Assembly: GCA_903813345.2 (NCBI GenBank)
Contig: CAIIXF020000008.1
Coordinates: forward strand, 1,683,341 to 1,747,340
Length of the DNA stretch: 64,000 nucleotides
Direction: 5' to 3'
DNA from: Owenia fusiformis
Taxonomy: Eukaryota; Annelida; Polychaeta; Sabellida; Oweniidae
Below are positions 1-64,000 of this stretch, one piece after another; positions within the stretch are counted from its first letter, which is position 1; each line of letters starts with the position of its first letter. The notes below the pieces were generated by a model that searched no databases, had not been told where the DNA came from, and saw only the letters and a list, made by a program, of their open reading frames with translations. Both the position numbers and the translations under genes were made by a program.

Positions 1-548
1 ATATGAATGAGGTGTGTCTCCTACAGGAGACAATGGAATGAATCTAATACAGCCAACTTATAACATTTTGAATTACCACATTACTGCTGTAGAAATATAC
101 AGTATTGAATGACACCCTAACCTGATTTACTATATGTTAAAGATTCTCTGATTTATGTTCCTGACTCCTGCTTTCAAAATGATCAGTTTGCAATTAATTG
201 TAGCATCTTAAGATACCCTCCATATGGAGAGCTGTCCCGGATTCCTCATAGAGCAGTAGGAGTTATTGAATATTTATAGATCAATCATTCCTAGGTACTG
301 TTGGTTATCTGTTTCAGTTAGTATAGGAACCCAATGGTGAAACATGACACAGTTGGTAGAGAACTTTGGAGGTATTGGGATTCTTCTAGAACCTGGCTCC
401 TATCAGTTTCTGTAAGAGCTCTGAGGTTACAGTCGGGACATTTGAGAATAGTCTAAATTCTCATTTTAATCATATTATCTGGTTGGATTGTTCGTTATTG
501 TTATAGTAGGTTGCCATGACTTTCCCAAGAGAAGAAATTAACTTCCAT
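1..548. other. Gene-free flank, nothing recognised
   Basis: AT-rich sequence with no long open frame, exon-like segment or clear repeat on either strand. It ends at the TTAA that borders the piggyBac-type element. Confidence 0.5.
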
Positions 549-1239
549 TTAACCTTTAGCGTGCTGCCGGCGGACTCGTCCGCCGAGACTAAAATGTCTC
601 TCACAACTGCCGGCGGACCCGTACGCCCGATTTCAAACTTTTAAAAACTTTACTTTTTCGCGCCATTCGTATTGTCCAATTAGATTGCCCGATTTATTCA
701 GTGCCTAACATGACTTCCTGTTGACCTAGAATGGCGATATTTCGAAAAATAATTCTCAATTCAACAATTTAAACAGTGTTTTAGTCGTTTTTAGTGAACG
801 AATCGTACAAAATGGTGGACAAATACGATCACAACGAAAATGTGGAGGAAATGAATTACGATTTCGAGCTCTTTAGGCTCTTGGAAGCCGATAACGGTCA
901 TCGAAAATAGAAACTAGAATATTTTCTGAATTGAAAAATTGAACATTCGATCGCTGCAAATTCAGATTTGGATTCTGACCAGACGAAGAGGCGGAGCGGC
1001 GGATTCCGGAGGAGTATTCATGGTATATTTATGCCCAGTCGTGTTAATGTACGAAAAAATTCATGAGAACATTTTTTTCATGAGCCAGGCCACTGTATCT
1101 TCCCTTTGTGAAAATTTTATCCAGATTCATTCAGTAGTTATTGAGATATTAATTATTATATCATTTTTTGCACTCTTTGAAAAATAAGCCAGTTGCGTGG
1201 GATATATTTGCTGAAATAAGGCAGCATGGTAAAGGTTAA
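549..1239 (+). mobile_element. Non-autonomous piggyBac-type element with TTAA target duplication
   Basis: The segment is bounded by TTAA at 549-552 and 1236-1239, the duplication typical of piggyBac transposition. The ends are inverted repeats: the left end reads TTAACCTTTAGCGTGCTGCC, and the right end read inwards gives TTAACCTTTACCATGCTGCC, 17 of 20 identical. Inside the left end is a GC-rich subterminal palindrome (GCCGGCGGA and TCCGCCG). At about 690 bp it is too short for a full transposase and is best explained as an internally deleted derivative carrying only the start of one (see 812-910). The family call rests on TTAA and the inverted termini. Confidence 0.85.
812..910 (+). pseudogene. 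Truncated N-terminal fragment of a piggyBac-like transposase
   Basis: An ATG at 812 opens a 32-codon acidic frame (MVDKYDHNENVEEMNYDFEL at its start) closed by TAG at 908-910. A second frame near 955-1020 reads SDLDSDQTKRRSGG. An acidic start followed by a basic stretch is usual at the N-termini of piggyBac-derived transposases. No DDE catalytic domain is present. It lies wholly inside the TTAA-bounded element. Assignment as transposase is inferred from position and composition, not from a conserved domain. Confidence 0.4.
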
Positions 1240-3180
1240 ATGTTTTTATAGAATTCCAAGCTTTTCTAATGGTTTGATAATTCAGGTCATGATAAACTCT
1301 ACTGTCAGTTAAAATTAGGCATATTGTTCAGCCCGTAATGTTTGACCATCATGACACACCATGTCATCTTCTTCCTCTTCAGTCCTGAGATGTCACGAGT
1401 TACATAATTGAACATAATAGAAAGATGTAAGGAGTATCACAATGGTGTTTTAAATGTATTCATTTCAGTCATATAGATGATTTAATGAAGGATTACATAC
1501 CCCAATGGATCGAGTTGTAAAATATTTAAATAGATTGAGGAATGAATAATCTACTCTCTATTGTTGCCGTTAACTAGTTTTTTAAAATATGCAAATTTTC
1601 ACTTGGAAATTCAGTGGAGACAAATGTTTTAAAGGAATTACTCGTAAACTTAAATAGTTGGGTAAGTAAATATGTTTAGCCTAAAAGACAAAAATGAGAT
1701 ACATTTTGCAAAAATTTAGTTTCTATATAGCTGAATAAAGCCACAAAATGAGTATGATTACTGCCTTACTGGCCCCTATGAACTTATCCAATTACTGCTA
1801 ACTAATATACTGAACCTTGAAATGTTTCGATTCACTTCCTCTACATATTGATTGAAATGCCCTTAAAGGAAACAGTTCTATAATTTTTTTTACATATGTT
1901 TTCTTTGTTAAAAGGACTGCAAAAAGCAGGATATCCTTTTGAACAATAATGACATGATTGAGGGATATAACGGGTGCATATAAGGATATGAATGTAACAT
2001 TAGGAAGTTACTTGCAGTCAATTAGTAAAGCTCAAGGAAAAGTTAATTTAACTAAATAAAGTTTGTACAAATGGTTTCCGCCATAGTTCTTCAGGGTTAT
2101 GCCTTTGGACATAGGTCTATGGATTTATAAACATTTGGTGCCAGATTTTTCTGATAATGGATTCTTATGAGCTGATCTTCTATTTATCACCCACCAAATG
2201 GTACATTAATTTTCAGAGTTCTAATGAGCAATTCTGGATCAATATACCAAAATATGTTGGTAGGACCGGGGTTTATGTGAGCATCTGCTCATATATAGGG
2301 TTGTAATTGATTGGATGCGGTTTTGTTCAGTAATAAAGCAAGATGCTATCATTTTTATTCAGTTAGCATGTTCCTTTTTATCTGATGGAATTTGGTATTT
2401 TCATCAAGACCTTCTCAACCATAATTTCTTTTAGGACAGCTTGCTCTTGACATAGGGGAATCTTGGAGTCCTTTGTCAATACATTGTATCTCTTGACTTG
2501 TTTTTCTTAGTGAGAGGTAAGGGAACTGTTACTGTATTTTTTACAGGCCTTTCATATTTCATGTTAGGCTCTCTCTAGTTTGATGGTCAGATCCATCTTA
2601 GCGATAAAAAGTAATCAGTTATGGGGATATCTACATTCTTGAAGCATGTTATGTTGATATCATGAAATATAATGATGTGATCATTTATGTTGGTAGTCTA
2701 ACCAACCGTGTAAACAAACTACACATTGCTTGGGGTAATGTACCTTTTACCCTTTTGAAGAAATCAACCTCTCTACACTCTTTTAATTAGAGATAATTCT
2801 TTAATGTAGCCAATGTCCAATCAGACTGTATAGTCAAAAATCATTTTATACCTTCATATACAAATCTAGTTAGAGGACTTGTGATCCTTTAGATTATATC
2901 TTCAAAAAAACTGTAAAACCATCTGGGTAATCAGAGGGGAGTCAGCAGAGATCCAGGGTGACTTATTATTTGTAATATGAGGAATTGAGTATTGTTGATA
3001 ATTATGTCAACATCAGAAGTGATGACATATTGTTATAGTCTCCAACTGGTTGTCTGTGTTCAGTATCTGTAACAAATGACATGTTGCATGTTAATGCCTT
3101 GTAAGATATATCATGAACTATGACTGCAAACACTGTTTTGTGTACCCTGCGTGCAGAGTCTAGTTAAACTACACTCTGCC
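1240..3180. other. Gene-free upstream region
   Basis: No exon with splice signals and a plausible protein could be found on either strand. The only structure seen is one copy of the hairpin-ended short repeat at 3000-3112. Confidence 0.5.
3000..3112 (-). repeat. Hairpin-ended short interspersed repeat, copy A
   Basis: On the minus strand this reads a TTTGTTACAGATA box, then GGAGACTATAACAATATGTC, then a terminal hairpin ending GACATAAT. The same order occurs at 54325-54455, 59447-59535, 15455-15587 and 7985-8125. It is a short non-coding element family, probably mobile; its class is not certain. Confidence 0.6.
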
Positions 3181-3199
3181 TAGTAGAGACCATATTACA

Positions 3200-3420
3200 G
3201 TTTAGTAGCCCCGCCCCCACGACGGGTACCGTGACAGTTTGGGTAATAAATCACTTTTGACCTACGCGCTGACCTTTCTTCCACCAGAGCTTGAAGAAAC
3301 ATACGCCAAATGCGTTCTAATTAAATATGCGCATGCCATTGGTCAGTTCCGGGCTCAACGATGACGTCAAGATGAATGACCATATATAGAACGTCCGTCA
3401 AATTTGGCCGACGAACACTG
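3200..3420 (+). promoter_or_regulatory. Probable Pellino promoter
   Basis: This stretch is richer in GC and CpG than its surroundings and carries a cluster of core-promoter motifs: a GC box CCCCGCCCCC at 3209-3218, an NRF1-like TGCGCATGCC at 3328-3337, an inverted CCAAT box (ATTGG) at 3338-3342, a CRE TGACGTCA at 3362-3369, and a TATA-like TATATA near 3383. A good 5' splice site (GTATGT) follows at 3511. The next gene on this strand is Pellino. That the promoter drives Pellino is inferred from order and spacing. Confidence 0.6.
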
Positions 3421-3510
3421 ATTGGCGCGGTGAGTTCACAGGTTTATTTTAGTTTGAAAGAGTGAAGACGGAGCTCTCTTTGAAGAAGTGAAGTCAAACG
3501 AATGCAAAGG
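3421..3510 (+). other. Putative first (5' UTR) exon of Pellino
   Basis: The segment lies just downstream of the promoter cluster and ends at AAAGG followed by GTATGT. In the phase needed to join the 7129 exon it is open back to a TGA at 3455-3457 but has no ATG, so it is more likely untranslated or joined to an unseen exon. About 48 bp of it (3464-3510) has a diverged look-alike at 43455-43510. Boundaries are approximate. Confidence 0.35.
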
Positions 3511-5898
3511 GTATGTTTTGTGTTTTATTGTCTTTATATCTAGAGGGCTGGGTGCATCCTGAGTCTTTATGAAATAAGAGGTCAATATATGAATATCATA
3601 GCCAGGTATGAATATAGCATTGACAACAGATTTTTGTTCAAATAAAGACAATCCTTTAAGCCTCTTTAAACATTTACCATATCTGGATTTTTGGTCAGAA
3701 TCCCCATGGTCTTTTCATATCACTGCTGAAATACTCGTAAACTCTTAGTGTCTCTTTTATTCTAATATTTTGAAATGGTTAAGGTAACCTCCTCAATATT
3801 GTTGTGATCCTACGGATTAATGGGACATTCCTTATAGAAATCTTCCAAATTTTATTTTCTGAATTACCATTTCTTGAATTCTTCATAGCTTAGTTATACC
3901 CGAGTGTGCCAAAAGAAATATTTTTATTCATTAATACTTCAATTATTTGCTAGATTAAGAAATGAATAAAGCAAAGCTAGAAACAAATCATTTGAAATAT
4001 ACATATTTGAAAAGTTTATTTTATTTGCTCATTATTGAGTATACTTGGCTTTTGTTTGCTCAAGTTAACTATTATTATATCTACTTCTAGCCTGGAGAAG
4101 TATTTTAGTGCCTTTTACGACATGGTAATTTATCTCAGTTTAGAGATTGATATCAGTAAGAGAAAGCAAAGACATGGGTTGTCTCCAAGCCCTGATCATA
4201 CTTTTTATAAATACAATAAGCTATGCGTTGTATCATTTTGTGAGGGTCTTATCATATAAAACACTTGTTATGAAATACTTATAAGTATATCTTGCAGAGG
4301 GGCTCATCATAAGTTCATCATGCGGTGAACATTTCACAATATGATTAGGCCTTAGATATTACCTGTGAAAAACCTTTTAAAGACTTCGACTATATGCCAG
4401 AATTTATCTGATAGCACCTAAGGCCCATTTCAGGTTACCATTACTTTTTCAATTGGTATGGGTTTGCTTCTTAAAAGAGAGCTTCATCTACCTTATATAC
4501 TAGGCATAGTAGGTTATAATACATTTGATAAGACAATGAAGTTGTATGCTGATGCAGATATGACTTTACTTTTACTCTTACCAGAATGAGAAGCTATGGT
4601 GATGTATAACCTTATAACCAAATCAATAGAAGCAATTAGGATTTTGGAATTGTGCCTGACAGATATGAATATAAGAGAATAGTTGCCCGATCTAATCATC
4701 ACCTACATGTTCTTTCTACAATATTCATAAGTTATCTGATGCAATCGATACATCTATATTGTCCAAGTTCAATGTATTTTTATGGCCAAGTGCAAAAATT
4801 TTGTGTCCCTCTCTCATATAACATGTATTTTGTGCAATTATATTCATTAGCAGCAATCAACTCCAGGCAATCAATATATTAAGACTATATGGTGTGTATG
4901 TTCCAAGTTCAGTCACTTTTCATCCATCAATTGCAAACAGTATATATATTGTATATCACATGTATTGTGTTCCAGAAGCGAACCTGAAAATCAAAGGGAT
5001 GGTACTTATAAAAACGCATGATTATGTTTGAACTGTAATCTAGGTACTTCTACATTTTTCTGAACATTTTTTTTTGATTGATAATAAGTTTCATGAATGC
5101 GTAAATACGAAGATTTGCTAATGCATGAATATGAAAATCAAAAAAATGAGAGATGTAAAATAATTAGACGGGACTCTAATTTTTCAACTGGGTAGCGTCC
5201 CTGGGATTCAAAAATTTAAATGACTACTGCAGACACTGATGGCTGTAGCATTAGAGATTCTCCATGTGTCTTATGTGTTCTAAAGCACTATATGGTATTT
5301 CCAACCTATGATATCAGGCATTTGAGGTTCAGCAACTCTACTTGAAATAATTCAATTATGAAGATAAATGAAAGAAATATGAAGAATCAAAGGAGATGAT
5401 AAAAGCTTAAAAGAGGAGCAATATTATCTTACGTGGCCACATGAGAGATTTTAGTAATCAGATGTTCATGTTCATCAAAACATTCATCACTGTCCAACTA
5501 GGGACCATATATAAATGTAGACTTATCCAAATATAATTTTCCTGTCTTAATTACCTATATCTGTATCTTTCATTAGATATGGAATAGAATTTTTCTTGTG
5601 ACATTCGACCAATCCTCATCTATCTTATTTTGACGTGACACTTTGAGATCTGATTCATCATTTTAGTGAATCAATGTGGCGTAAATGAAGATTTTGATTT
5701 GCTCCCAGGTCATATCTGTCTAATTGGAATCTGTGGAGATATACTCAGTAGATGTTGTAGAGTATCATTCACTTTCACAGGTAGTTTGCTCTTGCAGATT
5801 ATTATCATGAAATATTCCAAGTAATATGGTCATAGAGGACAGAAACCAGAAGGGGTTGCCTTTGAATCCACCAAGTGCACTGGAACTTGGACGTGATC

Positions 5899-6190
5899 CA
5901 CTGGCGGATCTGGGGGGGGGGCCAGGGGCCAGGGGTGGGCCCAGAAAAAAAAAATTGTGCCCAAAAAAAATTTTGAGCCAAAAAAGGCCTTAAGGCCCCT
6001 AAAAGTAGGCCTTTTTGGTCATAAATTGGCCTTCTAAGGCCTTGTTTTTTAATTTTAGGCCAAATTTTGAAGAAAATGGGCCTCAAAATTTCAAAATTTG
6101 GGCCCACTTTTGGGTTTTTGGGGCCCAAAGTTTTTTTCTCAGACCAGAAGTTTGGGCCCCCCCCCTTGTTGGTTCCTAGATCCGCCCCTG
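5899..6190. mobile_element. hAT-like MITE
   Basis: The left end reads CACTGGCGGATCTGGG; the right end read inwards is CAGGGGCGGATCTAGGAACC. Both are followed by homopolymeric C or G runs. CAGGGGCGGATC-type termini are typical of small hAT-derived elements in invertebrates. Flanks share TGATC, but a clean 8-bp duplication is not obvious. The interior is low-complexity and non-coding; the open frame across it on the minus strand is an artefact of composition. It sits in the large 5' intron of Pellino. Confidence 0.65.
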
Positions 6191-6666
6191 TGATCTGTAT
6201 AATATTGCAGAAATAAACATGTACATGTTTATTATATGACATTATGAATGTATTTTATAAGTATGCTAAGTTCATTTAGGGGCCCTCATATGTCATATGC
6301 AACTTATATATAAGTTAAGAAACACAAATCCGCAAATTCTTTTTTATCTCCAGGGTTGAAAGTTTCAAATCAGAAAAAAACAAGTTAGCCAAGGTCACGA
6401 TGTAAGACTAGAAAACCTTTAATTTAGAAGTACAAGATGGAATGAATGTATCTTATCATTGCTTTACATCTATCCAGTGAACAGGAAAGTTTCCATCCAA
6501 AAACTAATTGATCTGCAGCATGTATTTTATCAGCAAACAAATTAATCTTGATATCTGGTATGTCAGAAAAATATTCTGATCTTAATCGAAAAAATAACTG
6601 AATCTGTAAATTACAGTGATATCTGAGGTGAACATTTTTCGATGTCTTAGGTTTATATGAAGTATT

Positions 6667-6880
6667 TGGTTCTTGACTAAACTTTATCTGGTTCTTGACT
6701 CTATCTATGGTTCTTGACTATTTATCTGGCTCTTGACTATATCTCTTGTTCTTGATTATATCTTTGGTTCTTGACTAAATCTCCCACGGCTCTCACTAGA
6801 AGATCATTAGGGTGTGCCACTGCAAAAAGCCTATTGAGAGCCCTGTCTATTGTTCTTGACTATATCTCTGGTTCTCGACC
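6667..6880. repeat. Degenerate minisatellite, TGGTTCTTGACT-type unit
   Basis: About eight imperfect copies of a roughly 20-bp unit with core GGTTCTTGACTA, spaced 15-25 bp apart and interrupted near 6785-6850. It lies in the Pellino 5' intron. Confidence 0.6.
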
Positions 6881-6930
6881 ATTTAATTGTCCTCGGTAGA
6901 AAATGTGGGAATGTAGCACAGGGCTTTGAA

Positions 6931-7127
6931 ACAAGACTTAGAATCTAAAACTATTATAAAATGTGGTATTATTTGAAACAAGACTGTTGAATGTAAAACT
7001 ACTATGAAATGTGGTATTATTTGAAACAAGACTATTGAATCTAAAACTATAATAAAATGTGTTATTATTTGAAACAAGACTATTGAATCTAAAACTATAA
7101 TAAAATGTGGTATTATTTATATTTCCA
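6931..7127. repeat. 48-bp tandem repeat abutting a Pellino splice acceptor
   Basis: Four copies of a 47-48 bp unit with core ACAAGACTATTGAATCTAAA start near 6931, 6978, 7026 and 7074. The last copy runs into the polypyrimidine tract and AG (7127-7128) of the first recognised Pellino coding exon, so the acceptor region itself was part of the amplified DNA. Confidence 0.75.
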
Positions 7128-7128
7128 G

Positions 7129-10100
7129 ATTCAATAACAATTCACCAGATCCATCGTCACAATACTTAAGCATATCACCAAAATCGTCAACAATTATTTC
7201 GAGCCAAGAGAGTACACAGGAAGAAGGGAGTTCCTTCCAATCTACTCCATTAGTACGTGGGGAACCTGATGGTGCATCCATCCCCTTTCAGGTCGCGTCA
7301 CAGCCATTTGATATCTTAGCTAAACCCTTTGGGGCTACATCTGATGCCCTGAACCAAGGAACAAAACTAAACCCAGGAACTATATTAACTTTTACAGACC
7401 CTCGATTGAAGATTCAAAATACTAATTTAACAGAATGGGGTAATGACATACTGCCCATTCCTAAGGATTCTGAGCTGCAAAATTATAGTCTAGATAATGC
7501 TAAACAATTCCCAAATATCGACAAGCACTTAAATGATATAAGGACTACAAGTGGTGCAAGTAATTTTGGAAATCCCACATCAGATTTCCTTAAACAGCTT
7601 CATCCAAGTGGATTTTCGGATATTCTTCAACATTCAGGTGGCAGTACTAAGAGACGTCGTGCTGAACCAGAGCCGACGGAAAAGTTTGTACGACTTGTGA
7701 GTCGAAGACAGCATGCTGAGGCTATCACTGATAAACCGGTGATGTACGGAGAACTTGTGATATTAGGGTGAGCAATATTTCATTTAATTTTGGTGTTAAA
7801 GTCTCTAACTTTTTTGTGGATTGTGTTCAGTGTTAGATGACATCTGTAACAAATGGCAGGTGATGATATTTTGCATTTTAATGCATCGTTATCATAAGCA
7901 TTTTTGCCAAAATGAGAGCGTAGCATTGAGATTTTGTTTTTCTCAGTTCTCATTTCCCTAGTCTAAACTTGGAATGGCATGTTTAGTTCCGATTTATATG
8001 TCGGAAGTGGTGACATATAGCCTTCGTTCTTTATGACCGGCATTCAGCATCAACAGCTAGCATCTCAATCAATTGTTGCATATTTGTAACAAATTGCATG
8101 AGGTGGGATATTCTTAATGCCTTTTTTATATTAGAATCACCATATTATATGGGAACACCTCAAATACAGCATATTATATGGGAACACCTCAAATACAGCA
8201 TATTATATAGGAACACCTCATAATGTGAACACTTTTGTGTTAGGTTTAATATTAATTAAATGTACATGCTATCAGAACCTCTGAATGTGAACACCTGTTA
8301 CCAATACTAAATAATCGCAAAAATGTAATGATTAAGCACTTGTTTTGCAGGTATAATGGCAACCTACCCCAAGGTGACAAAGGCCGCAGAAGGAGCAAAT
8401 ATTGCCTTCTGAAGAGGAAAAAGGCAAATGGGGTGAAGCCACTTAGAAAACATGTCGTAAACAGACCACATGAATCCAGTGTAAGTGCATGTTACAGCAA
8501 TAAAGAACAACCTACAAATAATCTTTTGTAATGCAATTTAGAACAATTATTTGAGTGATCAACCAAGGATTGGGGTTGAGTCAATATGTCAATGTCTTGA
8601 GTGATTACTTCAAGGGGATTGATCCATCATTTCAACCCAATTTTTACAGAAAATATTTGGGTTTTCAATTACGGTATGTATTCTTCCACATACACGTGTA
8701 AATATCCAAATAACATTTTGAAAAATATTACCAATTTCCTGAATTCTTGCTAATTAAATCATAAAATTACATGTAAATTTTATCATGGGGATTTAACTGA
8801 ATTCCTTGTTCACTTATTCTCATGAAAAATAAAAGTATTTTGAGCTGATCTCTGAGTAGGATAAAGTAAGAACTTAAGATTACAGCATAATGAAAAAAAC
8901 AAGAAAATGAGACACTTATTCAAATTTTACTGAGAAATTATTAGGGAATATTCTTCTAATTATGCCGATGGGGGCATTATAAGCTAGAGTAGATGTCTCA
9001 CATAGACTTCACTCTTCACAAAGACTCAAAATATCAATAGCAATTTCCTTGTCTCGGCACCTTTCTAGATTTAACTGGTTAATTTCTCAATTATTATAAC
9101 ACATAAGTGACATAAAACGTGCATTAGTTTTGTAGGAAGTTGCAATTAGCATTCTCTAGTTTTGTTATAATGTTCAATTTGAGATGAAACTCATTTTCTC
9201 AATTGTGTTTCTAAATATATTTTATGACTATGATTTATTTCTTGACAGTATATGTATTTGTAATCATATGGATGTCCTATACTGTCTACTCCAGCTATTA
9301 CCAAGACAAGTGCAGATCTTTCCCTCTATGTCAACCAAATCTCATAAGGCTCACAAATAGGATTGAAAACACAATTGCCACAAATTCAGTCCATTGTCCA
9401 ATGAGTAATCTTTTTTCAGGTCAAGGTCATTGCCAAGGGTGATAATTGGTTGCTATTGGCATTGGGGAAGCTGTGAGTTTTATCTCAGTTACGAATATCT
9501 AATACTTTGAATTTTATATCTATTACAGATTGTACAGGACAGCGAACAGCATTCCGTGTCATATACACTGTCCCGAAATCAAGCAATTGTTGTAGAATAC
9601 ACACACGATGATGACACAGATATGTTCCAGGTTTGTACGTTTTCTAATCAACCGAACTCTTATAAATGTTTCATTAATTGAATTGATTTATTTGAAGGAT
9701 CTTAGGAAGCGAAATGAATGAAAATCACAATGAAATTTAAAAGATGTTCAATTGGTAACACAGGATTTTTAGAAGAAAAAACGTGTTGGTATTAAATTAT
9801 ATTAGTTTAGTCTGAACATGGAATCCTGTTATGCAGAATTAGATAATAAAATAAGAAGAAGAATATGGTTGAAATTTTTACATTTCAGCCACTTTAAGCA
9901 TAACGTGTAATTTATCAGATTTTGATTGTTATTTTTAGATTGGAAGGTCATCAGATGAGCCGATAGACTTTATCACCATGGATACCATACCTGGTAACCA
10001 ACGAACAGACAATGCAGTAGTTACGCAGAGCACAATATCACGGTTTGCCTGTCGTATATTGGTCGAGAGGGAGCCACCATATACTGCTCGTATTTATGCT

Positions 10101-12769
10101 GCCGGGTTTGACTCGGCTAAAAATATATTTTTAGGGGTAAGTTATAAATCTGATTTTGACAATTCACTCACAAAATAAAACATATCTGAATCAGTGAATA
10201 TTCATGCCAAAATTTTGTGATTCATCTTTTATATGTATATGGTTTAATTCATGTATTTTTAAGCTATTAGGATCACGATTTAATCATGTAAGTGTCTGAT
10301 TCATCTATTGAATGGACAAGTAATCTAACCTTACATTGTTTCATAGAATAATTAACTGCTTTTGTCATTTTGAAAAACAAAGTAAAATGTTTTATTTGTA
10401 TGTTATAGGAAAAAGCCACAAAGTGGAACACAGATGGAGATGGCATTGACGGATTAACAACCAATGGGATTCTCATAATGCGATCCAAAGGTGGCTTTTC
10501 TGACCAATCAGAACCGGGGGTGTGGCAGGAAGTTTCAGTGGGGGGAGGAATCTATGCACTCAGGGAGTCGAGGAGTACACCTCAACGCAGTAGCCTCGTA
10601 AGTTCTAAGTTACTATTACAATGGTGATCATTATGAGGTCATTTATATTATTTTTATATTTATTGGTTATTTTCTTTCTTTTAATCTAAGGTGTGACTTA
10701 TGTACATATTGGCACTGACCTACAAGTCTGTGTCTATGCCTTAATGGGAAGCATCAAAGGCAAGAAGAACAAAGTTATTATTATAATATACAAGGTTATT
10801 TGACAGTATAATTATAATGTCCACAGTTATTAATTATAAGTCTCTGTCTTAATATTAGGCTATACTGCACTAGTAGAACCATGAAGTCAATTTATGTTGG
10901 AATATAGTGTACTTATATTGAGACTAAAGTGTAAGAGATCCACCTTGATATCATCTTCACACATAGCCAGGCAAGGTTTGTCCGATTCCAGCCAATCCGA
11001 AGATGCTAGTTCACAGATTGAAATTGATACTTTGCCTTCTTGACCCTTGAAAAAGGTTTCATTGAAAATATGTTATTTTAGTGATATTGCATCTTTTAAA
11101 TGATTTTGAAAAAATACTTGGCAATTTGTGAAAAGAATTTAAGCCCAAGACTCAATGCATTGTGATATGACCATTCCTTTCAGGCGTTGTTTCCTAAAAT
11201 TAACACTCAATGCTCCACATCTCAAGCAAACTTTGGAAAGCCTTCAAAGAATGATCATTGCACTGAGTCCATGGCTTAAATCCTTAAATCAAAAGAACTC
11301 ATTAAGCACATCTTAAATTCAAGTCATTATTGCTTTTAAATAGACGAAATATTGAAGTCAAAGTGACTGACATTCATCTGTGGGAATATATAGCTCTGTT
11401 TACATATGGAAATTGGGATGGTTCAGGATAATGGATGTTCTGCTATATTTGTAGGTAGAGGATGAAAATAACATATTGGAAGATGGTACGCTCATAGATC
11501 TATGTGGCGCCACATTACTTTGGAGGTCTGCTGAGGGACTCAAGAATGTACCCGTAAGTCAACATTTCAATTATTTATCAAACCATCATAACTGTGCTAC
11601 CAGATTTGAAATGATTGATGAGTTGACGACTCAAAAATGAGAACATCTATTAGATTTTGTTCGAATATGAAACTCTTTAAAAATGTTAAATGTATGAGAC
11701 GATTTTTTCTGAAAAGCCCAGTAATTGTTTTTTAAAAATTGTATGTTGCATTGTATTTTATACATTTTTTCAATGTTGCAGAGTCAATCCCAGCTGCAGA
11801 GCCAAGTTGCAGCAATCAATGCTGGCAGACCGCAGTGCCCAGTGGGCTTAAATACTCTAGTTCTTCCAAGTAAAAACACTATATCAATCTCAGACAAGCA
11901 GCCCTATGTTTATCTCGAATGTGGCCATGTACATGGGAAGCATGACTGGGGGGACAAAGAGCATGATAATTCCAAACGAATGTGCCCCATGTGTAGGAAG
12001 GTATGTTTAGTTATATTGCTTTAATTGATATGCGATTACAGTAAAACTTGTGAAGAAGAATACCTCCATATGGGAAACACTTCAAAAGTCCCATTAAAGT
12101 CCTATTGACCCATTAACTTGAAATAGCATGAACCTATTGAACACATGCCATACATTGGAACATTATTTTGATGTTAACAAAGGTGTTCCACTTAACACAG
12201 GTTGTAATTGAATTTTAGTTAATCTCTTGGAAATATCAAGGGCCCTGATAAAGTGTGGGGTTGTATGGCTGTATGGGTTCAATGACTTTTGAATATTTGC
12301 ATTACTTTCAGGTTGGTCTGTTCACCAAGTTGCTGCTGGGAAATGAGACAAGTTTATATACCAGCAGAGATCCCCCCACACATTGTTTCTGTCCATGTGC
12401 TCATATGGCCAGTGAACACACAGTAAAGTAAGGATTTTTTAAAGAATTGACTGATATTACAACAAGTTGTGTCTCAGTATTTTCAATTAAAATGAAAGTA
12501 ATGGCACATGATAATTGTATATGCTTGGGTCATTACAAATGTTTATGAAGCCAACAATGTTGATTGAAATGATAGTTTTTAAGTAAAATTATCCTGAAAT
12601 TGAAGTTCGTATGAGTATAGGTTGACATTTGTATATTTCCAGATATTGGGCCTCAATAGCAATTCCTCATGGTTGTCATGGTTTCCAAGCCATGTGTCCA
12701 TTCTGTGCCACCCCATTGGACGGTGTCCCTGGGTTCACTAAACTCATCTTTCAGGACAATGTGGATTAA
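7129..12769 (+). CDS. PELI: Pellino E3 ubiquitin-protein ligase (5' end incomplete)
   Basis: Pellino proteins are RING-type E3 ligases that bind phosphorylated IRAK kinases through a forkhead-associated (FHA) core and add ubiquitin chains in Toll/IL-1 receptor signalling. Exons: 7129-7767, 8351-8480, 9529-9630, 9939-10136, 10409-10597, 11455-11553, 11782-12000, 12312-12427 and 12643-12769 (TAA). All junctions are GT-AG and phase-consistent. Family blocks seen in order include PVMYGELVILG, NGVKPLRKHV, SYTLSRNQ, VEYTHDDDTDMFQIGRSS, STISRFACRI, ARIYAAGFDSAKNIFLGEK, DGLTTNGILIM, LIDLCGATLLWRSAEGL and RPQCPVG. The C-terminal RING-like region keeps its Cys/His positions: CGHVHGKHDWG, CPMCRK, CPCAHMASEH, CPFC. 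The first recognised exon adds about 205 Ser/Gln/Pro-rich residues before the point where vertebrate Pellinos begin. It has no in-frame ATG before MYGELVILG and starts in phase 2, so a start exon upstream is missing. An AATAAA overlaps the stop codon; another lies near 14195. Confidence 0.96.
7985..8125 (-). repeat. Hairpin-ended short interspersed repeat, copy B
   Basis: Read on the minus strand it shows a TTTGTTACA box followed about 80 bp later by ATATGTCACCACTTCCGACA, matching the family at 3000-3112 and 54325-54455. It lies in a Pellino intron. A further partial relative may lie at 7818-7900. Confidence 0.55.
8141..8221. repeat. 29-bp tandem repeat, about three copies
   Basis: The core CATATTATATGGGAACACCT recurs at 8141, 8170 and 8199 with a 29-bp period and nearly perfect identity. 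It lies in the Pellino intron shortly before the 8351 exon. Confidence 0.8.
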
Positions 12770-13148
12770 TAAAATTAATAAAATCATGTCCAGTGGATTA
12801 ATATTCTACTATGGAGAATAGAAAGATTCACGCAGTGGAATGGAAATCACCAACTGACCTAGAACTAATTAAAGCTGCATGCTAAGATTTATTCATTGCT
12901 GTATTGAGTTATTAATAATCACAGTTAACGTGTGAATGATCTCGGGAATCAAGTAGAATCATACTCATGGATTGAATAGAAACAGTATGGGATTGAAATG
13001 GAACAGATATGAAAAACAATTGAATTCATGCAATTAAGTGAAATGCTGCAAACAATTAAGAAAAACAAACAAGAAGAAAACAAACCAAACAAGTGAAACA
13101 AAGGGAAGAAGTAAGATTGAATGACCAATTAAAATAATTATATTATAG

Positions 13149-13260
13149 TCGTGTACCTTTTGCTCCAATTACAGCTGAGGCAAAAATGAAAGGACAACTG
13201 TGGTTTGATTACAAACAGACAAATTCAAAGTTTGGATCTAAAAGAAATGTACCAGGGTAA
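13149..13260 (+). other. Unassigned exon-like segment
   Basis: After an AG at 13147-13148 an open frame reads RVPFAPITAEAKMKGQLWFD, continues for 17 more residues and closes with TAA at 13258-13260; a GTAAAT donor-like hexamer overlaps its end. The translation looks like real protein, but I do not recognise it and see no partner exon. It could be a small unrecognised exon, a processed-gene remnant or chance. Confidence 0.2.
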
Positions 13261-15454
13261 ATATTTGTTTCAAATGACATATGGTTTTAAACTTTCATAG
13301 ACGTACTAGATGTGAATGCTGACAAATGAATCGCCTCTTCAACCAGTTGTGTACAAGCTGCATGTATATGATTCCACACTGAAAAATTAAAACTTTTGTC
13401 GAAATGAGCTTTTATAAAGCTGATTATTTTATAAATCACAATGTACATAACAAAATTATGATGTTCAAACTGTTTTATTTCCAATTATTGACATTATTAT
13501 TAGATGTTCTATTGAATCAGTCAGCCAAATTTAAAGTATTCACTCACCTTGCGCTCTTTCCCTGGATAGTTTGGTGTTTAACTGACTTAAAACAGTTTGT
13601 AAATGTTACAGTATAACAGTGTTGTTCAAAGATGTCCCCTTGAACCTAAACAGCTCATATTTATCATTTACTTATTTTCCTTTTATGGTATCACAGTTAC
13701 TTTAGTTAAAACTACAATAAGATAGGGGGCGTGTCAAGATTGTTTCACGATTTATAATCTTTGTAGAATTCAATTTTTTCATATTGTTGACAAGGCGGGA
13801 CAGAATTGAATATTACGAATTGTGAGATATGAATTAATTCCAAAATGGCCCCCAGTATATATTAAATGTACAAAATTTCTATACTACACATGTGTATATT
13901 TATTTATTGGAGGTGGTACTCAAACTATTTAGATTGAAAATTGAGATGTTTTTCTCTATATAGTATGATTTACACTTCCACCTTTGTACAGACTATTTTT
14001 GTATCAAATACTGAAGGTTTGGTTTAACTGTGTTTTTACTGTACTATGTACATTATAATTTGGTAACTCTAAGAACATTACCTTTCTAGGTGTATAGGGG
14101 CAATGGGTATATGGGTAGTTAATGGTTATGGTATGAGAGCCATTGAAAGCTTTCTGGAACCTCAGTTTTGGTCATTATTTGCCCATATATGTTAAATAAA
14201 AACCTGTTCTGTAATACTATATTTGGAAATATTTTCTTATAATTAAGGGAACATTATCTCACAATTAGATGCTTGATTAATAAGCCACAAAATCATACTT
14301 ATTCAGTTTCATCCACTATTAGATTTCAAGGGAGCATATAGTGAAATGTGTTCCATTAACATATTTCATTCCTATATTGTAATGTACCAGTTTTTGTATA
14401 ATATCAATTTGAATTTGGAGGAGCTGGGAGAAATATCAGTGCGCCATTTTATCACAAAACTTTAATTATTAACAGGGGATGGGATAGAAAGCAATGTTTT
14501 GTCACAGAAAAAACATTGATAATATGACTTCAATCTTTCGATAGGGCTTTGCACTTCCCTCTATCTTGCCTCTGTCAACAATTTATATAAAATAAAAACA
14601 TTAAAATAATCTCATTGTTTTGTTTTCATTTTTGAAAAATAATTTGGTAATAAAGGGTTCTGAGAAATCCCAAATAATTCTTGGATGTGTAATATTAATT
14701 CACTCACAATGCACTACGATCAATGCCTGTATTTATTCAGATGAATATATACAGACACCCCCCCCCCCCCCCAACAATGAACAAATGTACAAATATGTAT
14801 TAATTTGTTCAGTTGTTTATAGATCGTAAAACTGGGAATATGAAGATACAAATGCATGAAATGTATGAATTTTTGTACAAAACTGATTTTGAAACTACAT
14901 ATGAAGGATAATTTTCACACACAACTCGTGATTTTATCCAGAAAACCATAAAACATCAACTGAGCACTGTATGGGAATTAAAACATTCATTTCACATAAA
15001 TAAAATAAATACATATAAGTCATTAAATCAATTCATTTATTCAATAACTTGTATTGAAGAAAAAAATCATAATTAAAAAGTATAACCTTAACCCAAACAC
15101 TCTAAAGTAACATGTAGAATGATCCCTATAGTCAGTATTGGCAATCTAAATCTCATTAACTCTTATTAATTGTCTATAATTCAAGATGAGCTCAATTTGT
15201 GTCTCGTAAGATGAAATACTTCCATGATTACACTGAAAAGCTATATTCTACTACATTAATTCATATTTTATTTTCAGTTTTGTATAACAACTACAGGAAA
15301 TTAAAAATAAAAATCTTCGAATATGTTAATCCAATGAGTAATTTATCAAATCTTTTGAAATGGAAGCCATTCATTACCTTTTCAAAGCAACCTTATATCA
15401 TTGCCACCAACTATTTTTGTTTTGGCCAACTATTACTTTCAGACAAGGCATTAA

Positions 15455-15587
15455 CATGTCACCACCTGCCATTTGTAACAGACAACATATGTTACAGACG
15501 CCGATCATCAAACCCCAAACACCAAGTGCCAACCCCCATCCACAAACGTTTGATAACATTATGTCACCAATTGTGGTTGTGACATAA
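15455..15587 (+). repeat. Hairpin-ended short interspersed repeat, copy C
   Basis: It carries TTTGTAACAGACA and GTTACAGACGC boxes, a CCAAACACCAAGTGCCAA tract and a terminal hairpin TGTCACCAATTGTGG...GTGACATAATAA. Order and hairpin match copies D and E. The open frames across it are coincidental. Confidence 0.6.
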
Positions 15588-16972
15588 TAAAAATTTGATG
15601 AGAGATATTCAAATAAATTCCATCTCAGATTTCAATTTCCTTATCTTCAATTAAAGATGCTTCAAAAATTCAAGTTGACGCTAGTGGTTTTCACTTGAGT
15701 TGTATTATTCCATTTCAAGCAGTTGGTTTCCTATATCCATCCCATAATAATCAATCAGTTAACATGCAAAGGTGATGTAAATCCTGACCCAGTTTGTACA
15801 AGCCTCACTTCAAACCACTAGAGCAGAACAAACATCTCAAATGCTGTATCAGCATATCACACATCACTCTACATAGTTTGATAACCTGTACTATTCATAA
15901 TTTCTGATTTCATGATTTGCAACTTATTTCCTCAACTGATCTGTCTTCATTTTATTGTCTTGTGCAATGTTTTTTTTATGTTCATTAATTTTGAGTGCTT
16001 CTTTTCATGACACAGGGTGATAAGTCACCAGTTCAAGACACTAGTTCCATATATTAACACATACGCATTCATTCACAGAACCCCAGGTAAATACACTTAC
16101 TTCTTATATTGAATAAAACACTTCCAATGCTTCAGACTCATGTCATGATTACATTCATTTAGAACATTATCTTACTCTTTTGCTTGCACATTGCACTGCA
16201 GTCTAATCAAGATATATATGAAGTGAAAACACTGTACCGTGCATTGGATAGTTTTTTTCTGTTTATTCCATTTAGATATAACATTCACATTACAATATAA
16301 TCGCCAAAGTTTCGCAACATTAGCAGCTAGCAATTTTACCATTGGGTATAATAAAAGAAATGTTGGGCCCTCACAATAGCAACTTTACGGTGTAGTTGCT
16401 GAAATGATAACTGTGACAAGATTGACCATCAACATCCAGGATACATTCCATGTGTATGTATCATGCGCTAAAATATTCCACAATGCTTTTCAAGCTAAAA
16501 CATTTCATGGCTCGCCTCAGCTTTCGACCACTCTGCTGTATACAGTCTGTAGTTTATGTTATGTCCCTTCGTGACAATAAGTATACTTTGCACAATGTCA
16601 TTATTCCATGTAATATTCTCACTAAAATGTATTCAAATCTTCTGCCGGGTTAGGATTACTTCCTGTTGAAATGACAAACTTGCGTTCACTGAAAAACAAT
16701 AAGAGGTAGAAGAGATCAGAAGTGAATCAGATGCTTCACTAAAAAGGCTTCACTGTATTAAAAGGTATACCTTGTAAATAGTGTGTATAAGGAAAGTACA
16801 ATGGCGAAAACTGGCAAAAAATGAAATGCGGTATTCAAGAAATTAATTGCTTTATAAGGCAGGTTCAATGAAGGCTGTGAAATCAGGATATCTTGAGGTT
16901 TAGAAAGTTTTTGACAGGGTCCACCTTAAAACCAAACTATTTAATTTTGTTTTACATATTCCTAGCTAAGAC

Positions 16973-19900
16973 CTACCTTATATGATGTGACTGTGAGGTA
17001 GTTGGATTACTCTGTCCAGCCTTCCACTTTAGTTTGCTACCGGTGGGAACTTTTGGATGAGTAAATGAACAGGTGTCTTTTCTACCACATCCCACACCAT
17101 ACCTGCACATCTGTATGGATTTGTAAAGAATAAATAAGTAATTGTAAAAAATAAATGACTGTCTATGTACATGTATTCTATAATGTAATTCATGTTTATG
17201 ATTTGAGTTAAAATATTTTCATTTCTTCAATTAAATCTGTTTAAAAGAGTTTTCAAAAAGTTTTATCTCAGCTCCATTGATTTTACCATGTTTAGTCATC
17301 AAATTGTTTTACTTAAGCAAATGTTTAGAGTTCTTGCAGATTCTAAACAATGAAAATTTTATTAACATTCATGTATGACTCACCTTGGGATGATTGAATG
17401 GACAGTTCATATTGGTGCATTCTGGGTAAAACTTGCAGTTTGTCTGACGAGAATTCTGGGAGTTGGAAGGTGGTAGTGGGAGTACAGGGTGGGCAGTTTG
17501 TATAGGAGCAAACTTTGCTACTGGACCTATATAAAAAATTCAAAAAACATTAATTCATTAAAAAAACACGTCACAAAGAATTAAAACCACTTATACAGAT
17601 TATATTATTTGTATTTACTGTATTTGAACTTTAGAATCATCTTTTCTTAATGCAAGAAACAATACACAAGGAGACAAAAAAAATGTAATATGTCTTATTT
17701 TTTAAGTGAAATGGACAGTAAATTGTTGTAATTATGAATTAATTCAAAATTGCCGTTATCATACCTCTTTGTGGTTGTGCCAAATGCTTGGTTGAATGAG
17801 TGAATGGGCAATCTGCTCTAGTACACTTGGCATCGAACTTACAACTTGGATGAACATACAGGCATTTATCACCAAATGTACAGTTGGGAAAAGTCCTGAA
17901 GAACAAAAAATAAGTAATAATGATAAGACTACATTTTAATATATACAGGGTGTTCAATATGTGACTTTGTACACTAAAATATACTTCTTATACTTATTGT
18001 TCCACTAAAACAGACTTTCTAACAGCCAATCATAAAAACAGAGTTTGAAAACATTTTAAACAAAGGCCGTCAAAAATGAAAAATGAAAAAGAAAAACATG
18101 TGAGCTGACTGCTGAGCATACACTGTACATAATGGAAAAAGTCAATGACTTACTTGCAAGGTGTTGTTGGGTGCTGATATGGACACAAAGAACCATTCTT
18201 ACAACCAGGCCAAAACTTACAGCGCTCCACTGTGCTCATACGAGGCTTTTTCCTGGGGGAGGTGTGGTTTTCTCCCTCATATTCACCATCCCCTTCACCT
18301 AGAAGACAAAGATGGAGAATAAGGTACACAAATACAGGTAAACATATGATTAGTAGATCAAATCATGTACAACAAGGAGACAAGGCATTTACATGAAAAA
18401 ATGTAACCATCCACAATTGGTTACAAAAGTGTACAATTGCAGACAAAGCAGTGCTTGGTATATAATATACAATAATATGTCACAAATTTTTGGAAGTTGC
18501 AACATGTCACTAATTGTGACATACTAATTGTTTAACAAACCAACAGTTCCGATTTTTGACATGCTAATCCTTAGACTATAAAAGTTATTTGGCATTTTGA
18601 AAAAGATGGGCATCCCATTTTTCAGTTCGTATGTGCTAAATACTTCAATTATTACCATATTTGATCAGTGATATCAATTTTTATTTTCAGATCACAAGTT
18701 TAGCATTGTAAAGGAAACATTTGCACAATTTTTGAAAAGATTGTTACCAACATTTTACGCTCTTTTTTGCAGCCATTTTAATTATTTTATAAGAAATGGA
18801 TACACCATTGGTACTTACTATCAGAATCAATGGCTATGGCTAGGGGTCTATAAAAGGTCTGGGGTATAACTTTCTGAGGGGAGTCATCGTCCATGGAGTC
18901 CTCCTCAGAGGCATTTCTGTGCCCTGTAAGACTTCTGGGATCAACACCATCCAATGTGACAATAAATCTTGGACTCTCCGCTCTTGGGACTTGTGCCTTA
19001 GACCTGCAATATTGTTGATGTGATTTCATGTTTATATCCTATTTTCACTAACATAAACAATATTCTTTACTATTTCAAGATTTTAAAAGATTATAGAGTT
19101 ATACATTCATAAATATGGATGTTTTAGTTGGTTTTATAAATAATAGGTTTCTTACGAACACTTCATTTGATAAATCTAGTTTGTTTTCTTGAAATAAACC
19201 AATGCAGACAGCAATTTGTTGAATAAAATCATCTTTCAATATGTTTCACAACAGAAAATACAAACAAGTAAATAAATGAATCATCATATAATAAAAGGTA
19301 TGTATTATGTACTGAAAATAACATTGTGGGTTGTGAATTACGAGAGAAAACATGAAGTAAATTCAACCTACTCTTGAACAGCTTGTTGTACATAGCGCAC
19401 ATTTTCTTTCTGCGCCAAATCATCTTCCACAAGATAATCATCAACTTCGTCGTCCATGAGTATATCTGTGTTAGACGTCACTGTATTATCTTCAGGGCTC
19501 TCTGGCTCAGAGTCTTTAGTCTGTACCTCAATAATTCGCTCAACTTTCCTTGAGTCGTTGACGAAACCCATCGAGATGGTTCGAACTTCAGTAGCTAATG
19601 AACATGAATACAATTTCATTAAGGGGCGGGTCAAAATATCAATGTTCATATTGAGACGAAAGTAATTTCGTTTGGACAACAACCCCCCCACCCCCCCTCT
19701 AGACGAAAGCTTAGGTCACTTCAAAAAAACATTGATTTTCAGTGACTATTACCTGATAGAAAAGTCAAATGAGAGGCATAATCGTATCATATTTGACGGG
19801 TTATTATTACGGTGAATTAACACACGTTCGCAATTAAACTGCATTGAACTCTTCAAAAGGAGGAGGGAAAAGTACGGAATTTATTTGAAAAATGATCGAA

Positions 19901-22900
19901 TTATCGTCTTTATCTACCGATATTTTGGACCTATCACACAAAAAAGCTCACGAACTATTGAAAACAAGCCTTTTTATCAGAACATAGCGCCAGAAAAAGT
20001 GGGTAAGTCCAATTATTTTTTGTATATCAGATCCGAATTATCGATGTTTTTTTGGTCAACGAAAGTGCCCAAAAAACCCCTCCCCCTCGCGAAAGTACTT
20101 TCGTCTCCATATGAACATCGATATTTTGACCCCGCCCCTAAGAGAGGTGAAATCTTTGCCTGCTATATCTTTACTTTGTTGACTGTTTGAGAATGATCCA
20201 CACGAAGCATTTTAGAATTCATTTTGAAATTGTAAAGGGTACTGGCTTTCAGTTCAACACTGCATACATTATTAAATGTTACATACTGATAAAAAATTTA
20301 TATTGCTTGATCTGAAAAGATTTGTCTTAAAATACATACTCTCTACTTTTTCCGTTGGACTATCTATGACATCAGACATAATTTCATCTTTCTCTTCTTC
20401 AGAGTCACTCCTTTCATTTCGATATTCTACCAAGGGGTCTTGTCGACTTGATCGTGATGTCAAGCCCTTTGGCTTAAATGATTCCGGGGCAAGTCTTTCT
20501 AGAATATGTGCTGAAGAAATAAGGAAATCATGAATGCAAAGTACAAAAATTGTCAATGGTTTTCATGATTCTGCCATATTATTTTTCTTTTTTAGAACGA
20601 GATGTGTAAAATAAAGATCAAATTATCATTTTTTGTTGACATATATGTCATTTGCTTTATTTTTAGTTTATAAAAGAACACAATTTAACTTCTCTGTCTG
20701 TAATCTGCACCTCTTTGTCTGCTAGCTGCACCACGTTGTCTGCTATCTGCACCTCTTTGTCTGTTATCTGAATCTCTAGGACTTCTTCTATCCCTCCTCA
20801 TTTCAACTTCACCATCATGTCTAGATCCCACTTCATTTTCTGAAGATTGTCGTGTTGCGCGTGTAATTCTGCGCATTGATGGATTGGCCACTGAAGAGGT
20901 AGCAGCGTCAACTGCTTTGAGGATCAATGATTTGTTTGCTTGAAGGGACTTGGGAATACTAGACCTAAAATAATAGTTTGTGCAAGTATTGAAATGTCAA
21001 GGAAACCCTTCACAGCCTCATGAGATTAGATTACAGATTTTCAGATGGAAAAAAGAAACCCATGCTTACTTTCTTTCAGACACATGTATAACACTTGCAA
21101 CAGCTCCGACTCTTCTACGATCAAAATCTTCATCATCATCAACATTGTGTCTAATAACTGAACCTACAGTTGATCCAATTTCTGTTGATTTTCTCTTACG
21201 GGCATTTCTATCTTCCGTACTGCTAACAATGCTATCTTTAAGAGTGCTGGATTTCAAAGGTCTAGGCTTCTCTATAACTTCAGTTTCATCTGACATTTGT
21301 CTCTTTTGCTGCAAGTGAAATGACTTAGTCTCAATATACTTTTAAAGGTTTGAATATGTATTTGAAATAGTATATCACATTTATATTTTTCAGATATCAA
21401 AAAAGTAACTGTAATGAATTTAGTATTATGCAGAGAATATGACTATACTTAATCATTTCTGATCATCTTCAACATACTATATAATCAGTCATACTGAAAT
21501 TATTTCAAACATTCTACACTTTTCAAATATATATTGTTTTCTTAATGAGCAACTGACTCAAATATAGAACTCAACATACCCTTGCAGAGAGGCCAAGCAC
21601 TCTCCCTGGAAGATACTCATAAGTCTTAATAACCCTCTGGGGCTTTTTCACAGTTGCCTTCTCTGTTGGAGATTTTTTAGAGGAACTATCTACCATAACT
21701 TGATCTGAGCTCGAGGGGGCATCTTCTACGGGCGCTTTCGTTGTTACAGTTTTACCAAGTCTAGCAAGGACTGCCAGTTGACCAGTTTGAGTGACTGGGG
21801 ATGTAGAAATTGTTGGTGTTGGTGAGATTTTCTGTTTCTCTTCAGTTTCATGTTGAGTTTGTTCTCTCCTTGCTTCTTCAGAAAATTCATCTGAAATTAA
21901 AATTGACAGCAATACTTTATTTCAATATCTTATTAAGGAGATTTGTTTCATACATTAAGGAGTTAAGTTTCATACATTAAGGAGATTTGTTTCATACATT
22001 AAGGAGTCAAGTTTCATACATTAAGGAGATTTGTTTCATACATTAAGGAGTCAAGTTTCATACATTAAGGAGATTTGTTTCATACATTAAGGAGTTAAGT
22101 TTCATGCATTAAGGAGATTTGTTTCATACATTAAGGAGTCAAGTTTCATGCATTAAGGAGATTTGTTCCATACATTAAGGAGTCAAGTTTCATACATTAA
22201 GGAGATTTGTTTCATACACTAAGGAGTTAAGTTTCATGCATTAAGGAGATTTGTTTCATACATTATGGAGTCAAGTTTCATACATTAAGGAGATTTGTTT
22301 CATACATTAAGGAGTTAAGTTTCATACATTAAGGAGATTTGTTTCATACATTAAGGAGTTAAGTTTCATACATTAAGGAGATTTGTTCCATACATTAAGA
22401 AGTTAAGTTTCATACATTAAGGAGATTTGTTTCATACATTAAGGAGTTAAGTTTCATACTGTATCCATTAAAAATACTCATTTTCACAGCTATGCTCAAA
22501 GACAGTAAAAATATCCCAGCTTTTCGAATTATCATATTGACGATTATGGTTCTTTAAGTGTATATGATTTGAAAATCTTGATTTAATGTCTGTGAGATGA
22601 ATGGAATCATATAAAGACAACTTTGCCTAACTTACCCTTTTATTTGATCACAACAATATAAAGTACAAATTCATATTTCTTTCTCTTTTGTTATCTTACT
22701 TTATTTTTAGTAGAAATAATAGTAATAGTAAAACCTGTCTAAATGGAACACCTTTGGTACCTCTAAAAAGTGTTCTACATGGGAGGTGTTCCACTTATAC
22801 AGGGGTTCATTAACATTAATTCAGTTAATCTTGGGACTCTGAAAAATGTTCCACTTCTAGAGGTGTTCAACTTTACAGGTTTCACTGTACCAACATTCAA

Positions 22901-25900
22901 AAGTATTGGACGTCATGTATACACTCAGAAGATATGTCAGTTTTATGGACTGGAATGAATTCAAGTGAAATTGAAAAATAAGAAAAAAAAAAAAAACCAG
23001 AACAACGGCAACGCCAAAGCGTAGCGAATCCCATCGAACAGAAATGGCTGGCATTTTTACAAACAAAATATATAGCAAACATCATAAAACAACACACCAG
23101 AAAGGCCACCATTTTCAAAATGGTTGCTCACTAGCCAAGTTGTCATCAGAAGAAATAATATGCTTTTAAGTAGCCACCTATAAAATCTTTGAAAAATCGC
23201 ATACATGTACTTGTAAAATAACACACATAAAAATGGTGGCCATTTTTCAAAATGGCTGACTACTCCCCAAAGTTTTATTAGACAATGTGCCATGCTTAAA
23301 GTATTCACATATCAAATATGAACAAAATTGCTCCACTACTTTTCGAGTTATAGTAAAAAATGTAAAAATGACAGCCATTTTTATAAAATAGCTGTCTACT
23401 ATCTGAAGTGTCATGAGACAGGGTGCAAGGCTCATGAGTATTCACATATCAAATATGACCAAATCGCTTCACTACTTTTCAAGTTATAGTAAAAAACATA
23501 AAAATGGTGACCATTTTTCAAAATGGCCACCTACTACCCAAAGTGTCATTAGACAGTGTGCCATGCTTATAGTATTCACATATGAAATATGAAACATACC
23601 AAATATGAACAAAATCGCTTCACTACTTTTCGAGTTATAGTAAAATACGTTAAAATGGCGGCCATTTTTCAATTTTTTTTTCAAAATGGCCGCATTCTAC
23701 CAAAAGTGTCATAGGACGGTGTGCCATGCTTATAGTATTCACATACCAAATATGAACAAAATCGCTCCACTACTTTTCGAGTTATAGTAATATAGGTTAA
23801 AATGGCGGCCATTTTGAAAAATGGCCGCCTTCTACCAAAAGTGTCTTTAGGCAGTGTGCAATGCTTATAGTATTCACATACCAAATATGAACAAAATCGC
23901 TCCACTACTTTTCGAGTTATAGCAAAAATCGTAAAATAACGAGTAAAGGCCGCCATTTTTCAAGATGGCTGCCATGTGCTTCTTTAATGTCTACATTTAT
24001 AGCTTTATTAATGTCCTTCATAATTTTTTTACATTTAAAACATATTGCTATTACAGTTTTACATATTGCACCTAAATTACTGTAAAATCGGCACTAAAAT
24101 GGCCGCCATTTTGAATTGAGCGGCCATTTTGATAATCGGCTTTTGAGCAGAACTTCTACCCCCATAGGGTATATGTGTACAAAATATGAACAAAATCGGG
24201 CCAACGGTATTTGAGTTATCGCCCGGACGGACAGACGGACGTACGTACGGACGGACGGAGGCGTTCCCTATATCCCTCCGAACTTCGTTCGATGGGATAA
24301 TTAAACATACCTATTTCAGGAGCAACTGTTAGCACTGTATCCGCCACTTCAGTTTCTTGTTTGGCTTTTTCTGAGATTTCCTCATCCTTTTGTGCTATTA
24401 ATTGTTCATTTGACTCAACTGGCTCTTTTGCAGTTTCTTTATCACCTTTAGATTTCTTTCTTTCCCTTTCAGAGTGTTTCTTTTTATCAATGTCTTTCTT
24501 TTTGTCTGATTCTTTCTTTTTGTCATGATCTTTTTTAGAGTCTTTCTTTTTTGAGTCTTTTGATTTTGATCTTTCATGATCTTTTGCTTTGTCTGATTTT
24601 GATTTGTCAGTGTCTTTCTTACTTGATTTGTCAGATTTAGGGTCTGTGTCCTTATTTGGAGTTGTCTGTTTTGATGGGGGGTCAGCAGTAATAGCCTGGA
24701 GCTTTTCTAACAATTGAGCAAGCCTGAAATGTAACTTATTTATCAAAAAACTCCAAAATTCAATGTATATGATGTAATGCAATCAATAATTCTCGGCTGG
24801 CAGTGACCTGAATGAAACTTTGTTAACTTAAAACACTTTAATTACTGGTCCACAGCAGATTGGCAGGCAAGTTATACATGGATTCAAAATATTTGGCCAT
24901 TAATCTATTAATTTGAAAAAAAATATATATACGCGATTCAGATTTTACTTGACTTAGCTGAAATCGAAGTTTTATCAATGACAATATCAAAGAAATTTTG
25001 TCTACCATCTTAGATGATGCTAAATCATACTTCTGTAGACCCGTGTTAATGGCACTAAACCTGTCCTGCTACAGTTCTTCATAAAGAAATATTTGAAAGA
25101 TGGGGGACAACTCTGATACCTATTTGCAAATGATATAAGTATGCAAGCTTGTGCTTAATATCTTAGTTAATCAGCAAATTCAGTCATTCATACCATGTTG
25201 TAAATGTTTCTGTGTTCATCCCAAGAAACAGTGATAAATCATCCGCCATTTGTTGACGTGTCTTCTTATTGGCCACCATGACCATGATGTAATCTGGCAG
25301 CTCATCATCTGTAACCATGATACAATATTATTACTAACAATTATGAAATATTGAACCAAGAGTACCCATGAGAAGTAATACATACTACTACATAGTTGCC
25401 AAATGACAATTACCTGAAATATATAGATAAGCACTAACCTTTAGTGGCTGACATTAATTTCACATTTAAAATCGTATTAATGACCATGAAAGCTCCCTTA
25501 TCAACAAAACTGTAAATCATTTCCAATAGTCAGAGGGAAGTGTGGAATTCAGGGTAAATGCAAATAAAAAACCTACCAACATATGCTCCCAGTTCTACCA
25601 GCTTTGCTTTTATTGCAGACTGAAAATAAATGTTCAAGAAATAAATGAAACATTAACAAGATGAGTCAGTTAAAAATTATGAAAACACAAAGAATGTTAT
25701 TTTTTGTGATCAACACAATGTTGTATAGTGAGGTTTTTGTCCGGATGATTTGTGTCTGCGTTTGTATAATCGAATAAATTAGTACACCCCACATACATGT
25801 AGGTCAAGTCAGCTGAGATGTAGTTTATATTCTCTTGTTTAGTTTAAAAATGACGTTCATGTTTAAATGGCTTATTACTATATGTTTTTAATATTCTAAT

Positions 25901-27004
25901 GAAATAATTTTGCTCCGTCCCATTGATTGCTCCACCCCATTGATTGCTCCACCCTATTGATTGCTCCACCCCATTGATTGCTCCACCCCATTGATTGCTC
26001 CACCCCATTGGCAAGTATTATATTTTAAATCTATTTTTAATTTAAGTACAGGAAGATGAGCTTCTTGGAAGTAACAAATATTTGAGCCAGTATTTAAACT
26101 ATTCAGGATATTTATTAAAGCCCATTGTTAAAATATGTTAATAAAAGGTTATAATGGAAAAAACACAATGAAGGTTAACATGGAGAATTTTTCTCATGCC
26201 ATAGAGTTGCTAATGGTGAGTAGTCAGAAAATCAAATGTTCCCTTTATTTCAAACTTACAGATTTCAAGGGGGGCAGAAAGATAGATCATCTATAGGCAG
26301 TATAAGGGTCCTTTGAGGAGTGGGGTTAGTTTGTCATGGGGTTATTTCACCCTTGGGGATATTTCAGCATTGGGTTATGATTTCAATATAAAGATAAAGA
26401 TAAACACTTATTCTTGTGAGTAGTTCATATGGTTAAAATAACGAAATCATGAAATGTTACCATGTGTCTACTTAGCAGTTTGTTCTATGTCATCCATCCT
26501 GCTAGGTTACATTGTGGAACTCAGCCAAACACGACACTGAAGGCAGTATTCTGAGGTTATAAAATCTAAATCTAAAAAATTTCCCATTTGCAGCCCCTTG
26601 GAGATTTCGGGAATTGAACAAAGTAGCGAACGTTGCGATCTTTCAACTACTCACTAGAATAAGTGTTTTATCTTTATGAACTGCCAAGATGTTAGAACCG
26701 AGAATTTGAAGAATCAGCCTATTAGAAATAACCTCATGGTCGAAGCAGTCCCAGGACGAAGTGACATAATTCAGTCTATCGAAGCTTGATGGAGGAAATC
26801 ACAAGCTCTGCTATTTCCATTTCAAGCATATTCTCACCATTTGTTTGATTTTGCAAAAAAAGTCATGGAAATTTGGCACATTCAAGCTGATAATAAAGTA
26901 GTGTCGTCTATCGTGAGACTGCACAATCAAATTCTGATCAAAGATAGAATGTTGGAGTAGAAGCTTACCCTGATCTTTTGACTGATTTCTGTCCCTATTT
27001 CCAT
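16973..27004 (-). CDS. ZC3H14: ZC3H14/Nab2-type nuclear poly(A) RNA-binding CCCH zinc-finger protein
   Basis: ZC3H14 binds poly(A) RNA in the nucleus and limits tail length. Exons, high to low: 27004-26969, 25619-25577, 25308-25194, 24723-24311, 21890-21580, 21308-21070, 20964-20690, 20510-20340, 19594-19372, 19003-18819, 18298-18154, 17895-17765, 17526-17384, 17110-16973 (TAG). Phases agree at all 13 junctions, giving about 855 residues. The start MEIGTEISQKIR and then AYVDDELPDYIMVMVANKK match the PWI-like N-terminal domain of the family. Residues about 65-202 include a very Lys/Asp/Ser-rich tract that could act as a nuclear localisation signal. Five CCCH fingers lie at about 697-828: CKFWPGCKNGSLCPYQH, CKTFPNCTFGDKCLYVH, CKFDAKCTRADCPFTH, CKFYPECTNMNCPFNH, CRYGVGCGRKDTCSFTH. 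The tail KLKWKAGQ matches the family C-terminus. The donor of the seventh exon is weak (GTTAAA); a phase-compatible alternative is GTGCAG a little upstream. The start codon lies 185 bp from the divergent KMO start. Confidence 0.95.
19623..20138. mobile_element. PIF/Harbinger-like MITE with TAA target duplication
   Basis: The 516-bp element is flanked by TAA at 19620-19622 and 20139-20141. Its ends are inverted repeats of about 45 bp: the left begins GGGGCGGGTCAAAATATC, the right read inwards begins GGGGCGGGGTCAAAATATCG, and both continue through ATGTTCATAT and GAGACGAAAGTA. A 3-bp TWA-type duplication with GGG-starting ends points to PIF/Harbinger. It lies in the ZC3H14 intron just upstream of exon 9 and has no transposase gene. 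Confidence 0.8.
21931..22459. repeat. 44-bp minisatellite, about 12 copies
   Basis: Alternating half-units TTAAGGAGATTTGTTTCATA and TTAAGGAGTCAAGTTTCATA make a 44-bp repeat running about 12 times with only scattered substitutions. It lies in a ZC3H14 intron close to the acceptor of the 21890 exon. Low divergence implies recent expansion. Confidence 0.9.
22727..22889. mobile_element. Small MITE with AGTAAAACCTGT termini
   Basis: The left end AGTAAAACCTGT and right end ACAGGTTTCACTGT are inverted copies, and the interior carries repeated GTGTTCCACTT and GGAACACC blocks. Similar blocks at about 12039-12203, 34245-34350 and 41189-41262 suggest several decayed copies in this window. The superfamily is not determined. 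Confidence 0.6.
23000..24300 (+). mobile_element. 1.3-kb element with internal ATGGCGGCCAT repeats, copy 1
   Basis: The ends share the inverted motif ATCCCATCGAAC: near 23028 as AATCCCATCGAACAG, and at 24285-24300 as GTTCGATGGGAT. Inside are about five tandem units of 110-160 bp, each holding a palindromic AAAATGGCGGCCATTTT core and a CTACTTTTCGAGTTATAG box, followed by a GGACGGACGGAC microsatellite. A full homologue in the opposite orientation lies at 29102-30282. The open frames across it are repeat artefacts. Its right edge is only about 10 bp into the intron after ZC3H14 exon 4. Confidence 0.8.
25921..26010. repeat. 17-bp tandem repeat, five to six copies
   Basis: ATTGATTGCTCCACCCC is repeated head to tail with one substitution. 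It lies in ZC3H14 intron 1. Confidence 0.9.
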
Positions 27005-27188
27005 TTTTCAGACGAATTATCAACGAATTTAGATAAAAAGCCAAAATATAACTCGTCGCCGAAAAGTTTACGGAGTGAATTTTTGTTCATGACACGCCAC
27101 AATACTTCCGGTGGGAAACTTAAAAGTTACATAGTCGCTCTATTTTATGAATTACTGCTGATTTACTGATTTATTGCTGCTCTGCACC
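27005..27188. promoter_or_regulatory. Bidirectional ZC3H14/KMO promoter
   Basis: Only 184 bp separate the ZC3H14 start codon (minus, 27004) from the KMO start codon (plus, 27189), so both transcription starts and 5' UTRs must lie here or overlap. An ETS/GABP-type element ACTTCCGGT occurs at 27104-27112, common in divergent housekeeping promoters. No clear TATA box is placed for either gene. Shared use is inferred from geometry. Confidence 0.75.
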
Positions 27189-42122
<14,934 letters not shown>

Positions 42123-43803
42123 TGAGAAAAGAGATTGCTGAGAAATCACGTTAGTTTGCTGAAAAATCACAGTCTAGGAATACGAATCACTGCTGAAACG
42201 GCAACTATACACACTTATAATTTCACATACATGTGTATATCAATATACGAATAGTATATCAAATATACGAGATACAGTTATTATCTCATAGATCTTGAAG
42301 GGGTGCAAAGGTGTTTTGATGAATTGTATAATGTATTGGTCATTTTTTCATGTTTTTTTATTAAAAGGATTAGTATTTTTAATGCTTGGAATGTTTTCAT
42401 ATTTGATGCTGATACATGAAAAGTCTGATACTGTCAGGTAAATAATGTTATTCAAGACTCCTGGACATTCGTACTTTATACACTTTTACGCTTAACAAAA
42501 AGTGCCTTACACATTACACAGTATTTGATATGACAGTCAGGATATGACCTGATTTTTTCTATTGTAATATTTGTCAACGATATTGATCCCTGTGATATGC
42601 TGCAAAAGTCAGACTAGTGGTAACTATAGTAACTTCAGGAATATTAACACTGATAATGTAAGAGTGAGAGGAAAATACTATTAAGTAAGATAGATCTGTA
42701 TGATGAGGATTTCTATGTAATTTTCATGATTTGAATAACCAATAATTAATGAAAAGGGTATTTTCATATTTTATGTGGATGTATACACATTACACAGCCA
42801 ATGAATATATGAAATAATATATACTGTATGTTAAAGTATGAACAGTAGTTCAAAAAGAAAATGATTTTTCAATTTTTGAGAAGGTGCGGAACTACCTTAA
42901 GTATTAGTATTGTAATATTTAGTATTGGAACTTTCCTTATATCTATTACGTTCCTTCTGCACAAGTATACAAGCACATTATACATACATTATACTCTTTA
43001 ATGGCTTCTTTTTACAGTATTACCTATTTACCATTTGACCACTGTCTTCTGGGTTGATCACACAATACCTTTTCTCTCTGGCCCTTCTGGCAGCTGAAAA
43101 TATGATGTAAGAAGGGAAATTTGAACATGTGTATTCACTTCAGTAGAATGGAATATTTGTGAAAATCAATTACAGTATACAACCACACATGCATACAAGG
43201 GTTGTTTAAAAAGTATTGAGATTTTTGGGTTTACAAACCCGTGTTCAAAACAAATCACAGTTGCAGCTGAAAGTAGCATAATATTAGATAACTACGTAAA
43301 GGTTATATAACTCAAATGTACAATTATTCAGTACATAACATTCTTTTGTTTTTATTACATCTTTTATACATTCATAATTGCACCATTTCATGTGTTCTTT
43401 ATTATGTTAATCTGGACAAAGCGATATATAGAAATACCTTTACCGTAGAGGTTAGCTAATAGTAACGAAGAAGGAGCTCTATGTTAAGAAGCGAAGTCAA
43501 ACAAATGGAAACGGTTGCATAGAGAACTAACATAACATAGAAATTAATATTATGTAGAGACTCACATGTTATGAACTAATAGTGGATGTTACAAAATGTC
43601 GTAGAATCAGGAAAATCCAGGTATATGGTCTAGTGTGACACCTTAGTTTTGAAAAATCAGTTAGTAGTTGAAATTCACCAGGTGACAGGTGTGTTTGTTG
43701 TGTAACGAGAGAAAAATAGAAATTAGAAATAGTATTTTTTATATTATATTCCATGGTTATTTACTCAAAAGTGTATATCTTTGCTCAAGCTGACAGTCAG
43801 AAT

Positions 43804-43856
43804 TTATAATGATATAATAGTGAATTATAATGATATAATAGTGAATTATAATGATC
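43804..43856. repeat. 21-bp tandem repeat, about 2.5 copies
   Basis: TTATAATGATATAATAGTGAA is repeated at 43804, 43825 and 43846. Confidence 0.7.
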
Positions 43857-44390
43857 TAACATGTAACATGTAATATGAAATGTATCTAACATTATGTAAA
43901 ATAATAGTACAGCACTTTGAAAAAGTGATAAAAAGAGAAGCCTGTTTTTGTTATTCAGGATTCTTTAAACATACTTAACTTCACCTTACTGTCAATCTGT
44001 AACTTATTATACACAGTTCACATGACAAAAATCTTCCTGGATCTCCTTAAGCAGAGTTGAGCCTTGGCAAATATTTCTTTCTTTACTTCATTTTATCTTC
44101 AGTAAGAATGACAGGGACTGATATTCTGTTTTCAGCAAATATCTGCATATCACTCATCCTGATGAAGATTGACCATGCTTATTGATATTCAGACTTGTGA
44201 TTTGAGGGATCTTTTAGCTTAAAAGGAGTGTTGCTTATTTGAAAATGTTGCAAGAATTTTTCTCATCTCCGATAAGTTTTACCTTTAAAATGGCAGAATT
44301 GTGATCCTAAATGACCCCAAAATGTCGTTAATTTAATGATCTGAAACGTGCATCATCAAATAAACTTTGTTGCAAATCTTTTATATTCTG

Positions 44391-45060
44391 AAAAGGAGTG
44401 GTATCGATATGGAGAACTGAATTCAACAATGTTTTTCTCTTAAACTAATCATTGAAAACATTCTGTAAAAAAACATGGTATTTTATGTAATGTTTTTGTT
44501 AACATTTTTTGTTTTTTAGTGCAATTGTTTTTGCTCCTTTCTACCAATTCTTGAGAATGAAATAAAATGTCTTTCCGAACCTTGTTGGAACAAAATAGCA
44601 TATACAACATGTTTTTAGACCTCTCAATATTATAGTTATACAAAGGAATTTTGGGTTGATTTTAAAAAAGTATTCAAAAAATTAAAACAAAATCCCCCCA
44701 AAATAGATAAAAATCATGGTAAACTTTTTATTTCATTAACAAGATACTTTTTTAAAATCAACCAAAATCTCCTTTGTACAATTACAATATTGAGAGACCT
44801 AAACATGTTGTGTTTATGTCGTTTTGTTCCAATGAGGTTCGGAAAGATGTTTCATTTCACTTTGGAAACATTATACCAAGAACAAAACAAGTGTTCGATG
44901 TGTTTTCTAAAACAATATAGATGAAAGTATATATATATTTTTCAAATTAAATTGTTACCATTCAAAAGATGACCATTAAATTGACGATGTGTTAAATTTT
45001 TTATGACTGATTTAAGAGAAAGTGTGTTCAAAAAGTTCTTCATATCGATACCACTCCTTT
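44391..45060. mobile_element. Large foldback element
   Basis: The interval begins AAAGGAGTGGTATCGATATG and ends CATATCGATACCACTCCTTT. The two arms, each about 310 bp, stay complementary through blocks such as TTGAGAATGAAATAAAATGT, CGAACCT and ATGTTTTTAGACCTCTCAAT, leaving only a short central loop. No coding capacity. Transcribed, it would form a long imperfect hairpin. Confidence 0.85.
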
Positions 45061-47545
45061 AGCATTATATCAATTTCAAAATTGAAATTCTATAATTACA
45101 GAGAAGGTTTATATCAAAGCATATTCATGTTGCAAGTCTTCTATCGTTGTGAACTCAAAATATTTAAGGATAGATTTTAAATCAAATCTTTATATAATTA
45201 GTAGAATGTAATAAATGCACTTTAAAAGAAACATTAAACAAAACACATTTTTATATTTAACACATTCAATAGAGTTCACTATTTTATTGACTGAATGATT
45301 CACACAACAACACTATGTGAAGTTCTCCATTTCAAACCATTTCACAACAGTCACAGGTCTTAATAATAGCAAAGCATAATTAAGGTGGCCCTCGTCTTTC
45401 ATTTTGTGCATGTTGTTATGATACAAACTTGTGTGTATACAGCCCACCTTAATAGATATCAGATATACTATATCCAAGCCTTCGTAAATGCGAGAGATGT
45501 TTATGATGTAACTGTTGTGAAATTTCCTTGGAGTCACCAAGAAATATCCAGATAAATCTGATTACTTAAGCTCTGTGCGTTCAATCAGGATGTACCCCTG
45601 TTGAACAGGCAAGAATTCGGGTTGGGAGCCCAAGATGGGACTTAACCATTGCTTCAGATTTATTCGACATTTCTTGAATTGTTCAAATACTCAGATCAAG
45701 CATATAGTTTTTATTGAACTTTTCATTCAACAACTTACGTCAAAGACAATTAATTGATGCTTTTTATTTTCGCAACATGCATTGTGAAGATTAAATTAAA
45801 ATATCGCTCCTGACTAAGACTGAACCTCAACAATGGTTCTTAATATATAAATAATTCCACCATTTTGGTGTATATGTATTCAAAACATTCATTATTTAAA
45901 AATAAAAATAGCACAACATTAGAAGAACTACGACAAATCATATAACAACTCGGACTTGGTAACAATATATTATTCAATTATATGTTATATAAATGGGATG
46001 TTTCTCACTTCTCAGTTTGGATGCCTATTTCAGCATTTCTAAAGTGATCTGTATCATTCACATGAACATCAACCTGTGCGTCATTCCATACGAGGATTGT
46101 TCCAAAACAATTGAGAGTTCAATCATGTTTTATAGTATACAATGTACTAACTCCAGAAATCCCCAAAATATTGACTTTAACACAATCAAGAATCAAATAA
46201 GTACAGAGTACACGGTACATAAACGAATATGTATCCACAAATAAGCATTGCATTATATGTCAGATGTCAGTATTATGTAGCTGTATCCAATCACTACATT
46301 GCAAAGTGCTCACATCACCATGGATACAGCGATCAGTGCTCCAATCATAACCCAGTTCAATGCACAACTCCAAGAAAAAATGACCAATCAGGTAACAGGT
46401 CCATGTAGGATCACATGAGTTGAGGAATTTCTTGAGTAAATGCCTTAGATTGTAATTTATCCATATATGGTAAAATCACATTGCATTTTATTTCAATTTT
46501 AGGACTTCAAAGGTCTGAGTACTCAACAACACTCCAAAATAGACACTTGACACCTTTATATGGGATATCAGCAATTTTGTTTGAGGACATCCAAAAGTCT
46601 GTTACTTATAAGTTCACAATGTCATCTTACAGCAAATCAAGAAAGTTGTCAATGTCAAACAATGGTGAAAACCCCAAATTACAGTATAAATACAATTGGC
46701 ATTGGTATTAATTCTGTACAAGGATTACAGTTTTTCACTAGAGAGGATCATCACCCAAACAACATTTCCCAATTGGACAAGATTTTTTCTCAACAGAAAG
46801 TTGAATCGCAATATTTTCTGTTTTTGTCAAAGTACCTCAATATTACATGACTAGGGGATTTTCAATGAAATTGCCAGTAATTTTAAGCACCCACTTGATC
46901 TTATGCTTGAGAGATTACTGATTCCAGTAACAATTTGAATAATCATCAAGAAAACTTGACCAAATGAGCATGTTTAAAAGATGCAGACCTCAAAGCTGTT
47001 TCCTTGGATGCCCTTCATAAGTTCGGAACATGAAGGATATAATATTGAACATGGACGATCTGTATATCCAACTCCAAGATGAGAATCATGGGAAAGTGAT
47101 ACATTCCTTGTAAACAATGACTTTTTTGTCTTGGAAAGGGCTGCCTGTTTCCCAGCCACAGTACCAGTTTAAATAAACTTCGCACGAGGTATAGGCATGC
47201 ATATCCTAATGTCTCTCCAGCACTGGTGTTAGTGTAATATTGAGCTGTACTGTATGTATCCAAACACACATATCCCAATTTGTCATGCGATTTCACATAT
47301 AAAACCAGAAAGTAAGGAAAACCATGAAACTCAATCTAGGTTTCAGTATATCTAACCATGAACTCTTCAAACATCATCTTGAGTTAGAACTGAATGGCTT
47401 TCAAACATTACTCATTTTTTCCTTGAATAAAACCTGAAATGGCATGACTTCATTGAGACTGTCTGATGGGCACTCTAATGTAATTGCATGAATATCTTCA
47501 TTGGAATCACCCTGCAGCGTTGCAATACTTGGCTACATCGGCACA

Positions 47546-47568
47546 CTATTTCCATGGAATTCTTTGCC
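47546..47568 (-). other. Possible alternative terminal exon of the Tpt1 gene
   Basis: A good acceptor (TTATTTTTCAG) on the minus strand is followed by GGCAAAGAATTCCATGGAAA and TAG. Joined in phase to the GTAAGT donor that overlaps the main stop codon, it would replace the last two residues with a short RQRIPWK tail. No transcript supports this; it is inferred from splice signals and phase. Confidence 0.35.
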
Positions 47569-47810
47569 CTGAAAAATAAGAATTTTAAGATTACAGTTAT
47601 GAACTCAGTTGGGCAGCAATAAATCTTTAAATATCGGTACTAATTATGATAAGTTTTTCCTTTCGCCAAATGAATTCCTGACATTGTCGAAACTTGATTC
47701 CAGATTACATGTACTAACTACATGAATTAAATGGATTTATGAACATATACCGAAGTTTCTCATTAATAAGCCAACTAGGCATTTATTTCAGGGCCCTTGA
47801 AGGACAAGTG

Positions 47811-48516
47811 TCACTTACTTGTCTTCCTGTTGAGGACATCTTTGAAATACTTGGGCCTGAGGTACCCTTGCTTATCACTTACTTGTCTTCCTGTTGAGAA
47901 CATCTTTGAAATACTTGGGCCTGAGGTACCCTTGCTTATCACTTACTTGTCTTCCTGTTGAGAAAATCTTTGAAATACTTGGGCCTGAAGTACCCTTGCT
48001 AATCACTTACTTGTCTTCCTGTTAAGGACATCTTTGAAATACTTGGGCCTGAGGTACCCTTGCTTATCACTTACTTGTCTTCCTGTTGAGGACATCTTTG
48101 AAATACTTGGGCCTGAAGTACCCTTGCTTATCACTTACTTGTCTTCCTGTTAAGGACATCTTTGAAATACTTGGGCCTGAGGTACCCTTGCTTATCACTT
48201 ACTTGTCTTCCTGTTAAGGACATCTTTGAAATACTTGGGCCTGAGGTACCCTTGCTTATCACTTACTTGTCTTCCTGTTGAGGACATCTTTGAAATACTT
48301 GGGCCTGAAGTACCCTTGCTTATCACTTACTTGTCTTCCTGTTGAGGACATCTTTGAAATACTTGGGCCTGAAGTACCCTTGCTTATCACTTACTTGTCT
48401 TCCTGTTGAGGACATCTTTGAAATACTTGGGCCTGAAGTACCCTTGCTTATCACTTACTTGTCTTCCTGTTGAGGACATCTTTGAAATACTTGGGCCTGA
48501 GGTACCCTTGCTTATC
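47811..48516 (-). repeat. 64-bp tandem array of the Tpt1 exon end plus its 5' splice site, 11 copies
   Basis: Eleven copies of an exactly 64-bp unit. The most 5' copy (minus strand) encodes the Tpt1 C-terminus GDKQGYLRPKYFKDVLNRKT; the other ten lie downstream. Each unit contains ACAAGTAAGT, a near-ideal 5' splice site, at 48453-48458 and every 64 bp down to 47813. Because 64 is not a multiple of three and each unit begins TGATAA, reading stops at the first junction. Copies differ at a few positions only. Confidence 0.95.
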
Positions 48517-51500
48517 GCCAGAGCTTAGTATCACATTGTTTGCAGACAGGTGGAATTTCAACCCATCTGGAATAAAAGAGAAGACATAGATGTTAAACAC
48601 ATGTACAGTAAAACGAAATGATTCAAACTGAGCTGAGGAGGGGTATGTAAAGTTATTTGAGTAAAAGAAAGGTTGTCCCCAGATTAATGCATAGAGAGGG
48701 TCAGGAAAGTACAAGGGATGAACACCAATTCCTCACCTGACATGGCTTTATGTAGATCAATAAATATGAGAAGGTCACAGCTCCCTCGCATGCCACTAAT
48801 TACACCGGAGTCACTGGGCTCCCCTGGAGCTAAATGGATGTGTTGGCGGGACATACGGCTTAAGCCCTACAGAGGGAGATACATTTTGGTAAGTCATGTA
48901 AGTTGTATATTTTGCCATTTAGACATTGTGACTGTTTAAATTCTCCACAATTTTTGATTTTTCAAAAACAAGATCTATAGACAACAAATTGTAGAATGCA
49001 TTGAAGAAGTTTTAATGTACATACATTGAATGAAATAATAAATTCTGATTGGTCCAAAGACAAACACTCTTGCACCATTAGATCAAATAAATGAGATACA
49101 GTATTTCTGAATATATTAAACGATACATATTGAAATTGCAAACCTCAATATTCCCAAATTAAAATGTGTATAATTGAAAAAGCCCATCAACAAATATTTA
49201 CCTGTGTTTTTATTTTGTCCCATGACTTGAGGTAAGTTCCATGGACAACAGTGGGATAAGTGGAGGGATTCTCTATTGGCTTTAGATCCAAACCTTCTAC
49301 CTGCAATTATAATGGACATAACTGAATGTTTTGTGTTTCTTGACCATATTTGGTCATGAACTGATCATACCGTATATGGGGATTTTTATTAAGTCTCCTC
49401 CTGCAATATTTATCAACGGTTTTAAACAATATCATCATTTTCAAAGACAAAATCATGAATTAAGAGGTTAAAGTTCAAGAATTAACAATAATGATAAAAC
49501 AGTAACACAAATAAATCTTATCTTTATATAAATCTTAAAAGGGATGACGTTTGATTTCGTTTAGATTGGGGACATTGAAGCATTTGATTTGAAAGATTTT
49601 GCAACATAACATTTAATGGCCACGTTGGTGAATAATGCAAACACCAATCCTAGCTTAAATTGTAAATAGACACATGAACAATTGTACTACAATGTATAAA
49701 AACTAATAATTAATAGCAAATGTAAATGATATGCTATTTTTTTATGTACAGGAATTGCAATGAAAATAACAAAAGAAAATTTGATTTCAGATTTTTAAAA
49801 ATTTGATTAAATGATACTTAATTATCTATCAACTGTATATGGTATATAATATTTCCAACTATTCAAAATGTCACTTCAATTTATTACAATAGACATATAC
49901 TAATGTGGTTTAATTGTGAGGTAAAGAACACAAGGTATTTTTGCAATATAACAAGGTTTTGAGCTTGAACTTAAATAGAACTGAGAAGGAAAGATGTATT
50001 ACAGTAAGATATTAAGCCTATGAAAGTTATAGAATCTCCAATTTAAAATGTTAAGGTGTACACATTACCTCTAAAGTATGGCCCTGATTTGCTCGGATTT
50101 GCAGCTTGCCGTTTTTGGGATGCTTTTGAATTGCGAATCTTTGTTTGTCGTTAGACTCAACCACTCGCACAATGTCTTCTTCACTAACTCCCAGGAATTT
50201 TTCAGTTGTAAGAATGTCATCTATGTACAAGAATCCGCCTACAAATGAGGATATATTAGAACAAATCTGATGATATAACAAGTATCCAAAATGTTTAATA
50301 ATTTTGACCTTGGCAGAAGTAGATTATATATTATCATAGGACTATTTTCAAAAAAAGTAATTTAAAAAGACCAATTTTTGAGATTAACTGATTGTCATTG
50401 GCCTTTTCCAAACCTGACATTCTTGTGACCCATATAATCTGCCTGACCTTACACCTTCCTGACTGACTTGTTATGACTAGAAGTGGCCAATCAACTTGTA
50501 CTTGTACTTGGGTAACTGCTGACAAATCAGACTATACTATAGTGATTTAAAGCGTTACCTTCAGATAATTGAAAGCCCATCTTTTCAGCACCATGTCTTA
50601 GCAGCCAGGATAATGATTTGGAAATGGATACATCATCCTAAATTGAAAAATTAAGAATTACATCTATGTACTGCCAAAATAATTCAAATTGCATCAAAAA
50701 TTTTGGTGTACAATACCATTTCATCACCATGTCGTTAACACTCGCAAAAACAATTTTGTGCTGCATCAGGGCTAATTTCTAGTGTCGAAAAGATGCAGAA
50801 TGTTGGTTTGAAAAAAATGAAAGTATTCAGCAAGTATTTTTGGCATTTTATCAAAATTATAAAATTTCTTGGTACCATCTCTTACATATATTAATATAAT
50901 ATACAATGGTGTACTGCCTATGACTAAAACCAAACTAATTATGTTTCTTTAGTTCTCCAATTTAGATTTCCACTTACCCGTTTCTTTTGAGCCTTTGCCC
51001 ATACAATGGGCTTCTTGTCCCCAGAATAGAGATCCCAATCAAAGCTTTGACGCTCATCATTGGCTATGGCATATTTGACATCTTCAATTGTAAAACCCTG
51101 GAGGTCGCGACAGAGCGCTAGAATCTCATGTACGTAGGCAGAACCATCTAAGTGACAAAAATATGTAGAACATATAATAAAGTTATATGTATATTATGTA
51201 AATGCTTTTTCATTAATACATTACGTTTAAATACATGAATTGTAAACTGTGGGTAAAATTTGATAATCAAAATCTGATTTGCCAATGTCAATAGAAAATC
51301 CCCACTTATCTTAGAAAGGATCAAAGACTGGGTAAAATTATTTTTTAACTCTTAGGGTTGTCAATAAAGATCACACATGACCTAGCTTACCATTGACCAT
51401 GCCAAGGGGTAAAGCAAGTTCAATATTTACAACAATAATGTTGCCTCACTATAACTTACATGTGACATTGCTTCAGCACATGTGGTTTAAAAGAGACATG

Positions 51501-54500
51501 AAAATATTCTCTGACAGTACTGAATACATACATACCTTCATAAACAGTTATCCCTAGTTTTTCAGCACCACCTTTTGTCAACACCCAATGTAACGTGCTC
51601 AGCAGTTTCCTCCAAGATGTGTCCTGAAATATATGAAACATTGTAAGAAATACGAAACAAAAATATTACAGCTCATCCTTATTTATTCAGTTCATAGGGA
51701 TTGTTCAACACAAGCCTAGTTCCATTTTCCTTACCTTTCGTGGGTCCCTGTAGCGGTTATCTTTATAAGCTTCCCGACTACGCTGCCTCCCATAACCTTT
51801 ATATGAGCTCCCACCCTCTCCGCTTTCCCATTGGCCAAAATCTGCATCACTACTCTGACTGTTTCCGTTCACGCTACCTGCTTTGTCTTTACCATCCCAG
51901 TGGTCCATTTTATCTGGGATGCCTCCAGGGAACCCTTTAGCACCATTACTTGAGGTGGGGGAGGAGGGATCCTCCCAGTACCCCATATCGTTGTCAGAAG
52001 GTTTAGGAGGTGGGTCCCTAGCAGCCTTCAGCAGGAGAGTCTGAGTGAATGAGTCGGTCAACGTGATGTAGTTCTCGCCAGAATCAGCTGAGATCACCCG
52101 TTTAAGATCTTGGAGTGTAAAGTCAGAGTAGCATTCTAAGATATCGTTCGCACTTACGAATCCATCTGAAAAACAAAACAAAAATCTTTTGAATCTAGTC
52201 TTCTATAAATAAAAATGTTATAAAAAATTATTTATCTAATTCATTTCATGATTTATGCATCAGTATATCCATTTAATTTCAGAACTCAAAGTGATTAATA
52301 AATATTCATAATTAACTGTGAAACTAAGTAGGTATTAACTAAATGATATTAACTTGGACTAAATGATATCTTAGTCTCACCTTGGTTGAGTTTGAAATTC
52401 TTTTCTGATATTCCATCCTTGTAGAATAGAAAGTTGAGAATCTTGGGAAGTTTGACATCAGGATCAACCTAAGAACAAACAAAATGAGAATTAAATATAT
52501 GATATTTAATATGACTGACATTCAAACATTGCTTATTGGGATTACCCATCATTTTTGTGCTTGTACATGTTGGCCATTATCTTATTCCCATAATGTTTTG
52601 AGAAATTATACAATTCATTCTATTGAGGGAAATACAAGTAAACTTTTCACATGTGATATTACCCCAAGCTCCTAAATAGTAAAGGTAGTAAGCATCGTAG
52701 AGGATTATCATTGAATAGTTGATGTCACATGACCTGTGCTCAACCAATCACAGACTGAGAAACATGACAATGAGCTTATAATAATAGTCATACCTTTTCC
52801 TTCTTTTTCTTTTTCTGAGGAGTAGGTTGGTTATCTGTACTGCTTTGGTCTGAGAGGGGGGTGTCTGGCACTAATTCTGATTGCTGCTGATGCTTATAGT
52901 TATTTCCATAATCATCACTCTGATCTGATTCACTGCGTGCCTCATAAGCTTTGTTCTGAAATAACAAGGCATTGTTTCCATAATCATCACTCTTATTTGA
53001 TTCACTGCGTGCTTCATAAGCTTTGTTCTGAAATAAAAGGGCATTTTTGGACACATAGTACTACAGGGTGGTCCAAAAAATGGGACACTCTTATTTCAAA
53101 AATAAATATCGAATTTCTTAAGGAAAACATGCCAGTTTGCCCTTCTTTTCTTATATACTCTTGCAAGAGTTGTGCTCTTTTAACTTTAACTGATGCTATA
53201 GAAGCATTATACCACAAAAGGAAACCTTTATTTTCTAAAGTTTCTAAAGACTTCTATTAATATCATTCATAGCTCATATTCACCTTTTTCTTCCTGCGAG
53301 ATGTGTGGTGATCACTGTGTTCAGATTCTGTATCATCGCTAATATCTGAGCGAGGAGATGTGAGAGGACTAGGACTCGGGAGTAAGCCATTCTCTGACTC
53401 TTCAGCCTTAAGTACAATGAAATAAGTACAATCATTACTTAAATACAATGAAATATGTATAATGGTATATAACAACAGACTTACATGAAAACTAATTTAT
53501 ATATCCATGGAAAAGTATTACATGTGTAAATAGGGATGACTATCCAATAAAAGTCAAATACAGAATTTTTGGTTACCATGCATGATGATTGCATTTTCCT
53601 ATAATTTTTTTGTTTATTTTGTATGACCTATTTTCGAAAATACACTTTTGACTTACATCATTTTCCCGAGCTGGTTGAAGTGAGTTGTTTACTGCACGTA
53701 GAAAAATTTGGCCTGTTTGCGAGATTTTCTCTAGAATGAGACCATTGTTACTGCACGCCACGGCATTGTGGATGTCGCCCATCTTATAGCAGGAGAACTG
53801 CTCGTGAGCCTGGAAGTCACCGACAGGTAATGTGCCATCTATTGGAGAAAACAAACAAAATTCATTAGACTGATATGAATTTATATTGATATGCAGTTTG
53901 ACATGTAAAACAGAAAAATGTCAAGGTTGATAACAAAATTCCCCAGTTGATTTTCATTTTAGACAAAATGTAATGAAAAAAAACATTCTGTATTTGATTT
54001 GTACCTACAAATGCATTAAAATACAGCCTTATTTCATGTATCTTCACATCTAAACCTCTTACATCTAACCAATCACATGAAATACAAAAGTAGGTATTTC
54101 CTCCTCTTCTGTTCACTGGTACTGTAGTATAACTCAACTTACCATCATCAAGAGAAAGACCTTTAGATTCTGCCCCACCCCTACACAACAGGAAGTCCAG
54201 AGTTTTGACAAGTTTTTGTACCTTCTTATCAGGTTCACCCTAATAAATAAACAACATGAATCAGGTTTACCCTAATTAATAAAAGCTAATGTATGTACAT
54301 ACAAGGCAGTAACATGCAAAATGTCACAACTTGTAATTTGTTACAGACACCATATGCCAAACAACGAATGCCAAACACCAAATGCCAAACACTGTCCACA
54401 AAAAAGCTGGAGACAATAACAATGTGTCACCACTTCTGGTGGCAGCATAATAATTGACCAATACAGCAACATTTATAGATTGACTAAATAGATAGTGAAC

Positions 54501-57500
54501 ACAACACACCTAGATCATGTGTGGATGAAACTACATGTGATATGTGGAGTGATATTCCCATGCTCACAGATATATCAAATAATGGAAATATGAACATCCT
54601 TATACCATATAAGGAACCTTTATATTGAAATCATACCTTATTAGGCTTTATACTGATGGGCACTTTCTTTGGTCTCTCCATAGTTTTTTCTTCTTTCCTA
54701 GCCTCTTCTTTAAGAAGTTGCTGGACACCAGGTGATATTGGGATGAACAATGAATTATTCTTCTGGAGATTATTAGTTTGTACTGCACTGTGGAATTGTT
54801 GCTGTTGCTGTTGTTGCTGCTGCTTTTGTTGTTGCTGCTGATGTGTTGTTGTTATGTTGTTATGGTGACTGTTTGCTGCTATAGAGTTGCTGCTGTTTAC
54901 AACTGGCATTTGGCTTTCAGATTTGGGCTGAAAATAATGCAAATGAGTAAAATGGGTTTGATTAAACTGCACTTTGGTCCACTGATTGGTTAGTTACCAA
55001 ATGCAAATCGGTAATTTCAACACAAAAACATGAACCAGTTCCAATGTTGAATTAGTAACATGTTGAATTGTTATCATATAGGGCGCTACATAGTACTGCA
55101 GCCCCCCACACAGGTTTCAACAGCTCAATAGATGACGAAAATCTCTGAATGACTTCAACTAAACAACTGATATTTTAAGAACGTATCAACATACCTCTTG
55201 CACCACAACTTCTGTTGGCCGAACAACAAGGCGCTTCGTGGATGGATTGTGGTCAACTTTGAACGAATGGTCCTCATCTTGCTTAACAACTCTAATAATA
55301 TCTTCTTCAGTATAGAGATCACCGTATTGTGGTAGAGCTAGAATATCACTGATGGGAACCCCACCATCTGAAACATGACGACAAAACTTTTCATTTATCG
55401 TTATATTTTCTGAAGGTACTTCTGTGCTTTCACAAGTCGGGCTGAGAACCAAAAATTAATGAAATGTCATCATCAAATAATAAAAATGTGAAAATTTCAC
55501 CTATTTCATTAATTACTGGTTACCAAAATCATGACAACAACAACATGTTGGATTACATTAAGAATCTTTGCATACTTAGTATTCACTACAACCTATTCGA
55601 GTTTAGTGTACAAAGATGTTCTAAAAATGGTCAATTACATTATATAAAACCTGTGTTCAGCGAAAGGTGTTCATAATGTTAGGTATTCAAATTAAGACAT
55701 CTGATAACAAAGGTAATCATGGATGCTATGCTCCTCAGCCAAATCCTGATTCAAAGACCAATAGTTCTAGATACATGTAGTAATGAAAATATGCCATGCT
55801 TAATTGCAGTATACATTAACAGCTCCAGTAATGAGAAGTCGAATGAATGGGCATAAATACTGCTTAATGCAGGTAATGAATAAGGTATGAATAACAAAAA
55901 ACAATGTACAAGAATTACAGCTTTCATTTAGAATACAAATTATTCATCTGCATATACCTGTAAGTAGGGTATATGAATACATTTATCTGTATCCTAGCTG
56001 TAAAGGAATGTCCTTTTGTTTTGAAAATATCCCATTCATATTCATGGGTAGATATCAAAAAAAAAAATAATTAGGAAAAAGAAAATTTTCTTTGAGGGAT
56101 TGAAATTTCTTTAGAAACAATTTTGCTACAAAAAATTTGACACCATGGAATATCATCCTTTATGGAACATACCTTCATAGACGGTTATGCTTTTTTCTGT
56201 AGCGCCACCTTTATACAGCAGATAATTGAGCACCTTTGGTAGTTTCTTGTCAACGTTCACCTGACTCATCGCCTGAAACAGAAGAATGCTGAATAGTTTA
56301 TGTAGTGTTATATGTATCGCTATTATATATAGCATATATTGCGGAGATTTTTGTAACATGTAGGGCAGAAAAAACTTATACATTGTATGTAGAGCGAGAG
56401 TAGAATTTTTAAGATTAGTATAGAGAATAAAGTGTATATTGTTAGAACATGTAGTGTAGAATGAGAGGAGAATCTCATTACATAATAGTGTAGAAAATAT
56501 AGTGTAAATTGTTATAACATATAGTATAAAAATATAATGTTAATTCATACTATATATTTTTTTGCATGTGCCATAGAATTAGTAGTATATTAGTAAGAAT
56601 TGTAGCTAAGAGTTGTTAGTACATTATAGTGTATATTACAATGAGGAATTTATTGTACATTTATGATAGAATCGTAGTGTGGAATCAATAATGCACGTTC
56701 ACATCATAGAAAGATTAATGAGCCATTTACATAACAAAATCTCACTACCTGATTGCGATTTTCAGAACCGTAACCATTTGTTTCATGCCAAATACAAAAT
56801 GCCAAACTATGGTCATAAAAATAATGGATACGTATATTAAAGGCTATTTTTCATAAAATCTGCCACGGTTTTAAATTAACCTGAAACATACTTTGCTACA
56901 TAACAATTATTTTGAGAATATTATTTTTGGATACTTGTATAATTTGAGAGGATAAATAATGGATAGATATGAAAACATGAATCAAATGAAGTGATAATGA
57001 CTAATTCATGACATGCTAATTCTAATGCTTCACCTTCTAAAATTTATCAAGAAGGGATGGGGTTCAACAGCTTTTGATTCCAAAACTTGCAACACCCCTC
57101 CCCCCATAACTACCACCTAAATGGTGGCTCAAAATAATTTTTTTTGGGAAATATTATGCTCCCTACATGAATCGAGTTGCATTTTGGGGTAAATATCACC
57201 TGTGATTTTTTTCAAATTTTTTAGTCAACTTTTAGGGGTCCCCCACAGCCTTTAAAGTTTGCCCATAGGCTTAACATTAGGAGTGTCACATCGGAGTTAA
57301 CTGGTATTCTGTCTATGTACAAGCAGTTTTATTAAAGTATGTTTTACTTCTTCTACAAGAATGTCTTGCATACCCTACTCCCCCTATTCCCAACCCTATG
57401 TTTGAGACCTGTTAGGGCAAGAAACTCAGAGAACTGATGCATCATGAAATTCTAACTATAAAGACATAACATCCATTTCAAATTATAACAGAAAGCATAA

Positions 57501-60500
57501 ATTGTCTCCATGACATTGGAATCATAAATTATTAACGCAAATCACTTGTTATACAAAACATACCCAGTGTCCGATACAAGAAGATGTGATACAATAACTC
57601 GATACATTAACACCAATCCTTTAGCGTGTGTTTATCTCATTTCAAATAACAATTGAAGAACATGTCCAAAGAGAATGCTGCTGCTTCAGTGTGTCTATGT
57701 AATACTCTTGCTTGCAGAAAACAAAACAGTTAAAGGTGCATTATACCAAAGGTTTCTCCCCCAGACAATCAATGATGTCCTATTGTTCTTGCTCATATAA
57801 TATCTAACATACCATGGATATATCTTGAGAATAACTTTTGGGCATATTATTGCCGAAATATTGAAATAATCAACAGAACAACCAACCTCCAGAATTAAAC
57901 ACAATCGATTCCTCGGCTAGCGAGGGGAATCCCCATTGAGTCACACAACCGCCCACAAGCGCCTTGAACCAGGCAGCTAATCAGGTTCATGATAAACAAA
58001 TCCAACGACCAATCAAATAACAGGAGGACTTTCCCGGTATATTCAAACTTCAGATTGAATTAAGTTCTGCGAAAATAATTAGATCGGCCAGCACAATCGC
58101 AAAAATTTACACTGAAAAAAGGCGATTTGGGACTTCTTCTTTGGTAAGTAGATGGGTGAATATGTGGTGAAACTCAATATGCAAAAAAGTCCAGAGGGGT
58201 CTTGATTGTGCTATCCTATAGCATAGTGCCTCTTTAATATATCACAATGTCAAATGTTTTTTACTTTTTCCTTTATTTTCATATGAAAATTTTCCTTCAT
58301 ATAACCTATAAATTCAATCAAGCTACATTAAGATTTATGATTTTTAATAACTATTTGATACAAATATACCACTAGAAAGTAGTAACTTCATATTGCATAA
58401 TCAATGGTGAATTTGATAAATTGATCCGTAACCGAAATTTATAACTCGTAATAATACAAACAATATGATAGAGAACCAATTAGCTACAGCGACAGACAAA
58501 ATACTATTACTATTGTACAGCAGTATTTTATGGATTAATACAAAAATAATGGCCTGTTTCATGAAAATCCTTGTCATAAATATGAATCCCTTGATTCGGT
58601 ATAAATGAGCAATTATAAAAGTGTAACAAACCATTGCCATGGCAATGCCATAGGAACGAAAATCTGAGGAGAAGGAGATGCAAATTACATGTAGATAGAA
58701 GAAACTGAATTCTGAAAGTAGAGAAATGTATCAGAGGAATAACATTCTCTTTTTCAATGGTAGATTTACTGTTACATGTTTGTCTGTGATGAATTTGTGA
58801 TGAATTGGTCTGGGTTTACTTGCTAAATATGTTGATTCTAATATCATTCTATCACAGATAGGCAACATCGTGGAGTAATTGGGGTTAGTTTGACACATGA
58901 AATGGTATCATAATTTGGCAAATGGTGAATTAGCGTCATTTCAGCGTATTTGATCATGCTGCAAATGGATTGTGAAATAAATAAAAATTGTTCTGTGAGG
59001 AGGGTACTTAGGAACATCTCTAAACACAGGAATACCCCCAACTAAAGCTTTCAAAATCATTATTCATTTTTAAATTCAAGTTCTTCATGATTTTACTTTT
59101 TAAAATTTTTATTTACAAATTGGTACCACCTAGTTGCTTGAACAAATATTGTGAGTTCAAATCTAAAGTCATTTGAACTTCTGAGAACTTGTAGATAATT
59201 TTGAAAAAAAGTTGGTCAATTTGAATTTGAAGCAAATTGAAATAAACTTTTTGACCTTGAGAAGATCAGTGAAGGTCAAATCTCTCTTGTAGATGATTTT
59301 GAAAAAAGATCTGGTCAATTTGAAGCAAGTTGAAAAAAGACATTTTTGACCTATATTTGAACGAACTTCTGAGAACTTGTAGATGATTTTGAAAATTTTG
59401 AAGTCTAAACAGTACTTCTTAAGTTATTGGAAGTTGGAAGAATTTGTTACAGACACCAAACGCCAGACACCAAATGCCCCTGCAAAAAAGGTGGAGATGA
59501 TGACAATTTATCACCACTTTTGGTGGTGACATAAAACTTTCTTTTGTCAAACTACTTTGGCCTAATATCATCCCCTTTTAGTTAAAGTTGAAGAAAGAGG
59601 AATTGTATTTGTTACTGTAGTCTTGCTTCAAGCTGTTTGACTACCACTCAATAGAGGAAATATGGGGTCTTAATACAAGACTAATGTTACCAGACAATTG
59701 TGCATATATAAGTCGGTTATCCCTAACATTAGCATAATACATACATGTTCACAGAATATGCAAATAAACCAAGATGTGCTAAGTAAATAGCATACAAGGA
59801 AAAAGTGTTGACTTAGTTTAGTTTACTCAAACATTTCTTTATGTATATTGGTTAAATGAAGTTATTAAAGTTAAAGAAGGGAAGGAGGTGGTTCATGTAA
59901 TTGGAAAGTGGGATCTTGAAAAGATAATTCAGTGAAAATTTCACAAGAAAAATAAAAAGCCATATAATATGTAAAAAAAACTGACCCACTCCACTGTTTG
60001 TTTCTGCAATAAAAGTAATGTTTTCCAATTAGAAACATTGTACAAGTTATGTTAGAGAAATATTTTACTTTTAAATAACAAGAAAGCCAATGGCATCTCC
60101 ATTAACATTTCAAACCCAAGCACTTTGATTAGTTAATGAGATCAAATGAAATAAGAGTAATAATAGAGTACTATTCTCTATTTAATAGTTTCTATATCAT
60201 AATACATAAATACCAAGTTCAGAGAATGGCATCGGGATTTGTTGTATAAATGTTGATAGTTGTAGAGTAACTAGAGACGTCCTTACAAATGACACAAACA
60301 GGATAAATAGATACATCAATCAATAGGAAAAAATTCCTATAAGGAATGTCTGAGTTTAAAATTTCCTTTTCTCAAATGGCCAAGCTAAATGTACAATGTG
60401 CTGTACTTTATATGCATTTTTTTATTATACATTTGTATAAAAACATGTACATGGTCATGTACAGTTGTACTAATGATTGAAGCTACAGTATTTCCTTCGA

Positions 60501-61871
60501 AAGTTTATGAAACTAGATGAAGACCTACAATAGAAGCAACAAATCAAAATATTATGTTGAGGTGTTTCAAAATAATATTTAATGGGTGCTACATTGCTGA
60601 GGTCATACTTTCTGGCAAATACCTCAGATACATTGAACGGTTATAATGTTTACAATATGGAAAATGAAGATAAAAATGAAGGAATAAGAAATAAGAAGGC
60701 AAAAATATAAGATATGACAGGAACTATCGAACCCATTCAAAACAATTTAGCCAAGCAGTTTATTCAATTCCAAGATTTCATGAGAATATTTTCCAACTGT
60801 ATGATCATGAAAAGGTTTACTATGCAGTGTTTGAAACTCACAACTGCCTGGCTGCTTATAATAACCAGTTTTCACTCTTGGTAATGAGCTCGGGAAACAT
60901 TTGCCTATTAGGCAATGGACTGAATGGTAAATTGTGGCAATCGTGTTCCAATCACACCTTTGTATCTTGTTACATTTAAGTACAATCTGTACATGTACTT
61001 TGTTTGGTTATTCCATATTGATGCATACCTGATAGTGAACAGTGATACTAACAGAGTTCATGAGATGGTTAAAGTAACCCCACAAGAACATTTACAGGCT
61101 AGACTCTATAACTAAATATGGGGATTTAATATAATATGTTATACTAGAAATACCTGATGAATATTTTTATAGGATATTAAATTCATCCTCTTGTTAACTT
61201 TATTATTCAATATTTACTCAAGCTGTAACTGTAACCCACATTTATGGGGTTTGAGCATAGCCTTTTCGGAGAAAGTCCCTAGGTAGGTAGGGGTAACCAT
61301 GATCTGTTTACCTTTGGTACCCAATAACAATTATGAAACAGAGTACGACCTCAATAACAATGGGGGAAACCCCACTCTTTACATATACATGTACATGTGT
61401 AACTTGCTCGACAATTCACTTTCCTTTTGAAGCCAACTTGAAAAATGAAAATGATGAGTTGTGAGATACATTGAAATCAAATCAAATGTAACATCAATCC
61501 TAAGCAAAACATAATGTATCTTTTTATACATATAGGCCCTTATATTCATCCAAATATGAAGGCTCACACACTGACATTTGGTTGGAGATTCTACAGAAAA
61601 TTAATTTTTGAGATCCCTGGGAATTTTGCAGGTCATCATCATTTGTTGACTACTTATTTATCAAGATAGTATATCAAAGATACACTGAAATAACCACTGA
61701 AACAGCAGGGCTTTATGAAAATAAAAGTTTAGCTGTGCACCAAATGCAAATGAAAATGTCAAATATGAAAATTGAAGTTTTTTTGCAAAAAATCATGGAG
61801 GTCAAACCCACCTTCTTTTTCTCCCCTTTTTTACCCTTCTTATCGGGATGGCGTTGCTGGTGACTCGCCAT
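48451..61871 (-). CDS. TRPT1: Multi-module tRNA 2'-phosphotransferase (Tpt1/KptA), five N-lobe copies
   Basis: Tpt1 removes an internal RNA 2'-phosphate with NAD+, classically after tRNA ligation. Exons, high to low: 61871-61812, 56272-56173, 55367-55195, 54927-54637, 54239-54143, 53838-53657, 53406-53284, 53027-52794, 52468-52381, 52165-51735, 51623-51536, 51147-50978, 50637-50559, 50238-50069, 49300-49202, 48866-48737, 48566-48451 (TGA). Phases agree at all 16 junctions; about 876 residues against 200-250 usual. Residues 1-20 are basic. N-lobe-like modules lie at about 21-111, 209-301, 421-490, 594-679 and 680-762. Linkers hold a poly-Gln tract (112-208), a Ser/Asp-rich region ending in Lys runs (302-420) and a Gly/Ser/Asp-rich stretch (490-593). 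Only module 5 has SLSWLLRHG (Arg693, His694) and LQIRANQGH (Arg754). The C-lobe supplies SRQHIHLAPGE, SGMRGSC (Arg822), KFHLSANNVILSSGD and LRPKYFKDV. Arg693-His694-Arg754-Arg822 correspond to the catalytic tetrad, so activity is expected. The first exon is the least certain. Confidence 0.88.
50559..51623 (-). other. Adjacent N-lobe modules 4 and 5 of the Tpt1 gene
   Basis: Module 4 (exons 51623-51536 and 51147-50978) reads LHWVLTKGGAEKLGITVYEG then DGSAYVHEILALCRDL and FTIEDVKYAI. Module 5 begins SLSWLLRHGAEKMGFQLSEG and continues GGFLYIDDILTTEKF in the 50238-50069 exon. The first half-exons of modules 3, 4 and 5 are 88, 88 and 79 bp; those of modules 1 and 2 are 100 and 97 bp. All end in phase 1 at the same Gly codon. 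Module 4 has Thr-Lys where module 5 has the catalytic Arg-His. Confidence 0.85.
52794..53027 (-). other. Tpt1 linker exon with duplicated splice acceptor
   Basis: A 72-bp in-frame tandem duplication covers the acceptor and first 24 codons: ATTTCAG then AACAAAGCTTATGA occurs at 53027 and again at 52955. Using the outer AG gives 24 extra residues (NKAYEARSESNKSDDYGNNA and LLFQ); using the inner AG skips them with no frame change. The exon encodes a Ser/Asp/Gln-rich linker ending in a Lys run between modules 2 and 3. Confidence 0.8.
54325..54455 (+). repeat. Hairpin-ended short interspersed repeat, copy D
   Basis: TTTGTTACAGACACC, repeated ATGCCAAACA blocks, GCTGGAGACAATAACAATG and a terminal hairpin CACCACTTCTGGTGG. 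It lies in a Tpt1 intron, antisense to the gene. Confidence 0.65.
56273..61811 (-). other. Tpt1 intron 1, no genes recognised
   Basis: Long AT-rich interval between the short first coding exon and the first N-lobe exon. Apart from one hairpin-ended repeat (59447-59535) no gene or large element was found. A segment near 57880-58100 is slightly richer in CpG and has CCAAT-like and GTTGGT donor-like sequences, so an alternative first exon there is possible. Confidence 0.45.
59447..59535 (+). repeat. Hairpin-ended short interspersed repeat, copy E
   Basis: TTTGTTACAGACACCAAACG, GGTGGAGATGATGACAA and the hairpin TCACCACTTTTGGTGGTGAC followed by ATAA. It is the shortest and cleanest copy of the family in this window. 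Confidence 0.7.
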
Positions 61872-62367
61872 GTTGATACTCCCCAAGCTGAACTCTCGAT
61901 ATTTTGTACAAACTTCTCTTCAAAATGTCTGTATTTCCAGCAATCGCTGGTTAAAATTTCGAATTCGGACTTTCGATTAATTGGAAGCCATGTTGAATGT
62001 CAAGGTCAAATTGATGGGTTCACCGATAGGTGGCGTAACGTTATAGAAATGTGTTTATATTTTGGTTGTGCCAAGTTATAATTGTGTTAATGGTTGAGTA
62101 AAGTATCATATTACCATTCAACGTTTGAAATGTACATTTCAATTGGCAAAGAGAGGTCGTGTGTCGCCAAACATTTATTGTTTCCAAACTGAAGCAGAAA
62201 ATTCAACAGCATTTATCATTGGTTGTCCAAGCCTGAGTTCGTCCGTGTGATCATTGTGACATAACTAATGGTCACTCTACTGGCTCTTTTGCGAGGTAGG
62301 CAAGATCGTTGGTTGGTAGATTAAGTAGACTCTCTCCGTTCCATAACGATGGAGTTTTTCACAATGA
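61872..62367. promoter_or_regulatory. Probable bidirectional promoter, Tpt1 and a + strand transcript
   Basis: The region separates the proposed Tpt1 start (minus, 61871) from an ATG on the plus strand at 62368. It is less AT-rich than the adjoining intron, has more CpG, and contains inverted CCAAT motifs (CATTGGTTG near 62217). The arrangement resembles the ZC3H14/KMO promoter. Inferred from position and composition only. Confidence 0.4.
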
Positions 62368-62571
62368 ATGGCAACCTCGAGACAATGGTTTCCAAGGCCT
62401 GGAAAGAAAGATCAGTGTTTATATGTATCAGACGGTGAATGTGACACATGGGTGGGATCACAGGGAAATGGAGGCTCGACTGACGATGAATATGACGAGC
62501 AAACGAGGAGCTTCAGGAGTGACAGCCTGACAAACGAGGATACCATACCACAATTGGCCAAAAAGATGTGA
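62368..62571 (+). CDS. Small open reading frame or first exon, unknown product
   Basis: A 67-codon frame starts at ATG 62368, directly after an in-frame TGA, and ends in TGA at 62569-62571. The product begins MATSRQWFPRPGKKDQCLYV and continues acidic and Ser-rich (GGSTDDEYDEQTRSFRSDSL). The composition looks protein-like but I recognise no family. A GTGGGA within it at a phase-0 codon border, and an acceptor at 63163 opening into VKHVDRELTYAITVRLHM and a stop, could make a two-exon gene. It may be a real divergent partner of Tpt1 or chance. Confidence 0.3.
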   Translation: MATSRQWFPRPGKKDQCLYVSDGECDTWVGSQGNGGSTDDEYDEQTRSFRSDSLTNEDTIPQLAKKM

Positions 62572-63572
62572 CCTTGAGAAAGACTGGGGCATCATTTTTT
62601 TGAAACTTCTTTCAAATCAAACTAGGCCTACATGTAAATGTACTAATTGGCGGTGTTGGGCCAACTTTTGAAAATGTGAGTATTTTTAGAAATGAGACAC
62701 ATTCTCTAAAAGAGTCAAAGATGCCAAGAGTTTTTTGATAATGGTGTCGCGAATTCATTAGGTCTAAAATGAAAATGCTATGCCACACACATACCCGAGA
62801 CTTGAGATAGACCTACGTTAGTCTCAGGATACACTGATGGCAATAGGCCTATACCATATACATAGGCCTAAATATTGGCGATACTAAAACACCACGAGAG
62901 TGGTGATAATGTCGCAGTACAGGATGAGCAGATATAGATGATTCCATAATATAAGTGATAAAAACATTGTCACAGTGGTGTCACAGAAAGGTAAGATATG
63001 AAACATTGCACCCGAGGATGTCACAGTGTTTGAAAACTGCGGAACTTTATGACTTATCCGGACGGTTCCTATCAACTTATATTTAAAAAGAGATACAATC
63101 GATATATTTTAATTGAAATCTTTCAAACAATAATTGCATTCTCTCTTTCTTTTGATTTTAGGTCAAACACGTTGACCGAGAACTGACTTACGCTATCACA
63201 GTGAGGCTGCACATGTCACAAGATAAGGACAGAAAGTGCATATGACAGCTTTATTTCAGGGTCGCAAACATTCTCCTTAGATAAACTTTACTACAAACAT
63301 TTACTCTGCCAAAAACAGGAGACAACATATATGAAAATTAGATAACACAATCTAGTTTCAACTGGATTGCTATGTTGGTTTTGTACTGGTTCTTTTATCA
63401 AGTTTCCTACCCAGGGTATCATTATTTTATCTTATACGACCTACAGCCTTTATACTGTTTCTCAAGAAAATCGCGTCAGTATAACAAGGGGAGTGACATT
63501 GAAAGCAAGCTGTGAATAATAAACGCTTTTTGTTTTACTTGGCAACAAAGCGGCACAACCAAACTAAACGCA
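62572..63572. other. No confident feature
   Basis: The only point of interest is an acceptor-like TTTTGATTTTAG at 63151-63162 followed by a 27-codon open stretch ending TGA near 63243. Otherwise AT-rich sequence without structure. Confidence 0.4.
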
Positions 63573-63615
63573 ATGCAGACCGATCACAACAAAAACAATG
63601 ACAGTAAACAACCAG
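63573..63615 (+). CDS. Possible first coding exon of a downstream + strand gene
   Basis: ATG at 63573 opens MQTDHNKNNDSKQP and runs to a CAG/GTATGG donor after 63615, phase 1. The upstream 60 bp has local CpG and GC enrichment. The rest of the gene would lie beyond the window. No upstream in-frame extension or family match is available. Confidence 0.25.
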
Positions 63616-64000
63616 GTATGGTTTTCAGCACATATAGTTTTGTTTTTTTGATGCATTTTGTCAATATTTAATGAAACATATATGAATGAAAAAGATGAAT
63701 TTACTTTAACGAACAAATTGATATACAGATGTTATTGAATGCTAGATAATAACAAACTTATCAAATGTCTTACTTATAAATTATTCTAGTAAATTTTTTT
63801 GGGGTAAACATTTTCAAACAATATTCACAGTTAACAATTAAAATGTGTTCGCTATCATCACAAATTCCAAACGTAGCATTTCAAGGAGATCAAATAAGGT
63901 TGCATCAAAAATATAAAATGTAGTATGCAAAACGCGAACACATATCATAAATCTCGTCATATCACACAAATCACAAATGGGCAAAGACTTTTGAATACCA
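63616..64000. other. AT-rich end of window
   Basis: No open frame, repeat or splice pair seen. It may be intron of a gene starting near 63573. Confidence 0.3.

Follow-up and report, generated by a model that had tools for sequence, protein, structure and literature searches.

Described Tpt1/KptA enzymes share a two-lobe layout, and both lobes of Tpt1 supply a single active site (PMC6333775). The bacterial and fungal enzymes (CthTpt1, PDB 6e3a; 7yw4) have a single N-lobe, as does animal TRPT1 (7yw3, 7yw2), a protein of approximately 250 residues (chains of 253 and 249; 253 residues in PMC7955679). The best fold match of the Tpt1 N-lobe is the winged helix of La, which binds RNA 3'-ends; La-motif proteins are without the Tpt1 active-site residues (PMC6333775). 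Viral KptA fusions such as KptA-Nudix also carry extra domains, but these are other enzymes rather than repeated N-lobes in the examples given in PMC9503650. A search of the titles and abstract starts of open-licence PMC papers found no description of a Tpt1 with multiple N-lobes.

The stretch of DNA analysed here (the window, 64,000 nucleotides of the Owenia fusiformis contig CAIIXF020000008.1) contains a Tpt1 gene (TRPT1) at 48451-61871 on the minus strand. A preliminary description had proposed 17 exons, five N-lobe-like modules and one C-lobe between these positions, and this was borne out by the exon model. The 17 exons form one open frame of 876 aa (98 kDa) with GT-AG boundaries at all 16 introns and no internal stop codons, and encode, in order, five Tpt1/KptA N-lobe copies (M1-M5) and a single C-lobe. 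The features, in window coordinates, are:

61812..61871, minus strand, exon 1: aa 1-20, with the start Met and a Lys-rich N-terminus; in-frame ATG, donor AAG|gtgggt, phase 0
56173..56272, minus strand, exon 2: first half of M1; matches to PF01885 and PDB 7yw3
55195..55367, minus strand, exon 3: second half of M1 (M1 = aa 21-111); profile scores
54637..54927, minus strand, exon 4: poly-Gln linker, aa 112-208; exon model
54143..54239, minus strand, exon 5: first half of M2; PF01885 below cut-off, module profiles
53657..53838, minus strand, exon 6: second half of M2 (M2 = aa 209-301); module profiles
53284..53406, minus strand, exon 7: linker rich in Ser/Asp with a basic run at its end; exon model
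52794..53027, minus strand, exon 8: linker rich in Ser/Asp, Lys-rich at its end, containing a 72-bp internal duplication
52381..52468, minus strand, exon 9: first half of M3; PF01885 below cut-off, module profiles
51735..52165, minus strand, exon 10: aa 450-593, second half of M3 followed by a Gly/Ser/Asp-rich linker
51536..51623, minus strand, exon 11: first half of M4; PF01885 below cut-off, module profiles
50978..51147, minus strand, exon 12: second half of M4 (M4 = aa 594-679); module profiles
50559..50637, minus strand, exon 13: first half of M5 (catalytic); Ser685, Lys686, Arg693, His694
50069..50238, minus strand, exon 14: second half of M5; Arg754 within IRANQGH; PF01885
49202..49300, minus strand, exon 15: C-lobe (NAD lobe), HGT motif
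48737..48866, minus strand, exon 16: C-lobe, tetrad Arg802, HIHLAPG
48451..48566, minus strand, exon 17: end of the C-lobe and stop codon
47811..48516, no strand assigned: tandem array, 64 bp x 11 copies; repeat analysis

The least certain junction of the model is that between exons 1 and 2, which spans a 5.5-kb intron, and the frame could instead start at Met22 of exon 2. With five N-lobe stretches, four more than animal TRPT1, and long linkers, the protein departs from the compact single-N-lobe layout of Tpt1/KptA; the layout differs, the catalytic unit does not. No second N-lobe match was found in any of 16 Tpt1-bearing genomes among 198 drawn from one bacterial phylum (only the best candidates scored), nor in any of the seven genomes of a separate comparison.

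M5 and the C-lobe together matched PF01885 with an E value of 6.7e-62, residues 680-855 covering positions 2-177 of the 177 in the profile, and M5 alone matched with 7.7e-26. In the PDB, the combined unit matched animal TRPT1, namely 7yw3 (4e-57, query residues 2-194 of 197 on residues 28-221 of the chain) and 7yw2 (3e-54), with which it has the Arg-His, IRANQGH, HGT and HIHLA motifs in common. The sole family found in a PHROGs search with the catalytic unit was phrog_5470 (RNA 2'-phosphotransferase). Alignment to 6e3a pairs R693, H694, R754 and R802 with R18, H19, R68 and R121 of CthTpt1 (numbering of PMC6333775), in agreement with the earlier proposal that M5 retains Arg-His and the rest of the tetrad. 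The NAD-lobe motifs HGT and HLA are present, and NNV is found where human TRPT1 has NGV. Judged from its sequence, M5 plus the C-lobe is a canonical, complete TRPT1 unit, and it is predicted to be enzymatically active.

The relationship of M1-M4 to the Tpt1 N-lobe was examined with profiles and shuffled sequences. PF01885 matched five stretches along the whole 876-aa protein, and when the modules were searched singly the E values were 8.3e-6 (M1), 2.4e-3 (M2), 2.7e-4 (M3) and 7.6e-5 (M4); only M1 of these four exceeded the PF01885 gathering score of 26 bits, with M2, M3 and M4 alone at 18.4, 21.5 and 23.3 bits. Leave-one-out module profiles gave 42-79 bits, a score reached by none of 2000 shuffles for each of the five modules, and all 10 module pairs had z values of 9.7-22.4 (equalled by none of 500 shuffles). 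A PDB search with a profile made from M1-M4 only ranked eukaryotic Tpt1 first (E 5e-9), and M1 matched 7yw3 with 3.7e-5. The shuffle tests and this profile search rule out chance similarity. An unrelated winged-helix family was also rejected, as no other Pfam or PDB family was as good among the matches listed for M1-M4, which included none of the La family. In PHROGs, searched with M1 and M4 of the extra modules, M1 had no match and M4 had three weak ones, the best at 0.019 (a family of unknown function), with phrog_5470 at 0.057.

Comparison with more distant enzymes used 16 prokaryotic or viral Tpt1 loci (15 plus the single Tpt1, at 34% identity, from a viral collection), of which ten were used for an N-lobe profile, six for a tree and seven for a charge count. 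The profile was built without the cyanobacterial loci L010, L011, L014, L015, L017 and L018, judged near-duplicates by eye, and L006 was cut at a stop. This bacterial/viral profile missed M1-M4 (1.5, 1.0, 3.9 and 7.1 bits, equalled by 86, 105, 6 and 2 of 2000 shuffles, respectively), so M1-M4 are linked to Tpt1 mainly via M5 and the eukaryotic enzymes. The reverse test was weak but positive, the M1-M4 profile scoring above all 300 shuffles for eight of the ten bacterial/viral N-lobes, and hhalign gave a probability of 61% (E 8e-5). By these comparisons M1-M4 are homologous to the Tpt1 N-lobe, and a Tpt1-like fold is predicted for them; placement in an unrelated fold, which the preliminary description had named as one of the findings that would overturn it, was not what the profiles indicated.

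The active-site residues have not been kept in the extra modules. In every alignment placement tried, Arg-His and NQGH (in M5 RANQGH) were absent from M1-M4. The preliminary description had Arg-His replaced by Tyr-Lys, Cys-Arg, Tyr-Lys and Thr-Lys in M1-M4, and the loss of Arg-His stands, but the exact pairs vary with gap placement. At this site M1-M4 are one residue longer than M5; three MAFFT modes placed K, R, K and K of M1-M4 under Arg and G, G, D and G under His, and the HMMER alignment of M1 paired Tyr with Arg and Gly with His. As aligned, M1-M4 are unable to complete an active site. Five positions (D, L, G, G and D) are invariant in all five modules. M1-M3 have Lys at the position of CthTpt1 Lys11 and Arg, Arg and Lys, respectively, at that of Arg68, the two residues between which the nucleobase is sandwiched in CthTpt1 (PMC6333775). 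The equivalents of Ser10, His19 and NQGH have been lost from M1-M4, and M4 has almost no RNA-contact residue. The computed pI values of M1-M4 are 5.6, 5.5, 4.6 and 5.2, and that of M5 is 6.3. The N-lobes of the solved eukaryotic structures 7yw3 and 7yw4 have values of 10.0 and 9.0, and the seven of 16 bacterial/viral N-lobes for which the pI was computed span 5.6-9.8. The acidity of M1-M4 weakens a simple RNA-binding role. Of the earlier proposal of four non-catalytic RNA-binding or scaffold copies attached to a working unit, the part that is supported is that four copies lacking Arg-His and NQGH precede one complete phosphotransferase unit, and it is the RNA binding that the pI values count against.

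A phase-0 intron is found at the start of every module, and all five are interrupted by a phase-1 intron one codon before the same Gly. This common phase-1 site points to duplication of a two-exon cassette. A branch (88/91) separated M1-M4 from M5 and nine canonical N-lobes in a tree with long branches, for which the program issued a warning and which is unsure, and the one-residue insertion was common to M1-M4 in all three MAFFT modes. M1-M4 probably derive from a single ancestral copy that already had the insertion and had already lost the Arg-His dyad and NQGH.

Apart from this locus, the 498-Mb assembly yielded no Tpt1, which rules out a second, ordinary Tpt1 elsewhere to the extent that an exon-by-exon search, weak for diverged copies, can detect one. 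With M1 as the query, pieces of M5 and M3 were recovered at E values of 0.03 and 0.15 and M2 and M4 were missed, while M4 found only itself; M2 and M3 were not among the queries. In animals, RtcB seals pre-tRNAs without leaving a 2'-phosphate behind. The genome also has matches to RLIG1, CNPase, a CLP1-type protein and RtcB, so enzymes able to make and seal 2'-phosphate junctions appear to be present. The T4-type ligase PF09511 had no match here, nor in the 14 genomes used as controls, and its absence is hence uninformative. COX1 was likewise looked for and not found, which left the mitochondrial code of no help in placing the species. A complete yeast-like pathway is described as not demonstrated in animals in PMC13247085.

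Four worn-down N-lobes ahead of a normal catalytic unit appear to be an unusual layout for TRPT1. We favour, with a probability of about 0.55, a reading in which one gene encodes one 876-aa protein, a functional TRPT1 joined to four N-lobes that are catalytically dead and serve as docking modules. The C-lobe would hold NAD+, Arg-His and Arg754 of M5 together with Arg802 of the C-lobe would grip the RNA 2'-phosphate, and the phosphate would pass to ADP-ribose. Duplication of the two-exon cassette would have given the four N-lobe copies upstream of the catalytic unit, and M1-M4, on flexible linkers, would recruit RNA ends or an RNA-protein partner for the enzyme. This docking role is a conjecture. 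That a single TRPT1 has been kept and four N-lobes added suggests that recruitment or the choice of substrate has been under selection.

From the splice sites and reading frame we infer one transcript across the 17 exons. A split into two genes, one for a multi-lobe protein upstream and one for an ordinary TRPT1 starting near exon 13, would be very improbable. The phases agree at every exon junction, exons 11-13 contain no in-frame Met upstream of Arg-His, and from Met260 to the catalytic Arg-His the exons have just two in-frame Met codons in between, Met510 and Met536 in exon 10. Intron 12 is 340 bp long, has no AATAAA or ATTAAA hexamer and offers no start-exon donor above 1.1, compared with 2.9-7.2 for the 16 modelled donors. 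In favour of two genes, such hexamers do occur in nine of the 16 introns, including intron 10, and a weak donor score still leaves room for an unmodelled start exon, the best chance scores in 15 stretches of 340 bp from intron 1 having ranged from none to 4.3. It is also unlikely that M1-M4 are neutral leftovers of the exon-pair duplication with no role. Their strong divergence, missing active-site residues and low-complexity linkers would fit, but four copies have stayed open and in frame with usable splice sites over approximately 670 aa, the five common positions have been kept in all of the modules, and the family profile is still matched.

Possibly, M1-M4 bind only protein partners (e.g. 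tRNA-ligase or stress-granule RNPs) and RNA is recognized by M5 alone. The net acidity of M1-M4 and the near-complete loss of RNA contacts in M4, along with the Ser10, His19 and NQGH equivalents in all four, are consistent with this, but the base-sandwich residues retained in M1-M3 and the La RNA-binding domain as top fold match of the Tpt1 N-lobe (PMC6333775) argue against it. Protein-only binding overlaps with the favoured docking reading, which allows RNA or RNP docking. Because the Tpt1 active site is built from both lobes, tethered dead copies could compete with M5, and M1-M4 might dock on the C-lobe in its place and keep the enzyme off until displaced. This architecture is the sole support for autoinhibition, which is highly unlikely given the long linkers and strong divergence of M1-M4. 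A tentative and more specific proposal is a multivalent RNA-end reader and eraser, in which M1-M3, with their retained base-sandwich pair (Lys11 and Arg/Lys68 equivalents), would hold or scan RNA with a 2'- or terminal phosphate, M4 and the charged linkers would position the protein within an RNP, and the active unit would remove the 2'-phosphate or ADP-ribosylate the end. If so, the putative animal pathway (CNP, CLP1, RLIG1, TRPT1) would gain a dedicated substrate-selecting enzyme.

M1-M4 could be used as bait for a substrate or partner of TRPT1, and the locus would provide a clean example of exon-pair duplication converting an enzyme lobe into non-catalytic modules. At its 3' end the gene runs into the 64-bp tandem array, whose first copy makes up the end of the coding part of exon 17, with the other 10 copies lying past the stop codon.

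The following features were placed in the window:

61871 to 48451, minus strand: TRPT1 (Tpt1/KptA RNA 2'-phosphotransferase) gene
11725-12021, plus strand: RING domain exon of Pellino, an animal family (PF20723, 2.9e-28)
24219-24782, minus strand: open stretch with a very high content of Lys, Asp and Ser and only a weak Pfam match, below cut-off
32241-32561: open stretch that we take to resemble kynurenine 3-monooxygenase, with no Pfam match at E 0.01

The TRPT1 gene was modelled as 17 exons with matching phases, giving 876 codons without a stop, followed by TGA. All 16 introns start with GT and end with AG; introns 2-16 are 111-805 bp long, against 5.5 kb for intron 1. The model is least sure at exon 1, because Met22, in exon 2, is a possible alternative start. 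The preliminary description had proposed 17 exons, five N-lobe modules (M1-M5 along the protein) and one catalytic lobe, and this layout was recovered in the open frame, the intron boundaries and matches to PF01885, the Tpt1/KptA family. By our judgement, the probability that this is one protein with five N-lobes and one catalytic unit (M5 plus the C-lobe) is about 0.85-0.9.

The catalytic unit, residues 680-876, matches PF01885 over nearly the full profile length (6.7e-62) as well as the solved TRPT1 chains 7yw3 (4e-57) and 7yw2 (3e-54). Alignment to CthTpt1 (PDB 6e3a, numbered as in the available text of PMC6333775) placed the active-site tetrad at R693, H694, R754 and R802, confirming the intact Arg-His of M5 and the other tetrad residues that had been claimed, R802 being in the C-lobe; S685 and K686 of M5 hold the places of Ser10 and Lys11. 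In the NAD lobe HGT and HLA are kept, and NNV is found where human TRPT1 has NGV, a motif of that lobe in the accessible part of PMC7955679.

When M1, M2, M3 and M4 were searched individually, PF01885 was the first match for each (8.3e-6, 2.4e-3, 2.7e-4 and 7.6e-5, respectively), with M1 alone among them reaching its gathering score. Each of the five modules scored 42-79 bits against a profile of the other four, a level that none of 2000 shuffles attained, and all 10 pairwise comparisons gave z values of 9.7-22.4 (0 of 500 shuffles reached the score). A profile of M1-M4, excluding M5, was run against 177,635 distinct PDB sequences and ranked the three eukaryotic Tpt1 chains highest (5e-9, 8e-9 and 8e-7), then 8prj ('v31Bagel8', 0.0036), with 7kw8, an archaeal or bacterial Tpt1 (a description that does not come from the search output), eighth at 0.11. 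M1 alone found 7yw3 at 3.7e-5. The earlier view of M1-M4 as N-lobe-like is thus upheld. A profile of 10 bacterial/viral N-lobes scored just 1.5, 1.0, 3.9 and 7.1 bits on M1-M4, equalled by 86, 105, 6 and 2 of 2000 shuffles, and of the 1504 open stretches in the window only the two M5 exons fell below E 1. In reverse, the M1-M4 profile scored 2.3-14.0 bits on the same 10 N-lobes, beating all 300 shuffles in eight, and hhalign gave a probability of 61% (E 8e-5). From these comparisons, M1-M4 are classed as diverged Tpt1 N-lobes, visible mainly via M5 and eukaryotic TRPT1.

Whether this is one gene or two was judged at the M4-M5 junction. Exons 11 and 12 contain no Met, nor does exon 13 ahead of Arg-His. 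The stretch from Met260 to Arg693 has just two in-frame Met codons, 510 and 536, both in exon 10. Poly(A) hexamers are present in 9 of the 16 introns, including intron 10, and absent from intron 12 (340 bp). Using self-set weights drawn from general knowledge, the best possible start exon in intron 12 had a donor score of 1.1, versus 2.9-7.2 for the 16 modelled donors; in 15 intron 1 stretches of the same length the best ranged from none to 4.3. These Met, hexamer and donor-score results support splicing of M4 to M5, and do not replace cDNA. A 72-bp duplication (52903-53045) spans the start of exon 8 and has copied its splice acceptor, so the exon's first 24 residues could be skipped in frame. 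A 64-bp tandem array (47811-48516; 11 copies, 97% matches) starts within the last coding exon and extends beyond the stop codon; its unit corresponds to about the last 21 codons and has a donor-like GTAAGT at its end.

Arg-His and NQGH are absent from each of M1-M4. In MAFFT alignments (M1/M2/M3/M4) Arg18 is replaced by K/R/K/K and His19 by G/G/D/G, while the Lys11 place holds K/K/K/S, Ser10 P/V/P/L and Arg68 R/R/K/W. Gap placement near Arg-His varies, and HMMER sets Tyr of M1 under Arg and Gly under His. The loss of Arg-His proposed in the preliminary description therefore stands, but its exact pairs (Tyr-Lys, Cys-Arg, Tyr-Lys and Thr-Lys) hinge on gap placement and are a third option beside MAFFT and HMMER. 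According to the available text of PMC6333775, activity requires the tetrad and the nucleobase is sandwiched between Arg68 and Lys11. M1-M3 thus lack residues required for catalysis and may retain part of the base pocket; M4, as aligned, retains little of the residues compared. A caution is that RslTpt1 with the Lys11 equivalent changed to Ala is described as having near-normal activity in vitro. Net charge is -2 to -4 for M1-M4 (pI 4.6-5.6), which counts against RNA binding, compared with +3 for the N-lobes of 7yw3 (pI 10.0) and 7yw4 (pI 9.0), -1 for M5 and -2 to +4 for seven bacterial/viral N-lobes. On balance the extra lobes probably serve recruitment in some form, docking either RNA or a protein partner, with neither preferred.

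Every module begins at a phase-0 intron, and in all five the codon just ahead of the same Gly is split by a phase-1 intron, a pattern accounted for by a two-exon cassette duplicated in tandem. One additional residue next to the Arg-His site is common to M1-M4 in three MAFFT modes. In a module tree, indicative only given the program's warning of long branches, a branch with support 88/91 separated M1-M4 from a group of M5 and nine canonical N-lobes. The shared residue and tree split speak for descent of M1-M4 from one copy that was already degenerate, rather than for four independent losses.

All matches to PF01885, M5 plus C-lobe, M1 and M4 in the 498-Mb assembly fell at this locus, so it is probably the only TRPT1 of the genome. 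The assembly also contains matches to RtcB, RLIG1 (one stop flagged inside the matched stretch), CNPase and CLP1-type proteins. Its introns, the Pellino exon and the RLIG1 and CNPase matches point to an animal genome. PMC13247085 groups CNP, CLP1, RLIG1 and Trpt1 in a putative yeast-like pathway, whose complete operation in animal cells has, by its account, no evidence so far. In vitro, human TRPT1 also acts on RNA with a 5'-phosphate, which it ADP-ribosylates (PMC9458441).

One N-lobe is the rule for Tpt1 among genomes examined, in contrast to the five here. Seven of seven genomes had a single N-lobe Tpt1, and in a survey of 198 genomes of one bacterial phylum the 16 with Tpt1 gave no second N-lobe match among those listed. 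Searches of open-licence PMC papers found no multi-N-lobe Tpt1 among the titles and abstract openings listed; the same layout may be present, unnamed, in animal protein databases. The survey included one Tpt1 divided into N-lobe and C-lobe pieces and two weak matches, G080 and G025, with surrounding frames of 368 and 387 aa. Another bacterial Tpt1 match (G103:C121:3343-3837) may belong to a fusion, the open frame around it being 669 aa long. The strongly changed genes tabulated for a transplant experiment include one from a mussel that is annotated PF01885 (PMC11817969).
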